Assembly (NCBI RefSeq): GCF_900108105.1
Contig: NZ_FNUR01000001.1
Coordinates: forward strand, 186,001 to 250,000
Direction: 5' to 3'
Length of the DNA: 64,000 nucleotides
Source: Butyrivibrio sp. Su6
Lineage (GTDB): Bacteria > Bacillota > Clostridia > Lachnospirales > Lachnospiraceae
In this document: positions 1 to 64,000 of the stretch, in pieces
How the letters are laid out: each line of letters opens with the position of its first letter
Position numbering within the stretch: position 1 is the first letter of the stretch
Translations under genes and position numbers: made by a program
Notes under the pieces: generated by a model
Databases searched by the model: none
What the model was told of the DNA's origin: nothing
Seen by the model: only the letters and a program-made list of their open reading frames with translations

Positions 1-1
1 T

Positions 2-394
2 CCGATAACAGCTTACTTTATAGCGGCATCGCCTGTAATGATGGTAGTACCGGGCATAATTCCATTTATCATGCTTGGAAATGTGGTACTTGTAGTAGCT
101 ATGAATTATCTCTTAAAGGGAGATCTAAATGATTTAAAACTTGATGGAAGATTTAGCCTTATGTTTATTCTAAAGGCAGTTTTATGTGCACTTTTAAAGG
201 CAGCTTTTATGGGCGTAACAATTTCCTTATGGCTATTACCTACATTTATTCCTGAGCAGTCACCACTTCGCCAGAAAATGCCTGTGTTCCAGTACACATT
301 TTCAGCAGTGCAGTTTATCACAGCATGTATTGGCTTTATTTATTTCGCTATTATTCTCGTAGCAATCAAGAGTTATGCAAAAAGAAATAGTTAA
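2..394 (+). CDS. C-terminal part of a polytopic membrane protein, unknown function (5' end outside window)
   Basis: The reading frame is open from the first bases of the window, so this is the 3' part of a longer gene. The visible roughly 130 residues are almost entirely hydrophobic: about three to four membrane helices joined by short loops, with one polar loop (GDLNDLKLDGRFS) and a basic C-terminus (KSYAKRNS). The compact, Gly/Met-rich helices recall small transporter membrane subunits such as ECF S-components, but I see no diagnostic motif and do not name it. Its last 20 bases overlap the start of the downstream 5-formyltetrahydrofolate cyclo-ligase gene in another frame, which suggests translational coupling and one transcript ending at the terminator near 950-982. 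Confidence 0.6.
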   Translation, partial: PITAYFIAASPVMMVVPGIIPFIMLGNVVLVVAMNYLLKGDLNDLKLDGRFSLMFILKAVLCALLKAAFMGVTISLWLLPTFIPEQSPLRQKMPVFQYTFSAVQFITACIGFIYFAIILVAIKSYAKRNS

Positions 395-947
395 GGAAAA
401 AGACAGGATACGAAAAGAGGTCCTGGATAAAAGAAATCAGATCTCACCAAAGAATCTTTTGGAAAAAAGCAGCTTAATTTCTGAAAAGCTTTTTGCGCTT
501 GAAGACTATAATGCTTCAGAGAATCTTTTGATCTATGCTTCTATGAAAAGCGAAGTCATAACAGATGGCATAATTGACAGAGCTTTGAAGGATGGTAAAA
601 AGGTCTTTTGCCCAAAGTGCATGAACAGGCAGGAAGGAATTATGGAGTTCATCCAAATAAAAAGCATATTGGATTTAAAGGAAGGCTACATGGGAATCAG
701 AGAGCCGCAGATTCTTGACGATTCAGTTATATTTGATGGACCAATAGAAAAAACTCTTGTAGTAGTTCCGGGGGTTGCTTTTGATAAAAGAGGCAATAGG
801 ATAGGGTATAAGGGTGGATATTATGACAGATTTCTTTTTAGGTTTCCTGGTATCAGATCTGCAGCGCTTGCATTTACTGAGCAGCTTGTTGACGATGTTC
901 CTTACGATGTGCATGATATTCCGATTGATAAGTTGTTATATTCATAA
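375..947 (+). CDS. 5-formyltetrahydrofolate cyclo-ligase
   Basis: This 190-residue cytosolic enzyme converts 5-formyl-THF to 5,10-methenyl-THF with ATP, returning a storage or inhibitory folate to one-carbon metabolism. Family signs are the basic N-terminus with KDRIRKEVLDKRNQ (phosphate-binding region), the YASMKSEV segment, and the C-terminal signature VPGVAFDKRGNRIGYKGGYYDRFL at about residues 130-155, which carries the Gly/Tyr-rich ATP and Mg site. Length is normal for the family (about 180-200). The ATG lies inside the end of the upstream membrane protein gene, a 20-base overlap. A strong hairpin terminator directly follows the stop codon. The call is secure; no symbol is given because naming differs among species. 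Confidence 0.93.
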   Translation: MQKEIVKEKDRIRKEVLDKRNQISPKNLLEKSSLISEKLFALEDYNASENLLIYASMKSEVITDGIIDRALKDGKKVFCPKCMNRQEGIMEFIQIKSILDLKEGYMGIREPQILDDSVIFDGPIEKTLVVVPGVAFDKRGNRIGYKGGYYDRFLFRFPGIRSAALAFTEQLVDDVPYDVHDIPIDKLLYS

Positions 948-948
948 A

Positions 949-984
949 AAAAGCCTTTCACCTTTGGAGGTGGAAGGCTTTTTT
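949..984 (+). terminator. Rho-independent terminator after the cyclo-ligase gene
   Basis: The arms AGCCTTTCACC and GGTGGAAGGCT form an 11-bp stem with a short TTTGGA-like loop, followed by a run of T. It begins two bases after the stop codon. Because the 5' arm is preceded by A residues it can act on both strands, and the minus-strand gene group ends just beyond it at 999. Confidence 0.85.
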
Positions 985-998
985 CTATCTCTTTTTTA

Positions 999-1166
999 TT
1001 ATAAATGCTGATCTCTGTCAATTTTGTCGTAGTGTTTTTGAAGCCATGGATAAATGGCGGCAGTTAGTTTCATATCAAGATTAAAGATATAAACTCCAAA
1101 TGTTACAACAAAGAGAATTAAAACAATGATAACAATTACTTTTAATATATGCAAAAATACGTACAT
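999..1166 (-). CDS. 55-residue single-span membrane microprotein, unknown
   Basis: A short frame reading MYVFLHILKVIVIIVLILF at its start and ending in KIDRDQHL. Residues 5-30 form one strongly hydrophobic helix; the remaining 25 residues are polar and charged (YPWLQKHYDKIDRD), so a single-pass protein with a small exposed tail is likely. A good ribosome binding site (AAAAGGAGA, 7 bases before ATG) overlaps the stop codon of the upstream dehydratase-like gene, and only 14 bases separate the two genes, so it looks like the last gene of that minus-strand operon. It is shorter than usual gene-calling cut-offs. No family is recognised. The SD, the membrane helix and the tight spacing support it as real. 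Confidence 0.6.
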   Translation of the reverse strand: MYVFLHILKVIVIIVLILFVVTFGVYIFNLDMKLTAAIYPWLQKHYDKIDRDQHL

Positions 1167-1180
1167 TAGTGTTTCTCCTT

Positions 1181-2746
1181 TTACCAGCTCTTTTCATCAG
1201 GAAGGACTTCAAGTGATGGATCAATAGGCTCTTCCTGCATAACAGTTCTCATAAATGAGTTGATCTGATCTCTGACACCCTGGCGGGATATAATCCTTGG
1301 ATCAAAAAGATCATGGGATACCCATACAAGAGGAATGCCTTTTTCTCTGGCTTTTTCTTCAAATAGACCGTGCATTCCATCAAGGGCTTTACAACTCATG
1401 TGCTCCCAGAGTATTACCATATCTGCATTGAACATTTCAACAAATTCCCAAAGCTCATCTAAAAGAACCTTATATCCGCCATGAGTTCTGTTTCGCATTA
1501 TCATGTTCTCTGTAAGCCAGGCCATATCATAATAGGCCTGTTCTCTGTTTTCCGGAGTATCTACCTCAGCAATTTCTTTTGTAGAAACCATAGAAAGCAT
1601 ATCTGTGAGAGGAACAATTCCCCAGCAGTTTAAAAGCCATACAAGAAAGTCCATGTAATAATGAGACTGAACACCCCATACAATGGCGCGGTGACGATAT
1701 TCTTTTGCAGCCATCTTCTTTTTGGCATATGCGGCTCTTGCAAGCTTTGTTATTGTCTTATCAGCTTTTTCAAAAGCGGGAACTCTGCCGCAGATAGCCA
1801 TGTAGTTGGTTTCAGTGTAGAGTGCAAGGTTTGATCCAAATACCTGAGGATATGGCGTTCTGTTCATTTCAAGCCATTCCTGTCTGCACTTTGTGGCATA
1901 GTTGACTCTTTTTGCACATTCAAAATATGCTTCCCAGTTCCACTTGTGACCGGTGTGCTTTTCTACGAATGCTATTGCGTTACGGATTTCCTGAGCGGCA
2001 TATTCCTGTACATCATCCTCTCTGTGACGAAGTGGAGCAGCAAGCTGGAATACAGGAATGTTGTCTTCGTGCTCAAGCCTCTGGGAAATGACACCATTTC
2101 CTAAAAGTGAACCATCACATGTAGTGTTACATTGAATTGCACAGGCACCAAGAATAGGAGCGTCATCATCTATTGAAACGCCGGCCTCGGCTTCAGGCAT
2201 AGGGCATACATCGCCTGCAAGACCATATTCCTGGGCTACGTCAATGTAGTGGCAAGCCGCATACTGATTCAGAAGAACTGAAACATAGGTAGAAGGTGTT
2301 TCTCTGCTTAATACCTTAAGATCGGGAAAACCCATCATTACGGCGGTCATTTCATTTTCGTCAACCAGAACAACTTTGTCTGAAAATTTCTTGTCGTTGC
2401 CAATTCTTCTGTCACCTCTAAAAAGTGAGTCCAAAAGATTAGCTACGTCTTTTATTACAAGGTCCTGCTCTGTATGACAGATTCTCAGGTATTCTCCACG
2501 AAGTCCTTGAGTATGCCTGTCAACCATCATTGGAACAGCCAGATAGTTTGACATCCACCTGTAGCGGAACATTGCTTTTACATTTCTTGGTTTTGCAACG
2601 AACTTACCGAGAGTCAACATGATACCAAGCCATTTGGAATAGTCATACATTGTATCAACCAGGCCGCGCCATTCACGTCTTTTTCTGACAAGAGAGCCTT
2701 CTTTATAAAAATCGCCGAGTCTGTCGGCACCAATTTCTTTAGCCAT
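1181..2746 (-). CDS. 2-hydroxyacyl-CoA dehydratase family protein, long subunit
   Basis: This 521-residue protein belongs to the HgdB/FldB/HadB-like family, in which two homologous subunits hold [4Fe-4S] clusters and dehydrate 2-hydroxyacyl-CoA through a ketyl radical after one-electron activation. The C-terminal part is clearest: ILWEHMSCKALDGMHGLFEE followed by GIPLVWVSHDLFDPR, matching the family pattern of a Cys in a HWGC-like turn, then a strand and an Asp-rich loop. A Cys-rich segment (AIQCNTTCDGS) lies near residues 204-214. At 521 residues it is about 100 longer than ordinary subunits (380-430). It overlaps the preceding subunit gene by 8 bases. The ATG has GAGG 7 bases upstream. No activator ATPase (HgdC type) is in the window, so substrate and even dehydratase activity are inference. 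Confidence 0.75.
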   Translation of the reverse strand: MAKEIGADRLGDFYKEGSLVRKRREWRGLVDTMYDYSKWLGIMLTLGKFVAKPRNVKAMFRYRWMSNYLAVPMMVDRHTQGLRGEYLRICHTEQDLVIKDVANLLDSLFRGDRRIGNDKKFSDKVVLVDENEMTAVMMGFPDLKVLSRETPSTYVSVLLNQYAACHYIDVAQEYGLAGDVCPMPEAEAGVSIDDDAPILGACAIQCNTTCDGSLLGNGVISQRLEHEDNIPVFQLAAPLRHREDDVQEYAAQEIRNAIAFVEKHTGHKWNWEAYFECAKRVNYATKCRQEWLEMNRTPYPQVFGSNLALYTETNYMAICGRVPAFEKADKTITKLARAAYAKKKMAAKEYRHRAIVWGVQSHYYMDFLVWLLNCWGIVPLTDMLSMVSTKEIAEVDTPENREQAYYDMAWLTENMIMRNRTHGGYKVLLDELWEFVEMFNADMVILWEHMSCKALDGMHGLFEEKAREKGIPLVWVSHDLFDPRIISRQGVRDQINSFMRTVMQEEPIDPSLEVLPDEKSW

Positions 2747-3941
2747 TTTCGTTACCTCGCTGTATTTTTTTGATCTCTATGCTTTCAACAAAAGCCTGGA
2801 CTCTGGTCTGCATCTGACCGGAGATTCCGATAGAATAAGGTCTGTCTACAGCAAGTACCGGATATCCATATTTGTTTCGAAGGATTGTAGAGCCCATCAT
2901 TTTTTCGTAAGCCCATGGATCACAGAATTTCATCTGCTCATAAATGATTCCGTCAGCTTTGTAGTCTTTTGCAAGTTGATCTACGTATTCGCGTCTATGG
3001 TCCATTTTCTGTGTGTTCATGAAGCGAGGGCATTCGCCTCTGTTCATATATGCGCGGCAGATCTGAGTAAGAGCATCTTCCTCATCATTCAGGATAATAG
3101 GATTTCTTCCTGGAAGAGAGCCGTAGCAGTAGCGGTCAGCGCAGACATAGGCACCTGAGTTTTCTATGAGTTTTATAAAATCTGTGTCATCCATTTCTGA
3201 ACCTACCACGAGAACTCTGGCTCTATAATTTTTCTTTTCATCAGGTTCACGTGTTTGCAGATCTTTAAGGGTCTCTTCTAATTTTTCTATCAAAAGATAT
3301 TTTGGAGCTACATAAGTTGCAAGAGTAATAACGCTAAATTCATAGCCTGTGATCCTTGGGTTATCTTCTTTTCGGAATTCCCCTATAGCACGTATAAGTT
3401 CGCAAACACGATTGTGCTCAGCTACTGCTTTTCTTATAGCTGCATCGCTTACGTCGATTCCATAGCGTTCTGACAGCGGCTTTAGTATATGATTTTTACA
3501 CTGCAATACATATAGATTCAGGCCATTGTCATCGGCTTTCATGGGTACTTCCATGTACTCAAAAAAGAAGTTCTTTTTATCTTTGCCAAGAGCCTTAAGG
3601 ACTTCCATGTTCTCTATGCATCTGTTTATCATAGAGCAGCCATCAGGCGTGATGATACAGTCTGCAAAGTTAAAACCGCCTTCGATAGCTCTTTCTAAAA
3701 GAGCACGAGAGTATTCACATAAAAAGCTTGTCATGTAATAAGTGGAAATATCAAGAGAACCTGTCCTTGGTGCACGGAGTCTTGCAGAAAAGCATCCGGG
3801 CAGATTAAGGAGCGGTTCAGGAGTGTTTTCGCAGGTGTACGCAACGTATACCTTTCCCCCAGCCTGCGCTTTTTGAACCAGCTCATTGTTTGCCTCAAGG
3901 AGCAGGTTCTCAAAGAATATTAGATTTTTTAAGTCTTTCAC
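2739..3941 (-). CDS. 2-hydroxyacyl-CoA dehydratase family protein, short subunit
   Basis: A 400-residue partner of the longer subunit, same superfamily. Visible marks are an N-terminal domain with scattered cysteines (YTCENTPEP, SFLCEYSRALLERAIEGG, DCIITPDGC), and a C-terminal domain ending in the characteristic EQMKFCDPWAYEKMM, then GYPVLAVDRPY and a helix that closes the protein (MQTRVQAFVESIE). These cysteines are the expected cluster ligands. It starts with GTG, preceded by AGGGGA at good spacing, and is first in a three-gene minus-strand operon with the long subunit (8-base overlap) and the 55-residue membrane protein. Possible roles are dehydration in amino-acid fermentation or benzoyl-CoA-reductase-like chemistry; nothing here fixes the substrate. 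Confidence 0.78.
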   Translation of the reverse strand: MKDLKNLIFFENLLLEANNELVQKAQAGGKVYVAYTCENTPEPLLNLPGCFSARLRAPRTGSLDISTYYMTSFLCEYSRALLERAIEGGFNFADCIITPDGCSMINRCIENMEVLKALGKDKKNFFFEYMEVPMKADDNGLNLYVLQCKNHILKPLSERYGIDVSDAAIRKAVAEHNRVCELIRAIGEFRKEDNPRITGYEFSVITLATYVAPKYLLIEKLEETLKDLQTREPDEKKNYRARVLVVGSEMDDTDFIKLIENSGAYVCADRYCYGSLPGRNPIILNDEEDALTQICRAYMNRGECPRFMNTQKMDHRREYVDQLAKDYKADGIIYEQMKFCDPWAYEKMMGSTILRNKYGYPVLAVDRPYSIGISGQMQTRVQAFVESIEIKKIQRGNENG

Positions 3942-3985
3942 TAAGTTCCCCTACCTTTATAAAGATTTAATGAATTTATATATTT

Positions 3986-4014
3986 AGTCTAATGTAATAC
4001 TTAATTAGTGTCAA
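3986..4014 (-). promoter_or_regulatory. Candidate sigma-A promoter of the dehydratase-like operon
   Basis: On the minus strand a perfect TTGACA (4014-4009) is followed after 17 bases by TAGACT (3991-3986), four of six matches to the -10 consensus. It lies 45 bases before the GTG start of the short subunit. The same 194-base gap also serves the divergent GGDEF gene. Confidence 0.45.
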
Positions 4015-4047
4015 TTTATTGTGCATTTTTATTGTGCTGGTATGAAA

Positions 4048-4062
4048 AATTTGCTAAAAATT
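4048..4062. promoter_or_regulatory. CodY-box-like sequence (13 of 15)
   Basis: AATTTGCTAAAAATT differs at two positions from the known CodY consensus AATTTTCWGAAAATT. It sits between the divergent dehydratase-like operon and the GGDEF gene, about 34 bases upstream of the proposed minus-strand -35. CodY is encoded in this window. The local sequence is very AT-rich, so chance resemblance is quite possible. Confidence 0.3.
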
Positions 4063-4135
4063 TATAAAACAAGCACAATATATCGTAATATTGATATAAT
4101 AATTCATATAATATGGTTTATCATGGAGAATTTAT

Positions 4136-5575
4136 ATGGATATACGAAAAGATGATCAGGATTTAGGTAAAAGTAAGAGACCTTTAAAGCGCAGCATTTT
4201 TTTGTTTGTTCTTTCTTTTATAACATTGCTTTGCCTTGTACTGAGTATACTTACTTACAGGTCGTTCAATTATTCGCTGTATCAATCTTACAATAAGCGA
4301 ATGATTGATGTCTTAGAGTATGTCTACAGCCATATAGATATTGAAGATCTCTCAGAGTGCGTGGAAACAGGAATTGAATCTGAAAAATATACTGAACTTG
4401 TTTCTTTTATGGATTCAATTATGGAGGATTTTGATATTCATTACCTTTATATAATAAAGCCATATATTAATGGTGATGATTATGTGATGATGAATGTTAT
4501 ATCTGCTGATACAGCGGAGGGAAGAGAAACAGATCCTGATGGATATTATCTTGGATATATACTTGAAGATGTCTATGAACGCGAGGAACTTGTGCGTTAT
4601 CAAATGTATCTGGATAAAGATAACATTTCCTACTTTAAAAATTTTAGCACTTGGGGCTATGACTACACTGCTATGATGCCTCTTATAAATAGTAAAGGCG
4701 AACATTTTGCAGCTCTTTGCGTAGATATTGAGGTCGACGATGTAGAGCGTGCAATTCAGACTTACACAGTAGCCAATGTTATTCTTATTGCCTTTTTGGG
4801 AGCAATGTTCTTTATTCTGTTTCTTTTATGGATGAATCGCAATATTACAGAACCAATAAGAAAACTTGAAAGAAGTGTTGTTTCTTTTGCTCAGAGAAGT
4901 CACTATCAGCATGATCCTTCGCTCCTTCATTATGAAGATCCCGGGATTCACACAAAGAATGAAGTTGAATCTCTTTCTAATGCTGTAAATCAAATGTCTC
5001 AGGATATGCAGGTGTATGTGAAAAACATCATCGATGCAGAAGGTAAAGTTCAGGACATGAAAAATCAGGTGAGCCATATGGATATTCTGGCTTATCAGGA
5101 TGCTCTTACACACGTAAAAAATAAGGCATGGTATGACAAAACAGAGATTCGTGTAAATGATGATATTTCAAAGGGGGCAGCCAGATTTGGAATTATTATG
5201 ATAGACCTCAACAATCTGAAAAAGATCAATGACAATTATGGCCATGAGCATGGTAATGACTATATTTTCGGAGCCTGTCATGAGGTATGCGTAATTTACG
5301 ATCATTCTCCGGTATTTAGAATTGGCGGAGATGAATTTGTAGTTCTTTTGGAAAACAGGGATTTTGAGAACAGAGAAACTCTATTACAAGAGCTAAAGAA
5401 TGCTTTCAAATTGTTTATGGAAGACGATAGCAGGGAGCCTTGGGAAAAATATTCGGCAGCAATTGGAATGGCTGTATTTGACAAGGATAAGGATTCTTCT
5501 ATGAACGATGTATTTAAAAGAGCTGATAAGCTTATGTATGAAGACAAAATGAAATCAAAAGCTGCAAGAAACTAG
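4136..5575 (+). CDS. Membrane-bound diguanylate cyclase (extracytoplasmic sensor, HAMP-like region, GGDEF)
   Basis: A 479-residue c-di-GMP synthase. Order: basic cytoplasmic start, membrane helix at about 20-43, extracytoplasmic sensor of about 165 residues (Cache-like by size and position), second helix at about 208-232, a HAMP-like stretch (NRNITEPIRKLERSV), a short coiled segment, then GGDEF from about 315. The substrate motif RIGGDEF is intact at residues 395-401 and the metal/nucleotide region reads MIDLNNLKKINDNYGHEHG. The usual RxxD inhibitory I-site before GGDEF is absent (Tyr and Ser occupy those places), so feedback inhibition may be lacking. It converges on an HD-GYP gene with a shared terminator, a plausible synthesis/degradation pair. 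Confidence 0.9.
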   Translation: MDIRKDDQDLGKSKRPLKRSIFLFVLSFITLLCLVLSILTYRSFNYSLYQSYNKRMIDVLEYVYSHIDIEDLSECVETGIESEKYTELVSFMDSIMEDFDIHYLYIIKPYINGDDYVMMNVISADTAEGRETDPDGYYLGYILEDVYEREELVRYQMYLDKDNISYFKNFSTWGYDYTAMMPLINSKGEHFAALCVDIEVDDVERAIQTYTVANVILIAFLGAMFFILFLLWMNRNITEPIRKLERSVVSFAQRSHYQHDPSLLHYEDPGIHTKNEVESLSNAVNQMSQDMQVYVKNIIDAEGKVQDMKNQVSHMDILAYQDALTHVKNKAWYDKTEIRVNDDISKGAARFGIIMIDLNNLKKINDNYGHEHGNDYIFGACHEVCVIYDHSPVFRIGGDEFVVLLENRDFENRETLLQELKNAFKLFMEDDSREPWEKYSAAIGMAVFDKDKDSSMNDVFKRADKLMYEDKMKSKAARN

Positions 5576-5585
5576 TTTGAAAACT

Positions 5586-5625
5586 AAAAAGGCGATTGAA
5601 GATCAGGTATCTTCATCGCCTTTTT
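5586..5625. terminator. Bidirectional terminator between GGDEF and HD-GYP genes
   Basis: AAAAAGGCGATTGAAGAT pairs with ATCTTCATCGCCTTTTT around a small loop, with A-run and T-run on opposite sides, so it can stop transcription from both directions. Its right part overlaps the last codons of the minus-strand HD-GYP gene. Confidence 0.85.
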
Positions 5626-6631
5626 CACGCATTTCATAATTTTTATCTTCATCGATCATCTGAAGCATAATGTCTGCAAAATATGGATCAAACTGGGTTC
5701 CTTTTCCTTTTTCTATTTCAGCACGAACTTTTTCCTGGGGCATTCCACGTCTGTAGCTTCTGTTACTCGACATGGCGTCGTAGGAGTCTGCCACAGCGAT
5801 GATCCTGGCTTCTTCCGGTATTTTATCACCGGCAAGGCCCTCAGGATAACCTTTTCCATCATATCTCTCATGATGCCATCTTGCGCCAATCGTAAGCTCA
5901 GGCATTTCCTTTATGTTTCTTAAAATAGTTGAGCCTTTTTCCGGATGAGATTTGATAATAGAGTATTCGATATCATCAAGTTTACCTTCTTTGTTGATGA
6001 TTGCATCCGGTACGCCAATCTTTCCAACATCATGCAAAAGACCTGTGATATATATCCTTTGCTGCATGTCTTCGTCGTAACCGGCTCTTTTGGCGATTTC
6101 TTTTGAATATTCTGCAACTCTTACAGAATGGCCGTTTGTATAGGTGTCTTTTGCATCAATAGCTGCGGCAAGACTTTCAACGATTCCCAAAAAGAGCTGT
6201 TCATTTTCTCTTGTTTTCTTTTTTACTTCTTTTGTCAGTTCATTTTGAAGTCTTATAAGTTCAATACAATGACTTACGCGAAGGGTAAGGATCTCAGGGA
6301 CAAATGGCTTTTTTATAAAGTCCATTGCACCAAGCTCAAGAGCTTTTGTCTCTATGTATCTGTTGTCTTCGGCAGTTAAAAAGATAACAGGGATCTCTCT
6401 TTTTCCAAGTTCTTTTTCCTTTTGGCGAAGAGCAGAGAGGGTCTCAAGACCATCCATTTCAGGCATGATAACATCAAGAAGGATAAGGTCTGCTGTTTGC
6501 GCCTCAATAAAATCCAGAAGAACCCTTCCGGATGTCATAGGGATTGCTTTCATATCAGCGCTTATTAAAATATTACGTATTGCGGCTATAATTGCCGGAT
6601 CGTCATCCACAACAACAATCTTGTAAGCCAT
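5603..6631 (-). CDS. Response regulator with HD-GYP c-di-GMP phosphodiesterase output
   Basis: A 342-residue protein with a receiver domain at 1-125 (acidic pocket VDDD, phospho-acceptor Asp53 in LLDVIMPEMDG, Lys in IKKPF), a short coiled linker, and an HD-GYP domain. The HD pair is His200-Asp201 in LLHDVGKIGVPD, and HHERYDGKGYPEGL carries the GYP signature, so hydrolysis of c-di-GMP is expected. I place the start at the internal ATG giving MAYKIVVVDDD because CAGGGAG lies 7 bases before it; an in-frame ATG ten codons earlier has no comparable site. No cognate histidine kinase is adjacent. The gene converges on the diguanylate cyclase gene. Confidence 0.9.
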   Translation of the reverse strand: MAYKIVVVDDDPAIIAAIRNILISADMKAIPMTSGRVLLDFIEAQTADLILLDVIMPEMDGLETLSALRQKEKELGKREIPVIFLTAEDNRYIETKALELGAMDFIKKPFVPEILTLRVSHCIELIRLQNELTKEVKKKTRENEQLFLGIVESLAAAIDAKDTYTNGHSVRVAEYSKEIAKRAGYDEDMQQRIYITGLLHDVGKIGVPDAIINKEGKLDDIEYSIIKSHPEKGSTILRNIKEMPELTIGARWHHERYDGKGYPEGLAGDKIPEEARIIAVADSYDAMSSNRSYRRGMPQEKVRAEIEKGKGTQFDPYFADIMLQMIDEDKNYEMREKGDEDT

Positions 6632-6873
6632 CGTATGCTCCCTGATAAATGCATTTGCCACGCCTTCTTTTTAATGATAACATCTTGCCATTATTACGAG
6701 TATAAACAGTTTGTAAAAAATAATAAAAAAATAGCTTTTGGGTATTTCGATTTTTACAAAAAGAATTTTGAATATTTCATTTTTTTAGAGATTATTTTTT
6801 CTTATACTGAATACTGTAATCAATATATGAGTTTCCCCAAGGGAAGCCATTTAGAGAAGGGAAGGGAATTATT

Positions 6874-8229
6874 ATGAAAAAGAAGATTTTAAGTTCTCTG
6901 CTTTGCGCTACAGTTGCGGCTACAACAATTATTGGCTGTGGGCAGAGCGCACAAACAACTACAGAGACTCAGAGCGAAGCACCAAGTGAGGCTGCTACAG
7001 CTGAAGCTACTGCTGAGGCAGAAAATACTCAGGCTAAGGAGCCAGGGGAGAAGGTTACACTTTCAATTTACACACAGTATGCAGATGACGATACAAAAGT
7101 TCCATATGATTATGCAGTAGAGCAGCTTAAAGAAGCTTATCCTAATGTTGAGCTTAATCTTATTGTTCAGGCTCAGGATGATGGACAGACACTTAAAACT
7201 CTTGCAGCTACAGGACAGTTACCTGATATCTACCAGGCAAGTACTGATATTATCAATACTTTCCGCGAGTCAAATCAGATCATGGTACTAAATGATGTTG
7301 CAAAGTCAACAGGCTTCCTTGATAAGCTTTATGAAGCCAATAAGGATCTTGCATATGCAGAAGATGGAAATATCTACGCATTCCCATTTTCTGGACAGGA
7401 ATATGTGCTCTGGTATTACAACAAGGCTCTCTTTGAAGAAAATGGCCTTGAAGTTCCAAAGACATATGATGAATTAAAGAATTGTATTGAAGTATTTAAG
7501 TCAAAGGGAATTACTCCTCTTGCACTTTTTGGACAGGAAGGCTGGAATACAGCAGCTGCCTATGACGTTGTAGCTACAAGATACACAGAGGGCGGTATTA
7601 AGGCACTTGATGAGGGAACAGCAAGCATCACTGATGAAGCTTACCTTACAGCAGCAAAGACATTGGAAGAGCTTGTTGCAGCAGGTCTTTTCCAGGATTC
7701 AGCAACAACAACAAATTATGATCAGGCATCTGAGATGTTCCTTTCAGGAAATGCTGCAATGTTCATAAATGGACAGTGGTATATTGAGGATGCAACAGCA
7801 GCTCTTGGTGAGAATGTTGACTGGATGTTCTATCCTGCAGCAGATGAAGCTTCTTATGAAGCTGGTAAGAGCGTATTCTCAGGCGGTGGAAGTGCATCTG
7901 GATTTGCAGTTAACCCTGATTCAGAGAATGCTGAGCTCGCAGCAGAAGTAGCAGAGTTTATCACAGAGAAGTACTGCGAAGCAAAGGTTATGTACAGACA
8001 TAATCCACTTGTTGCTCTTGATACAGGCAAAGAACCAGATTCTGAGTATCCTGCAATGATGAAGAAGCTTTCAGATACACTTCCTTCAATCACAGCAACA
8101 ACAAAGTTCACATGGGGACTTACAAATTCAACATTTAACGATGGTATACAGTCTGAGTCACAGGGACTTGTTTCAGGTCAGTTTACAGCAGATGAGTTCA
8201 TTGCAGATATGAAAGACGTGATGGAATAA
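6874..8229 (+). CDS. Sugar ABC transporter substrate-binding lipoprotein (family 1)
   Basis: The 451-residue extracellular receptor of a carbohydrate importer. It begins with a basic signal peptide and lipobox TTIIGC, so Cys22 should be lipidated. A low-complexity Thr/Glu/Ala linker (about 25-60) leads to the binding domain, which shows typical family features: LKTLAATGQLPDIYQAS, then YAFPFSGQEYVLWYYNKALF and WYNK-like contacts, and a Gly-rich GGGSASGFAVNP hinge region. It heads an operon with two permease genes, a sensor kinase and a regulator; the nucleotide-binding ATPase is not in the window, as is common for the CUT1 class where a shared MsmK-type ATPase is used. The exact sugar cannot be read from the sequence; oligosaccharide is the likeliest. 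Confidence 0.9.
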   Translation: MKKKILSSLLCATVAATTIIGCGQSAQTTTETQSEAPSEAATAEATAEAENTQAKEPGEKVTLSIYTQYADDDTKVPYDYAVEQLKEAYPNVELNLIVQAQDDGQTLKTLAATGQLPDIYQASTDIINTFRESNQIMVLNDVAKSTGFLDKLYEANKDLAYAEDGNIYAFPFSGQEYVLWYYNKALFEENGLEVPKTYDELKNCIEVFKSKGITPLALFGQEGWNTAAAYDVVATRYTEGGIKALDEGTASITDEAYLTAAKTLEELVAAGLFQDSATTTNYDQASEMFLSGNAAMFINGQWYIEDATAALGENVDWMFYPAADEASYEAGKSVFSGGGSASGFAVNPDSENAELAAEVAEFITEKYCEAKVMYRHNPLVALDTGKEPDSEYPAMMKKLSDTLPSITATTKFTWGLTNSTFNDGIQSESQGLVSGQFTADEFIADMKDVME

Positions 8230-8250
8230 TTATTATCAAAACTTGATAAA

Positions 8251-8280
8251 CCAGGCGGCTTGCAACGGCCGCCTGATTTT
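8251..8280 (+). terminator. Intercistronic hairpin after the binding-protein gene
   Basis: AGGCGGC (8253-8259) pairs with GCCGCCT (8268-8274), followed by GATTTTAT. It stands between the binding-protein and first permease genes and may act as a partial terminator or 3' stabiliser, giving more binding protein than permease. Confidence 0.6.
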
Positions 8281-8299
8281 ATGATAAGGGAGAACCACC

Positions 8300-9220
8300 A
8301 TGAAAAAATACATGGGCAACAAGCTTGCAATATTTCTATTTGTTTTACCTGCACTTGCAATTTTTATAATCTTTGATTTTTTTCCGATCATCCAGGTTTT
8401 TGCATACAGTTTTACTGACTGGAATGGTCTTACAACACCGACTTTTCTGGGTTTAAAGAATTACATAGACCTTTTTAATGATAGAGTTTTTTATACATCC
8501 AATAGAAATCAGCTTATTTTTGCAGTTATTATAACTGTATATCAGATGTTTTTTGCAACAGTATTTGCCATAACAATCTCTGACAAAAAGATGAAGGGCA
8601 GAAAGTTTTTGAGAGTTGCTTATTTCATCCCTGTAATCCTGTCAGTAACCGTTGTTTGTCAGTTGTGGAGCGCGATTTTAAGTGGCCAGGGACTTTTGAA
8701 TAAACTGTTTGAGACATTTGGTTCTGATTATACTCAGAACTGGCTGGGTGACAGATATAAGGCAATCTATGTTATTGCTTTTGTAAATGCATGGCAGTGG
8801 ATGGGCTATCAGTTTGCACTTATAGTTGCAGGAATCAAATCAATACCTGCAGATTATTATGAAGCGGCTAAAATTGACGGATGCTCAAATGTAAAAGCAC
8901 ATATGAAGATCACGATACCTCTTCTTGCGGAAACATATAAGTTTTGCCTGATCATATCCTTAACAGGTGGTATAAAGGCATTTACTGAAATGAATATTTT
9001 GACAGGCGGTGGCCCGAATAAATCAACGTTCACGCTTACCTACATGATGTATAATGCAGCATTTAAGAAGTCTGACTACGGATATGGTCTTGCATCTGCA
9101 TCGATCATGGTTATCGAGTGTATGCTTGTAATGCTGCTCATCAACTTTATTTTCAGAGAAAAGAATCAGCTAAAAGAGGAAGAAAAATCTAAGAAGAGGA
9201 GGCTGTCATATGGAAACTAA
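8300..9220 (+). CDS. Sugar ABC transporter permease (MalF/UgpA type)
   Basis: A 306-residue integral membrane protein with about six helices. The cytoplasmic EAA loop that docks to the ATPase is visible as YYEAAKIDGCSNVKAHMKIT at about 192-211, with the family's conserved Gly. The ribosome binding site is AAGGGAG 8 bases before ATG. It partners the next gene, with which it overlaps by 11 bases, and receives substrate from the upstream lipoprotein. The basic C-terminus (EEEKSKKRRLSYGN) is cytosolic. Confidence 0.9.
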   Translation: MKKYMGNKLAIFLFVLPALAIFIIFDFFPIIQVFAYSFTDWNGLTTPTFLGLKNYIDLFNDRVFYTSNRNQLIFAVIITVYQMFFATVFAITISDKKMKGRKFLRVAYFIPVILSVTVVCQLWSAILSGQGLLNKLFETFGSDYTQNWLGDRYKAIYVIAFVNAWQWMGYQFALIVAGIKSIPADYYEAAKIDGCSNVKAHMKITIPLLAETYKFCLIISLTGGIKAFTEMNILTGGGPNKSTFTLTYMMYNAAFKKSDYGYGLASASIMVIECMLVMLLINFIFREKNQLKEEEKSKKRRLSYGN

Positions 9221-10049
9221 AAGAAGTGTTTTACATAAAGTTTTTGTAGTGTTCTGTTGGATATATGCAGCTTTTTCACTATATCCGCTTATATGGATGC
9301 TTTTTTATTCATTTAAGACCAATCAGGAAATATTTGTCACAAATCCATTTGGATTTCCATGGCCATTACATTACGAAAATTACATAACTGCATGGACTAA
9401 ATATGATGTGCCATTATACTTTTTAAATTCACTTCTTGTATCTGTAGGAACAGTAGTTATTACAATCTTTTGTGCATTGCTATTTTCCTATGCAACAAGT
9501 AGAATGATTTGGAAGGGAAGAACATTTACAAGGTTGTTTTTGGGGCTTGGAATGTTTATCCCTGTACAGGCGATCATGATTCCTGTAGTCAAGGTTGTCC
9601 AGAGATTCAATCTTATGGGAACAAGATGGTCCTTAATTTTCCCTTATATAGCTATAAACCTTGCATTTGCCTGCATGGTATACTATGGCTTCTTTAAAGG
9701 GATACCTATGGAGCTTGAAGAGGCTGCATGTATGGATGGAGCCAATATCTATCAGACATTTTTCAGGATCATAGAGCCACTTGTAAGGCCGGCTACAGTT
9801 ACGCTTGTAATATATATTTTCCTAAATGCATGGAATGAATTCATTCTTGCCAATGTTGTAGTTGGAAGCATTCCTCAGCTTAAGACACTTCCTCTTGGAG
9901 TGTTGTTCTTCCAGGGCGAGTTTACGACAGACTGGGGCGGAATGGGTGCTACAATGGTTATTGCATCATTCCCTGCAATTATAGTTTATTCTATCTTCTC
10001 TGAGCAGGTGGAAAGTGCCATGACTATCGGAGGAGCAGTAAAGGGTTAA
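9210..10049 (+). CDS. Sugar ABC transporter permease (MalG/UgpE type)
   Basis: A 279-residue second membrane subunit, about six helices, with the EAA loop LEEAACMDGANIYQTFFRII at about 170-189 and the C-terminal family pattern SEQVESAMTIGGAVKG. Its start overlaps the upstream permease gene by 11 bases and it is followed after two bases by the sensor kinase gene, so all belong to one transcript. MalG-type permeases form a heterodimer with MalF-type partners in CUT1 sugar importers. Confidence 0.92.
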   Translation: METKRSVLHKVFVVFCWIYAAFSLYPLIWMLFYSFKTNQEIFVTNPFGFPWPLHYENYITAWTKYDVPLYFLNSLLVSVGTVVITIFCALLFSYATSRMIWKGRTFTRLFLGLGMFIPVQAIMIPVVKVVQRFNLMGTRWSLIFPYIAINLAFACMVYYGFFKGIPMELEEAACMDGANIYQTFFRIIEPLVRPATVTLVIYIFLNAWNEFILANVVVGSIPQLKTLPLGVLFFQGEFTTDWGGMGATMVIASFPAIIVYSIFSEQVESAMTIGGAVKG

Positions 10050-10051
10050 TC

Positions 10052-11848
10052 TTGAATATGACATTAAAGGACATGGAGAGGCAGCATTCTGACAGGAAGC
10101 TTTCCGGTAAGGATAAAGCCCGCAACATGTCAATAAAGTATAAAATAGCATCAATGACAGTTGTAGTAGCACTAATACCAATAGTGCTACTTACTGTTTT
10201 GATGCTTATTTTTTATAACAGAGCAATTATGCAAAGAGCAGAAAAACAGATTGAAGAAAATATCAGGATCATGTCGGACAGGATCACATCTGTTTTGAAA
10301 AATGGCGAGCTTTGCTCAAATAATCTTACGATCGAGTTTAGTAATTTCTATAACGAAAGGATCATGAAGCAGGTAACAAGGGATGCGAGGATAACATCGC
10401 AGCTTTCCCAATCACTGCTTATTTATAATGGAATATCATCTATTGTTTTTATTGACTCTGAAGGGCGATTTTACTCAAGTGATCCCAAGCTTGAAGATAT
10501 CAAGGATAAGATAATGGCTTCGGAGTACATATCATATTTAAAGGATATGGGCGGTAAAACTGTAATGATGGATCAGGCTGAAAACATCATGAACAGGGAT
10601 GACAAAGAGATAGTAACCATGGGAAAACATGTCATAAATATTGTGACCGGAAGCCCTATTGGATATCTTTTTGTGAATATGGACAAGGATTATCTTATTG
10701 AATCTTCGCAAAGTGAGATAAGCTATTATTTCCTTTACGATACATTGGGAAACTGTATTTCTGAAAGTGACAGCAAAGAGCAGTTCTATTCTGATACAGA
10801 TTTTTTAAGTGGCCTGATCAAAAGTCCTAAAGAACGCTTAAAGTATGGCGGTGAGACCTATCTTATGGCAAAGGACACACTTGATGAATTCAAGTGGACG
10901 GTTGTCGGGATCACAAATTTAAACAAGTTTAATGTGACAGGTAAGGACCTTTGGTTTATTTTGCTTACTACAGGCTCTATTTCTGCAGTCCTGCTTCTTT
11001 TATCAGTTGTTTTCTCAACCAATATAATAACAAGGCCTCTTAAGATATTGCATGACGGTGCCCAGCAGATTGCCGAGGGTGATATGAGCTACAGGTTCAG
11101 ATTCAAGACAAAGGATGAAATAGGAAGACTTGGAAGAATCTTTAACTATATGACTCAGAGGAACTTAGAACTCCTAAATCAGGTAGATGAAGAGGCCAAA
11201 AAGAAAAGAGAATACGAGCTTGCCTTGATCCAGGAGCAGGTAAAGCCGCATTTTTTATATAATACTCTGGATATTATCATAATGCTCATTGAGATGAACA
11301 GGTCAAAAGAGGCTGCGAGAGTCACTCAAAAGCTTGCTAACTACTACAAGAATTCTTTATCCGGCAGTGAAGAGATTGTCAGTATTGAACGGGAAATTCA
11401 GATAACAAGGGATTATCTTGATCTTCAGACCATGCGATATGGAGATAAGTTTAAGTACGATTTTGATATTCCTAAAGAGCTATTTGGGATTAATATTCCT
11501 AAGATGACTCTTCAGCCTCTGGTAGAAAATGCAATTTACCACGGACTTAAGTACAAGGAAGACTGGGGCAAGATCACTATAACAGGACATAAAAACAAAG
11601 ACACTATAAAACTGTATGTAACAGATGATGGAATTGGTATTGATGAAGAGAAACTTGCGTCCATGCAGGAAAATCTAAAGAGAAATGAGATTCCTGAAGA
11701 TGCGGACAGAAAGCATTTTGGCGTATATAGTGTTGATCACAGGCTCAGATTATACTTTGGTGATGAGTATGGCCTTAGCGTTGACAGCCAAAAAGATCAG
11801 GGGACGACTTTTACGATCAGGATACCTGACGTAAGCGAAAAGAGGTAA
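10052..11848 (+). CDS. Sensor histidine kinase, YesM/LytS-like (HisKA_5-type) family
   Basis: A 598-residue membrane kinase. Order: helix at about 30-55, extracytoplasmic sensor of about 240 residues, second helix at about 297-320, HAMP (ITRPLKILHDGAQQIAEGDM), then the internal kinase domain with the phospho-acceptor in QEQVKPHFLYNTLD, followed by the ATPase domain with LVENAIYHGLKY (N box) and DDGIGID (G1 box). The proposed start is TTG with AGGG 6 bases before it; an ATG two codons on is an alternative. It lies directly downstream of the transporter and upstream of its regulator, so it probably senses the transported sugar, perhaps through the binding protein. That last point is inference. 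Confidence 0.9.
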   Translation: MNMTLKDMERQHSDRKLSGKDKARNMSIKYKIASMTVVVALIPIVLLTVLMLIFYNRAIMQRAEKQIEENIRIMSDRITSVLKNGELCSNNLTIEFSNFYNERIMKQVTRDARITSQLSQSLLIYNGISSIVFIDSEGRFYSSDPKLEDIKDKIMASEYISYLKDMGGKTVMMDQAENIMNRDDKEIVTMGKHVINIVTGSPIGYLFVNMDKDYLIESSQSEISYYFLYDTLGNCISESDSKEQFYSDTDFLSGLIKSPKERLKYGGETYLMAKDTLDEFKWTVVGITNLNKFNVTGKDLWFILLTTGSISAVLLLLSVVFSTNIITRPLKILHDGAQQIAEGDMSYRFRFKTKDEIGRLGRIFNYMTQRNLELLNQVDEEAKKKREYELALIQEQVKPHFLYNTLDIIIMLIEMNRSKEAARVTQKLANYYKNSLSGSEEIVSIEREIQITRDYLDLQTMRYGDKFKYDFDIPKELFGINIPKMTLQPLVENAIYHGLKYKEDWGKITITGHKNKDTIKLYVTDDGIGIDEEKLASMQENLKRNEIPEDADRKHFGVYSVDHRLRLYFGDEYGLSVDSQKDQGTTFTIRIPDVSEKR

Positions 11849-11854
11849 ATTGTT

Positions 11855-13414
11855 TTGAATAAGATTATGATTGTCGATGATATGCCTATTTTTTTGGAGT
11901 ATTTAAGAGGTTGCATTGATTGGAATGCATATGGTTTTGAAATCTGCTGCGAAGCCCATGATGGCAGAGAAGCGCTGCAAAAGATGGAGGAATATCTTCC
12001 TGATGTAGTTCTGACAGATATAACTATGCCATACCTAAACGGTCTTGAGCTTTCTGAAAAGATCATTAAAGATTATCCTGATACTGCAGTTGTTCTGATA
12101 ACAGGAAATAATGAATTTGAATATGCAAGAAAAGCCGTAAAGATCGGTGTTTGCGATTATATAGTAAAGCCTTTTGAAAAAGAAGAACTGATCCTTAGTC
12201 TTTTAAAGCTACAGGATAATATTGGAAAAGCTGTAGAGAACTCTCTTAGAGATGATTACGTTTTGACAGATGAGCTCAAAGCTCTTATATATGCCGGGAT
12301 ATCAGATTCTGAGCATTCAAACGAGATTGAAGAGAAGATATTTGGATGGGGCTCCGGGGCAGGATATTTGCTGGGGCTGGTTAAATTTGACGGGGATATA
12401 AATAATAACAGTTCAAGGGAAGAACTAATGAACTGGGAGCGCCTCATTGCAAAAATGCTTGAGGATAAACTTGATATAGATGGTGAAGTAAAGATTTTTA
12501 ATGATTTTGAAAATAACATCATCATTCTCATGCGCTTCAATAGAGCTTCTGATATAAGCAATTTCAAGGGATATGAGTTTACAGATATTATCGATGTAGT
12601 AAAGAACCAGCTTGGCTTTGATATTACAATAGTTCTTTCAAGGGCTGATGAGCTAAAAGGTGTAAAAAAGGCCTATGAAAGAGCGCTTGGAACAGTGATG
12701 GTCAAGGGACATGGAAAACTTATAGACCTTAGAGAAGAGTCAGAGCCACCTGTTTTTACTTCACTTGACGCAATCTTCAGGCTCAATAAGGATATTGAAA
12801 ATCTCTTATCAGATGACGTTGAAAATGTTATCAATACGATGTGGCAGCATATTAGAGAAGCGCATCCTAAGGAAGATGGGCACACTATCACTGATATGAA
12901 TATTATAAGCAGTGCTCTCAGCGTACTTATGACTAACATTATCAATTCGGGATTTTCAATAGAGAAAATTTATGGCGATGGTTTTTCGCCGGAACACTTT
13001 TTTTCAGGATCGATAGGTTCTGATGAAATGAAGGATAAAGTGATATATCTTTTTAAAAAGAGGATTGAATTTGAAAAGGATAAGAAAAAGTCCAAGTCAA
13101 GAGATGTTGCGCTTTCTGCCAAGGAATATATAGAACAAAACTATATTAACAGTGAACTATCAGTTGCTGACATATCGGAAGTGCTTTGCGTTAACCAGAC
13201 TTATCTCAGAAAGATGTTCAAAAGTGAAATGAATATGACTCTCTCTGAATATATAACACAGGTGCGTATGCAGGAGGCAAAAAGACTTATCACTGCAACA
13301 GATGAAAAATTATCATTGATTGCAGAAAAAGTTGGCTATAGCGATGTGAGTTATTTTTCAAATGTGTTCAAAAAATATTATGGAAATTCTCCACGTAGTA
13401 TGAGCAAAGAGTAG
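11855..13414 (+). CDS. Response regulator with AraC-type DNA-binding domain (YesN-like)
   Basis: A 519-residue regulator. The N-terminal receiver (1-120) has VDD, the phospho-acceptor Asp in LTDITMPYLNG and Lys in VKPF. A long middle region of about 270 residues has no clear motif. Two helix-turn-helix units of the AraC family close the protein: LSVADISEVLCVNQTYLRKM and LSLIAEKVGYSDVSYFSNVF, ending in the family's KYYGNSPR. The start is TTG with AGAGG 9 bases before; the next ATG would remove the first receiver strand. It is paired with the upstream kinase and very likely controls the transporter operon at 6.9 kb. Confidence 0.9.
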   Translation: MNKIMIVDDMPIFLEYLRGCIDWNAYGFEICCEAHDGREALQKMEEYLPDVVLTDITMPYLNGLELSEKIIKDYPDTAVVLITGNNEFEYARKAVKIGVCDYIVKPFEKEELILSLLKLQDNIGKAVENSLRDDYVLTDELKALIYAGISDSEHSNEIEEKIFGWGSGAGYLLGLVKFDGDINNNSSREELMNWERLIAKMLEDKLDIDGEVKIFNDFENNIIILMRFNRASDISNFKGYEFTDIIDVVKNQLGFDITIVLSRADELKGVKKAYERALGTVMVKGHGKLIDLREESEPPVFTSLDAIFRLNKDIENLLSDDVENVINTMWQHIREAHPKEDGHTITDMNIISSALSVLMTNIINSGFSIEKIYGDGFSPEHFFSGSIGSDEMKDKVIYLFKKRIEFEKDKKKSKSRDVALSAKEYIEQNYINSELSVADISEVLCVNQTYLRKMFKSEMNMTLSEYITQVRMQEAKRLITATDEKLSLIAEKVGYSDVSYFSNVFKKYYGNSPRSMSKE

Positions 13415-13490
13415 TGTATTTTAAGCCATTTGTGGTATTATTTTAAATAACGAAATTTTCTGGTGACTTGATCTTAGAAGTGGAGGAGCT

Positions 13491-14735
13491 ATGGTATTAC
13501 TTGATATTTGTAAAAATGCGAAGGCTGCAAAGCCAGCAATGATAAAACTTTCAACAAAAGAAAAAAATGGGGCTCTTTTGGCAGTTGCAGAGGGTCTTAT
13601 TAAAGATTGTGGCAAGATCCTTGAAGCAAACCGCATCGATTATGAAAATGGTGTTAAAAATGGCATGAATCAAGGGCTTTTAGACAGGCTAAAACTCGAT
13701 GAAAAAAGAGTAGAGGCTATGGCTGAAGGCATCAGAGAAGTATCCGCACTTGAAGACCCTATAGGGCAGGAAATTGAGCATTTTGAGAGACCAAATGGCC
13801 TTAAGATAAAAAAGATAAGAGTTCCGCTTGGAGTTGTTGGAATAATTTATGAATCACGTCCAAATGTTACAGCTGATGCATTTGCTCTTACTTTTAAGTC
13901 AGGTAACGTGACTATTCTTAAGGGTGGAAGTGATGCTATAAACAGCAATATTGCAATTACAAATTCTATCAGAAACACACTTCAAAGCCTTGGTATTACA
14001 GCAGATGCCATTCAGCTCATAGAAGCTACGGACAGACAGGTTACAACTGATTTCATGAAGATGAAAGAATACGTTGATGTTCTGATCCCAAGAGGAAGCG
14101 CAGGACTTATAAGAGCGGTTGTAGAAAACTCTAATATTCCTGTTATTGAGACAGGAACAGGTAACTGTCATATATATGTTGACAAGGATGCTGATATCCA
14201 GAAGGCAATTCCAATCATAATCAATGCTAAGACACAGAGAATTGGTGTGTGCAATGCGGCAGAATCACTTATCGTTCATGAAGATATTATGGAGAAGTTC
14301 CTTCCTGAATTTGAAAATGCCATGAAAGAACACTCTGTTGAAGTCAGAGCAGATAAGCCAAGTAAGGCATATATGTCTTTTGCCATTGATGCAACAGAAG
14401 AGGACTTCGGAAAAGAGTATCTTGATTACATTATTTCTGTTAAGTCTGTAAAGAGTGTTGACGAGGCTATTGATCATATAAATAAATATGGCACCGGTCA
14501 TTCAGAGTCGATCATCACTGAAAACAAGGAAACAGCAGATAAGTTTTTGGCGCTTGTTGATGCAGCATGTGTTTATGCCAATGCATCCACAAGATTTACA
14601 GATGGCTTTGAATTTGGCTTTGGAGCTGAAATAGGAATTAGTACACAGAAACTCCATGCAAGGGGACCAATGGGGTTAAAAGAGCTTACTTCCTATAAGT
14701 ACCAAATCTGCGGAAATGGTCAGACTAGAAAATAA
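13491..14735 (+). CDS. proA: Glutamate-5-semialdehyde dehydrogenase (gamma-glutamyl phosphate reductase)
   Basis: This 414-residue enzyme reduces gamma-glutamyl phosphate with NADPH to glutamate-5-semialdehyde, the second step of proline synthesis. It matches the ProA family along its length: VPLGVVGIIYESRPNVTADA, GGSDAINSN, PRGSAGLIRAVVENS, the nucleophile Cys254 in RIGVCNAAES, and the C-terminal FEFGFGAEIGISTQKLHARG. The start has GGAGGAG at good spacing. ProB and ProC genes are not adjacent, unlike many proBA operons. A terminator is not evident before it, but the 76-base gap from the regulator suggests its own transcript. Confidence 0.96.
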   Translation: MVLLDICKNAKAAKPAMIKLSTKEKNGALLAVAEGLIKDCGKILEANRIDYENGVKNGMNQGLLDRLKLDEKRVEAMAEGIREVSALEDPIGQEIEHFERPNGLKIKKIRVPLGVVGIIYESRPNVTADAFALTFKSGNVTILKGGSDAINSNIAITNSIRNTLQSLGITADAIQLIEATDRQVTTDFMKMKEYVDVLIPRGSAGLIRAVVENSNIPVIETGTGNCHIYVDKDADIQKAIPIIINAKTQRIGVCNAAESLIVHEDIMEKFLPEFENAMKEHSVEVRADKPSKAYMSFAIDATEEDFGKEYLDYIISVKSVKSVDEAIDHINKYGTGHSESIITENKETADKFLALVDAACVYANASTRFTDGFEFGFGAEIGISTQKLHARGPMGLKELTSYKYQICGNGQTRK

Positions 14736-14758
14736 GGCATAAGAAGGAGTGGGTTTTT

Positions 14759-15862
14759 ATGTTACAGGGTAATGAGGAAATACTAGAAGCCAAAAAACAC
14801 ATAATTGAAGTTGCAAGAGAACTTCATGAAATAGGGCTTCTTGTCAGAACTTGGGGGAATGTAAGTCAGAGGATTGACGAAAATAGCTTTTTGATCACAC
14901 CAAGCGGCATTAAATATGAAGATCTTACTGTCGACATGATCGTGAAGGTAAATATTGATGATCTTTCTTACGAGGGAGATGTTTTGCCTTCTACAGAAAA
15001 GTGTGTCCATGCCGCCTGTTACAAAGAAAGAAAAGATATAGACTTTATTATTCATACGCACCAGGTTTATGCCTCCTGCGTTGGAACACTGGGAATTAAA
15101 AAAGTATTTTCATATCTTGATGATGAGGATATTGAGATTCCTGTCGCAGCATTTGCCCTTCCGGGGAGCGAAAAGCTTGTTGAAAATACTGTTAAAGCCA
15201 TTAATAAATTTCCTGATTGCAATGGCTTTATTATGGCTAACCATGGAACATTATGCTTTGGCAAGAACTCAAAAGAGGCTATTTATGAAGCAGAAAAAAT
15301 GGAAGTAGCCTGCAACAATTTCCTTATTGATGTCTGCAAGACAGATATTAAACACGGCGTTGAGTTTGGCTTTAATTCGCATCTTGAAAATGGAGAGATA
15401 GTTTATGAAATTCCCGATACTCCTAAGCGTGTCAAACACATTCATGAGCTTATTTATGCCAAGAGAAAGGATGTAAAATACATCATTCATAATAAATCAG
15501 AAGCTGTAATGACAGTATCAAGACGAGCTAATCATATGCGCCCGCTTTTATATGATTTTGCACAGCTTATTGGCGTAAGCGTAAAGGTCCCAAGCAATGA
15601 ACATGGCAAAGACGGTATGAGCTATCACAATATTAAAAAGAACGTCAATGTTGTCTTTTCACTATATGATGGAGCATACTGCCTTGGCGCTTCTTATGAC
15701 GATGCCATGGATGTGGCAGATGTTCTTGATAAGGGCTGCATTGCTCATGTCGCTGTAATGAGGCATGGCGAAGGGCACTTTTTGTCACTTTTAGAATGCA
15801 TAAAGATGAACAGATTTTATAGAAAATCATACTCAAAGAGATCAGAAATTGTAAAAAAATAA
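14759..15862 (+). CDS. Two-domain class II aldolase/adducin-like protein, second domain degenerate
   Basis: A 367-residue protein with two related halves. The first half is a canonical class II aldolase fold: WGNVSQRID, Glu80 in PSTEKCVH, zinc ligands His99 and His101 in IIHTHQ, and His162 in ANHGTLCFG. From about residue 215 a second, similar domain begins; it keeps IHELIYAKRKDVKYIIHNKSE, aligning with the zinc site but reading HNK rather than HTH, so it probably binds no metal. The first domain could act as an aldolase or epimerase on a phosphorylated sugar (fuculose-phosphate aldolase type), and the second may be structural or regulatory. GGAG lies 9 bases before the ATG. It sits between proA and an LD-carboxypeptidase gene with short gaps. 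The substrate is unknown. Confidence 0.8.
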   Translation: MLQGNEEILEAKKHIIEVARELHEIGLLVRTWGNVSQRIDENSFLITPSGIKYEDLTVDMIVKVNIDDLSYEGDVLPSTEKCVHAACYKERKDIDFIIHTHQVYASCVGTLGIKKVFSYLDDEDIEIPVAAFALPGSEKLVENTVKAINKFPDCNGFIMANHGTLCFGKNSKEAIYEAEKMEVACNNFLIDVCKTDIKHGVEFGFNSHLENGEIVYEIPDTPKRVKHIHELIYAKRKDVKYIIHNKSEAVMTVSRRANHMRPLLYDFAQLIGVSVKVPSNEHGKDGMSYHNIKKNVNVVFSLYDGAYCLGASYDDAMDVADVLDKGCIAHVAVMRHGEGHFLSLLECIKMNRFYRKSYSKRSEIVKK

Positions 15863-15882
15863 ATTGAAAGGCAGCGCATAAA

Positions 15883-16953
15883 ATGATCAGAAGGCCGGAA
15901 AGCATCAAAAAAGGAAATACGATAGGAATAACAGCACCTTCTTTTGGAGCAGCAACAGAACCCTATAGTGTTCTTATTGATATAGCTATAAAGAATCTAA
16001 AAGAGAGAGGCTATAACATCATAGAAGGCAAGACAGCACGAATGGGTGATGGTAAGGGAATAAGTACAGACCCAAAAGTTACAAGTGCTGAACTTATGGA
16101 GTTTTATAAATCAGACGCCATAGATGCCATTATATCTGCCGGTGGTGGTGAGCTTATGAATGAAACCATCACTTACGTTGACTTTGAAGAGCTTAAGAAT
16201 TGTAAACCCAAGTGGTATATAGGCTATTCAGATAATACTCATTTTATTTTTCCTCTTGTAACTATATCCGGAACAATGGGAATCTATGGCCCTTGCATAA
16301 ACGGATATGGTAAAACCTGGGAGAATACAGAAAATGACGCTTTTGCGCTTTTAGAAGGGACAAAGACCGATTTTAAAGGCTATGATATGTATTCATACAG
16401 TGATGAGCCATCTGATCCTGATGCTCCTATAGATTACGATAAACTCATGACCTATGATCTTAACCAGAAAAAGATATTAAGTTCTTTTGACTGCAGTAGT
16501 AAGAAGGCTGTTAAGGTGGATGAGACAAAAGAACTTAAGTGTGAAGGGATGCTCCTTGGAGGCTGCCTTGATGTTCTCTTTGATATTGTTGGTACAAGGT
16601 TTGACAATATGAAGGAGTTTAAAAGAGAGCACAAGGATATAATCTGGGTTTTGGAAGAATGCGATCTTAATGTTATGTCATACAGAAGAGCGCTTTGGAA
16701 CCTCAGAGAAGCTGGATGGTTTGATGATGCAAAGGGCTTTATCATCGGAAGAGCAAGAGCTGCAAGAGGAGAAGAGTTTACAGGAGTTGATGAATACAAT
16801 GCTGTAACAGATATTTTGGAAGGCTTTGGTGTTCCTATCATAATGGACGCTGATATTGGACATATTTCTCCCATGCTTCCTGTAATTATGGGGGCAGAAG
16901 CAATTGTGTCCGCAAAGGGAAATGACTTAAGAATCAAGTATATAGAAAATTAA
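15883..16953 (+). CDS. LD-carboxypeptidase / MccF-like serine peptidase (family S66)
   Basis: A 356-residue cytosolic peptidase that cleaves the L-D bond of muropeptide tetrapeptides in wall recycling, or in MccF-type members inactivates peptide-nucleotide antibiotics. The family triad is visible: nucleophile Ser116 in YIGYSDNTHF, Glu in WVLEECDLN at about 265, and His in DADIGHISPMLP near 325. The N-terminus RPESIKKGNTIGITAPSFGA is typical. The length and the loop spacing are closer to the MccF subgroup than to E. coli LdcA, so self-immunity-like hydrolysis is possible but unproven. It is 20 bases downstream of the aldolase-like gene. Confidence 0.88.
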   Translation: MIRRPESIKKGNTIGITAPSFGAATEPYSVLIDIAIKNLKERGYNIIEGKTARMGDGKGISTDPKVTSAELMEFYKSDAIDAIISAGGGELMNETITYVDFEELKNCKPKWYIGYSDNTHFIFPLVTISGTMGIYGPCINGYGKTWENTENDAFALLEGTKTDFKGYDMYSYSDEPSDPDAPIDYDKLMTYDLNQKKILSSFDCSSKKAVKVDETKELKCEGMLLGGCLDVLFDIVGTRFDNMKEFKREHKDIIWVLEECDLNVMSYRRALWNLREAGWFDDAKGFIIGRARAARGEEFTGVDEYNAVTDILEGFGVPIIMDADIGHISPMLPVIMGAEAIVSAKGNDLRIKYIEN

Positions 16954-17069
16954 TTCTGTTTAGGAAATCTTTATACGCAATAAAGTAAACAAACACTATA
17001 ATATAAGTACCTGAGAACATGTATAATATGTGGAAATAAACAATTTTTTGTATTGTAGAGAGGTGCAAA

Positions 17070-17759
17070 ATGAGAAAAATATTTAAAGGTTTAGTATTAT
17101 TTGTATTAACTGCCGCAATTACTATTTTCACTATGAATCTCAATGTATTTGCCATGAGTGATGTTCCGGATTACTTTGATTTTCAGGATACTGTACTTTC
17201 GATAAATGCTGGCGAGACCAAGACCATGAGTATGAGGGCCAATTACAATTACACCTATTACCTGGGACCACATACAAGTGCAGCTACATATCTGGAGTGC
17301 TCATATGCAAGTGGAACTCAGAATGTTACATTTCATATTGGAGCAGATGAGACTGTAAAGAATGTATTTTTCTATTTCTATGTTGATGATGACAGGGTGC
17401 AGAATAAAGATATAGAGGATAATGTAGAGGTATACGTACAGAATATACAGACTACTTATGAAAGCATCTCTGTAACGCTTTGCGATGGAAAAACGGGTAC
17501 TGTATCTAAAAATGGTAACACAGCTATTATGTATAATCAGGATAACGTTGCAATGGCTTCTTTTGCTCTTTCCAATAACAATGGACATAATGCTACCAAT
17601 GGCTTAAAAGGAGTTGTTGAAAATGGAGCCAAGTATTTTGATGTAGTATCCGGCAATCCAAATGCAACACCGGTTGTTTCTGAGTCAGATAAGGGCGTCT
17701 TTATTGCTAATGGTTTTGCAGGTGTTTGCGTAAATGGCAATTATAAAAACTGGCCATAA
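17070..17759 (+). CDS. Secreted protein of unknown function
   Basis: A 229-residue protein with a clear signal peptide: basic MRKIFKG, a hydrophobic stretch to about residue 25, and cleavage probably after VFA. The mature part is rich in Asn, Thr, Tyr and Val, with only two Cys near positions 74 and 135 and another near the C-terminus, and looks all-beta. There is no anchor, LPXTG or dockerin. I recognise no family. It stands alone: 116 bases after the LD-carboxypeptidase gene, with GAGAGGTG before ATG, and a strong bidirectional terminator after it. A role at the cell surface or in medium is likely only from the signal peptide. Confidence 0.75.
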   Translation: MRKIFKGLVLFVLTAAITIFTMNLNVFAMSDVPDYFDFQDTVLSINAGETKTMSMRANYNYTYYLGPHTSAATYLECSYASGTQNVTFHIGADETVKNVFFYFYVDDDRVQNKDIEDNVEVYVQNIQTTYESISVTLCDGKTGTVSKNGNTAIMYNQDNVAMASFALSNNNGHNATNGLKGVVENGAKYFDVVSGNPNATPVVSESDKGVFIANGFAGVCVNGNYKNWP

Positions 17760-17773
17760 ACAAAAAAGATAAT

Positions 17774-17813
17774 AAAAAGCATGTTGCTTTGTAATTTAAG
17801 CAACATGCTTTTT
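17774..17813. terminator. Bidirectional terminator between secreted protein and potD genes
   Basis: AAAAAGCATGTTGCTT pairs perfectly with AAGCAACATGCTTTTT, loop of 8 bases, A-run and T-run on opposite sides. It serves two convergent genes. Confidence 0.93.
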
Positions 17814-17820
17814 CTATTCT

Positions 17821-18891
17821 TTAGTAATCAGCAGATTTTACTTCCATCCAGGCATCATTGTATAGTCTGTCTGTTTCTGTTCCAAGATACTGATACGACT
17901 CTGTGTTTATTTCATTTAGATCAGGAAAGGCAACCTTGGAGTTGCGGATCGCGTCATCTTCAATGTTTTCCTGAGCTACTGTGTTAGGAGTGGAGTAGGT
18001 AATGTACTCAAAGTTCCTAAGAGCGATGTCTCCGCGGCACATAAAGTCTATCCACTTTTCAGCATTTTCAACATTTTTGGAACCTTTGGTTATTACCCAG
18101 GAATCAATCCATACGTTTGTGCCTTCCTTTGGTACTACATATTCAAGGTCAGGATTCTCGCGGGCTGTATAGATTGCTTCTCCTGAATAGATCACACCAA
18201 GAGCTGCCTCGCCACCGATCATCTTATCCCTTACCTGGTCAACAACGTAGGCCTGTACAAGAGGCTTTTGAGCTATAAGATCATCTGTTGCAATATCAAT
18301 TTCTGAAGCATCTTTTGTATTCATTGAAAAACCGTTTTTGAGAAGTGCCACCATGAATGCATCTCTGACAGAGTCCTGCATGAGAATCTGTCCTGAATAT
18401 TTGCTGTCCCATAGAATATCCCAACTGTCTACAGTTTCGTCAACCATAGTCTTGTTATACAGGATTCCGACTGTTCCCCAGCAGTAGGGCACTGAATACT
18501 TGTTTTCGGGATCAAAATCTTTGGATGATTCAAAGTACTGGTCACCAATGTTTACAATATTTGGAATATTGTCAAAGTTAAGCTCCTGTATCATGTCATT
18601 TTCAATAAGCTTTTGAATCATATAATCTGACGGGCATATAACATCATAAGCGGAGGTGTCCTGAGCGAGTTTGGCAAACATTATTTCGTTAGTTTCAAAC
18701 ATATCATATATAACATCAATTCCGGTTTCGTCTTCAAACTCTTTTATGACATCTTCATCTATATATTCACCCCAGTTGTATACATACAATTTACCGTTTG
18801 GGTATGAAGCGCTGTTTTTTACTCCGCATCCGGATATCAGTGTACTTAATGTAGTGAGAGATAGAAATATACTTAAGAATTTCTTTTTCAT
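17821..18891 (-). CDS. potD: Spermidine/putrescine ABC transporter substrate-binding lipoprotein
   Basis: The 356-residue binding protein of a polyamine importer. It begins MKKKFLSIFLSL and carries a lipobox LISGC, so Cys22 is the lipidation site. The mature start LYVYNWGEYIDEDVIKEFED is the hallmark of PotD/PotF proteins, as are DVICPSDYMIQKL and later WDILWDSKYSGQILM. I start at the ATG giving MKKK because GGAG lies 8 bases before it; an in-frame TTG four codons earlier contains that same site. It is the last gene of potABCD on the minus strand, 14 bases after potC, and it ends at a shared bidirectional terminator. Confidence 0.94.
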   Translation of the reverse strand: MKKKFLSIFLSLTTLSTLISGCGVKNSASYPNGKLYVYNWGEYIDEDVIKEFEDETGIDVIYDMFETNEIMFAKLAQDTSAYDVICPSDYMIQKLIENDMIQELNFDNIPNIVNIGDQYFESSKDFDPENKYSVPYCWGTVGILYNKTMVDETVDSWDILWDSKYSGQILMQDSVRDAFMVALLKNGFSMNTKDASEIDIATDDLIAQKPLVQAYVVDQVRDKMIGGEAALGVIYSGEAIYTARENPDLEYVVPKEGTNVWIDSWVITKGSKNVENAEKWIDFMCRGDIALRNFEYITYSTPNTVAQENIEDDAIRNSKVAFPDLNEINTESYQYLGTETDRLYNDAWMEVKSADY

Positions 18892-18905
18892 ATGTAACTC
18901 CAAAG

Positions 18906-19679
18906 TTAGTCTTTATTCTTCTTTGCAGGGACTCTGTAGACAAGCATGAGCAGAGTCAAAACTACTACAAATATAATTGCAGACAAAGCATAGATTTCAG
19001 GCTGAATACCTCTTTTTACCTCGTTATAAATAAGAGTTGAAAGTGTTTCAAAACCAGAGCCTTTTGTAAAGTAGGTGATTATAAAGTCATCAAGAGACAT
19101 TGTGAAAGCCATAAGTGCTCCTGATACGATTCCAGGCCATAGATCAGGGAGAACAGTCTTGTAAAAGGCATACAAAGGTGCTGCACCAAGGTCAAGGGCT
19201 GCCTCATATACATAGACATTCATGTTCTTTATTCTGGGCATTACACTTAGCATAACAAATGGAATATTGAATGTAATATGTGCCAAAAGAATAGTAGTAA
19301 AGCCGGAGCTTATATGTAAAAACCTAAAGAGCAGCATAAGTGATATACCTGTTACAATATCAGCGTTGATCATTGGTATATTTGTGATGCTCATTATAAA
19401 TGAACGAAGCTTTTTGTTAAGGCCTATCATTGCAATGCAGGAAACCGTGCCGATGATGGTTGAGATGATAGTGGCAAGTACTGCAATTGACAAAGTGTTT
19501 ATAAGAGCGCTGGCAACGGCTTCATCAGAAAGTAGATTAACATACCATTCGAGAGTGAATCCTCCCCATTTTGCTCTGGATTTACTTGAGTTAAAAGATA
19601 AAACAATTAGTGTGATAATGGGGGCATACATAAAGATAAGTAAAAGCCCCAGATATAATCTTTCAAGAACTTTTCTCAT
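18906..19679 (-). CDS. potC: Spermidine/putrescine ABC transporter permease
   Basis: A 257-residue membrane protein with about six helices. The start RKVLERLYLGLLLIFMYAPI and the EAA loop YEAALDLGAAPLYAFYKTVL are typical of PotC. SLDDFIITYFTKGSG and FETLSTLIYNEVKRGIQPEI near the C-terminus are further family marks. Its ribosome binding site GGGAGGTAAG overlaps the end of potB, two bases upstream, so the two are translationally coupled. Confidence 0.95.
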   Translation of the reverse strand: MRKVLERLYLGLLLIFMYAPIITLIVLSFNSSKSRAKWGGFTLEWYVNLLSDEAVASALINTLSIAVLATIISTIIGTVSCIAMIGLNKKLRSFIMSITNIPMINADIVTGISLMLLFRFLHISSGFTTILLAHITFNIPFVMLSVMPRIKNMNVYVYEAALDLGAAPLYAFYKTVLPDLWPGIVSGALMAFTMSLDDFIITYFTKGSGFETLSTLIYNEVKRGIQPEIYALSAIIFVVVLTLLMLVYRVPAKKNKD

Positions 19680-19681
19680 TT

Positions 19682-20506
19682 TTACTTACCTCCCTGATTG
19701 CCTGAAAGAGCTTCGATGATCATGTTTATGAAGATAAAGATCATAAGCACGATAGAAAGACCACTTCCAAGGTGCCAATCATACAGCTGTGTAAATTCCT
19801 GCTCAATGATATTTCCGATAAGAAGGATCTTGGAACCTCCAAGCATAGAGGAAATAGCAAAAGTTGTGAGGGCAGGAATAAATACCATTGTTATTCCGCT
19901 TAAAACGCCAGGAAGTGACAATGGGAATGTTATCTTAAGGAAAGTCTGAAGAGAATCAGCTCCCAGGTCTCTTGCAGCATTTATGACATTTTCATCTATT
20001 TTGCTAAGAGAATTGTAGATTGGAAGTATCATAAAGGGCAAAAAGTTGTAAACCATGCCAAGGACTATGGCTGCAGGCGTATTTATTATATTTATGGTAG
20101 GAAGGTGAAGTGATTCCAAAACAGTATTGATAACACCTTTTCCTTCAAGCAATGTCATCCATGTCAGAGTTCTTAAAAGAAAGTTCATCCACATAGGAAG
20201 AATGAAAAGAGTAACTATATATGTGTTTCTTGTAAGCTTCATGGATGAGAGGATCATTCCAAGAGGATATGCCAAAAGAAGGCACACCAAAGTGCTGATA
20301 AGGGCAAGTCTTATAGACCTTATCAGAGCCTTCATGTAACCAGGTTTTGCAATAGTTGCTATATTTTCAAAGGTAAAAAAGCCATCTTCAGTAGTGAAAC
20401 CGTAATAGATGACCATTCCAAGAGGAACAAGTATAAAGATAAGAGCCCAGGCCATGTAGGGTGATGATAGAAGAGGGGCGGTATTTTTGTTTTTAAATAG
20501 TTTCAC
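19682..20506 (-). CDS. potB: Spermidine/putrescine ABC transporter permease
   Basis: A 274-residue membrane subunit with about six helices. EAA loop: [20 protein letters not shown], followed by [20 protein letters not shown], and the segment [21 protein letters not shown] is characteristic of PotB. The start is GTG with GGAGG 6 bases upstream, and it overlaps the end of potA by 14 bases. With PotC it forms the transmembrane pore of the polyamine importer. Confidence 0.94.
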
Positions 20507-21566
20507 TTATTGCCTCCTCATCCTCTGACTCAGGAACGTTCATTATCTGAATATTGTATGGATCAACATTTATTCCAACATGAGTACCTACAGGTGAAAG
20601 CTTTGTTGAGTGTACTAAAAGCTCTCGTCCGCCGACCTCAACATCCATTTCATAATGGACACCCTTGAAGGTAAGGTCAGTAACGACGCCCTTTAAAGTG
20701 CCATTTTCGGGAGAAACCAGTTCAATATCCTCAGGTCTTATAACAACGTCTACAGGTTTATTCTCGCCAAAACCCTTGTCTACGCATGCAAATTTGGCTC
20801 CGAGAATCTCTACAAGTTCATCGCGAATCATTGTTGATCTGATAATATTGCTGTCGCCGATAAAGTCTGCAACAAAGGCGTTTTCAGGCTCATTATATAT
20901 TTTTTCAGGTGAACCTTCCTGCTGGATATATCCCTGATTCATTACAACGATGTGATCAGACATTGTGAGGGCTTCTTCCTGATCGTGTGTTACATAAATA
21001 AAGGTAATTCCCAGTTCTTCTTTTAGTCTTTTAAGCTCATACTGCATGTCCTGACGCATTTTGAGGTCAAGTGCTCCCAAAGGCTCATCAAGCAAAAGAA
21101 CTTTTGGCTCATTTACTATAGCTCTGGCTATGGCGATTCTCTGCTGCTGACCACCTGATAAAGATTCAGGGCTTCTGTTTTCGTAGCCTTCAAGATTAAC
21201 AAGTTTGAGTGCATATTTGATCTTGTCTTTTATATAACTGTCAGATTTGTTCTTTATCTTAAGACCAAAAGCGATATTTTCTGCTACTGTCATATGTGTA
21301 AAAAGAGCATACTTCTGAAAGACAGTATTAAGCTGTCTTTTGTTGGGGGAAAGATTCGTGATGTCTTTTCCGTCAAATATAACACGTCCCTTATCAGGCG
21401 TTTCAAAACCACCTATTATTCGCAAGGTTGTAGTCTTGCCACATCCGCTTGGTCCAAGGAGTGTAACAAAAGAATTTTCATATATAGAAAGATTAAGGTC
21501 GTCCAATATAAGCTGACCATCATATGACTTACTGATATGTTCAAGTGTAATTAAGTCTTTACCCAT
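20493..21566 (-). CDS. potA: Spermidine/putrescine ABC transporter ATP-binding protein
   Basis: A 357-residue ATPase, first gene of the potABCD operon. Walker [10 protein letters not shown] at about 37-45, Q-loop [16 protein letters not shown] signature [14 protein letters not shown] near 137-150, Walker [13 protein letters not shown], and switch His in VTHDQEEAL are all intact. The C-terminal 100 residues form the TOBE-type regulatory domain ([21 protein letters not shown]). AGGAGCAGGA precedes the ATG. It has its own promoter within the gap after the MBL gene. Unlike some Lachnospiraceae clusters, no XRE-cupin regulator precedes it. Confidence 0.96.
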
Positions 21567-21611
21567 TTCCTGCTCCTGATTATTAAAAAAGTATAAAAAC
21601 TGACTTACTTT

Positions 21612-21639
21612 ATTTTAATAAAGTTGTAGTAAGTGTCAA
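21612..21639 (-). promoter_or_regulatory. Sigma-A-type promoter of potABCD
   Basis: On the minus strand TTGACA (21639-21634) is followed after 16 bases by TAAAAT (21617-21612), five of six to consensus. The -35 hexamer contains the TGA stop codon of the upstream MBL gene. It gives potABCD a start of its own about 35-40 bases before the potA ribosome binding site. Confidence 0.65.
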
Positions 21640-22532
21640 TTACTTTTTTGCGTGATTTTTATGCTGTTTTTATCACAGTAAGTGACGATTGTTCCGTAGG
21701 TGGTATCGTAAGTTTCTATGCCAAGTGATGACAACAGATCCATAAGCTTATCATCAGCAGGTCTTTCGTTTGAAGTACTTATGATTGCAAAAGAAGGATC
21801 CACAAGAGAAAGCAGGTCACTTGTGTTTTTGGTATAGCCTCCATGGTGGGGCATCTTGATCCAATCTGCGGTCAAAGAGTAATCGTCATTTATTACCTGT
21901 TCGATCCTGTCTTTTTCAATGTCTCCAGTAAAAAGAAATTTCTTTGTCCCAAAGGTTATCATTGAAACAAGTGACATATTGTTGTCCATATTTTTGCTGT
22001 CTGAAAGTAAAACTTCCGGCGAGGATGCAGGGTAAATATCGATAATAAGGTCGTTATAGTTAAAAGAGATATTTTCATTAACAAAATAAACATTTTCCCT
22101 TGTTTTTATGCTGTCCATCAGACCTGCATAATATTCCTTCTGGCTCACATAGTCGGCAAGATAAATGTTCTTTACATCTACTGATGATAGTATTTTTTCA
22201 GCACTTCCTATATGATCCTGGTCATAGTGTGTGAGGATCAGGAAGTCTATTTCTGTAATTGAATTGTCTTTTAGAAAATTATCGATAGTAGTATAGGCAT
22301 CATAGGTTCCTGTATCGATCATTCCGACAATGTCATCTGCTTGCAGCACAGCGCAATCAGCTTTTCCTACGTTTAAATTGGTTATGGTAAGACTACCTCC
22401 AGCGATTTCTGATGGTATATCAGAGGTGCTGGAATTGCCATGTGCTATAAACTGAGTAAGACCTATCAATAAGATCAAAAGACATATGATAAGGATAAGT
22501 AAAAGACCTGACTTTGATTTGTTTTTTTTCAT
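21636..22532 (-). CDS. Secreted or anchored ComEC/Rec2-like metallo-beta-lactamase-fold protein
   Basis: A 298-residue protein with one N-terminal membrane helix (about 9-29) and then an MBL hydrolase domain outside the membrane. The start of the domain, TNLNVGKADCAVLQADDIVGMIDTG, and the metal motif LILTHYDQDHIGSAE match the C-terminal hydrolase domain of competence protein ComEC; KFLFTGDIEKDR and KMPHHGG supply the remaining ligands. Stand-alone proteins of this type are common in Clostridia; a nuclease or phosphodiesterase activity is suspected but substrates are not established. The ATG follows AAAGGGA. It shares the strand with potABCD but is probably a separate transcript. Confidence 0.85.
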   Translation of the reverse strand: MKKNKSKSGLLLILIICLLILLIGLTQFIAHGNSSTSDIPSEIAGGSLTITNLNVGKADCAVLQADDIVGMIDTGTYDAYTTIDNFLKDNSITEIDFLILTHYDQDHIGSAEKILSSVDVKNIYLADYVSQKEYYAGLMDSIKTRENVYFVNENISFNYNDLIIDIYPASSPEVLLSDSKNMDNNMSLVSMITFGTKKFLFTGDIEKDRIEQVINDDYSLTADWIKMPHHGGYTKNTSDLLSLVDPSFAIISTSNERPADDKLMDLLSSLGIETYDTTYGTIVTYCDKNSIKITQKSN

Positions 22533-22697
22533 TAGATATCCCTTTTTAAATTTTTATATATTAGTTTTATTATGGCATTATTTTGTGTCGGTAGTGTAAA
22601 AAAATAATAAAAAAGCTTAAATATTGATTACCTTCATGTACACATGATATATAATCAAAATAGAAACGCTATATAGACAATTGTGTGAGGTGTTCTC

Positions 22698-23795
22698 ATG
22701 AGTGGTGGATTAGGGATCATAGCTCTTGAATCATTTGCAGAATCAGCAAAAAGAATCGATAAGATCCTTTGCGAGTGGCGCGGCGCAGACAGCTTTCTTA
22801 TTGAATGTATATGCCCGAGATTTTCAAGCGGCGAAGGCAAAGCTGTGTTAAAAGAGTCTGTCAGGGAAAAGGATATTTTTATTCTGGTGGATGTATGCAA
22901 CAATTCTATAAAGTATAAATTTGACGGAGAGTATAACAGAATGTCTCCGGATGATCATTATGCTGATCTTAAGAGAGTTATTGGCGCATGCAATGGAAAA
23001 GCAAAATCTATTACTGTGGTAATGCCTTTTTTATATGAAAGCAGGCAGCACAGAAAGGTTTTGAGAGAATCACTTGACTGTGCTCTTATGTTAAGAGAAC
23101 TTGAACTTCTTGGGGTTGATAATCTGATCACTTTTGATGCCCACGATCCAAGAATGCAAAATGTTCTTCCTCTGAATGGTTTTGAGAATGTTTCTCCCAC
23201 TTTACAATTTACACAGGCTCTTTTGACTGAGTATGATGACATTGAAATTGATTCAGATAACCTCCTTATCATAGCACCTGATGAGGGAGCAACAGAAAGA
23301 GCGGTATTTCTTTCTTCTGTTTATGGCGTTAATCTCGGTATGTTTTATAAAAGGAGAGATTACAGTCGTGTTGTTGATGGAATGAATCCGATAATTGCGC
23401 ATGATTTTTGCGGCGGCGACATAAATGGGATGGATGCTATTGTAATTGATGATATGATAGTTTCCGGTAAGAGTATGCTTGATGTTTGCAGACAGCTCAA
23501 GGAAAGAGGAGCGAAAAGAGTATTCATTTTTGCGACCTTTGGTCTGTTTTCTTATGGCTTTAAAGAGTTTGATGAAGCATATGAAAAAGGCTTTTTTGAA
23601 AGGATATTTACAACTAATCTTATTTATCAGAAAGAAGAACTGCTTAGTAAAGAATATTATTACAGCGTAAACATGAACAGGTATATAGCATCTGCAATTG
23701 ACACCTTAAACAGAGGAAAATCCATGTATAAACTTGTAAGACCACAGGATAGAATTAAGGAAGTTATTGCAGAGTATAAAGCAAAAGACGTTTAA
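22698..23795 (+). CDS. prs: Ribose-phosphate pyrophosphokinase (PRPP synthetase), divergent clostridial type
   Basis: A 365-residue enzyme that transfers pyrophosphate from ATP to ribose-5-phosphate, giving PRPP for nucleotide, His and Trp synthesis. Recognisable parts are VVMPFLYESRQHRK (ATP-binding flexible region), ITFDAHDPRMQN, IIAPDEGATERA, and the PRPP loop VIDDMIVSGKSML. The protein is about 50 residues longer than the usual 315, with a longer N-terminus and C-terminus, and several motifs deviate (the loop reads DDMIVSGKS where DDMIDTAGT is usual). This matches the divergent branch I know from Clostridia. GAGGTG precedes the ATG. Whether it is the only prs of the cell cannot be seen here. 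Confidence 0.85.
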   Translation: MSGGLGIIALESFAESAKRIDKILCEWRGADSFLIECICPRFSSGEGKAVLKESVREKDIFILVDVCNNSIKYKFDGEYNRMSPDDHYADLKRVIGACNGKAKSITVVMPFLYESRQHRKVLRESLDCALMLRELELLGVDNLITFDAHDPRMQNVLPLNGFENVSPTLQFTQALLTEYDDIEIDSDNLLIIAPDEGATERAVFLSSVYGVNLGMFYKRRDYSRVVDGMNPIIAHDFCGGDINGMDAIVIDDMIVSGKSMLDVCRQLKERGAKRVFIFATFGLFSYGFKEFDEAYEKGFFERIFTTNLIYQKEELLSKEYYYSVNMNRYIASAIDTLNRGKSMYKLVRPQDRIKEVIAEYKAKDV

Positions 23796-23854
23796 AGTTT
23801 TGATTTCTTGTGATAGAATGTAGAAAATACGTAATTCTAGGAGGCAAACTAGTA

Positions 23855-24913
23855 ATGGCTGGTAAAGATAAATACGTAGCTTATGTGTCAAGTTATACAT
23901 CCGGACTGGGCACAAAGTATGGAATCAGAATTTATGATGTAGATCTTGAGAATGGAAGGCTTTATGAAAAGCAGAAGGTTGAAATAACCAATTCTTCCTA
24001 TATTGGAATTTCACATGATAATAAAACTCTATATTCCATAACTGATGCAGGAGTAGAGTCTTATCACATTCTTCCTGACGGAAGTCTTGAATTTTTGAAT
24101 GAGGCTTCTATCAATGGTATGCGTGGTTGCTACCTCAATATGGATCAGAGTGATAAGTTCCTTATTACAGCAGGCTATCATGATGGTAAGGTTACAATAT
24201 TGAGACTTAATGAGGATGGCAGCATCGGTGAGATCACTGATGAGAAATATCACAAGGGCCTTGGTACTGCAGCAGGACGTAATCATGTTCCTCATGTTCA
24301 GTGCATTAAGGTTACAAAAGACAACAAGTATCTTCTTGCAGCAGATCTTGGAATGGACAGAATAAATGTTTATTCTCTTGATATGGAAACAGGTAAGATA
24401 AAAGAAGTAGATGTTATCCATTGCGATCAGGAATCATCTCCAAGACATATGCAGTTCTCAAAGGAAGGCAAATTCCTTTATGTATGTCTTGAGCAGAAGT
24501 GTTCCATCGAGGTTTATTCTTATGAAGATAAGAACGGTGATCCTGAGTTCGAAAGGATCCAGTCAGTATCAACTTCTGAAGAGGCTGATTCAATCGGTGT
24601 AGCAAGCAGCGCACTTACTTTCTCAGAGGACTACAATTATCTTGTAAGTTCTACTGCAGGTGAAAATAACGCACTCGTATTCAAGGTAGATAAAGAAACA
24701 GGTCTTATCACTAATAAGATCCAGCTTCCTGTAGCAGGTGAGTATCCTAAGGATGCAGCTCTTTTCCCTGACAACAAGCACCTTGTATCTCTTAACCACG
24801 AGTCAGATACACTTACATTCTTCACAGTTGATATGGACAAGGGAACGATGGTCATGAACGGACCTGAGCTTCCTGTATCAAGACCTAACTGTATCGTTTT
24901 CCATAAACTTTAA
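23855..24913 (+). CDS. pgl: 6-phosphogluconolactonase, lactonase-type beta-propeller
   Basis: A 352-residue protein of the seven-bladed lactonase family (YbhE type). Repeated blade segments are visible, each with a strand pattern like SPRHMQFSKEGKFLYVCLE and KDNKYLLAADLGMDRINVYS, and HVPHVQCIKVTKDNKY includes the conserved His/Pro region. It hydrolyses 6-phosphogluconolactone in the oxidative pentose phosphate pathway, but many relatives have other lactone substrates, so the role is provisional. I start at the ATG giving MAGKDKYVAYV, with AGGAGG upstream; the longer frame would begin before this site. A hairpin follows the stop codon. Confidence 0.8.
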   Translation: MAGKDKYVAYVSSYTSGLGTKYGIRIYDVDLENGRLYEKQKVEITNSSYIGISHDNKTLYSITDAGVESYHILPDGSLEFLNEASINGMRGCYLNMDQSDKFLITAGYHDGKVTILRLNEDGSIGEITDEKYHKGLGTAAGRNHVPHVQCIKVTKDNKYLLAADLGMDRINVYSLDMETGKIKEVDVIHCDQESSPRHMQFSKEGKFLYVCLEQKCSIEVYSYEDKNGDPEFERIQSVSTSEEADSIGVASSALTFSEDYNYLVSSTAGENNALVFKVDKETGLITNKIQLPVAGEYPKDAALFPDNKHLVSLNHESDTLTFFTVDMDKGTMVMNGPELPVSRPNCIVFHKL

Positions 24914-24926
24914 TTTTTGAAATCAG

Positions 24927-24953
24927 AGCCTTCGCCAAGGTGCGAGGGCTTTT
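24927..24953 (+). terminator. Hairpin terminator after the lactonase gene
   Basis: AGCCTTCGC pairs with GCGAGGGCT (9 bp with one G-T), followed by TTTTGG. It lies 14 bases after the stop codon and before aroC. Confidence 0.6.
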
Positions 24954-24974
24954 GGCTTATATTGGGAGGAAAAT

Positions 24975-26075
24975 ATGTCCGGATCTGTATTTGGTAATAA
25001 TATAAAGATGTCCACATGGGGTGAGTCACACGGGAAAGCACTTGGGGTAGTGGTCGATGGATTTCCAGCTGGAATGGAGCTGGATGTTTTAGATATTCAG
25101 AAGTTTCTTGACAGGAGAAAGCCTGGAACATCCCCTGCAACCACACCAAGAAAAGAGGATGATGCTGTTGATATCCTTTCGGGCGTTTTTGAAGGAAAGA
25201 CAACAGGTACGCCAATTTCTCTTATTGTAAAAAATACTTCTCAAAGATCTCAGGACTATAGCGAGATTGCGCAGTATTACAGACCGGGCCATGCAGATTT
25301 TGGCTTTGATGAAAAGTATGGATTTAGAGATTACAGAGGCGGCGGAAGGTCTTCAGGAAGGGAAACTATAGGAAGAGTTGCAGCAGGTGCGCTTTGTAGT
25401 AAACTTCTTAATGAGATGGGCATTAAAGTTATGGCGTTCACCAGAGCAATCGGTGATGTCGAGATTGATGAAAAGAAATTTGATGAAAAAAATATTCTTT
25501 TGACTCCGACAGCAATGCCTGATGCTGAAGCGGATAAAAGAGCGATGGAACTTATTTCCAAGTGCAAAGAAGAAATGGATTCTGTAGGTGGAGTGGTAGA
25601 ATGCCGTGTTACAGGTCTTCCTGCAGGAGTTGGAGAGCCTGTGTTTGATAAGCTCGATGCTGTTATTGCTCATGCTGTTATGAGTATAGGCGCTGTTAAA
25701 GCAGTTGAAATAGGTGATGGTACGAGAGTATCAAAATACCACGGATCAGAAAATAATGATGAGTTTGTGATGAGTGATAGTTCTGTTGAAAAAAGAACTA
25801 ATCATGCTGGTGGTATTCTTGGTGGTATTTCTGATGGAAGCGAAATTGTGATCAGAGCTTATTTCAAGCCGACTCCGAGTATTGCAAAGACTCAGAATAC
25901 AGTTAATAAGTCAGGAGAAAATATTCAGGTGAGTATCCATGGGCGACACGACCCTGTTGTGGTTCCAAGAGCTGTGGTAGTGGTGGAGAGTATGTGTGCT
26001 CTTTGTACACTTGATCTTTTGATGTCAAATATGCTCTCAAAAGCAGAGAATATAATTGGATTTTATAAGAAATAA
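24975..26075 (+). CDS. aroC: Chorismate synthase
   Basis: A 366-residue FMN-dependent enzyme that removes phosphate from EPSP to give chorismate, the last common step to aromatic amino acids. The three family signatures are present: WGESHGKALGVVVDGFPAG at the start, YGFRDYRGGGRSSGRETIGR near 115-135, and ISIHGRHDPVVVPRA-like SIHGRHDPVVVPRA near 315-330. Length is normal. GGGAGGAAA precedes the ATG. It is flanked by hairpins on both sides, so it looks monocistronic, away from other aro genes. Confidence 0.97.
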   Translation: MSGSVFGNNIKMSTWGESHGKALGVVVDGFPAGMELDVLDIQKFLDRRKPGTSPATTPRKEDDAVDILSGVFEGKTTGTPISLIVKNTSQRSQDYSEIAQYYRPGHADFGFDEKYGFRDYRGGGRSSGRETIGRVAAGALCSKLLNEMGIKVMAFTRAIGDVEIDEKKFDEKNILLTPTAMPDAEADKRAMELISKCKEEMDSVGGVVECRVTGLPAGVGEPVFDKLDAVIAHAVMSIGAVKAVEIGDGTRVSKYHGSENNDEFVMSDSSVEKRTNHAGGILGGISDGSEIVIRAYFKPTPSIAKTQNTVNKSGENIQVSIHGRHDPVVVPRAVVVVESMCALCTLDLLMSNMLSKAENIIGFYKK

Positions 26076-26091
26076 TCGGAAATTAAAAAAG

Positions 26092-26135
26092 AGGAGCCTT
26101 GTGTTGTGAAACAAAGGCTCCTTTACTGCTTTTTT
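26092..26135 (+). terminator. Terminator after aroC
   Basis: AGGAGCCTT pairs with AAGGCTCCT across a 12-base loop, followed by TTTACTGCTTTTTT. It also faces the end of the minus-strand HipA-like gene and could act on that side. Confidence 0.75.
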
Positions 26136-26259
26136 ATTTTGTAGTCATAGCCTGCTCGGAATCAACTTTGGCGAAGAGGTCGTTGATCTTATGGCAAAGA
26201 GCCTTGCAACTTTGATTGTCCAAAATCTTTATAATTAGGATTTGGCCTTTGTTTAACAT
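26134..26259 (-). other. Short shifted-frame open stretch at the 3' end of the HipA-like gene (possible gene remnant)
   Basis: In a different frame from the HipA-like gene, an open stretch of 41 codons starts inside its 3' end and runs 55 bases past its stop, ending CKALCHKINDLFAKVDSEQ and then AMTTK just before the terminator. The last 25 residues look like a genuine helical protein C-terminus in composition, while the first part is covered by the kinase gene. It has no convincing ribosome binding site. It could be the tail of an older gene cut by insertion of the kinase pair, or chance. Confidence 0.25.
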
Positions 26260-27460
26260 ATGGCACTTCATCCAAATAGTAGTACATTTCTCTGTCGTAA
26301 CTTATTGGAATATCATGCTGGAACTCCAGAAAAAGGTCAAGCTTATTACTGTATGAGTCTGCTATCATTTTGGCTTTTTGGCTATCAATACCGTGCTCAA
26401 TATAGTATTTTTTTACTTTTAACGGTGTTGGCAGAAGCGAAGCGTTGACCAAAGTTTTGTTATGTACTAACTGAAGTCTGTTTATCTCAAGCTTATCGAT
26501 TCCATTATCTTCTAAACGCAGTAGTGATGCTCTGTTCATGTACTGTGGGATGTCAAAAAACATGGAATTTCCGTTATCGTATATTGGAGCCATTGAGACG
26601 AACTTGAGAGTATCCGGATTTCGTAATATTCCAAAATTATCCCAGTGTCTGTCTGCGTTTGTAGTGATGAAATCTATCATGATCATATAATCGAGAAAGT
26701 TTTGAACATAGCCACAGTCTAAACCATTGTTTATGCAGATATCAATGAATTTATTTAACTCTGTTGAGGAATCATATGATTCCTCATTTTTATATCCTCC
26801 GGTAACTTGAAATGCTGTGATTAGTTCCAGATGTTCATCGGTGAAAAAGTGACATCTGCTGTATTTATTGATCTCAGAGTCCTCGCCAAGGATTTCATAA
26901 GGTGTATATTCACTAAATCCCTGTTGCCTATGAACCAAGGATACAAATGATTCATTAACATTTTGGATACCATTGGCATATTTTGGATTGCTCAACTTAT
27001 CCAAAAACCATATCCCTTTTATGTTTATGGCTTTTTTGTCCAAGGATCCGTTTAATGCTGCATCTGGCGAGTTTGAATAATGTGCTCTTCCCTCACCACT
27101 GTGAAAATGTATTGTTTTATTCCCGTTTTTAAAGAGATTAACTTCTTCCCATAATAAAGTAAGTTCTGCAGGACATATCCAATATGTATCGGTAAGGCTT
27201 AACCCCAGGTTTTTCATTAGAAGTTCTGAAGGAGAAGAGCAGTCATATGCCTTTAGAAGGGAAAGAAGATGCTCTCTCCCTTCAGGAATTGAGCGCTGTT
27301 TCCACCAGTCATATAAATGCCTGCTTTTGGTTGAACCAAGGTAAGGCATATGCATAGGATTGATGATGTGGTGATTCATGATTTCACCATTATTGTTTAA
27401 TTGCAAAATTGCAACATCTATATCTTTATGTTTCAGTATGAACATTCTGTCTTCGTTCAT
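26189..27460 (-). CDS. HipA-like Ser/Thr kinase family protein
   Basis: A 423-residue protein whose C-terminal half carries the HipA kinase signature: NADRHWDNFGIL with catalytic Asp270, then APIYDNGNSM with metal-binding Asp295. The N-terminal part (DWWKQRSIP, KNLGLSLTDTYWICP) is not the usual HipA N-domain and appears to define a separate clostridial subfamily. HipA of E. coli phosphorylates glutamyl-tRNA synthetase and is held by the DNA-binding HipB; no HipB-like gene is present here. Instead an unknown gene precedes it, overlapping by 35 bases. AAGGGG lies rather far (about 14 bases) before the ATG; the next in-frame Met is five codons on. Function as toxin, kinase or phage defence factor is open. 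Confidence 0.78.
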   Translation of the reverse strand: MNEDRMFILKHKDIDVAILQLNNNGEIMNHHIINPMHMPYLGSTKSRHLYDWWKQRSIPEGREHLLSLLKAYDCSSPSELLMKNLGLSLTDTYWICPAELTLLWEEVNLFKNGNKTIHFHSGEGRAHYSNSPDAALNGSLDKKAINIKGIWFLDKLSNPKYANGIQNVNESFVSLVHRQQGFSEYTPYEILGEDSEINKYSRCHFFTDEHLELITAFQVTGGYKNEESYDSSTELNKFIDICINNGLDCGYVQNFLDYMIMIDFITTNADRHWDNFGILRNPDTLKFVSMAPIYDNGNSMFFDIPQYMNRASLLRLEDNGIDKLEINRLQLVHNKTLVNASLLPTPLKVKKYYIEHGIDSQKAKMIADSYSNKLDLFLEFQHDIPISYDREMYYYLDEVPYVKQRPNPNYKDFGQSKLQGSLP

Positions 27461-28277
27461 AATATTTTGATACCCCTTTTTCGAAATTAATCTGATTTAT
27501 GTATTTTTCTACAAAAAAGCCCATTCGAGCGCATTCTGCATCAAATTTGGAGGAACTGTCGCTAAAATATGGTTCATATTGCAATTCATATTTTTTCTTT
27601 TGATGATAAAAAGTAATGGTGTAATCGGTGGAATTCTTTTTAAAGCTGTATTTTATTCCCGAGTTTGTCTGTGATACAGTAGGTTGTTTTTTACTTTTTG
27701 CAGGATAGAGATCATGTGATGATATAAGCTGCTTGTTGCAGTCACTGTCAACAATAAGACCGGCAGTGGTCATGTAATCAGCTATTTTTTCGATGGATGA
27801 TTCGTTGACATATATCATGTTTACTTTGTGAAGCATTTTTTTGCCGTAATAATAAATTACATAGCAGTCATTATCTTTCGAATACTGCAAATAAAAAAGG
27901 AGATTATGGCTGGGACTGATTCCCATAGCATTTTCAAGTATTTTTTCGTTGCGTTTATATGGAACAATCATAGAGTCCGGACATTGTATGTTATCAAGAA
28001 GTGTCAGGTCTTCCTCAATTTCATGAAGCCGTTTTTCAAGATTCTGTCGTAAATCAAAGCACTGTTCGCATAGGTTTTTCTTGTTTTTTGATAGATATAC
28101 AGAAACAAGGCGGTAATGCGTGTCTTTAAATTGCAGATACTCGCTTTTATTACCACGGATATTCTTAACAGAAATATAGCCTGGGATGGCGTATTTTTTT
28201 GAGAGACATTGAAGAAATGCCTTTTCTGATAAAAGAGAAGATTTAGTTTTGACTAGAAAGTCTTTTAATTCGCTCAT
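27426..28277 (-). CDS. Unknown protein encoded with the HipA-like kinase
   Basis: A 283-residue soluble protein with no recognised domain. The N-terminal part reads IPGYISVKNIRGNKSEYLQF, resembling a small element often seen in Lachnospiraceae accessory proteins, where a Gly-Ile/Ser-x-Lys turn precedes a Tyr-Leu-Gln strand. Next is a charged helix suited to a coiled coil (LRQNLEKRLHEIEEDLTLL, about 75-95), then a mixed alpha/beta part and a Lys-rich region (AKSKKQPTVSQ, about 200). I start at the ATG giving MSELKDFL because AGG lies 7-8 bases before; an ATG four codons earlier overlaps that site. Its 3' end overlaps the HipA-like gene by 35 bases, so the two are one unit. A partner or antitoxin-like role is inference from position. 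Confidence 0.65.
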   Translation of the reverse strand: MSELKDFLVKTKSSLLSEKAFLQCLSKKYAIPGYISVKNIRGNKSEYLQFKDTHYRLVSVYLSKNKKNLCEQCFDLRQNLEKRLHEIEEDLTLLDNIQCPDSMIVPYKRNEKILENAMGISPSHNLLFYLQYSKDNDCYVIYYYGKKMLHKVNMIYVNESSIEKIADYMTTAGLIVDSDCNKQLISSHDLYPAKSKKQPTVSQTNSGIKYSFKKNSTDYTITFYHQKKKYELQYEPYFSDSSSKFDAECARMGFFVEKYINQINFEKGVSKYYERRQNVHTET

Positions 28278-28545
28278 AAACAACCTCATAATATAATGCT
28301 ATACATTTATTGTAGGTTGTTTTTGGGGATGAGTCAATATATATCCGGTCATCATCTGATGGCTTGAGGCATTTTTACAATTATTATTTGGTTAGCTTTT
28401 AGAAAAAATATGCAAAAATAGTGAATTTTGCGTAAATAAGTTATATAATGATTTTTAGATGCCAAAGAAAACGGCCTTTTGCGTCTAACATATCATCATA
28501 AGTACAGTCAGCGCTTGATATCCGAAATAAGAGGGGATTTCTGAT

Positions 28546-29685
28546 ATGAATGCCAGTAACTTACAGAGGAAATTATCTTATAAGGAAAAGATAATTTTCA
28601 GAGTTAAAAAATTTAATAGAAAACATAAGGCTCTTTCCTTTTTAGGGCTTGCCTATGCAGTTATATCGATCACGAGCTACAACTTTTTGTTTTACTTCTA
28701 TAGTAATGCCAAGAGATTTATAAGCCTTGCATGTATCTTGCTTTTCTTTGTATCAAGTAGTAGTTTTTCGCATCCAGGAATGTCTTTTGATATCAGTTTT
28801 GATTCTGATATGAATATTGATGGTTATTCGGGTGATTCTGCGGGAGAATTGTCTGAAGTTATAGACTATGAGTCTCAAGCGGAGCTTTCAGTAACTACAG
28901 TTGATGAATCTCTTCTTGAAGAGGCTATGGAAAGTGTTAATCCTGATGCCACAGAAGCAGAGCATATGATATCTGATAATAAAGCTACTTTATCAGAGAT
29001 TTTGGCTGCAACAAGCAGTGCTTCAGATGAAGAAGAAAGTGCAGAAGCAGATTTTTCTGAAAATGTAACTGAGGAGATTCCGCTTTCGGATACTGTACCG
29101 GAGCATTCTTTTTCCAGTGATGACTGGCAGATAGTTCTTATAAACAAACAGCATCCAATACCTGAAGATTACAAGGTTTCTCTTGGAACTATCAATGGTT
29201 CGATGAGATGTGATGAGAGAATAATCTCACCACTTCTTGAAATGATGAGAGCAGCAAGCAGAGATGGCGCCAATCTTATCATCTGCTCACCATACAGGGA
29301 TACGGAACGTCAGACTATGCTTTTTACCAATAAGGTGGATAGGTATATGAATGGCGGCATGTCTTATATGGAAGCTTACAATCTGGCTTCACAGGCTGTA
29401 ACTGTTCCCGGATCTTCAGAGCATCAGATCGGACTTGCTATAGATATTATCTGTGACGGATACTCAAGCCTTGATGAAGGCTTTGCGGATACAAAAGCCG
29501 GGAAATGGCTTGCTGAAAACAGCTATAAATATGGCTTTATCCTTCGATATCCTTTGGGAAAAGAGGATATAACAAGCATAGAATTTGAGCCATGGCATTT
29601 TAGGTACGTGGGAGTTGATGCTGCCACAGTCATGTATGAGAATGGCATGTGCCTTGAAGAGTTTTGGAACACTTATGTTAATTGA
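28546..29685 (+). CDS. D-alanyl-D-alanine carboxypeptidase, VanY family (M15B), membrane-anchored
   Basis: A 379-residue protein: cytoplasmic basic start, a hydrophobic region at about 35-83 holding one or two helices, an acidic Ser/Glu-rich linker of about 110 residues (for example EEESAEADFSENVTEE), then a zinc peptidase domain from about 195. The domain shows ICSPYRDTERQTMLF, the metal motif SSEHQIGLAIDI and FEPWHFRYVG, the VanY pattern for removing the terminal D-Ala from peptidoglycan stems. The linker probably spans the wall. The gene is followed 12 bases later by tgt. Confidence 0.9.
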   Translation: MNASNLQRKLSYKEKIIFRVKKFNRKHKALSFLGLAYAVISITSYNFLFYFYSNAKRFISLACILLFFVSSSSFSHPGMSFDISFDSDMNIDGYSGDSAGELSEVIDYESQAELSVTTVDESLLEEAMESVNPDATEAEHMISDNKATLSEILAATSSASDEEESAEADFSENVTEEIPLSDTVPEHSFSSDDWQIVLINKQHPIPEDYKVSLGTINGSMRCDERIISPLLEMMRAASRDGANLIICSPYRDTERQTMLFTNKVDRYMNGGMSYMEAYNLASQAVTVPGSSEHQIGLAIDIICDGYSSLDEGFADTKAGKWLAENSYKYGFILRYPLGKEDITSIEFEPWHFRYVGVDAATVMYENGMCLEEFWNTYVN

Positions 29686-29697
29686 TTGAGGATTTTT

Positions 29698-30879
29698 ATG
29701 TATAAGATTTTAAAAAAAGATGGAAACGCCAAAAGGGCAGAATTTACAACTGTTCATGGAACAGTGCAGACTCCCGTATTTATGAACGTTGCAACTGTTG
29801 CAGCTATTAAGGGTGGTGTTTCCACAGAGGATCTTGAAGGGATAGATACACAGGTTGTCCTTTCAAATACTTATCATTTGCATTTGAGACCGGGTGACGA
29901 GCTTGTTTACAGAATGGGTGGACTGCATAAGTTTATGTCATGCAACAAGCCTATATTGACTGATTCAGGCGGATTCCAGGTCTTTTCTCTTGCCAAAACA
30001 CGTAAGATCAGGGAAGAAGGCGTGTATTTCCATTCTCACATTGATGGCCACAAGCTCTTTATGGGACCTGAAGAGAGCATGAGGATACAGTCACATCTTG
30101 GTTCAACAATAGCTATGGCGTTTGATGAGTGTCCTTCTGCCAAGGCAGAGCATGAATATGTTCAGATGTCTGTAGACAGAACAACCAGATGGCTTCTTAG
30201 GTGTAAGAAGGAAATGGACAGGCTTAACGGTCTTGAATACACTGTAAACCCTCATCAAATGCTTTTTGGAATTAACCAGGGTGCTATATTTGATGACATC
30301 AGGATCGAACATGCCAAACGCATAAGCGAACTTGATCTTGACGGATATGCGGTTGGTGGTCTTGCAGTTGGTGAGTCTCATGAAGAAATGTATCATGTAC
30401 TTGACACTGTTGTACCATTCCTTCCAGACAATAAGCCAACTTATCTGATGGGAGTAGGTACTCCGGCCAATATTCTTGAGGCTGTAGACAGAGGCGTAGA
30501 CTTCTTTGATTGCGTATATCCAAGTAGAAATGGCCGCCATGGTCATCTTTATACAAACAGAGGCCATATCAATATTCTGAATGCCAAGTATGAGATGGAT
30601 GACACTCCTATTGAAGAGGGATGCGGATGCCCTGCATGCCGCAGATACACCAAGGCTTACATAAGACACCTTCTTAAAGCAGGTGAGATGCTTGGAATGA
30701 GGCTCTGCGTGCTTCATAACCTTTATTTCTATAATCACATGATGATAGAAATAAGAGAGGCCATTGAAAAGGGAGAATATAAAGCATACAAAAAGAGAAA
30801 ACTTGAGGGAATGCTTGAGTTTGACAGCGAGACCATCGCTGATGGCTATAATATCGCAAGAAACTGGCGCAAAGGTTAA
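29698..30879 (+). CDS. tgt: tRNA-guanine(34) transglycosylase
   Basis: A 393-residue enzyme that exchanges guanine-34 for preQ1 in tRNAs with GUN anticodons, a step to queuosine. The catalytic base region LTDSGGFQVFSLAKTRKI, substrate region GGLAVGESHEEMY, the nucleophile Asp in FFDCVYPSRNGRHGHLYT and the zinc site GCGCPACRRYTKAYIRHL with a later His are all present. I start at the ATG giving MYKILKKDG, which has GAGG 6 bases upstream; a TTG four codons earlier contains this site. It stands upstream of yajC, the usual order in Firmicutes, and a 12-bp hairpin overlaps its stop. Confidence 0.97.
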   Translation: MYKILKKDGNAKRAEFTTVHGTVQTPVFMNVATVAAIKGGVSTEDLEGIDTQVVLSNTYHLHLRPGDELVYRMGGLHKFMSCNKPILTDSGGFQVFSLAKTRKIREEGVYFHSHIDGHKLFMGPEESMRIQSHLGSTIAMAFDECPSAKAEHEYVQMSVDRTTRWLLRCKKEMDRLNGLEYTVNPHQMLFGINQGAIFDDIRIEHAKRISELDLDGYAVGGLAVGESHEEMYHVLDTVVPFLPDNKPTYLMGVGTPANILEAVDRGVDFFDCVYPSRNGRHGHLYTNRGHINILNAKYEMDDTPIEEGCGCPACRRYTKAYIRHLLKAGEMLGMRLCVLHNLYFYNHMMIEIREAIEKGEYKAYKKRKLEGMLEFDSETIADGYNIARNWRKG

Positions 30880-30908
30880 GAAAAATCAAGGCGGTATTGA
30901 TTTTTCTT
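30878..30908 (+). terminator. Perfect 12-bp hairpin between tgt and yajC
   Basis: AAGAAAAATCAA and TTGATTTTTCTT pair fully across the loop GGCGGTA. The 5' arm includes the last bases of the tgt stop codon and the 3' arm is itself T-rich. The stem is AT-rich, so termination may be partial. Confidence 0.55.
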
Positions 30909-30990
30909 AATGGATGTATATATTCACTTGAATTTGATTTTTCTTTTTAGTATTATTGATTGGTATATATTACAAGTTTTGGAGGAAGGT

Positions 30991-31347
30991 ATGGGATTAT
31001 TTTTAACTACTGAATCTGCTGGCTCAAGCACAGCATTTATAACAACAATGCTTGTTTATGCTGCATTTATGGTTGCTATTTACTTCTTGTTCATGCGTCC
31101 TAACAGAAAAGAGCAGAAGCAGAAAGCTCAGGTACTTGCATCACTTGCAGTAGGCGATAGCGTTAGAACAACAGGCGGCTTTATCGGAACAGTTATTGAT
31201 ATCAATGATGATATGGTAATCGTAGAATTTGGTAACAATAAGAACTGTCGTATTCCTATGGTTAAGGAAGCAATTGTTGAAGTTGAAAAGCCTGAAGATG
31301 CAGTTGCAACTGCTGCTACAGATAGTAAGGATTCAAAGAAAAAGTAA
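30991..31347 (+). CDS. yajC: Preprotein translocase accessory subunit YajC
   Basis: A 118-residue single-span protein of the Sec accessory complex. Helix at about 18-36 (FITTMLVYAAFMVAIYFLFM), then the family signature FMRPNRKEQKQ and VGDSVRTTGGFIGTVIDIND, ending in a Lys-rich tail. I start at the ATG directly after GGAGGAAGGT; the longer frame upstream has no such site. It follows tgt, the common neighbour, and ends in a strong hairpin. Confidence 0.95.
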   Translation: MGLFLTTESAGSSTAFITTMLVYAAFMVAIYFLFMRPNRKEQKQKAQVLASLAVGDSVRTTGGFIGTVIDINDDMVIVEFGNNKNCRIPMVKEAIVEVEKPEDAVATAATDSKDSKKK

Positions 31348-31358
31348 TTGACGGATTT

Positions 31359-31395
31359 AAGCCTGGCCAAGGTGCGCCCTGGTCAGGCTTATTCT
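31359..31395 (+). terminator. Terminator after yajC
   Basis: AAGCCTGGCC pairs with GGTCAGGCTT (10 bp, one G-T) around a 12-base loop, then ATTCT. The T-run is weak. It separates yajC from leuB. Confidence 0.7.
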
Positions 31396-31426
31396 ATAAG
31401 TAAATAAAACACAAAGGAGCATGGGG

Positions 31427-32524
31427 ATGAAGCTTAATATTACATGTATTCCAGGTGACGGTATTGGACCTGAGATAGTAAAAGAAGCCAAAAAAGTTCT
31501 TGATAAAGTGTGTGAAAAGTATGGGCATGAAATATCATATAAAGATGTTTTAATGGGTGGTTGTTCTATTGATGCCTATGGTGTGCCTTTGACAGATGAG
31601 ACAATTGCTGCAGCAAAGTCTGCAGATGCTGTTTTGATGGGATCTATCGGTGGAGATACAAGTACATCTCCATGGTACAAGCTCGAACCGTCAAAGAGGC
31701 CTGAGGCTGGTCTTTTGGGACTTCGCAAAGCTTTAAATCTCTTTGCGAATCTGCGTCCTGCATATTTGTATCCTGAGTTAAAAGAAGCCTGCCCTCTTAA
31801 AAAAGAAGAGGCTGAAAAAGGCTTTGATATGCTTATTATGAGAGAACTGACAGGCGGCTTGTACTTTGGCGACAGATGTACAAAAGAAGTAGATGGTGAG
31901 CTTGTAGCAACAGATACACTTGTTTATAAGGAAAGTGAGATCCGTCGTATTGCAATTAAAGCTTTTGAAGTTGCAAGGAAGAGAAGAAGCTCGGTGATAA
32001 GCGTTGATAAGGCTAATGTTTTGGATTCTTCAAGGCTTTGGAGAAAAGTTGTTGAGGAAGTTAAAAAGGATTATCCGGATGTATCGCTTTCTCATATGCT
32101 TGTTGATAACTGCGCTATGCAGCTTGTTAAGAGTCCGTCATCATTTGATGTAGTTCTTACTGAGAACATGTTTGGAGATATATTATCTGATGAAGCAAGT
32201 ATGATCACCGGATCTATTGGAATGCTTCCTAGTGCTTCCCTTAATGACTCCAGTTTTGGACTATACGAGCCAAGTCATGGCAGTGCTCCTGATATTGCAG
32301 GAAAAGATCTGGCAAACCCTATTGCTACAATTCTATCTGCTGCGATGATGCTAAGATATTCATTTAATCTTGATAAAGAAGCTGACGCTATTGAAGAAGC
32401 TGTCAAAAAAGTCCTTAAGGAAGGCTACAGAACAAAGGATCTGTGCCTTAATGATAAAGAAGGCTTTGAAATAGTTGGATGCATAAAAATGGGGGATTTG
32501 ATTGCTGAACGAATTAGCGGTTGA
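31427..32524 (+). CDS. leuB: 3-isopropylmalate dehydrogenase
   Basis: A 365-residue NAD-dependent decarboxylating dehydrogenase of leucine synthesis. It shows [20 protein letters not shown] at the start, the substrate region [15 protein letters not shown] and [12 protein letters not shown], the metal-binding VDNCAMQLV and [19 protein letters not shown], and the NAD site [19 protein letters not shown] choose the second of two close ATGs because AAAGGAG is seven bases before it and only one base before the first. Its end overlaps the next gene by 23 bases. leuA, leuC and leuD are not nearby. Confidence 0.95.
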
Positions 32525-34196
32525 AAAAACTGAAAAGAAAATATATGACATTTTGCCACACGAGCCGGAAACAATAGCAATGGCACTTCTGGTGATAGGT
32601 ATGGGTGCTTATTACTTGTGGAGAATGTTTGCCATAACTCCACAGTATGATGAACTGTATACTTACTATACTTTCATAAGTAAAGGCCCTATATATGCAG
32701 CGATTCACTGGCCACTTCCCAATAATCATGTTGGATATTCAGTACTATCCGGTATTGTTGATTATTTTGGAAATTCTTACTTTGGATTAAGAGGAGTTTC
32801 ATTTGTTTGTGCCATAAGCAATTTGATACTTGTTTACAGAATCTGCAAAAGATTCTTTTCTCATGGACTTCCTTTTGCAGCAGCTCTTTTATATGCTTCC
32901 ATGCAGGTAATAAATGAGTACAGTGTTCAGGGAAGAGGGTACACACTTGCAACCCTTTGCTTCCTTTTATCTATATACTGTATCTGTCAGATCTGTAGCC
33001 TGGGTGAAAAGAGAATGTATTTATACTTTTCACTCTTTGGAGTCATCGTACTTGGACTTTATACAGTGCCAAGCAGCGTATACTGGGTTGTCCCTGTAGG
33101 ACTTTCCGGAGCTTTGTATCTTTTTATAAACGCTGTGAGAAGTAAAAGCGTTTATGATAAACCATCAGATAATATATATAGAAAAAAGCTGATAAATCTC
33201 GTGTTTTCGGGACTGTTTGCTGCTGCGGGAACTACTTTTTTATACTCGGTAATATGGCTTGCTATTGGTTCGAATCTTCTTGTGAAAACTTCAGGATCTG
33301 AGTTTTTTGGATGGACACACGGAGCAGTTCTTTTGCGCTCTCCCATGAAAGCTCTTTTAACAGGTATAGATTATATGCTCTCTCAGCCATATATCCAGAG
33401 TCTTGAACCTGCTGTTTTCTGGCAGAGATATTTGGGCTGGAATTATAGCATGCTAAATTATATGCTTCCTGGTATGGTAATTGTTCTTATTGTATTTATA
33501 CTGGCCGGAATGGGCTGTATGATCTATGAATGTATAAAGCATTTCGAATATAGCAGGACAGTAATAAATCTTGTTGCAATCGTTAATCTGTTGTTTATAG
33601 GTGTAATGCTGATACTTCAAAAGAAATTACCCTATCTTAGAGTTTTTGGATATAGCAGTTTTATTGTGGTTTTATGTGTGTGTTCTGTTTTTGAGAGACT
33701 GATAAATGTCCATATCAGGATATACAATAGAAAAATATCCGGTCTAAACAGTGAAAATGCCGGCTCTAAAGAAAACGAGATCATTACCCGCGAGGGGAAG
33801 TGGTACTTTGGGCTTGGGGTTTACATTCCTACAATTTGTGTTGCTATTTTGTTTTTACTCAGAGTTACAAGTTCGGACTTTAATTGTCAGCTTGGGCATA
33901 GAGAAAATGAATTGTTCAATACGCTATATATTGCGGATGTGACCAAGAAAAACAATCCGGCTGTTTTGGACTGTGATCAGCAGTACCTTATGAAATTTGG
34001 CTGGGACATTGATTGTACCAAGACAGATGTTGATGACGCGGATATGGTGATAGTGGATAAGGATATGCTTCAAAGCGGTTATAGCGGCGAGGATTTTTGG
34101 AAGTTCTATCAGACTCATGAAACGATAAATTGGGATTATTTAAAGACCATGAGAGTTATATATGAAAGTGAAGATTTTATTTTATATGTGAAATAA
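32502..34196 (+). CDS. Polytopic GT-C glycosyltransferase-like membrane protein (GT39-related)
   Basis: A 564-residue protein with about 10-12 membrane helices. The first loop after helix 1 has [12 protein letters not shown] with Asp50-Glu51, the acidic pair at which GT-C transferases of the ArnT/PMT kind bind a polyprenyl-phosphate sugar and metal. [12 protein letters not shown] later resembles the R-G-Y segment seen in this group. The C-terminal 110 residues are a soluble outer domain. It starts with TTG, five bases after GGGGGA inside the end of leuB, so it is coupled to an amino-acid synthesis gene although its role must be in the envelope (sugar transfer to wall polymer, lipid or protein). 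The acceptor and sugar are unknown. Confidence 0.75.
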
Positions 34197-34238
34197 TTAA
34201 GTTTATTATAATTTTTGTTTATATAGGAGGAGAATATC

Positions 34239-35915
34239 ATGACAATGAACAGCGACAGAGTTATGAAAGGACTTCAGCAGGCACCACACAGAAGCCTTTT
34301 TAACGCACTTGGTTTTACCGAAGAAGAGAGAAGAAAACCCCTAATTGGTATTGTTAGTTCTTATAACGAAATCGTTCCGGGCCATATGAACCTCGATAAG
34401 ATTACAGAAGCAGTTAAGCTTGCTGTAGCTGAAGCAGGCGGAATGCCTGTTGTGGTTCCTGCAATTGCGGTATGCGACGGAATTGCTATGGGACACATTG
34501 GCATGAAGTATTCTCTTGTAACAAGGGACCTTATTGCTGATAGTACAGAGTGTCTTGCAAAAGCCCATGCTTTTGATGGCATGGTTTGTATTCCAAACTG
34601 TGATAAGAATGTACCTGGACTTTTGATGGCTGCTGCAAGAGTTAATATTCCTACTGTATTTGTATCCGGCGGTCCTATGATGGCAGGAAGAGTAGATGGT
34701 CACAAGACATCACTTTCTTCCATGTTTGAGGCTGTTGGCAGTGTTTCTGCAGGAAAAATGACAGAAGAAAAGCTCTGCGAGTATGAGGAAAAAGCTTGTC
34801 CTACATGTGGTTCATGTTCAGGTATGTATACAGCCAATTCCATGAACTGTCTTACAGAGACAATTGGAATGGGACTTCCTGGAAATGGAACAATTCCTGC
34901 TGTTTATTCTGCAAGGATCAGACTTGCTAAACATGCAGGCTATGCTGTTATGGAACTTGTTAAGAAAGATATCAGACCAAGAGACATCATGACAAAGGAT
35001 GCGTTCATGAATGCGCTTACTCTGGATATGGCACTTGGCTGTTCTACAAACACAATGCTTCATTTACCTGCAATTGCTCATGAAGCTGGAGTTGAGCTTA
35101 ATATGGAGATTGCAAATGAAGTTTCAAGCAGAACTCCTAACCTTTGTCACCTGGCTCCTGCTGGCCCAACATACATGGAGGATCTTAATGAAGCAGGTGG
35201 TGTCCTGGCTGTAATGTCAGAGCTTGTTAAAAAGAATCTTCTTAATACAGACGCACTTACTGTTACAGGAAAGACTATTGGAGAGAATCTTGCAGGTGTA
35301 AAGAACCTTAATCCTGAGGTTATCAGACCAATAGAGAATCCTTATATGCAGTCAGGCGGAATTGCAGTTCTTAAGGGAAATATTGCTCCTGACACAGGTA
35401 TTGTTAAGAAATCTGCTGTTGTACCTGAAATGATGACTCATGAGGGACCTGCAAGAGTATTTGATTGTGAGGAAGATGCAATCGCAGCAATCCTTGGCGG
35501 CAAGATCGTAGCAGGAGATGTTGTGGTTATCAGATATGAAGGACCTAAGGGCGGCCCTGGAATGAGAGAAATGCTCAATCCTACATCAGCTATTGCCGGT
35601 ATGGGGCTTGGATCATCTGTAGCTCTTATTACAGACGGGCGTTTCTCTGGCGCAAGCAGAGGTGCTTCCATAGGACATGTATCTCCTGAAGCTGCAGTTG
35701 GCGGACCTATCGCGCTTATTGAAGAAGGAGATATCATCAGCATTGATATTCCTAATAACTCTCTTAATGTAAAGGTTTCTGATGAAGTTCTTGCTGAGAG
35801 AAGAAAGAACTGGAAGCCTAGAGAGCCTAAGGTAACTACAGGATATCTTGCTCGTTATCGTGAGCTCGTAACTAGTGGTAACCGTGGAGCTATTTTGGAA
35901 ATTCCAAGAGCTTGA
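34239..35915 (+). CDS. ilvD: Dihydroxy-acid dehydratase
   Basis: A 558-residue Fe-S enzyme of valine and isoleucine synthesis that dehydrates 2,3-dihydroxy acids to 2-oxo acids. Cluster cysteines are in [26 protein letters not shown] and [28 protein letters not shown] and [23 protein letters not shown] are family signatures. The ribosome binding site is AGGAGGAG. ilvB follows after 51 bases. Confidence 0.97.
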
Positions 35916-35966
35916 TCGTTCTAATATTATTGAATAAGACTACTGAAAGTAAGGAGTTTTTTTATC

Positions 35967-37646
35967 ATGCAGTTAACTGGAGCACAGATTGTTTTAGAGT
36001 GTCTTAAGGAACAAGGCGTTGATACGGTTTTTGGTTATCCCGGCGGAACAATTTTAAATATTTATGATGAACTATACAAACAGCAGGATGATTTTTTACA
36101 TATCAGAACATCGCATGAGCAGGGCGCTGCTCATGCGGCTGATGGTTATGCAAGGTCTACCGGAAAGGTTGGAGTTTGTATGGCTACAAGTGGTCCTGGT
36201 TCTACAAATCTTGTAACCGGCATTGCAACTGCTTATATGGATTCGGTTCCTATGGTTGCAATTACTTGTAATGTAAATCTGCCTCTTTTGGGTAAGGATT
36301 CTTTTCAGGAGGTTGATATAGCAGGCATAACCATGCCTATTACAAAGCATGGATATATTGTTAAGGATGTAAAAGAGCTTGCATCTACTTTGAGGAAGGC
36401 TTTCAAGATTGCAAAAAGCGGAAGACCGGGCCCTGTTCTTGTTGACATTACCAAGGATGTTACACAAAAGAGCTGTGACTACAAGGCTGCTGCAATTGCA
36501 GAAGAAAAAAGAAAAGTAACTTACGACCATGACGATATATTAACAGCCATTAAGATGATCAAAGCATCAAAGAGACCATATATCTATGTGGGCGGTGGTG
36601 CTGTAATATCTGGTGCTTCTGAGGAACTTAAGAAGTTTGCGCATACTATTGATGCCCCTGTATGTGATACGCTCATGGGTAAGGGCGCTTTTGATGGCAC
36701 TGATGAGCTTTACACAGGCATGATCGGTATGCATGGCACCAAAACTTCAAACTTTGGAGTTAGTGAGTGCGATCTTTTGATCACGCTGGGAGCTAGATTT
36801 TCTGACAGAGTTACAGGTAATGCAAAGACTTTTGCTTCCAAGGCTAAGATTCTTCAGATCGATATTGATGCTGCAGAGATAAACAAAAATATCAGGACCA
36901 ATTTTGCTATTGTAGGTGATCTTAAAGAGGTTCTCTCAGAAATAAATAAAGAAATTCCTGTTATGGATCATTCTGAATGGCTTGATAAGATAAAGGATTA
37001 TAAAAAGAAATATCCTTTAAATTACGAGACAGATAAGCTTACATGCCCATATATCATTGAAGAGCTGGATAAGCTTACAAAGGGTGAAGCCATCATATCT
37101 ACAGATGTTGGACAGCATCAGATGTGGGCTGCGCAATATTATAAGTTCAGACATCCAAGAACATTTTTGACTTCAGGTGGTCTTGGAACAATGGGCTATG
37201 GTCTTGGTGCATGTATTGGTGCGAAGGCAGGAAACCCGGATAAGCTTTGTATCAATATTGCTGGAGATGGCTGCTTTAGAATGAATATGAACGAGCTGGC
37301 AACAGCATCTAAGTATAACCTTCCTATCATCGAGATAGTGATCAACAACAATGTTCTTGGAATGGTCAGACAGTGGCAGACACTGTTCTATGAAAAACAC
37401 TATTCTCAGACAATCTTTGAGGACAAGGTTGACTACTGCAAGGTGGCTGAAGCGTTAGGATGCGCTGCTTTCAGAATTACCAAGAAGTCTGAAGTGGTTC
37501 CTGTTCTAAAAAAAGCTATAAACGCAGGCAAACCTGTCGTAATTGATTGTATAATAGAGGAAGATGATAAGGTGTTCCCTATGGTTCCTGCAGGAGCATC
37601 TATCAGCGAAGCATTTGATGCCGGGGATCTTGCTTCGAAAAAATAA
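35967..37646 (+). CDS. ilvB: Acetolactate synthase, large (catalytic) subunit
   Basis: A 559-residue thiamine diphosphate enzyme making acetolactate or acetohydroxybutyrate. Catalytic Glu lies in VFGYPGGTILNIYDEL to SHEQGAAHAADGYAR; the FAD region and the ThDP motif GDGCFRMNMNELATASKYNLPIIEIVINNN are intact. VATSGPGSTN-like MATSGPGSTNLVTG is present. The regulatory subunit gene (ilvN/ilvH) that normally follows is absent here: the next gene is an L,D-transpeptidase. Anabolic rather than catabolic use is supported by the neighbouring ilvD and leuB. Confidence 0.95.
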   Translation: MQLTGAQIVLECLKEQGVDTVFGYPGGTILNIYDELYKQQDDFLHIRTSHEQGAAHAADGYARSTGKVGVCMATSGPGSTNLVTGIATAYMDSVPMVAITCNVNLPLLGKDSFQEVDIAGITMPITKHGYIVKDVKELASTLRKAFKIAKSGRPGPVLVDITKDVTQKSCDYKAAAIAEEKRKVTYDHDDILTAIKMIKASKRPYIYVGGGAVISGASEELKKFAHTIDAPVCDTLMGKGAFDGTDELYTGMIGMHGTKTSNFGVSECDLLITLGARFSDRVTGNAKTFASKAKILQIDIDAAEINKNIRTNFAIVGDLKEVLSEINKEIPVMDHSEWLDKIKDYKKKYPLNYETDKLTCPYIIEELDKLTKGEAIISTDVGQHQMWAAQYYKFRHPRTFLTSGGLGTMGYGLGACIGAKAGNPDKLCINIAGDGCFRMNMNELATASKYNLPIIEIVINNNVLGMVRQWQTLFYEKHYSQTIFEDKVDYCKVAEALGCAAFRITKKSEVVPVLKKAINAGKPVVIDCIIEEDDKVFPMVPAGASISEAFDAGDLASKK

Positions 37647-37680
37647 TTAGAAATAATGAAAAGTGATTTTGGGGGAGATC

Positions 37681-39204
37681 ATGAGTAGAGCTTTAAAGGG
37701 ATTATTAATTGCACTTGCTGTTTCAATTGCAGCTTTTATAGCTGTTTATATTGGACTGGGCTTTTATTACATGAATGGTTTTCCCTGCTTTACCTGGATC
37801 AATGGAGTTTACTGCACTGGAAAAAGTGTTGATGAAGTAAATGAAGAGCTCTGCCAGAAATATCAGTATGAAGGTATTGCCATTACTGATATTAGCGGAG
37901 CAGAGCTCTTTATATCTGCTAAAGATGCGGGCGTTCGCATAGATTTTACAAATATGCTTGATTCGTATCTGTCTGACAAAAATCCTTTTGCATGGGGCTA
38001 TTATTTTTTTGAAAACCTCATTGTGAACCTGTCTCCGGATGTATATGTTGATAAAGATGCAATAAAAGACATAATATCCAAATGGGAAATATTCCTTGAT
38101 GATGATGAACTTAATATTAGTATAGAAAAAACCAGAGATAGTGGTTATATATTAAAAGACAATCTAAGTAAAGCCCCTGTTCAGGAGGCTATTTCACAGG
38201 CTGTAATCGACAGTATAAAAGCGCTAAAAACTGAAGTAAGGCTCTATACAGTTGATGGGTGTTATACGGAAATTCAGTTAAACGAGGAACAACAAAAGAT
38301 AGTTGATCTGTATAACAAGGTAGATGCCCTTCAGTCCTGCATGATCACCTATAAAATAGCAGATGAAGAAGTTAAAGTGGATAAAAAGATAGCAGCTTCT
38401 TTTATACTTACGGAAGATGATCTTGAAAGTGCAAAGGAAGAAAAAGTATCTAAAAAACTCCCTGGAAGTGGTCTGTTTATAGCAGGCGCGGAAGAAGAGA
38501 AATTTCCTGAAGATGACATTATTATTGTTGAGGGATTTTTGATGGATTCAAATGGGAATCTGATCCTTGGAGAAAGCAGGATGTATGATTTTCTTCATGA
38601 TCTTTCAGCATCTCACAGCACTGAATGGGATCTTGCAAGGTATAGAAGTGGCGATGAGAATGCCGAGATCATAATAAACAATAATAGTAAGGGCAATGGG
38701 CTTGTATATGACATAGACTCTGAATTTGAGTATTTAAAGGATGCTTATCTTTCGGGTACTACAATGAATGAGGAAGTCAGAACTCTGGAGCTTTCTGATT
38801 CGGCAGTTGTGTTTAATGCAAAGGAAAGTCTTGGGGATACCTATATAGAAGTAAATATGGGTAAACAGGAGCTCTTTTATTATGTTGAAGGGAAGCTTTC
38901 TATGAATATGCCAATTGTTACGGGGAATGTTAACAGAGGAAGAGGAACTCCAACAGGAATATTTCCTGTCTATAATAAACGATATCACACAAATTTAGTT
39001 GGAGTAGATTACGTGTCTTATGTAAACTATTGGCTTGGAGTTCATAAAGGAGTTGGCATTCATGATGCTACCTGGAGATCAAAATTTGGAGAAGAAATAT
39101 ATAAAAGAGATGGTTCGCATGGCTGTATAAATTGCCCTTTGGATACTGTTTCACAGTTGTGGGAAGTCGTCGAAGTAGGAACTCCGGTTGTTTTGTATTA
39201 CTGA
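37681..39204 (+). CDS. L,D-transpeptidase (YkuD domain) with N-terminal helix and peptidoglycan-binding-like domain
   Basis: A 507-residue cell-wall crosslinking enzyme. One helix at about 8-30 anchors it. A long middle region (about 40-370) contains segments typical of the putative peptidoglycan-binding domain found before YkuD in Clostridia. The C-terminal YkuD domain begins YIEVNMGKQELFYYVEGKL, has MPIVTGNVNRGRGTPTGIF, and ends with the catalytic motif HDATWRSKFG... RDGSHGCINCP, nucleophile Cys482. I start at the ATG after GGGGGAG. It follows ilvB by 34 bases, so an envelope gene is again attached to the branched-chain cluster. A strong terminator follows. Confidence 0.9.
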   Translation: MSRALKGLLIALAVSIAAFIAVYIGLGFYYMNGFPCFTWINGVYCTGKSVDEVNEELCQKYQYEGIAITDISGAELFISAKDAGVRIDFTNMLDSYLSDKNPFAWGYYFFENLIVNLSPDVYVDKDAIKDIISKWEIFLDDDELNISIEKTRDSGYILKDNLSKAPVQEAISQAVIDSIKALKTEVRLYTVDGCYTEIQLNEEQQKIVDLYNKVDALQSCMITYKIADEEVKVDKKIAASFILTEDDLESAKEEKVSKKLPGSGLFIAGAEEEKFPEDDIIIVEGFLMDSNGNLILGESRMYDFLHDLSASHSTEWDLARYRSGDENAEIIINNNSKGNGLVYDIDSEFEYLKDAYLSGTTMNEEVRTLELSDSAVVFNAKESLGDTYIEVNMGKQELFYYVEGKLSMNMPIVTGNVNRGRGTPTGIFPVYNKRYHTNLVGVDYVSYVNYWLGVHKGVGIHDATWRSKFGEEIYKRDGSHGCINCPLDTVSQLWEVVEVGTPVVLYY

Positions 39205-39234
39205 TAAAATCTGGGATTATGTAAACTTATTGTT

Positions 39235-39270
39235 AAATATGAAATGGTTTTTGCCATTTCATATTTTTTT
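39235..39270 (+). terminator. Terminator after the L,D-transpeptidase gene
   Basis: AAATATGAAATGG and CCATTTCATATTT form a perfect 13-bp stem with a 6-base loop, followed by T residues. It ends the leuB-ilvDB group. Confidence 0.88.
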
Positions 39271-39320
39271 GCTTTTTTAGAATAAAAAAATAAAATAACA
39301 TTAATTATGGAATTGCATTA

Positions 39321-39348
39321 TTGACATTTTTTTAATGACGACTACAAT
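39321..39348 (+). promoter_or_regulatory. Sigma-A promoter of the serCA group
   Basis: A perfect TTGACA (39321-39326) is followed after 16 bases by TACAAT (39343-39348), five of six. It lies about 90 bases before the serC start. The leader between contains a small hairpin (AGCGA...TCGCT near 39368-39383) but no T-box signature. Confidence 0.7.
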
Positions 39349-39438
39349 GTATTTAAAGGTTAAATTTAGCGATTCAACTCGCTGAAGAATATTATCAATA
39401 TTACAAAAATCATCTACATGGATTATAGGAGGAGAGAA

Positions 39439-40521
39439 ATGTCAAGAGTTTACAATTTTAGTGCTGGCCCGGCTGTTTTGCCAGAAGAAGTATTAAAACA
39501 GGCAGCTGCAGAGATGCTGGATTACAACGGATGTGGAATGTCTATCAATGAGATGAGCCATAGATCCAAGACTTTCGATAATGTTATCCAGACTGCAGAG
39601 CAGGACATCAGAGATCTTATGAATATTCCTGATAATTACAAGGTTCTCTTTTTACAAGGCGGTGCAAGTCAGCAGTTTGCAGCAGTTCCACTTAATCTTA
39701 TGAAAAATGGTAAGGCTGCATATATCATTACCGGTCAGTGGGCTAAAAAAGCATATCAGGAAGCACAGAAATATGGTGAAGCCATCGAAGTAGCTTCCAG
39801 TGCTGACAAGACTTTCTCTTATATTCCTGATTGTTCAGATCTTCCAATCCCGGAAGATGCAGATTACGTATATATCTGTGAGAATAATACTATTTATGGC
39901 ACAAAGTTTAAGACTTTGCCTAATACAAAAGGACATATCCTTGTTTCAGATGTTTCTTCATGCTTCTTATCAGAACCTGTGGATGTTACAAAATATGGAG
40001 TTATCTATGGCGGCGTTCAGAAGAACGTTGGACCTGCAGGCCTTGTAATAAGCATCATTAGAGAAGACCTTATTACAGATGATGTTCCCGTTTATACTCC
40101 TACAATGCTTAAGTGGAAGACTCAGGCAGACAATGGCTCTTTATATAATACTCCGAACTGCTGGAGCATTTACATGTGCGGGCTTGTATTTAAATGGCTC
40201 AAAGCCCAGGGCGGTCTTGAAGAGATGAAGAAGAGAAATGAAGAAAAGGCTGCTGTTTTGTATGATTACCTTGATCAGAGCAAAATGTTCAAAGGTACAG
40301 TTCGCAAGGAAGATCGTTCTCTTATGAATGTTCCTTTCATCACAGACAGCGATGAGCTTAACGCAGAATTTATTGCAGAAGCTACAAAGGCTGGATTTGT
40401 GAGCCTTAAGGGGCATAGAACTGTTGGTGGTATGAGAGCAAGTATCTACAATGCAATGCCTATTGAAGGTGTTAAGAAACTTGTTGAATTCATGGATAAG
40501 TTTGAAAAGGAGAGAGCGTGA
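39439..40521 (+). CDS. serC: Phosphoserine aminotransferase
   Basis: A 360-residue PLP enzyme that converts 3-phosphohydroxypyruvate and glutamate to phosphoserine. Family marks: VYNFSAGPAVLPEEVLKQAA at the start, FLQGGASQQFAAVP, DVSSCFLSEPVDVTKYGVIY and the PLP lysine in GGVQKNVGPAG, and GHRTVGGMRASIYNAMP at the end. I start at the ATG preceded by AGGAGGAGAG. It is followed immediately by serA, whose SD lies inside its last codons. Confidence 0.97.
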   Translation: MSRVYNFSAGPAVLPEEVLKQAAAEMLDYNGCGMSINEMSHRSKTFDNVIQTAEQDIRDLMNIPDNYKVLFLQGGASQQFAAVPLNLMKNGKAAYIITGQWAKKAYQEAQKYGEAIEVASSADKTFSYIPDCSDLPIPEDADYVYICENNTIYGTKFKTLPNTKGHILVSDVSSCFLSEPVDVTKYGVIYGGVQKNVGPAGLVISIIREDLITDDVPVYTPTMLKWKTQADNGSLYNTPNCWSIYMCGLVFKWLKAQGGLEEMKKRNEEKAAVLYDYLDQSKMFKGTVRKEDRSLMNVPFITDSDELNAEFIAEATKAGFVSLKGHRTVGGMRASIYNAMPIEGVKKLVEFMDKFEKERA

Positions 40522-40523
40522 TC

Positions 40524-41693
40524 ATGTACAAATACAAGTGTTTGAATCCTATTGCTAAGATCGGACTTAATAATTTTACTGATAAATATGAAGCTGTTGA
40601 CAATGTTGATGACGCAGAAGGCATTCTTGTAAGAAGTGCCAACATGCTGGAAATGGAGTTTTCCGATAATCTTCTTGCCATTGCAAGAGCAGGTGCAGGC
40701 GTAAACAATATTCCTTTAGACAGATGTGCTGAGGAAGGAATCGTTGTATTTAATACTCCGGGTGCCAATGCTAATGGCGTTAAAGAGATGGTACTTGCAG
40801 CTATGCTCATTGCTTCAAGAGATATCATCGGAGGAACTGAGTGGGTCAAGGCGAATGCCGGAGATCCTGATATTGCAAAGCTTACAGAGAAATCAAAAAA
40901 GAAATTTGCAGGAACTGAAATTTTTGGCAAAAAGCTTGGTATCATCGGACTTGGTGCCATTGGCGTAAGAGTTGCCAATGCAGCAAGACAGCTTGGCATG
41001 GAAGTTTACGGCTATGATCCATATCTTTCAATTGATGCTGCATGGAGACTGTCATCAGATGTTAAGCACGTGACCAATGTAGATGATATCTATTCAAAGT
41101 GCGATATTATCACAGTTCATGTACCTGCTTTGGATTCTACAAAGGGTATGATCGGACAGGAAGCAATTGCTAAGATGAAGAAAGGCGTTATAATCCTTAA
41201 TCTTGCAAGAGACATCCTTTGTGATGAGGTTGCAATCCTGGCCGGCATTAATTCAGGTAAGATCAGAAAATATGTTACGGATTTCCCGAATCCTACAACA
41301 GCAGGACATGACGGCTGCATAGTAATTCCTCATCTTGGAGCTTCAACAGAGGAGTCTGAGGATAATTGTGCAGTTAAGGCTGTTCTTGAAATGAAGGATT
41401 TCCTTGAAAATGGAAATATCAACAATTCGGTTAACTTCCCTAACTGTGATATGGGAATTTGCAATAATCCTCGAATTGCAATTTATCACAAAAATGTTGC
41501 AAACATGATCAGCCAGTTTACAAAAGAAATTGGTGAGGCCGGATATAACATTTCGGATATGACAAATAAATCTCGCGGCGATTATGCTTATACTTTGATT
41601 GACCTTGAGGATGGAATTGAGGATGCTCTTGTAAGTAAACTTGAAAAAATCGATGGAGTTATCAGAGTAAGGGTTGTAAGAAAAGACGTTTAA
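40524..41693 (+). CDS. serA: D-3-phosphoglycerate dehydrogenase with C-terminal ACT domain
   Basis: A 389-residue NAD enzyme, first step of serine synthesis. The nucleotide fold begins GKKLGIIGLGAIGVRVANAA; substrate and catalytic residues lie in ARAGAGVNNIPLDRCAEEGI, NLARDILCDEVAI and the His motif VIPHLGASTEESEDNCA. The last 70 residues (NPRIAIYHKNVANMISQFTK) form an ACT-like regulatory domain, which commonly gives serine feedback. The ATG follows GGAGAG with 8 bases; a GTG two codons upstream overlaps the serC stop. Arg in the NLARD motif matches the short bacterial type. Confidence 0.95.
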   Translation: MYKYKCLNPIAKIGLNNFTDKYEAVDNVDDAEGILVRSANMLEMEFSDNLLAIARAGAGVNNIPLDRCAEEGIVVFNTPGANANGVKEMVLAAMLIASRDIIGGTEWVKANAGDPDIAKLTEKSKKKFAGTEIFGKKLGIIGLGAIGVRVANAARQLGMEVYGYDPYLSIDAAWRLSSDVKHVTNVDDIYSKCDIITVHVPALDSTKGMIGQEAIAKMKKGVIILNLARDILCDEVAILAGINSGKIRKYVTDFPNPTTAGHDGCIVIPHLGASTEESEDNCAVKAVLEMKDFLENGNINNSVNFPNCDMGICNNPRIAIYHKNVANMISQFTKEIGEAGYNISDMTNKSRGDYAYTLIDLEDGIEDALVSKLEKIDGVIRVRVVRKDV

Positions 41694-41712
41694 TAAGAAA
41701 ATGTATTATAAT

Positions 41713-41744
41713 ATCGGGTAGGAGTAAAATCCTACTCGATTTTA
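41713..41744 (+). terminator. Hairpin between serA and the DUF1015 gene
   Basis: ATCGGGTAGGA pairs with TCCTACTCGAT (11 bp, one G-T), loop GTAAAA, then TTTTAA. It lies in the 69-base gap and could reduce read-through into the downstream gene rather than end the operon. Confidence 0.6.
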
Positions 41745-41762
41745 ATATGCGGAGGAATAAAG

Positions 41763-43016
41763 ATGGCTGATATAAGACCATTTAGTGCAATAAGACCAAA
41801 TACAGACATTGTAAAAGAAAAGGCTGCACTGCCTTATGATGTTTATAACAGGGAAGAAGCTTATGAAGAAGTGATGAAGAATCCCAAGTCTTTTCTTGCA
41901 ATAGACAGACCTGAAACTCAGTTTTCTAAGGATCAGGATATGTATGCTCCTGAAGTATATGAAAAAGCCAGGGATATGCTAAGAGACCAAATTTCTGACG
42001 GGACTTTTATCAAGGATGAAGACAAATGCTTTTACATTTATGAGCAGACTTTCAAAGGCAGAACCCAAACGGGAATTGTTGCCTGCGCATCTATTGATGA
42101 TTATTTAAACAGCGTTATTAAAAAACATGAAAATACCAGAGCTGACAAGGAAGAAGACAGAATAAGACATGTCTATACCTGTGATGCCCAGACTGGTCCT
42201 ATTTTCCTTTGCTATAGAAAAAACAGGCTTTTATCTGAACTTGTTATGAAAATAAAGGAATGCGATGCGCCTGTTTATGACTTTGAATCTAAGGATGGTG
42301 TTGAGAACAGAGTCTGGGTCATCTCTGATGAGGAAGAAGTTAATACAATAAGCAGGATTTTTACGACCATAAATTCTATTTATATAGCTGATGGTCATCA
42401 TAGATGTGCTTCGGCTGTCAAAGTTGGTCTTATGAAGAGAAAAGAAGGTGAAGGAAAGGTAAGAGGAAAGCTTAAATCTGACTACTTTTTGTCAGTTCTT
42501 TTCCCTGATGATGAACTTGAAATAATGGACTACAACCGTGTTGTAAAGGACTTAAATGGCCTTTCTGAGGCTGAGTTCATGGAAAGGATTTCTGGGAAAT
42601 TTGACGTTAAAAAGGAAGATGCTCCTGTAAAACCTTCTTGCAAGGGAGAGTTTGGCATGTATCTTGATGGCAGTTGGTACAGACTCGATGCAAAAGAAAG
42701 CATAAAGTCCGCTGATCCTGTTGCGGGGCTTGATGTATCTATACTTCAAGATCATATTCTTTCACCTGTCCTTGGTATAGGTGATCCAAAAACTGATAAA
42801 AGAATTGATTTTATCGGTGGTATTAGAGGACTCTCAGAGATAGAGAAAAGATGCGGCAAGGACTGTAAAGTGGGCTTTTCCATGTATCCGACATCCATAT
42901 CGGAACTCTTTGCGGTTGCAGATGAAGGACTTCTCATGCCTCCTAAGTCAACATGGTTTGAACCTAAGCTCTTAAGTGGGTTATTTATTCATGATATCTG
43001 TGGTACAATTGTATAG
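41763..43016 (+). CDS. DUF1015 family protein
   Basis: A 417-residue cytosolic protein of the DUF1015 family. Typical parts are IRPFSAIRPNTDIV at the start, ALPYDVYNREEAYE, a central region with RHVYTCDAQTGPIFLCY, the hallmark IADGHHRCASAVKV at about 215-228, and FPDDELEIMDYNRVVKDLNG. The Asp-Gly-His-His-Arg motif resembles the DGxHR motif of ParB/sulfiredoxin-fold nucleotide-using enzymes, including a known free serine kinase, but that link is inference. Genes of this family often stand next to serC and serA in Clostridia, as here, so a role in serine or phosphoserine metabolism is suspected. AGGAGGAATAA-like GGAGGAATAAAG precedes the ATG. Confidence 0.85.
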   Translation: MADIRPFSAIRPNTDIVKEKAALPYDVYNREEAYEEVMKNPKSFLAIDRPETQFSKDQDMYAPEVYEKARDMLRDQISDGTFIKDEDKCFYIYEQTFKGRTQTGIVACASIDDYLNSVIKKHENTRADKEEDRIRHVYTCDAQTGPIFLCYRKNRLLSELVMKIKECDAPVYDFESKDGVENRVWVISDEEEVNTISRIFTTINSIYIADGHHRCASAVKVGLMKRKEGEGKVRGKLKSDYFLSVLFPDDELEIMDYNRVVKDLNGLSEAEFMERISGKFDVKKEDAPVKPSCKGEFGMYLDGSWYRLDAKESIKSADPVAGLDVSILQDHILSPVLGIGDPKTDKRIDFIGGIRGLSEIEKRCGKDCKVGFSMYPTSISELFAVADEGLLMPPKSTWFEPKLLSGLFIHDICGTIV

Positions 43017-43076
43017 TGAAATTCACGTTTTTTGATCATATTTTCTTATTATAAATTACCCAATGGGGAGGGAGAC

Positions 43077-45533
43077 ATGAATAGTAAGCTTTACAAGATG
43101 ATGAATTGGCCTGAGATTGAGGAAATTATCTATTCTGATGGCGACAATCCACACAGAATTCTGGGGGCTCATAAAGTTGGCTCAAATTATCTTATTCAGG
43201 CTTTTTATCCTGATGCAAAAGAGATAAGTGTTTTGGTTGAGAATACCAAAAAGACTTATCCTATGGAACTTGCAGATGAGGCGGGCTTTTATGCTGTTTT
43301 GGTTCCATACATCGAGAAGTTTAGATATAAACTCGTGATCACAGATGTTAATGGGGTAGAGACAACTGTAGATGATCCATATGCTTTTGGACCGTATATG
43401 GACAGAGAGGATTTTATAAAATTTGGCAGTGGTATACACTACCATATCTATGAAAAACTTGGCGCACATCCTATGAAGAGGGGAACTGTTCAGGGAACTC
43501 TTTTTGCTGTTTGGGCGCCTTCTGCTGCAAGAGTAAGCGTTATTGGTGATTTTAATAATTGGGATGGAAGAGTATGCCAGATGCATAGGCTTGACCCAAT
43601 TGGCGTATTTGAAATCTTTGTCCCAGGTGCTAAGGAAAATGATGGATATCAGTTTGAGATCAAGACCAGGAGCGGCCTTATCTTCAAGAGACCTGATCCA
43701 TATGCAATGCTTAGCCGCGGTGAGAATGGCATGATCTCTGTTATCAGTGAGAGAAAATCTATTGTCTGGAACGATTCCAAGTGGCTTGCACAGAGAAGAA
43801 AATTTGATCTTGATGAAGCACCACTTTCAATCTGCGAGATTTCTATCGATGCTTTTGCCGGAAGACATGAAGGCAGGAGTACAATCGAAGAAATCACTTC
43901 TGATATTCTCGAGTATGTACAGAATCATGGCTTTAACACTATTGAGCTTATGCCGGTAATGAAACATGTTCCGGGGCACTATTACCATATTCTGGATTTC
44001 TTTGCCCTTGATGATTCGAATGGCACACCGGAAGAGTTCATGAAATTTATTGACACATGCCATGCTGCAGGTATAAGAATTATCCTTGACTGGGTTCCTA
44101 CATTTTTCCCTAAGTCATCTTGCGGCCTTAGTAGTTTTGATGGAAAGTGCCTCTATGAGTATGAGGACCCAAGGATTGGCGTTCATCCAAAGTCAGGGGA
44201 TCTGATATTTGATTATGGCAGAAAGGAAGTTACTAACTTCCTTATTTCCAATGCTTTGTACTGGATTGAAAATTACCACATAGATGGCCTTAGAACTTCT
44301 GACATTTCAAGGATTCTTTATCTTGATTATGACAGGAAACCTGGTGAATGGATTGCCAATATATATGGCGGTAATGAGAACCTGGAAGCACTTGAATTTC
44401 TTAAACAGCTCACAACTGTCATTCATAAAAACAATCCGGGGGTCGTTCTCCTTACAAAAGAGACAGCTTGTTGGCCACAGGTTACTGATGCAGTAGATGA
44501 TGGTGGCCTTGGATTTGATTATAAATGGAATAACGGCTGGACAAGGGACTTCCTTTCCTATATGCAAAATGATCCGCTCTTTAGGGCTGGTCACCATGAT
44601 GAGCTTACTTTCAGCATTATTTACAGCTATACTGAAAGATTTGTTCTTGGATTCACACATGAAGAGCTTGAAAAAGGTCTTGAGGGGCTTTATTATCTGA
44701 TGCCTGGTGATTCAGTACAAAAGATGGCTAATCTGCGCCTTGCAATCAGCTACATGATGGTTCATCCAGGCAGAAAGCATTTATATATGGAGCCTGATGC
44801 CCTTACTGTAGATCAGTCTGTATTTGTTGAAAATATGCTCTCTAAACTTAATAAGCTCTATTATGATCATGATGCTCTTCATCAGCTTGACAGCTCTGAT
44901 GGTGGCTTTGAATGGATCAATAACATGGCTACTGATGAATGTATGCTTTCATTTGTAAGAAAAAGCAATGATTCAAAAGAGATGCTTCTTGTAGTGGCTA
45001 ATATGGCCGGCGTTGAAAGAACAGTTGAAATTGGCGTTCCTGCTGATGGCAGATACACTGAAATATTCAATAGTGATGACCTTTCCTATGGCGGAACTGG
45101 CGTTTTGAATGAGGGTAAAAAGGAAGCAAGAAGAAAAGAAGTGGATGGACGCGACTATTCTCTGTCTATTAAGATTGGTGCGGTATCTCTTTGTATCTTT
45201 AGCTATGTCCCTTATACTGAGCAGGAGAAAAAGATCCGTGCGATAAAGGAAGAAGAGGAAATCAAGAAAGAGGCCGAAAGACAGGAAAAACTTGCTGCTC
45301 TTAAGGAAATGCAGAGCAAAGAGGAAGAGAGAATCTTAAAAGAGCTCAAAGAAAAATATGAAAGAGAACTCTTAGAGCAGGAGAAGGCAATAGAAGAAAA
45401 GTATGAAAAGATTGAAGAAGAGAGAATTTCTACTATTGTATCGGCTGATGCCATAAAGAGTCTTTCTTCAAAGAAAAAGACAGGTTCAAAAGAATCTAAA
45501 AAGACTACAACTAAAACTTCTAAAAAGAAATAA
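43077..45533 (+). CDS. GlgB-like protein lacking branching-enzyme catalytic residues (probable pseudoenzyme)
   Basis: An 818-residue protein that aligns with glycogen branching enzyme from the N-terminal CBM48-like domains (NPHRILGAHK, then FAVWAPSAARVSVIGDFNNW) through the GH13 barrel. The barrel framework is well kept (EYEDPRIGVHP, NFLISNALYWIENYHIDGLR), but the active site is not: the nucleophile Asp of GLRVDAV is Ser408 (GLRTSDI), the acid/base Glu of AEES is Lys461 (LLTKETACWP), the third Asp of SHDE is Glu529 (THEE), and the region I His is Phe343 (DWVPTFFP). From about residue 725 a Lys/Glu coiled coil and a Lys/Ser/Thr tail follow, absent from normal GlgB. So it likely binds glycogen or another protein without making branches. 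The start follows GGGGAGGGAG. It is 60 bases after the DUF1015 gene. Confidence 0.85.
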   Translation: MNSKLYKMMNWPEIEEIIYSDGDNPHRILGAHKVGSNYLIQAFYPDAKEISVLVENTKKTYPMELADEAGFYAVLVPYIEKFRYKLVITDVNGVETTVDDPYAFGPYMDREDFIKFGSGIHYHIYEKLGAHPMKRGTVQGTLFAVWAPSAARVSVIGDFNNWDGRVCQMHRLDPIGVFEIFVPGAKENDGYQFEIKTRSGLIFKRPDPYAMLSRGENGMISVISERKSIVWNDSKWLAQRRKFDLDEAPLSICEISIDAFAGRHEGRSTIEEITSDILEYVQNHGFNTIELMPVMKHVPGHYYHILDFFALDDSNGTPEEFMKFIDTCHAAGIRIILDWVPTFFPKSSCGLSSFDGKCLYEYEDPRIGVHPKSGDLIFDYGRKEVTNFLISNALYWIENYHIDGLRTSDISRILYLDYDRKPGEWIANIYGGNENLEALEFLKQLTTVIHKNNPGVVLLTKETACWPQVTDAVDDGGLGFDYKWNNGWTRDFLSYMQNDPLFRAGHHDELTFSIIYSYTERFVLGFTHEELEKGLEGLYYLMPGDSVQKMANLRLAISYMMVHPGRKHLYMEPDALTVDQSVFVENMLSKLNKLYYDHDALHQLDSSDGGFEWINNMATDECMLSFVRKSNDSKEMLLVVANMAGVERTVEIGVPADGRYTEIFNSDDLSYGGTGVLNEGKKEARRKEVDGRDYSLSIKIGAVSLCIFSYVPYTEQEKKIRAIKEEEEIKKEAERQEKLAALKEMQSKEEERILKELKEKYERELLEQEKAIEEKYEKIEEERISTIVSADAIKSLSSKKKTGSKESKKTTTKTSKKK

Positions 45534-45537
45534 ATAA

Positions 45538-45582
45538 TAAAAGCTGTGAATGCAAGCAATGCTTGATTTCACAGCTTTTTTG
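45538..45582 (+). terminator. Terminator after the GlgB-like gene
   Basis: AAAAGCTGTGAA and TTCACAGCTTTTTT form a stem of 12 or more base pairs; the loop contains a second small inverted repeat (GCAAGCAATGCTTG). The T-run is clear. The facing tRNA gene ends just beyond. Confidence 0.85.
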
Positions 45583-45594
45583 CAAAAAAAATAA

Positions 45595-45667
45595 AGCTGG
45601 AAATGGGACTTGAACCCACGACCTACTGATTACGAATCAGTTGCGCTACCAACTGCGCTATTCCAGC
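45595..45667 (-). tRNA. tRNA-Thr (anticodon CGT)
   Basis: The minus strand folds as a standard 73-base tRNA: acceptor GCTGGAA with TTCCAGC, D arm GCGC/GCGC around AGTTGGTA, anticodon stem ACTGA/TCAGT with loop TTCGTAA giving anticodon CGT (codon ACG), and T arm GTGGG/CCCAT with TTCAAGT. The discriminator is T and the CCA end is not encoded. It lies between the GlgB-like gene and apt, reading toward the former. Confidence 0.93.
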
Positions 45668-45756
45668 CTGCCACAAGGCACAAATTAAATTATACATTCC
45701 ACAGCATGGATTTACAAGTAAAATTCAGAATTAATTATACTAATGTGCAGTATTTG

Positions 45757-45765
45757 TGCTATAAT
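45757..45765 (+). promoter_or_regulatory. Extended -10 promoter of apt
   Basis: TGCTATAAT is a perfect -10 hexamer with the TGN extension, 40 bases before the apt start. No good -35 is seen at normal spacing, as is usual for extended -10 promoters. Confidence 0.5.
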
Positions 45766-45805
45766 TCTAAATTGAAGTATTGTTTTTTATTAGAGAGGAT
45801 CGAAT

Positions 45806-46330
45806 ATGAAAGAACTTAAAGATTACGTTAGAACCATTCCTAACTTCCCTGAAGAAGGAATTATGTTCAGGGATATAACATCAGTTTTACAGGATCCTGA
45901 TGGATTTAAGCTTGCAATCGATGAGATGACAAGGCTTGTTGCAGATCTTGATTTTGATGTGGTTCTCGGTGCTGAATCAAGAGGTTTTATTTTCAGCGCA
46001 CCTATTGCTTATCAGAGAGGTAAGGCACTTGTTCCTGTTCGTAAAAAAGGAAAACTTCCTTGCGATACAGTAGAAGTTGAATATGATCTTGAATACGGCA
46101 CAGCTGTTCTTGAGATTCATAAGGATGCAATCAAGCCTGGACAGAAGGTACTTCTTGTTGATGACCTTATGGCTACAGGTGGAACAATCGAAGCTATGAT
46201 CAAGCTTGTAGAACAGCTTGGCGGCGAAGTTGCAGGTATTCTTGTTCTTATGGAGCTTAAAGGCTTAAAGGGAAGAGAAAGACTTAGCAAATACAGACTT
46301 GATGCAGCAATCAGCTACGAAGGGAAGTAA
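45806..46330 (+). CDS. apt: Adenine phosphoribosyltransferase
   Basis: A 174-residue salvage enzyme that makes AMP from adenine and PRPP. It begins LKDYVRTIPNFPEEGIMFRDIT and carries VLGAESRGFIFSAPIAY, PVRKKGKLPCDTVEVEYDLEYG and the PRPP loop KVLLVDDLMATGGTIEAM. Length is standard. AGAGAGGATCG precedes the ATG. The rel gene follows after 5 bases; apt-rel is a long-known Firmicutes pairing that links purine salvage and (p)ppGpp. Confidence 0.97.
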   Translation: MKELKDYVRTIPNFPEEGIMFRDITSVLQDPDGFKLAIDEMTRLVADLDFDVVLGAESRGFIFSAPIAYQRGKALVPVRKKGKLPCDTVEVEYDLEYGTAVLEIHKDAIKPGQKVLLVDDLMATGGTIEAMIKLVEQLGGEVAGILVLMELKGLKGRERLSKYRLDAAISYEGK

Positions 46331-46335
46331 TTTTA

Positions 46336-48615
46336 ATGGTACAAAACTTCGACGACGGAAAAATTGAAGCCATTGAGGAATTTCAATCGCCGGATGTGCT
46401 GTATGAAGGACTTATAGCAAGAGTAAGAAAATATCATCCATCGGATGATATTTCTCTTATTGAGAAGGCATATCAAAAGGCGGCTGAAGCCCACAGAGAT
46501 CAAAGACGTAAATCGGGTGAACCATATATAATTCACCCTCTTTGTGTTGCAATAATACTTGCAGATTTAGAGCTCGATAAAGAAACTCTGGCGGCAGGTC
46601 TTCTTCATGATGTCGTTGAGGATACTATATGCACTAAAGAAGGGATTCAGGAGGAGTTTGGAGAGGATGTAGCTCTTTTGGTAGATGGAGTTACAAAACT
46701 GACTGCTCTGCAGCTTACAACTGACAGCGCCGGCAAGACTCAGGAACAGCTTGATATACAGGCTCAGAACCTTAGAAAGATGTTTCTTGCCATGGCAAAG
46801 GATATCAGAGTAATTCTGATAAAGCTTGCGGACAGGCTTCACAATATGCGTACTCTTTCTCATATGCCTCCTGAAAAGCAGTCCAGGATTGCGCAGGAGA
46901 CCCTTGATATTTACTCACCTATTGCAGGAAGACTCGGTATCAGCCGTATCAAGGTTGAGCTTGATGATCTTTCGCTTAAATATCTTAAACCTGATGTTTA
47001 TTATGATCTTGTTGAAAAGGTTGCAACAAGGAAGAGCGAGAGGGAAAAATACGTTGAGGACATTTGTGAAAATGTTCGAGATGCTATTTCTGCTGCAGGT
47101 ATTACGGGTGATGTAAACGGCAGAGTTAAGCACTTCTTTAGCATATATAAAAAGATGCGCAACCAGAATAAGACTCTGGATCAGATCTATGATCTGTTTG
47201 CTATCAGGATAATAGTTGGTACTGTTAAGGACTGTTATGCGGCTCTTGGCGTTATACATGAGATGTATAAGCCTATTCCCGGCAGGTTTAAAGACTATAT
47301 TGCCATGCCAAAGCCCAATATGTACCAGTCTCTTCATACAACGCTAATAGGCCAGACAGGTCAGCCTTTTGAGATACAGATCCGTACTTATGATATGCAT
47401 CGTGCAGCTGAATATGGTATTGCGGCTCACTGGAAATATAAGGAAGCTTCAGATGGTAAAAAGTCTGAAAGCGGCGAGGAAGAGAAGCTTATCTGGCTTC
47501 GTCAGATATTGGAATGGCAACAGGACATGTCTGATAACCAGGAGTTTATGAGCCTGTTAAAGAGTGATCTTAATCTCTTTTCCGAGGATGTGTACTGCTT
47601 TACTCCAACCGGCGATGTAAAGAATCTTCCAGCTGGATCGACACCTATTGATTTTGCATACAGTATTCATAGTGCTGTGGGCAATAAGATGATCGGTGCC
47701 AAGGTTAATGGCAAGCTTGTTCCTATTGATTACAAGATTCAAAATGGTGACAGAATTGAAGTTATCACCAGCCAGAATTCCAGAGGACCCAGCAGAGACT
47801 GGCTTGCGATCGCTAAATCTACATCTACCAAAAACAAGATCAATCAGTGGTTTAGAAATGAACTTAAAGAGGAGAACATAGTCAAGGGACGTGAACTTCT
47901 CATTGAGTATTGTAAGAGTAAGGGCATAGATCTTTTCTCTATTTCAAAACCTGAGTTTCAGAATATAGTTATAAAGAAATATGGTTTCCACGACTGGAAC
48001 GCAGTTCTTGCTGCTGTTGGACATGGCGGGCTAAAGGAAGGCCAGATCGTAAATAAGATGCTTGAGCTTAATGATAAAGAGCACAAGCGCAATATTACCG
48101 ATGAAGAAGTTCTTGCAGCTGTGGCTGAATCCAATGTAACACCCCAGGTTTCAGGATCTGACAATGCTATAATTGTTAAAGGCGTTCATGATGTGGCTGT
48201 AAGATTTTCAAAGTGTTGCAATCCTGTTCCCGGCGATGACATATGCGGTTTTGTTACTAGAGGAAGAGGCGTATCAATTCACAGAAGAGACTGTGTTAAC
48301 GTGATCAAGATGCAGGAAGAGGACAGATCAAGGCTTATTGAGGCCAGATGGCAGTCTGATTCTCAGTCCTTTGGCAAGTACGCAGCTACTATCAAGATAT
48401 TTGCCAATAACAGAAGTGGACTCTTGGCTGATATATCACGAGCTCTTACTGAGAAAAATATCGATATCATTTCCATGAATACAAGGACCAGTAAGCAGGG
48501 ACTTGCTACAATGGAAACATCTTTCCAGGTTTCATCAAGAAATCAGCTTAGAGAGATTGTTGACAAGATCAGACAGATTGACAGTGTTATTGACATTGAG
48601 AGGACTACAGGTTGA
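46336..48615 (+). CDS. rel: Bifunctional (p)ppGpp synthetase/hydrolase
   Basis: A 759-residue stringent-response enzyme. The hydrolase HD domain is intact (GEPYIIHPLCVAIIL, LLHDVVEDT, IKLADRLHNMRTL); the synthetase domain has GRVKHFFSIYKKM, IYDLFAIRIIV and PGRFKDYIAMPKPNMYQSLH, with the RFKD motif of bifunctional Rel proteins. TGS follows (CFTPTGDVKNLPAGSTPIDF), then the zinc-finger-like helical region with KCCNPVPGDDI and a C-terminal ACT domain (NRSGLLADISRALTEKNIDI). It lies five bases after apt and ends by a one-base overlap (TGATG) with the MBL gene. Confidence 0.97.
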   Translation: MVQNFDDGKIEAIEEFQSPDVLYEGLIARVRKYHPSDDISLIEKAYQKAAEAHRDQRRKSGEPYIIHPLCVAIILADLELDKETLAAGLLHDVVEDTICTKEGIQEEFGEDVALLVDGVTKLTALQLTTDSAGKTQEQLDIQAQNLRKMFLAMAKDIRVILIKLADRLHNMRTLSHMPPEKQSRIAQETLDIYSPIAGRLGISRIKVELDDLSLKYLKPDVYYDLVEKVATRKSEREKYVEDICENVRDAISAAGITGDVNGRVKHFFSIYKKMRNQNKTLDQIYDLFAIRIIVGTVKDCYAALGVIHEMYKPIPGRFKDYIAMPKPNMYQSLHTTLIGQTGQPFEIQIRTYDMHRAAEYGIAAHWKYKEASDGKKSESGEEEKLIWLRQILEWQQDMSDNQEFMSLLKSDLNLFSEDVYCFTPTGDVKNLPAGSTPIDFAYSIHSAVGNKMIGAKVNGKLVPIDYKIQNGDRIEVITSQNSRGPSRDWLAIAKSTSTKNKINQWFRNELKEENIVKGRELLIEYCKSKGIDLFSISKPEFQNIVIKKYGFHDWNAVLAAVGHGGLKEGQIVNKMLELNDKEHKRNITDEEVLAAVAESNVTPQVSGSDNAIIVKGVHDVAVRFSKCCNPVPGDDICGFVTRGRGVSIHRRDCVNVIKMQEEDRSRLIEARWQSDSQSFGKYAATIKIFANNRSGLLADISRALTEKNIDIISMNTRTSKQGLATMETSFQVSSRNQLREIVDKIRQIDSVIDIERTTG

Positions 48616-49271
48616 TGGAAAAGGCTTTATCTATTGGAATGTTTACACTTGGCATGGTTGGAACAAATTGCTATTTTGTTTATAAACCTGATGCTGAATG
48701 TAACACAGAAGATTGTAAGCATGTTATATTTTTTGACCCTGCCGATCAGGGCAAAAAAATATATGAAAAGCTATCAGAGAATGGTTTTGTTATAGACCTT
48801 ATCCTTTTGACACACGGGCACTTTGATCATATTGGCGGCGTGGAAGAGCTTAAAAATCTTTCGGGCGCCAAGGTCTATTGCTATGAAAAAGAACAGGCTA
48901 TGTGTAAGGATGCATATTTAAATCTCTCAAACGATTACAATATGCACCTTAAGATTGTTCCGGATGGTTTATATAAGGACGGAGATACAATTTCTGCGGC
49001 AGGTATGAGTTGCAAGTTGATCGCAACTCCGGGCCATACATCGGGGAGCTGCTGTTACTATTTTGAAGAGGGCGGCATTCTGATAAGTGGAGATACCCTG
49101 TTTGAAGAATCTGTTGGAAGAACTGATTTTCCGACAGGCTCTACAAGCGAGATAATCAGATCCATAAAAGAAAAACTCCTTGTTCTTCCTGATGAAACTG
49201 TAGTTTATCCGGGTCATGGTGAAATTACAACAATAGGACACGAAAAAATGTATAATCCGTTTGTTATTTAA
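48615..49271 (+). CDS. MBL-fold hydrolase, glyoxalase II-like
   Basis: A 218-residue cytosolic metallo-hydrolase. The start LSIGMFTLGMVGTNCYFVY and the metal motif LTHGHFDHIGGVEEL are typical of the YcbL/YqgX subgroup; LIATPGHTSGSCCYYFEEGG, ISGDTLFEESVGRTDFPTG and VYPGHGEITTIG give the remaining ligands. The ATG overlaps the rel stop codon by one base. The gene order rel - MBL hydrolase - hemZ is common in Clostridia. Activity on S-lactoylglutathione is doubtful because clostridia usually lack glutathione; another thioester may be the substrate. Confidence 0.9.
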   Translation: MEKALSIGMFTLGMVGTNCYFVYKPDAECNTEDCKHVIFFDPADQGKKIYEKLSENGFVIDLILLTHGHFDHIGGVEELKNLSGAKVYCYEKEQAMCKDAYLNLSNDYNMHLKIVPDGLYKDGDTISAAGMSCKLIATPGHTSGSCCYYFEEGGILISGDTLFEESVGRTDFPTGSTSEIIRSIKEKLLVLPDETVVYPGHGEITTIGHEKMYNPFVI

Positions 49272-49308
49272 TGCGGATTATATTTTTTTGATTTATTTGA
49301 GGCTTATT

Positions 49309-50745
49309 ATGCAGGTTGTTTTAATAAAAGAAGATAAGTATACATACGATATTCATTCCCTTTATAAGGCTTTTTATCCAACTGAGGATGTAAAGGTTAT
49401 TTTAGAGAATGACCTTGATAAGATAGATGAAGTAAAAAGGCTAAATTCTGATATCACTGTTTCAAGTGTTGATGTCAGCGTTTCAAAAAATGAGCTTAAA
49501 AAGAGCATTTACCTGGATCTGTCTGCTAAAACAGGTAAGACTCTGCCTTGGGGAAACCTTACGGGTATAAGACCTACAAGGATAGTTATGAATCTCATTG
49601 AAGAGGGAAAAAGCGACGATGAGATAGCTCACTATATGAAAGATATCTACTGTGTATCGGATGAAAAGATTGCTCTTAGTCTTAAGATTGCCCACAGGGA
49701 AAAAGAAATACTTAAATGTATAGATTACAAGAATGGTTACAGCCTGTATTTAGGGATACCTTTTTGTCCCACAACATGTTTATACTGTTCTTTTACGTCC
49801 TATCCAATAGGAGCTTTTTCGAATATTGTTGACGATTACCTTACTTGTCTTGAAAAAGAAATTGATTATGTTGCAGAGAATTTTAAAGATAAAACTCTGG
49901 ACACAGTTTATATTGGCGGAGGTACACCTACAACTCTTGAGCCTCATCAGCTTGAAAGACTTATTGGATACCTTAAGTCAAAACTTGATTTTTCAAAAGT
50001 AAAAGAGTTTACAGTTGAGTCGGGAAGACCTGACTCTATAACAAGAGATAAGCTTAAAACTATGAAGAAGATGGGTGTGACCAGAATTTCTGTAAATCCT
50101 CAGACAATGAGGGATGAGACCTTGAAGCTCATAGGAAGAAGGCATACAGTTTCTCAGCTTATCGATGCTTATAATATGGCTAGAGAAGAGGGCTTTGATA
50201 ACATCAATATGGATATTATCCTGGGACTTCCGGGCGAAGGCGCAAGCGATGTTGCTTATACAATGGAAGAGATAAAAAAGCTTGATCCTGATGATCTTAC
50301 TGTGCATTCCCTTGCTATAAAAAGAGGATCAAAGCTTGCAGAGATCATGGAACTTGCCAAGCATAGAGGCAAAGATAGCACCACCGGTTCTTTTGATGAT
50401 AAAAAAGATATTCTTGATGATATAAAGAATACAGAAGAAATGATGGAGATTGCCCTGAAGGGAGCAAGGGATATGGGGCTTGAACCCTATTACCTATACA
50501 GGCAGAAAAATATATCCGGCAATTTTGAAAATACCGGTTATGCCAGAAAAGGCAAGGCAGGAATTTATAATATTTTGATCAATGAAGAGGTTCAATCCAT
50601 TGTTGCGCTTGGAGCCGGCACTGTGACAAAGAGAGTTTACGGATATGATGGCAGGATAGAGAGGTGCGATAATGTAAAGGATGTAAAACTTTACATGGAG
50701 CAGATTGATGAAATGATAGATAGAAAGAGGAAACTGTTTTTGTAA
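49309..50745 (+). CDS. hemZ: Coproporphyrinogen dehydrogenase-like radical SAM protein HemZ
   Basis: A 478-residue radical SAM protein. The N-terminal 150 residues contain NLTGIRPTRIVMNLIEEG, typical of HemZ; the cluster motif is FCPTTCLYCSFTSYP (CxxxCxxC), followed by TVYIGGGTPTTLEPHQL and NMDIILGLPGE. HemZ is named as an oxygen-independent coproporphyrinogen oxidase, but it is also found in bacteria without haem synthesis, and its true reaction there is unsettled. I start at the ATG after TTTGAGGC; the longer frame begins within the upstream gene end. It is the last gene of the apt-rel transcript. Confidence 0.9.
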   Translation: MQVVLIKEDKYTYDIHSLYKAFYPTEDVKVILENDLDKIDEVKRLNSDITVSSVDVSVSKNELKKSIYLDLSAKTGKTLPWGNLTGIRPTRIVMNLIEEGKSDDEIAHYMKDIYCVSDEKIALSLKIAHREKEILKCIDYKNGYSLYLGIPFCPTTCLYCSFTSYPIGAFSNIVDDYLTCLEKEIDYVAENFKDKTLDTVYIGGGTPTTLEPHQLERLIGYLKSKLDFSKVKEFTVESGRPDSITRDKLKTMKKMGVTRISVNPQTMRDETLKLIGRRHTVSQLIDAYNMAREEGFDNINMDIILGLPGEGASDVAYTMEEIKKLDPDDLTVHSLAIKRGSKLAEIMELAKHRGKDSTTGSFDDKKDILDDIKNTEEMMEIALKGARDMGLEPYYLYRQKNISGNFENTGYARKGKAGIYNILINEEVQSIVALGAGTVTKRVYGYDGRIERCDNVKDVKLYMEQIDEMIDRKRKLFL

Positions 50746-50785
50746 GAATCAGTGCCCCAATTTGCCTTAAACTTTTCTAAAGAGA

Positions 50786-50814
50786 TTGAAAGATATTGTG
50801 CAATATGCTATCAT
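50786..50814 (+). promoter_or_regulatory. Promoter of the membrane protein-hypBA operon with an operator-like palindrome in the spacer
   Basis: TTGAAA (50786-50791) and TATCAT (50809-50814) are spaced by exactly 17 bases. The spacer is almost filled by a palindrome, ATATTG-TG-CAATAT (50793-50806), where a bound repressor would block RNA polymerase. Further ATATTG copies lie at 50813-50818 and 50833-50838, and CAATAT at 50857-50862. The regulator is unknown. Confidence 0.65.
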
Positions 50815-50831
50815 ATTGATAATAAAATGAC

Positions 50832-50863
50832 GATATTGCTCAGAAAAATAATAATGCAATATC
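50832..50863 (+). repeat. Inverted repeat next to the ribosome binding site
   Basis: GATATTGC (50832-50839) and GCAATATC (50856-50863) are perfect 8-base arms separated by 16 bases and end directly before AAAGGAGG. The same hexamer ATATTG occurs in the promoter palindrome just upstream. It may be a second operator or a leader hairpin that affects translation. Confidence 0.6.
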
Positions 50864-50877
50864 AAAGGAGGTTTTTT

Positions 50878-51996
50878 ATGCTATTCCAACTTTATAGCAA
50901 CCATGCAGCTATGCAGCTCATTGGATGGGTGTTGGTATTCTGTGGTCTTATTCTTATGAATGAGATTGGTCGTAGGACCAAAACTGGTGGAATCGTTGTA
51001 TTTGTAGTGATTCCATGTATCTTAACTGTTTATTTTATTCTGGCACATTTAGGAATGTTCGGTGGTGCATCAAACCCAACCGTAGCATTCATGGACGGAT
51101 GGTTCCATTACTTCAAGCTTTATGCTGCTGATATCGGCTGCGTAGGCTTTATGATGATCAAGTACAAATGGGGCATCGGCAAAGAAAAATGGTTTGCATG
51201 GTTCCCATGGTTCATCGTTGCAGCAAACATCATGATCGCTAACGTTTCTGATATGGAATCTGCTCTTGCAGCTTTCTCAATCACAGGAAACTTAAGTGGT
51301 GCATGGTGGGCATCTAACGAAGGCGTATTTATTTACGGCGGATGGTGGAACGTTGTTAATGCTCTTGCAGGAATGATCAACATTTTCTGTATGACAGGTT
51401 GCGTTCACCTTTATACATCTAAGGATAAGAACGAGTCAGATATGCTCTGGCCTGATATGACAATCTGGTTTATTCTTGCATACGACGTTTGGAACTTTGA
51501 GTATACATACCTCAACCTTCCTACACATTCATGGTACTGTGGTGTTGCACTTCTTCTTGCTCCTACATTTGCAAATGCATTCTGGAACAAGGGTGCATGG
51601 ATCCAGAACCGTGCTAATACACTTGCTATCTGGTGCATGTGGGCTCAGGTTGTTCCTGCATTCCAGCTTAGTTCAAAGTTTGCAGCAGCACTTCCTTCAA
51701 TCTACGGTGGAGCTACAGCAAACGGAATTACAACAATGGATCTTTATGACAAGGCAATTAACCTTTACAACTCAGGTGCCGGCAAGACTGCACAGGCAGG
51801 CGAGATTATCGCTAGCATGGGCATAACTGCTGATCCTAGAGCTCAGGGTGTTGTTGCTATACTTGCTATCGTTATCAACGTAATTTGCATCACTGAGATC
51901 ATCAAGAGATCTATCAAACTTGGCAAGAATCCATATGCAAATGAAGTATTCGGCGATACAAAGGACTTCAAGCTTGCAATGGAGCGTGCTAAATAA
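50878..51996 (+). CDS. Polytopic membrane protein of unknown function (DUF5692-like)
   Basis: A 372-residue protein with about nine or ten membrane helices, very rich in Trp, Phe, Ala and Met. Loops contain AWFPWFIVAANIMIANVSDMES, GAWWASNEGVFIYGGWWNVVN and LAYDVWNFEYTYLNLPTHSW; conserved-looking acidic and His residues inside membrane parts (DVWNFEY, THSWYC, WFHYF) could serve ion or cofactor binding. From memory it resembles the family DUF5692 of Lachnospiraceae; no biochemical role is known to me. I start at the ATG after AAAGGAGG; a longer frame from 50752 would run across the promoter. The stop overlaps the hypB start by one base (TAATG), so it is coupled to nickel-insertion genes. Confidence 0.75.
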   Translation: MLFQLYSNHAAMQLIGWVLVFCGLILMNEIGRRTKTGGIVVFVVIPCILTVYFILAHLGMFGGASNPTVAFMDGWFHYFKLYAADIGCVGFMMIKYKWGIGKEKWFAWFPWFIVAANIMIANVSDMESALAAFSITGNLSGAWWASNEGVFIYGGWWNVVNALAGMINIFCMTGCVHLYTSKDKNESDMLWPDMTIWFILAYDVWNFEYTYLNLPTHSWYCGVALLLAPTFANAFWNKGAWIQNRANTLAIWCMWAQVVPAFQLSSKFAAALPSIYGGATANGITTMDLYDKAINLYNSGAGKTAQAGEIIASMGITADPRAQGVVAILAIVINVICITEIIKRSIKLGKNPYANEVFGDTKDFKLAMERAK

Positions 51997-52664
51997 TGGA
52001 TAATGTAAGAGTTATTGAAGTAAAGCGCAGCATATTTGAAAGCAACGATAAGGATGCTGACAAACTGCGCCAGGAGCTTAAGGAGAGCAAGACATTTCTT
52101 TTGAACTTAATGTCTTCTCCTGGATCAGGTAAGACAACTACCTTGAAAAAAACAATTGAGCTCTTGAAAGATAAATACCGCATTGGCGTCATGGAAGCTG
52201 ACATTGATTCAGATGTTGATGCCAAGACAATTGCGGCAACCGGTGTTAAGGCAATTCAGCTTCATACCGGTGGTATGTGTCACCTTGATGCTGACATGAC
52301 AAGACAGGGAATCAGAGAGCTTGATACAAGCGATGTTGATTTTGCAATTCTTGAGAATGTTGGAAATCTTGTCTGCCCTGCAGAATTTGACACAGGAAGC
52401 ACCAAGAATGCTATGATCTTATCTGTTCCTGAGGGACATGATAAGCCACTTAAGTATCCTTTGATGTTTTCAATTTGTGATGTGGTTTTAATAAATAAGA
52501 TTGATGTTATGCCTTATTTTGATTTTGACCTTGAAAAGGTAAAAGAAAATATCCTGTATAGAAATCCCAATGCAAAGATAATTCCTATCTGTGCAAAGAC
52601 TGGTGAGGGTATGCAGGAATGGGCTGACTGGCTCTCAGCTCAGATTGATGAAGCTATAAAATAA
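51996..52664 (+). CDS. hypB: Hydrogenase nickel-incorporation GTPase HypB
   Basis: A 222-residue G3E-type GTPase that, with HypA, delivers Ni to [NiFe]-hydrogenase. P-loop SSPGSGKTTTL at about 41-51, MEADIDSDVDAKTI, the conserved metal site GGMCHLDADM, ILENVGNLVCPAEFDTG and the GTP-specific NKIDVMPYF are present. There is no His-rich nickel-storage stretch at the N-terminus. The start overlaps the upstream membrane protein stop. No hydrogenase structural gene nor hypCDEF lies in the window. Confidence 0.95.
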   Translation: MDNVRVIEVKRSIFESNDKDADKLRQELKESKTFLLNLMSSPGSGKTTTLKKTIELLKDKYRIGVMEADIDSDVDAKTIAATGVKAIQLHTGGMCHLDADMTRQGIRELDTSDVDFAILENVGNLVCPAEFDTGSTKNAMILSVPEGHDKPLKYPLMFSICDVVLINKIDVMPYFDFDLEKVKENILYRNPNAKIIPICAKTGEGMQEWADWLSAQIDEAIK

Positions 52665-52683
52665 ATGGCAATAACAAGATGGG

Positions 52684-52713
52684 GATGCCAGGCGATCAAC
52701 TTCGCCCGGCATC
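52684..52713 (+). repeat. Stable hairpin between hypB and hypA
   Basis: GATGCC-A-GGCGA and TCGCC-C-GGCATC form an 11-pair stem with one A/C mismatch and a 6-base loop. It has no T-run after it, so it is more likely an mRNA stability or attenuation element than a full terminator. Confidence 0.55.
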
Positions 52714-52733
52714 TTCTTGGGTAAAGGATAATT

Positions 52734-53078
52734 ATGCACGAGTTGGGCGTTGTTTTTCGTATAATTGATGACCTTACTGAAGTAGGTAAAGAGAATGAAC
52801 TTGAAAAAATTCATTCAGTAACTTTACAACTGGGGGAAGTGTCCGGAGTAGTGCCACATCTTTTGACAGATGCGTGGAAATGGGCTTCGGATAAAACTGA
52901 GCTTATGAAGGGCTCAGAGCTTATTATTGAAACTCTTCCGGCAGTTACATTTTGTGAGGACTGTAAGAGTGAATATGAAACTGTAGCGCATGGCAAGATC
53001 TGCCCTAACTGTGGCAGTGAGCACACATATCTCTTAAAAGGCAACGAATTTATGATAAAAGAGATAGCGGCTACTTAA
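52734..53078 (+). CDS. hypA: Hydrogenase nickel-incorporation protein HypA
   Basis: A 114-residue Ni and Zn metallochaperone. The N-terminal MHE nickel site is intact (MHELGVV), and the structural zinc site is formed by Cys74, Cys77, Cys90 and Cys93 (FCEDC and ICPNC). Length is standard. AAAGGATAATT precedes the ATG. It follows hypB by 69 bases with a hairpin between and precedes the large flavoprotein gene by 18 bases. Confidence 0.95.
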   Translation: MHELGVVFRIIDDLTEVGKENELEKIHSVTLQLGEVSGVVPHLLTDAWKWASDKTELMKGSELIIETLPAVTFCEDCKSEYETVAHGKICPNCGSEHTYLLKGNEFMIKEIAAT

Positions 53079-53096
53079 TGAGTTTTTAAAAGGAAA

Positions 53097-55973
53097 ATGG
53101 TAGGTAGAGAGATGAATATGAATGATATGGATATGAAAGATTTAACAACTCCATATTCCCTTGATCCGGGACGTAATAAGGTAGATCCAAGGGCTGGAAT
53201 CATCCCTGAATGGGTTGATATGAATGCTCCTTTTCGTGAACCACTGGCAAAGTTTGCGAAGGTAGTTACTGACAGAAAAAATATCAAACTTGGAATTGAG
53301 AAAATAACAAAAGAAAGCCCTGAATACTGGGGCCTTTACAATCTTATCACTGACGCTCAGTGTGAGATTGCACTTAAGATGGAAAAACGTAAACCAAAGA
53401 CATTTGAGGAAATTGCAGCTCTTTGCCCTGAGTACTCAAAAGAAGAGCTTCAGAATCAGCTCGATGAGATGTCTTATAACGGTGTTATAGAGTGGAACTA
53501 CGAGAATGAAAAACGTGAGAAACAGTACGTTCTTCCTATGTATGTTCCTGGTTCTGCTGAGTTTGGCAACATGAACTCAAGAGTTATTGAGGCTCATCCA
53601 GAGGTTGGACCTTTCTTTGAGAGAATGAGCCGTATTCCGCTTGAAGGACTTACTCATATGGTTCCTATGGGCGGAGCAGGCGTTGGAATGCATGTTATTC
53701 CTGTAGAAAAAGCTATCAATATGCAGGGAGAGTCAATCGACCTTGAGCATATTTCATACTGGCTTGATTATTATGAAGGAAAATATGCAGCTTCTCCATG
53801 CTCATGCAGAAGATCAAGAAAAACATTTGATCAGGGCTGCGCTGATGATCCGGAAGGATGGTGTATTGCTGTAGGTGATATGGCTGACTATGTTGTTGAG
53901 ACTCAGAAGGATGGTCGCTATATTACCAAGGAAGAAGCTCTTGAGATCTTCAAGCAGGCTGAGGACAATGGCTTTGTTCACCAGATCACAAACATTGACG
54001 GACAGCACAAGATTTTTGCTATCTGTAACTGTAATGTAAATGTATGTTATGCACTTCGTACATCACAGCTCTTTAACACACCTAATATGTCACGTTCAGC
54101 TTATATTGCTCACGTTGATAAGGAGAAGTGTGTTGCATGTGGACGATGCGTTGAGGTTTGTCCTGCCGGAGCAGCAACTCTTGGACAGAAGCTCTGCAAA
54201 AAGGATGGAAGCGAAGTAGTTTATCCTAAGATGCCACTTCCAACTGAGAAAAAGTGGTCTCAGGATATGTGGACTGAAGATTATCGTGATATCAACCGTA
54301 TCAATACTCACAAAACAGGTACTGCGCCATGTAAGACTGCTTGTCCTGCACATATTCCTGTTCAGGGCTACCTCAAGATGGCTGCACAGGGAAGATATGA
54401 AGAAGCGCTTGCTCTTATAAAGAAGTACAACCCACTTCCTGCTGTTTGTGGTCATGTATGTAACCGTCGTTGTGAGGATGCTTGTACAAGAGGAACAATT
54501 GATCAGGCTATCGCTATCGATGAAGTTAAGAAATTTGTATCAATGCGTGATCTTAAGTCTGAGACACGTTACATACCTGAAAAGGTAATTCCAAAGATTG
54601 GTGGCGGCTTCGATGAAAAGATCGCTATTATCGGTGCAGGTCCTGCAGGTATTTCTTGTGCTTACTATCTTGCACTTAAGGGATACAAGCCAACTATCTT
54701 TGAAAAGAATAAGAAACCGGGTGGAATGGTAACTTATGGTATTCCATCATTTGTTCTTGAAAAAGATGTTGTTGAAGCAGAAGTTGATGTATTGAGAGAA
54801 CTTGGCGTAGATATTCGTCTTGGAGTTGAAGTTGGTAAGGACATTACCCTTAAAGAGCTTCGTGAGCAGGGATACAAGGCCTTCTATATCGCTATCGGAT
54901 GTCAGGGTGGCCGTGGTGTAAACGTTCCTGGAGAAGATGCAGAGGGCGTACTTAAGGGTGTAGATATCCTTCATGCTGTGATAGATGATGAAAGCTACAA
55001 ACTTACAGGCGATACTGTTGTAATCGGTGGCGGTAACGTTGCTATTGATGTTAGCCGTACAGCAATTCGCTGTGGTTCACCTAAGATCACACAGGTATCT
55101 CTTGAGACACGTGATATTATGCCGGCTCTTCCTGAAGAAATTGAAATTGCTGAGTCTGAAGGAATTGAGTTTAAGGGCGGTTGGGGACCAAAAGAGATCC
55201 TCACTGAAAACGGAAAAGTTAAGGGCATTATATTCAAGAAATGTACACAGGTTAAGAATGCTGAAGGAAAGTTTGATCCTAAGTATGACGAGAATGAGAC
55301 AATGGAAATTGCATGTTCCAACGTTATTCTCTCTGTTGGTCAGGCTACGATCTGGGGCGATCTTCTTAAGGATGAGAAAGTTGAATTTAGAGGCCCGGCT
55401 CCTGTAGCTGATAAAGTTACTTTCCAGACAACTGTAAAGGATATATTCGTAGGCGGAGATATGTTCTATGGACCAAGATTTGCTATCGATGCTATTGCAT
55501 GTGGTAAAGAAGGCGCTGAATCAATCCATAGATTCGTACAGCCTCACTCATCACTTACAATTGGCCGTGATCCTAACTTCTTCATCGAACTTGATAAAGA
55601 TGATATCTCTATTAAGGATTATGATCATGTTGGACGTCAGCAGGCAGGTGTAAAGAAACCTGAAGATGGTAAACTTTCATTCCGTGATACAAAGCTTGTA
55701 TTCACAGAGGAACAGGTCAAGAAAGAGACATCTCGTTGTCTTGGTTGTGGAGCATCAATCGTTGACCCTAACAAGTGCGTTGGCTGCGGTCTTTGCACAA
55801 CACGTTGTGAATTTGATGCAATCAAGCTTACAAGGGATAACCCAGATTGCTCTACAATGCGCAAGGCGGAAGATAAGCTCAAATATATTCTTCCTAACGG
55901 TATTAAGCAGGCAGTCAGCAGACCATTTATCAAAAAGACACCTAAAGAAACAGCATGGCTTTCTGATAAGTAA
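53097..55973 (+). CDS. Large multi-Fe-S FAD/NAD(P) oxidoreductase (glutamate synthase small-subunit-like with extra N-terminal Fe-S module)
   Basis: A 958-residue cytosolic redox protein. Order: a winged-helix-like region at about 78-148; a Cys-rich module with PCSCRRSRK (235-237), Cys248, Cys256, and CNCNVNVC (310-317); a ferredoxin motif CVACGRCVEVCP (345-355); the helical Fe-S domain of GltD/DPYD type (CKTACPAHIPVQGYL, CGHVCNRRCEDAC); FAD-binding IAIIGAGPAGISCAYYLA near 512; NAD(P)-binding VVIGGGNVAIDVSRTA near 642; and a C-terminal ferredoxin site (CLGCGASIVD, CVGCGLCTTRCE). It should pass electrons between NAD(P)H and an Fe-S partner; the partner is unknown. Two starts are possible: ATG at 53097 (AGGA close by) and at 53112 (AGG seven bases before). 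Confidence 0.85.
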   Translation: MVGREMNMNDMDMKDLTTPYSLDPGRNKVDPRAGIIPEWVDMNAPFREPLAKFAKVVTDRKNIKLGIEKITKESPEYWGLYNLITDAQCEIALKMEKRKPKTFEEIAALCPEYSKEELQNQLDEMSYNGVIEWNYENEKREKQYVLPMYVPGSAEFGNMNSRVIEAHPEVGPFFERMSRIPLEGLTHMVPMGGAGVGMHVIPVEKAINMQGESIDLEHISYWLDYYEGKYAASPCSCRRSRKTFDQGCADDPEGWCIAVGDMADYVVETQKDGRYITKEEALEIFKQAEDNGFVHQITNIDGQHKIFAICNCNVNVCYALRTSQLFNTPNMSRSAYIAHVDKEKCVACGRCVEVCPAGAATLGQKLCKKDGSEVVYPKMPLPTEKKWSQDMWTEDYRDINRINTHKTGTAPCKTACPAHIPVQGYLKMAAQGRYEEALALIKKYNPLPAVCGHVCNRRCEDACTRGTIDQAIAIDEVKKFVSMRDLKSETRYIPEKVIPKIGGGFDEKIAIIGAGPAGISCAYYLALKGYKPTIFEKNKKPGGMVTYGIPSFVLEKDVVEAEVDVLRELGVDIRLGVEVGKDITLKELREQGYKAFYIAIGCQGGRGVNVPGEDAEGVLKGVDILHAVIDDESYKLTGDTVVIGGGNVAIDVSRTAIRCGSPKITQVSLETRDIMPALPEEIEIAESEGIEFKGGWGPKEILTENGKVKGIIFKKCTQVKNAEGKFDPKYDENETMEIACSNVILSVGQATIWGDLLKDEKVEFRGPAPVADKVTFQTTVKDIFVGGDMFYGPRFAIDAIACGKEGAESIHRFVQPHSSLTIGRDPNFFIELDKDDISIKDYDHVGRQQAGVKKPEDGKLSFRDTKLVFTEEQVKKETSRCLGCGASIVDPNKCVGCGLCTTRCEFDAIKLTRDNPDCSTMRKAEDKLKYILPNGIKQAVSRPFIKKTPKETAWLSDK

Positions 55974-55998
55974 TTTAATAGAAAAATGATAAATTAAC

Positions 55999-56050
55999 TA
56001 AGGATTAAGTCAGGTGCGATATAATCGGTACTTGACTTAATCCTTAAAAA
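55999..56050 (+). terminator. Terminator after the flavoprotein gene
   Basis: TAAGGATTAAGTCA (55999-56012) pairs fully with TGACTTAATCCTTA (56033-56046), 14 bp, loop of 20 bases, followed by AAAATG rather than a T-run on the plus strand. It is a very stable hairpin ending the hypBA group. Confidence 0.65.
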
Positions 56051-56107
56051 TGTTTATTAATAAGAAAGTTAAACTTTAAATTTTTTATGAAGGGGTAAGC
56101 TATCCTA

Positions 56108-58207
56108 ATGGCAACTAGTAAAAAGACATCAGAAAAGAAAACATCACTTCTTATAGTTGAGTCACCTACAAAGGTTAAGGCTATCAAGAAGTTTCTTGGC
56201 TCAGGTTACGAAGTAGCTGCGTCAAACGGTCACGTAAGAGATCTTCCAAGAAGTCAGATGGGTGTTGACGTAAATAATGATTTTGAGCCTAAATATATAA
56301 CTATTCGCGGAAAGGGAGATGTTTTGGCAGCTCTTAGAAGACAGGTCAAAAAAGCAGATAAAGTATATCTCGCAACTGACCCGGACCGTGAAGGTGAGGC
56401 TATTTCCTGGCATCTTATTTCTGCCCTTAAGTTAGATCAGGCAGATGCCAAGATTCAGCGAGTTACATTTAATGAGATCACTAAAAACGCTGTTAAGGAA
56501 GCCATGAAGCATCCAAGAGATATCGATATGAATCTCGTAGATGCTCAGCAGGCAAGACGTGTCCTTGACAGAATGGTTGGATATAGTATTTCACCACTTC
56601 TTTGGAACAAGATCAAAAGAGGTCTCAGCGCAGGTCGAGTTCAGTCTGTAGCCCTTAGAATCATTGCGGACAGAGAAGAAGAGATAGATTCTTTTATACC
56701 AAAGGAATACTGGACACTTGATGTTAATCTTAAAGTTCAGGGTGAAAAGAAGCCTCTTGTTGCTCACTACTATGGAAGTGGCAATGACAAAAAAGAAATC
56801 GAGAATAAAGAGCAGCTCGAAAAGATTATGAAGTCTTTAGAGGGCGCGAAATATACTGTTTCAGATGTGAAGAAGGGAGAAAGGACCAAGAAGGCTCCGC
56901 TACCATTTACAACATCAACACTTCAGCAGGAAGCGTCAAAAGCACTTAATTTCTCAACACAGAAGACTATGCGTGTTGCGCAGCAGCTCTATGAAGGAAT
57001 TGATCTTGGCAGTCAGGGAACTGTAGGTCTTATCACATATCTTAGAACTGATTCTACCAGAGTATCTGATGAAGCAGTGGCATCAGCCAATGAATATATT
57101 TTAGAGAACTTCGGTGAGAAATATATTGCTGAAGGTTTGGCAGCTAAAAAGAGCGATGTAAAGATTCAGGATGCTCATGAAGCGATCAGACCTTCAATCA
57201 TTACAAATACTCCTGTAAAGGTTAAGGATTTCCTTTCAAGAGATCAGTTCAGACTTTACCAGCTTATCTGGAGAAGATTTATGGCAAGCCGTATGGCAGC
57301 TGCCAAATACGAGACTACATCAGTTAAGATTGATGCAGGAGAAAGCAGATTTACTGTATCAGCTTCAAAGACAGTTTTTGATGGTTTCTTAAATGTATAT
57401 ACTGATGAAGACGATCAGATTGAAAAGAATGTGCTCATGAAGAATCTGGATACAGATACAAAGCTTTCCTTTGATTCTTTTGAAAGCGCACAGCACTTTA
57501 CACAGCCTGCTCCTCACTATACAGAAGCTTCACTTGTTCATGATCTTGAAGCCCTTGGTATTGGAAGACCTAGTACCTATGCTCCGACAATTTCAACGAT
57601 CATGGCAAGACATTATATTACAAAAGAGAATAAGAGTCTTTATATAACTGAGCTCGGACAGGCAGTTAACAAGATGATGATGGATGCTTTCCCTCAGATC
57701 GTCGATGTAAACTTCACATCTAACATGGAAGCGCTTCTTGATGGTATTGCCGATGGTAATGTTAAATGGAAGACTGTTATTGAGAATTTTTATCCTGATC
57801 TTGAGGAAGCGGTTAAAGCAGCTGAACAAGAGATGGAAAAGATACAGGTTCAGGATGAAGTTACAGATGAGATCTGTGATAACTGCGGAAGAAACATGGT
57901 TATCAAATATGGTCCTCATGGTAAATTCCTTGCCTGTCCAGGTTTCCCTGAGTGTAAAAACACTAAGCCATATTATGAGAAGATTGGTGTTGCATGTCCT
58001 AAGTGTGGGAAAGATGTTGTTCTTAAGAGAACCAGAAAGGGCCGTATGTTCTATGGATGTATAGATAATCCTGATTGTGATTTCATGTCCTGGACAAAGC
58101 CTGTTGCAGAGAAATGTCCTAAGTGTGGCTCATTTATGGTTGCAAAGAGTAACAAGGTAACCTGCACAAATCCGGATTGCGGATATGTCGGTGAACTTAA
58201 GAAGTAA
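56108..58207 (+). CDS. topA: DNA topoisomerase I
   Basis: A 699-residue type IA topoisomerase that relaxes negative supercoils. Toprim domain: LLIVESPTKVKAIKKFLG and TDPDREGEAISWHL; active-site Tyr311 in GLITYLRTDSTRVS; LGIGRPSTYAPTISTI. Three C-terminal four-cysteine zinc fingers follow (CDNCGRNMVIKYG, CPKCGKDVVLKRT, CPKCGSFMVAKSN). The basic Lys/Ser/Thr N-terminal ten residues precede the domain. AAGGGG lies rather far (12 bases) before the ATG. topA-codY order is typical of Firmicutes. Confidence 0.97.
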   Translation: MATSKKTSEKKTSLLIVESPTKVKAIKKFLGSGYEVAASNGHVRDLPRSQMGVDVNNDFEPKYITIRGKGDVLAALRRQVKKADKVYLATDPDREGEAISWHLISALKLDQADAKIQRVTFNEITKNAVKEAMKHPRDIDMNLVDAQQARRVLDRMVGYSISPLLWNKIKRGLSAGRVQSVALRIIADREEEIDSFIPKEYWTLDVNLKVQGEKKPLVAHYYGSGNDKKEIENKEQLEKIMKSLEGAKYTVSDVKKGERTKKAPLPFTTSTLQQEASKALNFSTQKTMRVAQQLYEGIDLGSQGTVGLITYLRTDSTRVSDEAVASANEYILENFGEKYIAEGLAAKKSDVKIQDAHEAIRPSIITNTPVKVKDFLSRDQFRLYQLIWRRFMASRMAAAKYETTSVKIDAGESRFTVSASKTVFDGFLNVYTDEDDQIEKNVLMKNLDTDTKLSFDSFESAQHFTQPAPHYTEASLVHDLEALGIGRPSTYAPTISTIMARHYITKENKSLYITELGQAVNKMMMDAFPQIVDVNFTSNMEALLDGIADGNVKWKTVIENFYPDLEEAVKAAEQEMEKIQVQDEVTDEICDNCGRNMVIKYGPHGKFLACPGFPECKNTKPYYEKIGVACPKCGKDVVLKRTRKGRMFYGCIDNPDCDFMSWTKPVAEKCPKCGSFMVAKSNKVTCTNPDCGYVGELKK

Positions 58208-58212
58208 ATAAT

Positions 58213-58227
58213 AATTTTCAGAAATCT
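58213..58227. promoter_or_regulatory. CodY-box-like sequence upstream of codY (13 of 15)
   Basis: AATTTTCAGAAATCT matches the CodY consensus AATTTTCWGAAAATT at 13 of 15 positions, including the whole central TTTTCAGAAA. It lies six bases after the topA stop codon, about 95 bases upstream of the codY -10, so any effect on codY would be from upstream or on topA read-through. Confidence 0.4.
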
Positions 58228-58247
58228 TTAGCTTTTTTTCATAATTG

Positions 58248-58281
58248 TAGGCGCTTCAAGGTTTGAAGCGCCTATTTTTTT
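58248..58281 (+). terminator. Terminator after topA
   Basis: TAGGCGCTTCAA and TTGAAGCGCCTA form a perfect 12-bp stem with a 3-base loop and seven T residues. It separates topA from codY. Confidence 0.95.
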
Positions 58282-58307
58282 ATGATATGATAACAATAGT
58301 GTAATTG

Positions 58308-58316
58308 TGCTATATA
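58308..58316 (+). promoter_or_regulatory. Extended -10 promoter of codY
   Basis: TGCTATATA gives a TGN-extended -10 with five of six matches, 58 bases before the codY start and after the topA terminator. The sequence TTGTGCTATA also occurs in the apt promoter. Confidence 0.45.
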
Positions 58317-58373
58317 CGTAATAACGTTCACAATTTCAACTAAGGGGGAAATACATTCTAAAGGAGAAACGTC

Positions 58374-59153
58374 ATGAGTAGTGTACAGCTACTGGATAAA
58401 ACCCGCAAAATTGGAAAACTGTTGCATAACAGCAATTCCGGAAAAGTTGTTTTTAATGATATTTGCAGGGTTCTTTGCGACATTTTATCCTCAAATATGT
58501 TTGTTATCAGTAAAAAAGGTAAAGTGTTGGGTATCGGCGAAAGTGCAGGAGTTGAATCTCTTAGTGAACTTTTGGTAGATAATGTTGGATCATTTATTGA
58601 TCCAATGTTAAATGAGAGACTTCTGACAATTCTTTCAACAAAAGAAAATGTTAACCTTGAAACTCTTGGCTTTGAAGGAATAGATTCTTCAAAATTCCAG
58701 GCGATAATTACACCTATTGAGATCGCAGGTGAGAGACTTGGAACGCTTTTTATCTATAAAACAGACGTACCATACGATATAGACGATATTATTCTTTGTG
58801 AATATGGGACAACAGTAGTCGGACTTGAGATGCTCAGGGCTGTCAACGAAGAAAATGCAGAGGAGAGCAGAAAACTTGCTGTTGTTAAATCTGCTATAAG
58901 TACACTTTCTTTCTCTGAGATGCAGGCAATCATTCATATATTTGATGAGCTTGACGGAATGGAAGGCGTACTTGTTGCAAGTAAGATTGCAGACAGGGTT
59001 GGAATAACAAGGAGTGTTATTGTAAATGCTCTCAGAAAATTTGAAAGCGCTGGTGTTATAGAATCAAGATCTTCAGGTATGAAGGGAACATACATAAAAG
59101 TTACAAATGATGTTGTTTTCTCTGAGATCAAAAAGCTTAAACAGGAACTATAA
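58374..59153 (+). CDS. codY: GTP- and branched-chain amino acid-sensing regulator CodY
   Basis: A 259-residue global repressor of low-GC Gram-positives. The N-terminal GAF ligand domain (1-155) begins SSVQLLDKTRKIGKLLHNSN; the C-terminal winged helix-turn-helix has GVLVASKIADRVGITRSVIV and NALRKFESAGVIESRSSG, the most conserved part of the family. AAAGGAG precedes the ATG. It lies between topA and the flagellar operon. The ilv, leu and pot genes in this window are of the kind CodY controls in other species, but I see no clear CodY box at their promoters. Confidence 0.97.
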   Translation: MSSVQLLDKTRKIGKLLHNSNSGKVVFNDICRVLCDILSSNMFVISKKGKVLGIGESAGVESLSELLVDNVGSFIDPMLNERLLTILSTKENVNLETLGFEGIDSSKFQAIITPIEIAGERLGTLFIYKTDVPYDIDDIILCEYGTTVVGLEMLRAVNEENAEESRKLAVVKSAISTLSFSEMQAIIHIFDELDGMEGVLVASKIADRVGITRSVIVNALRKFESAGVIESRSSGMKGTYIKVTNDVVFSEIKKLKQEL

Positions 59154-59201
59154 AAAGCCGATAATATATGTGAAAAATACATTTCAGGATGGATTTTGAT
59201 G

Positions 59202-59236
59202 AAAGGATTTATCTATACAAGGTAAATCCTTTTTTG
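59202..59236 (+). terminator. Terminator after codY
   Basis: AAAGGATTTA pairs with TAAATCCTTT across an 11-base loop, then TTT. It isolates codY from flgB, which then needs its own promoter in the AT-rich 140 bases that follow; I find no clear sigma-28 or sigma-A site there. Confidence 0.75.
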
Positions 59237-59376
59237 TTTACTTTATTTTGTATAACCAAACATGTATAAACACAATATGAAGTATGTTTTACTTGTATTT
59301 TGTTAATAAAAATCATATTATTAATATATATAAGTTAAATTGACCGTATTGTGTTCTGATTTAATAAGGGGGCTCT

Positions 59377-59772
59377 ATGATCAATAGTAATGTATTTGAC
59401 TATATTAACGTTATGGATAAGGCGGCAGATGCTTCCTGGACCAGGAACGAAATTATTGCCAACAATATTGCTAATGTGGACACACCGGGATATAAACGTC
59501 AGGATCTGAATTTTGAAGATGAGCTTGAGAGGGCTCTTGGACATTCAAGATACAAAAGTATGGATGCCAAAGTTTCGGATCTTAAGGACAAGCATTTACA
59601 GGCAAGGGTAGTTAATGACTATTCAGGTTTCTCATACAGATATGATAAGAACAATGTAGATATTGATACTGAAAACGTAATGCTTGCAGCAAATCAGATT
59701 AAATATCAAGGCTTAATGGCCGGAATAAAATCTGAGTTTTCAAATCTACAGTTGGTTTCGAAATCTTCATAA
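59377..59772 (+). CDS. flgB: Flagellar basal-body rod protein FlgB
   Basis: A 131-residue proximal rod protein. The N-terminal rod signature IIANNIANVDTPGYKRQDLNFEDEL-like segment is visible as EIIANNIANVDTPGYKRQ at about 26-43, and the C-terminal helix (ANQIKYQGLMAGIKSEFSNL) is the matching coiled part. It opens the fla/che-type operon. GGGGG lies before the ATG. Confidence 0.96.
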   Translation: MINSNVFDYINVMDKAADASWTRNEIIANNIANVDTPGYKRQDLNFEDELERALGHSRYKSMDAKVSDLKDKHLQARVVNDYSGFSYRYDKNNVDIDTENVMLAANQIKYQGLMAGIKSEFSNLQLVSKSS

Positions 59773-59786
59773 AGGAGGATTAAAGT

Positions 59787-60233
59787 ATGAGCATATTTGA
59801 TTCTTTTAACATTAACTCATCAGGTATGACAGCCCAGCGCTTTAGAATGGATATCATATCTGAAAATATTGCCAATGCTAATACAACAAGAACTGAAGAT
59901 GGTACTCCTTACGTCAGAAAGGTTGTTAGATTTGAAGAAAAGGGTACACAGACTCCTTTTTCAAGAATCCTTAATGAACGACTGGATCATTACTCTGGAA
60001 CCGGAGTTAAGGTAACAACAGTTCAGGATGATACTTGGACTCAGATGAATGTTGTATATGATCCTTCACATCCTGACGCAGATGCAAATGGATATGTGAC
60101 ATATCCAAATGTTAATACTGTTACAGAGATGACTAACCTTATTGACGCAAGCAGATCGTATGAAGCAAATGCAACTGCATTTAATGCAAGTAAAAACCTG
60201 GCTTCAAGAGGCCTTGAACTTGGACAGGGTTAA
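59787..60233 (+). CDS. flgC: Flagellar basal-body rod protein FlgC
   Basis: A 148-residue rod protein. MDIISENIANANTTRTEDGT and PYVRKVVRFEEK are the family start, and NVNTVTEMTNLIDASRSYEA with NATAFNASKNLASRGLEL the C-terminal helix. AAGGAGG precedes the ATG, 14 bases after flgB. Confidence 0.97.
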   Translation: MSIFDSFNINSSGMTAQRFRMDIISENIANANTTRTEDGTPYVRKVVRFEEKGTQTPFSRILNERLDHYSGTGVKVTTVQDDTWTQMNVVYDPSHPDADANGYVTYPNVNTVTEMTNLIDASRSYEANATAFNASKNLASRGLELGQG

Positions 60234-60246
60234 TGGAGGGTAGCTT

Positions 60247-60591
60247 ATGGCATCTCTTGATATCTCTCAGCTTCGAAATGTAACATCAGGAGCTGTAAAA
60301 AATGCAGAGAAATTGAATAGCAAAGTTTACAATGTGCTAGGCGATGATGGCAAGGGGAATGAGCAGGCTTTTTCAATTATTTTTGACAGAGCTGTAGAGA
60401 ATATTCATACTACGAATGCTTATTTGTCAGATGCAGAAAATGAAGAGATAAAGTGGTCTTTGGGACAAACGGATAATACACATGATCTTTCTATTGCACT
60501 TCAGAAGGCACAGACAGCACTGCAATACACAGTAGCTGTGAGGGACCGTGTCCTTTCTGCATACAGAGAGATCACTCAGATGCAGATATGA
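60247..60591 (+). CDS. fliE: Flagellar hook-basal body complex protein FliE
   Basis: A 114-residue protein joining the MS ring and the rod. The C-terminal half AENEEIKWSLGQTDNTHDLS, then IALQKAQTALQYTVAVRDRV and LSAYREITQMQI, is typical. The N-terminal part is variable. It lies 13 bases after flgC with GGAGGGTAG before the ATG. Confidence 0.93.
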   Translation: MASLDISQLRNVTSGAVKNAEKLNSKVYNVLGDDGKGNEQAFSIIFDRAVENIHTTNAYLSDAENEEIKWSLGQTDNTHDLSIALQKAQTALQYTVAVRDRVLSAYREITQMQI

Positions 60592-60650
60592 GCAATCCGT
60601 ATATCGCTCAATACTATTAGTTTTCTTAAGTTTATGGGGAGGGAGAATGC

Positions 60651-62270
60651 ATGGCTGATAGATTAAAGGCCCTGTGGCAAAAAATTCTCGACTGGTGGAA
60701 TCAGTTTACTGCCAAGCAAAAGACCCTGATTGTGGGGGCCGGCTCGGTAATACTGCTTACCATTATCATTTTGGTTTCTGTTCTGAACCAACCTCAATAT
60801 GTGTTATTGGTCAATGCCAATTCTACAAAAGAAGCTTCAGAGATAAAAGAGCTTCTTGATTCTAATTCCATAAATTATAAGATGTCAGATGATGGCTTGG
60901 AATTTAAAGTTCTGAAAAAAGATCAGGGTAATGCAAGCCTTCTTTTGGGTGCAAATGACATCCAATCTTATGCTTACAGTATTGATAATGTTACTGACGG
61001 CAGTTTCTCTACTACAGAAGCAGATAAACAGAAAAAATATGTATTATATCTTGAAAGCCGGCTGGAATCGGATTTTATAAACAGATTCACTGATATTAAG
61101 AGTGCTAACGTCCAGCTTCATATTCCTGATAATGATGGCACACTCATTGGCAATCAGGAAGAATCTTCAGCAAGTATTTTGCTTGAGCTTGATGAAAATG
61201 CTACGTTTAATGAAGACAATGCGGCTTTTCTTGCAAGGGCTGTTGCCAAGGCAATAGGTAATTCTTCTACAAAAGATATTGTTATCCTTGATACTAATGG
61301 AAATATGCTTTTTGCAGGTGATGAGGACAGTACTATTTCCGGTATGGCAAGTACGCAGCTTTCCTTAAAAGCCAAGGCAGAACAGCTTGTAAAAAATGAA
61401 GTAAAGAAAGTTCTGCTAGGGACTAAGCTTTACGATAATATTGAAGTTGCAAGTAATCTCGTGATGGATTTTTCACATGAAGAAACAACGGAGCATAACT
61501 ATACACCTGCAGAGGATCAGACCCAGGGCGTTTTATCCCACGAAGATACATATAATGCTGAAAATGTTAATGGCGTAAGTGGTATTCCGGGAACTGATAC
61601 AAATGCGGACAATGAAACTACTTATGTGACTCAGGATAATACGAATTCAACATCCACTATAACTGAAGAATCAAGAGATTATCTTCCAAATGAAAAAATA
61701 ACAACAAGAACCAATCAACCGGGGGCAATTCAATATGCAAGCTCATCAATTTCGGTCACAGCAATTAACTATGTTGTTGTAAAGGAAGAGGATTACGACA
61801 GCGCAGCAAATAACAATATGACCTGGAAAGAGTATAAACTTGCCAATGCTGAACCTGCAGTTTTGACTGTTCCTGTTGAAGTTATTGATGTAGTATCCAA
61901 AGCAACAGGCATAGATTCCGCAAATGTTGCAATGGCTGCATATACTGAGTATGTATTTTTTGACAGAACAGGTGCTAATATAACTGTCACAGATATCCTG
62001 CAGATTGTAATGATTCTGATAATTCTTGGACTTCTTGCATTCATTATTGTCAGAAGCATGTGGACAAAGAAACAGACGCAGGAAGAAGCAGAACCGGAAC
62101 CTTTGTCTGTGGAACAGCTTCTTGAATCGCAGCCTGAAGAAGCCCTCGAGGATATTGAGATGGATACGGGTTCTGAAACAAAGAAACTTATTGAGAAGTT
62201 TGTTGATGAAAATCCGGAAGCTGCTGCAGTTCTTTTACGTAACTGGCTTAATGAAGACTACGGTCTATAA
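60651..62270 (+). CDS. fliF: Flagellar MS-ring protein FliF
   Basis: A 539-residue membrane ring protein. Helix near 25-43 (IVGAGSVILLTIIILVSVL), ring-building motifs (YVLYLESRLESDFINRFTDI, SANVQLHIP), a Thr/Asn-rich periplasmic segment at about 270-345, a second helix at about 445-470, and a C-terminal cytoplasmic tail that binds FliG (KKLIEKFVDENPEAAAVLLR and NWLNEDYGL). GGGAGGGAG precedes the ATG. Confidence 0.96.
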   Translation: MADRLKALWQKILDWWNQFTAKQKTLIVGAGSVILLTIIILVSVLNQPQYVLLVNANSTKEASEIKELLDSNSINYKMSDDGLEFKVLKKDQGNASLLLGANDIQSYAYSIDNVTDGSFSTTEADKQKKYVLYLESRLESDFINRFTDIKSANVQLHIPDNDGTLIGNQEESSASILLELDENATFNEDNAAFLARAVAKAIGNSSTKDIVILDTNGNMLFAGDEDSTISGMASTQLSLKAKAEQLVKNEVKKVLLGTKLYDNIEVASNLVMDFSHEETTEHNYTPAEDQTQGVLSHEDTYNAENVNGVSGIPGTDTNADNETTYVTQDNTNSTSTITEESRDYLPNEKITTRTNQPGAIQYASSSISVTAINYVVVKEEDYDSAANNNMTWKEYKLANAEPAVLTVPVEVIDVVSKATGIDSANVAMAAYTEYVFFDRTGANITVTDILQIVMILIILGLLAFIIVRSMWTKKQTQEEAEPEPLSVEQLLESQPEEALEDIEMDTGSETKKLIEKFVDENPEAAAVLLRNWLNEDYGL

Positions 62271-62287
62271 CTAAAGGGGAAAAGGGT

Positions 62288-63328
62288 ATGATGGATACTG
62301 AAGTTTCTGCTGGAGAAGGCTCCTTAACCGAGGGCTTTACCGGTACACAAAAAGCAGCAATTCTTCTGATCGCACTGGGACCAGAGAAATCATCTGCTAT
62401 ATTTAAGCATCTAAAGGACGAAGAGATAGAGGAACTAACCTTGGAGATTGCAAATACACGAAGTGTCACTTCGCAGATCAAGGAAGCTGTTCTTGAGGAG
62501 TTTTATGGCGTCTGCCTTGCTCAGCAATACATTGCAGAAGGTGGTATCAATTATGCTAAGGAACTTCTTGAAAAAGCTCTTGGTGAAGACAAAGCTCTTG
62601 ATGTTATTAGTAAGCTGACTGCTTCACTTCAGGTTAAGCCTTTCGAATTTATCAGAAAAACAGAGCCCTCTCAGATACTTACATTCATTCAGGATGAGCA
62701 TCCGCAGACAATCGCTCTTGTTTTATCCTACATGTCACCTTCTCAAAGTGCCCTTATTTTGTCAGCACTTCCACCTGACAGGCAGGCTGATGTTGCAAAG
62801 CGTATAGCAGCAATGGATAGAACGAGCCCGGATACAATAAAGGAAGTTGAAAAAGTGTTAGAATCTAAGCTTGCTTCTTTGGTAAATCAGGACTTTACAA
62901 TTATCGGTGGCGTAGATGCAGTTGTAGAAATCTTGAATACTGTAGATCGTGCAACCGAAAAACATATCATGGAAACTCTCGAAATCGAAGAACCGGAACT
63001 TGCAGACGAGATCAGAAAGAAAATGTTCGTCTTCGAAGATGTACTTCTTTTGGACGACCGTTCAATACAGAGAGTGCTGCGTGAGGTTGAAAATGCTGAC
63101 CTTGGCCTTGCTCTTAAGGGAGCAACTGAGAACGTACAGACTGCTATCTTTAACAACCTTTCAAAACGTCTTGCAGCCATGATCAAGGAAGATATGGACT
63201 TCATGGGACCTGTTCGTATGAAGGATGTTGAGGAAGCTCAGCAGAAGATCGTTAATGTTATCAGAAAGCTTGAAGATTCCGGTGAAATTGTTATTTCCAG
63301 AGGCGGAGGTGATGAGCTAGTTGTCTAA
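62288..63328 (+). CDS. fliG: Flagellar motor switch protein FliG
   Basis: A 346-residue rotor protein. N-domain FTGTQKAAILLIALGPEKSS; middle domain with EHPQTIALVLSYM (EHPQ motif); C-domain with charged torque residues in MFVFEDVLLLDDRSIQRVLR and GPVRMKDVEEAQQKI. GGGGAAAAGGG lies before the ATG. The last 30 bases hold the ribosome binding site and TTG start of fliH. Confidence 0.97.
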   Translation: MMDTEVSAGEGSLTEGFTGTQKAAILLIALGPEKSSAIFKHLKDEEIEELTLEIANTRSVTSQIKEAVLEEFYGVCLAQQYIAEGGINYAKELLEKALGEDKALDVISKLTASLQVKPFEFIRKTEPSQILTFIQDEHPQTIALVLSYMSPSQSALILSALPPDRQADVAKRIAAMDRTSPDTIKEVEKVLESKLASLVNQDFTIIGGVDAVVEILNTVDRATEKHIMETLEIEEPELADEIRKKMFVFEDVLLLDDRSIQRVLREVENADLGLALKGATENVQTAIFNNLSKRLAAMIKEDMDFMGPVRMKDVEEAQQKIVNVIRKLEDSGEIVISRGGGDELVV

Positions 63329-64000
63329 TCTTTTTAAAGGAGCTTTTATAAGCTTTGATGAATCAGACGCCCGGATAATTGACAACAATGAGCTTGCAAA
63401 TAAGAAGATTGAAGAGTTTCAGGAGCAGGAGCTCAAGAGACAAAGAGCTATGATGGCCGAAGATGATGGGCTTTCATCTGAAGGTGAGGAAAATATCGAT
63501 TTTTCTCCCGGAATTGACATGGAACAGCTTGATCAGCTCACAGAAGATCAGAGTATTCTTGGCGCTCCAAATGAGGATCCTCAATTCGATATGGAAGCCA
63601 TGCAGGCTGAGATTGATTTTAAACTCCAGCAGGCCTCAGAGCAGGCTGAAGCCATTATAAACGACGCGCAAAATCAGGCAGAGGAAATAAGGCAGGGAGC
63701 TATAGAACAGGGGCATCAGGAAGGATATGATGCCGGCTACCAGGAAGGAATGGCTGCTGTAGAAAGTCTTAAAGCTGATATTGAAGCTCAAAGAGATGGT
63801 CTTGAGAAGGAATATCAGATGCTTGTGGATGAGCTTGAACCTGAAATGGTCGATGTTCTCACACAGATATATGAGCATGTGCTTGGGATAGAGCTTAGGG
63901 ATGATAAGGGAATAATCCTTCATCTTCTTAAGAATACTCTTTCAAGGATTGAACCGGGAAATGACCTTATAGTCCATGTTTCGTCTGACGATTACGATGA
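63321..64000 (+). CDS. fliH: Flagellar assembly protein FliH (3' end outside window)
   Basis: The open frame runs from a TTG start to the window end, at least 226 residues. GGAGGTGA, a perfect ribosome binding site, lies 8 bases before the TTG, inside fliG, and the genes overlap by 8 bases. The protein starts LSNLFKGAFISFDESDARII and has an acidic linker, then a long Ala/Gln/Glu helix with EQGHQEGYDAGYQEGMAAVE, the glycine-repeat pattern of FliH that contacts the export ATPase FliI. The C-terminal part (LTQIYEHVLGIEL) begins the FliI-regulating domain. The start choice is strongly supported by the SD. Confidence 0.92.
   Translation, partial: MSNLFKGAFISFDESDARIIDNNELANKKIEEFQEQELKRQRAMMAEDDGLSSEGEENIDFSPGIDMEQLDQLTEDQSILGAPNEDPQFDMEAMQAEIDFKLQQASEQAEAIINDAQNQAEEIRQGAIEQGHQEGYDAGYQEGMAAVESLKADIEAQRDGLEKEYQMLVDELEPEMVDVLTQIYEHVLGIELRDDKGIILHLLKNTLSRIEPGNDLIVHVSSDDYD

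Follow-up and report, generated by a model that had tools for sequence, protein, structure and literature searches.

A 64,000-nucleotide stretch of the Butyrivibrio sp. Su6 genome (the window) encodes an 818-residue, long GlgB-type protein, P0001, in which the framework of a branching enzyme is kept and the catalytic residues are replaced. From comparison with its homologues, P0001 is very probably a conserved pseudoenzyme without branching activity. The role that we favour, and regard as nearly an even prospect, is that of a non-catalytic, glycogen-binding accessory subunit whose N1 and CBM48 domains would serve the cell's intact short GlgB, a partner role that we infer.

A branching-enzyme framework without catalytic residues

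The features of the gene and its surroundings are presented in Table 1. The gene starts with an ATG at 43077, with AGGGAG ahead of it, and its stop codon ends at 45533; the coordinates, frame and residue numbers of the preliminary description were all correct on re-reading. The domain order was N1, CBM48, GH13 barrel and C domain (Pfam PF22019, PF02922, PF00128 and PF02806, all above cut-off), the curated GlgB model TIGR01515 was passed with 597.8 bits (cut-off 463.95) and the predicted fold was that of solved branching enzymes, in agreement with the earlier claim that the GH13 framework is well kept. These Pfam domains are those of GlgB, not the ADP-glucose pyrophosphorylase-like fold of GlgD. 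No isoamylase model was listed above cut-off and GlgB models matched instead, placing P0001 outside GH13_11, and a library of anti-phage proteins gave only a weak GlgB-like match (PDLC01097, 102.9 bits). The closest named relatives were from Butyrivibrio.

Table 1 Features of the long glgB gene, its product and its flanks, in positions of the window
Feature	Residues	Positions	Strand	Basis
serC, serA and DUF1015 gene, upstream cluster common to many relatives		39418..43016	+	Gene-order comparison
P0001, long GlgB-type protein lacking the catalytic residues	818 aa	43077..45533	+	ORF, Pfam, alignment, fold prediction
GlgB_N (N1) domain, constraint raised in Butyrivibrio clade	11-102	43107..43382	+	Pfam PF22019, 107.9 bits; matched-divergence comparison
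CBM48, Trp146 and Trp162 kept	127-210	43455..43706	+	Pfam
GH13 barrel, predicted intact fold	271-610	43887..44906	+	Fold prediction
Phe343, replaces region I His	343	44103..44105	+	Alignment
Ser408 (nucleophile position) and Asp409 (fixed)	408-409	44298..44303	+	Alignment, 75 copies
Lys461 (acid/base position) and Glu462 (fixed)	461-462	44457..44462	+	Alignment, 75 copies
His528 (kept) and Glu529 (replaces third Asp)	528-529	44658..44663	+	Alignment, 75 copies
Shortened active-site loop, 16 alignment columns gone	after 580	44787..44819	+	Alignment
C-terminal all-beta domain	613-709	44913..45203	+	Pfam PF02806
Glu/Lys-rich helix, one long helix predicted	715-789	45219..45443	+	Prediction
Basic tail, predicted disordered, net charge +9	790-818	45444..45530	+	Prediction
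Likely terminator, inverted repeat then T run, 3' of stop		45542..45582	+	Read from sequence; absent from pattern-scan list

Alignment with a solved GlgB bore out the four catalytic replacements first read from the letters alone: Phe343 aligned with the region I His, Ser408 with the nucleophile Asp, Lys461 with the acid/base Glu and Glu529 with the third Asp, whilst Asp338, Arg406 and His528 were retained. Replacement of these four residues abolishes GH13 activity. Two deletions, both absent from the preliminary description, were also found: the shortened active-site loop and the loss of Trp-Gly after residue 302. Intact relatives conserve Trp at 13 positions, of which 12 were still mostly Trp in Butyrivibrio and one, Trp373, was lost; three further Trp columns were removed by the deletions. 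The donor-chain side, lacking Trp373 and the three deleted Trp, would therefore bind glucan more weakly. Since Asp338, Arg406 and His528 (71/75) are kept, ligand binding in the pocket may persist.

Because P0001 lies above the TIGR01515 cut-off, branching enzyme is the name given by automatic pipelines. The same score, together with the genome paper of Butyrivibrio hungatei MB2003, where glgB1 (663 residues) and glgB2 (824 residues) are both given as branching enzymes in the excerpt available (PMC5716241), might suggest that the protein still works with displaced catalytic residues. With the nucleophile, acid/base, third Asp and region I His all replaced, this is scarcely credible; no comment on the catalytic residues of glgB1 or glgB2 was found in that excerpt.

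The replacements are fixed throughout Butyrivibrio

Seventy-nine Butyrivibrio genomes were scanned for long GlgB and all 75 copies found were read, one per genome in 75/79; the gene was absent from G043, G059, G072 and G074, which are 60 to 72% complete. Both the nucleophile Asp and the acid/base Glu were missing in 75/75. Orthologues sharing the substitutions, which the preliminary description had proposed to search for, thus exist across the genus, and the contrary outcome, close relatives without them, was looked for and not seen. Position 408 was occupied by Ser (47), Ala (11), Pro (10) or Thr (7), and position 343 by Phe (62), Tyr (7), Thr (4), Leu (1) or Ser (1). Other positions were strictly or almost strictly kept, including Arg406, Asp409 and Glu462 (75/75 each) and His528 (71/75). 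Position 461 was always basic (Lys 69, Arg 6) and position 529 always acidic (Glu 70, Asp 5), in the pairings Lys461 with Glu529 (69 copies), Arg461 with Asp529 (5) and Arg461 with Glu529 (1). In a 75-row tree with 14 rows from Butyrivibrio, the Arg461 type was confined to a single clade, so the covariation of 461 and 529 is suggestive, not repeated. Among the 120 homologues listed, Phe343, Asp409, Lys461, Glu462 and Glu529 were present in all, and the nucleophile position was Ser (110), Ala (7), Thr (2) or Pro (1), never Asp.

The Butyrivibrio long GlgBs formed a single clade (SH-aLRT 100). The common substitutions were inherited from one ancestor and the 75 copies are therefore not 75 events.

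Repeated loss beside another intact GlgB

We searched 397 Lachnospiraceae genomes, of which 311 gave matches with an E-value of at most 1e-140, and read 144 distinct long GlgBs outside Butyrivibrio, which represent the higher-scoring part of the match list. All seven tracked residues were present in 133/144; the remaining 11 were degenerate, with replacements differing between rows. For the trees, 11 further degenerate rows were added from named contigs. A 194-row tree with the active-site columns left out gave nine changes of state, as did a 75-row mixture-model tree (quick search), in which the starred branches force at least seven. Some degenerate rows (L193, L209, L216, L067 and L145) joined Butyrivibrio in both trees with weaker support (81 to 89), a grouping that may be long-branch attraction. 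P0001 is an orthologue of the active long GlgBs of Lachnospiraceae and catalysis has been lost repeatedly within this family.

Another intact GlgB was kept in 11/11 degenerate non-Butyrivibrio Lachnospiraceae genomes tested, which fits catalytic loss occurring only where another GlgB does the work. Among 21 high-scoring genomes with an intact long GlgB, 19 had at least two GlgB-type genes and in the other two the sole copy was the intact long one. The degenerate lineages outside Butyrivibrio did not carry the Butyrivibrio substitutions and 11/22 had tails of fewer than 15 residues; one mechanism therefore need not cover them all. In one clade (L144, L146, L147 and L247; support 100%), the nucleophile Asp was kept, with Gln at the acid/base and Arg at the third Asp position. 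Other replaced catalytic sets occurred in the single long GlgBs L249 (G235), L251 (G087), L232 (G303), L221 (G416) and L211 (G377).

The second, intact glgB that the preliminary description had suggested looking for was found in the source genome. This gene, L009 (C18:21054-22907, 658 residues), encodes the only other GlgB above cut-off and is catalytically intact. The short GlgB was intact in 20/20 Butyrivibrio genomes read that also carry the dead long GlgB, as well as in three read genomes lacking the long one (L369 to L371), and has no separate N1 domain; in G059, neither long nor short GlgB was detected. A third, short GlgB-like type (L366, L372 to L376) occurred in several Lachnospiraceae genomes, with AED for AEE and the tracked catalytic residues intact. 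Multiple glgB homologues per genome are described in the consulted part of a review of gut glycogen genes (PMC10395257), and a Butyrivibrio fibrisolvens branching enzyme was characterised by others, as cited in the available portion of PMC9960391. The source genome has one GlgA and two GlgD-type genes above cut-off, each beside a lower-scoring second member that is likely GlgC; these adjacent GlgC/GlgD-type pairs lie at C6:65236-67472 and C2:56224-58573.

Selection and a shift of constraint

Four pairs of the long GlgB core, taken from the nearest to the most distant, gave dN/dS of 0.026, 0.025, 0.044 and 0.073, ratios that are rough, since dS (1.2 to 2.8) is near saturation. The two closest pairs of intact short GlgB gave lower values (0.013 and 0.015), which points to slightly weaker constraint on the dead copy, in a comparison that is again rough (dS 0.9 to 2.8). 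The reading frame was open in all 75 copies found, one of which is cut by a contig end. Decay of a gene made redundant when the short GlgB took over might be read from the fast evolution of the Butyrivibrio clade (median root-to-tip 3.16 vs 1.88 for intact relatives) and from the fate of the 217 sites that intact relatives conserve, of which 82 were relaxed, 122 kept and 13 switched to another fixed residue. The low dN/dS, open frames, fixed new residues and raised constraint on N1 all argue against it; we reject decay as extremely unlikely, and the earlier suggestion of selection for another role is upheld.

The distribution of constraint was compared at matched divergence, using pairs of 50-60% overall identity (2962 intact and 406 Butyrivibrio pairs, which are non-independent). 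Identity of the active-site rim was 0.80 in intact relatives vs 0.52 in Butyrivibrio, with the rest of the barrel at 0.57, whereas identity of N1 was 0.39 vs 0.57. CBM48 was alike in both (0.64 and 0.63). Judged by these identities, the Butyrivibrio clade has lost constraint at the active-site rim and gained it in the N1 domain. This bears on whether the shifted acids Asp409, Glu462 and Glu529, which lie in or beside the old catalytic positions and of which two are invariant, could support a new catalytic activity. A rim that has fallen to the level of the rest of the barrel is unlike an active site, the acid/base position is basic in 75/75, and the donor path has lost loop and Trp residues, which makes new catalysis very unlikely.

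The C-terminal tail is not specific to the degenerate form

P0001 extends 107 residues beyond residue 711, and the charged C-terminal addition noted in the preliminary description is real. A tail of at least 40 residues was present in 74/75 Butyrivibrio copies, the exception being cut by a contig end. Over its first 78 residues the tail was weakly acidic, with a median net charge of -4 (n = 74), and beyond them it was basic (median +11, n = 72; 1/72 not positive). The claim that the tail is new and accompanies catalytic loss did not hold, as 94/141 catalytically intact relatives also had tails of at least 40 residues, in which Lys, Ala and Glu abound. The tail is therefore a general trait of the long GlgBs of Lachnospiraceae and is ruled out as the novelty of P0001. 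The proposed coiled coil was likewise unsupported, with hydrophobic periodicity of the helix no better than that of shuffled sequences (20% of 500 shuffles were equally high); a single Glu/Lys helix is likelier.

A proposed accessory subunit and its parallels

Of the roles raised by the preliminary description, plain glycogen binding is less favoured than an accessory subunit, given the orthology to active long GlgBs, the repeated loss and the shift of constraint to N1. In such a subunit, catalysis would have been free to be lost as the second GlgB carries it, and P0001 would supply the N1 domain missing from the cell's active GlgB. The N1 domain is associated with short transferred chains in the excerpt available of PMC6339891. 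The pocket may be shut by a salt bridge between Lys461 and Glu529 (or Arg461 and Asp529), with Asp409 and Glu462 alongside, and glucan would be bound by the remaining surfaces, namely N1, CBM48 with Trp146 and Trp162, and the C domain. Trp146 was kept in 62/62 and Trp162 in 58/62, with Phe in the rest. Trp162 presumably corresponds to Trp159 of glucan site IV in E. coli (offset 3; PMC10254366 Table 1), the only E. coli glucan site that could be placed on P0001. The Glu/Lys helix and basic tail might tether the protein to its partner or to a charged surface, and the short GlgB would be led to make branches of altered length or placement.

Inactive paralogues kept alongside their active counterparts are known, and P0001 is a new instance of this pattern. 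Among the animal amino-acid transporter heavy chains, rBAT and 4F2hc have GH13-like barrels without glycosidase activity and act as partner subunits; unlike P0001, these are membrane proteins outside the branching-enzyme subfamily. Type 1 branching enzymes (GlgB with N1, GH13_9) share domains, fold and family score with P0001, whereas P0001 lacks the catalytic residues and has a shortened active-site loop. Plant isoamylase 2 (ISA2, GH13_11) resembles P0001 in being non-catalytic, in combining CBM48 with a GH13 barrel and a C domain, and in having an active paralogue alongside; in the part of the source consulted, at least 4/5 of its conserved residues vary, including the nucleophile, it has an extra N-terminal beta-sandwich and it evolves faster (PMC12510319). 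ISA2 differs in belonging to a debranching family of plants and in being shown bound by ISA1, whereas P0001 belongs to a bacterial branching-enzyme family and inherited its N1 from active GlgB; the likeness is confined to the mode of action, with the partner of P0001 putative. GlgD of Firmicutes, the phylum to which Butyrivibrio also belongs, is likewise an inactive paralogue of a glycogen-synthesis enzyme beside the active one, GlgC (PMC9093745, in the excerpt at hand), but has the fold and step of ADP-glucose pyrophosphorylase and forms a heterotetramer shown by others. A bacterial branching-enzyme domain reported inactive is found in the GlgA-GlgB fusion of Criblamydiaceae/Waddliaceae (PMC11046441, available portion); this domain is inactive through fusion and rearrangement, whereas P0001 is free-standing with point replacements fixed across the genus. 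No non-catalytic GlgB of the kind of P0001 was found among the papers listed by a search limited to open-licence literature.

The pattern of evolution is both clear and unusual, and the proposed mechanism lends itself readily to testing. Where two branching enzymes are annotated in genomes of the Butyrivibrio group, one is most likely no enzyme, and models of rumen or gut glycogen count an absent activity. A dead N1-bearing and an active N1-less GlgB as two genes would allow the debated role of N1 to be tested in trans. Orthologues in which catalysis was repeatedly lost, set against the intact ones of sister genera, offer a natural series for studying the passage from enzyme to subunit, as with ISA2 but in culturable bacteria.

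Gene neighbourhood

The serC and serA genes of the window overlap; a terminator-like hairpin (41713-41740) separates serA from the DUF1015 gene, and glgB begins 60 bases after the latter. The DUF1015 gene (41763-43016) neighbours serA and glgB in many Lachnospiraceae and was found in 9/11 genomes sampled across the order. It lay within 300 bp upstream of glgB in 49/60 Butyrivibrio loci with enough flank, in 13/19 loci of a second, divergent Butyrivibrio set (whose species overlap with the first), in 50/135 intact relatives and in 8/17 other degenerate loci. None of serC, serA and DUF1015 adjoined glgB in 67/135 intact and 11/60 Butyrivibrio loci. The degenerate and many of the intact glgB genes thus occupy one ancestral place, serC-serA-DUF1015-glgB, and the occurrence of the linkage at intact GlgBs makes it older than the catalytic loss.

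The new residues of the pocket are fixed and not just lost (Asp409, Glu462 and Lys/Arg461 each in 75/75). Taken with the 13 switched sites and the 49/60 linkage to DUF1015, this might indicate that the rebuilt pocket binds a small ligand and that P0001 is a sensor linking carbon storage with serine synthesis via serC, serA and DUF1015. We consider this unlikely, as the linkage is missing in 11/60 Butyrivibrio and 6/19 divergent-set loci and predates the loss, the hairpin speaks against assuming one transcript, and DUF1015 is without known function (Pfam). A function in the serine pathway drawn from the neighbourhood alone is similarly weakened by the same neighbours at intact GlgBs and their absence from part of the Butyrivibrio loci; a search of open-licence papers on DUF1015 found two that name the domain and none on a 'serine kinase'.

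The accessory-subunit reading can be extended, more tentatively, to the family: Lachnospiraceae may repeatedly have made one GlgB, often beside serA and DUF1015, a non-catalytic subunit, with the pocket rebuilt in Butyrivibrio (Asp409, Lys/Arg461, Glu462 and Glu/Asp529) and N1 acting in trans to set the branch pattern of the short GlgB. On the other flank, a tRNA-Thr gene (anticodon CGT) lies on the minus strand at 45594-45668, between glgB and apt.
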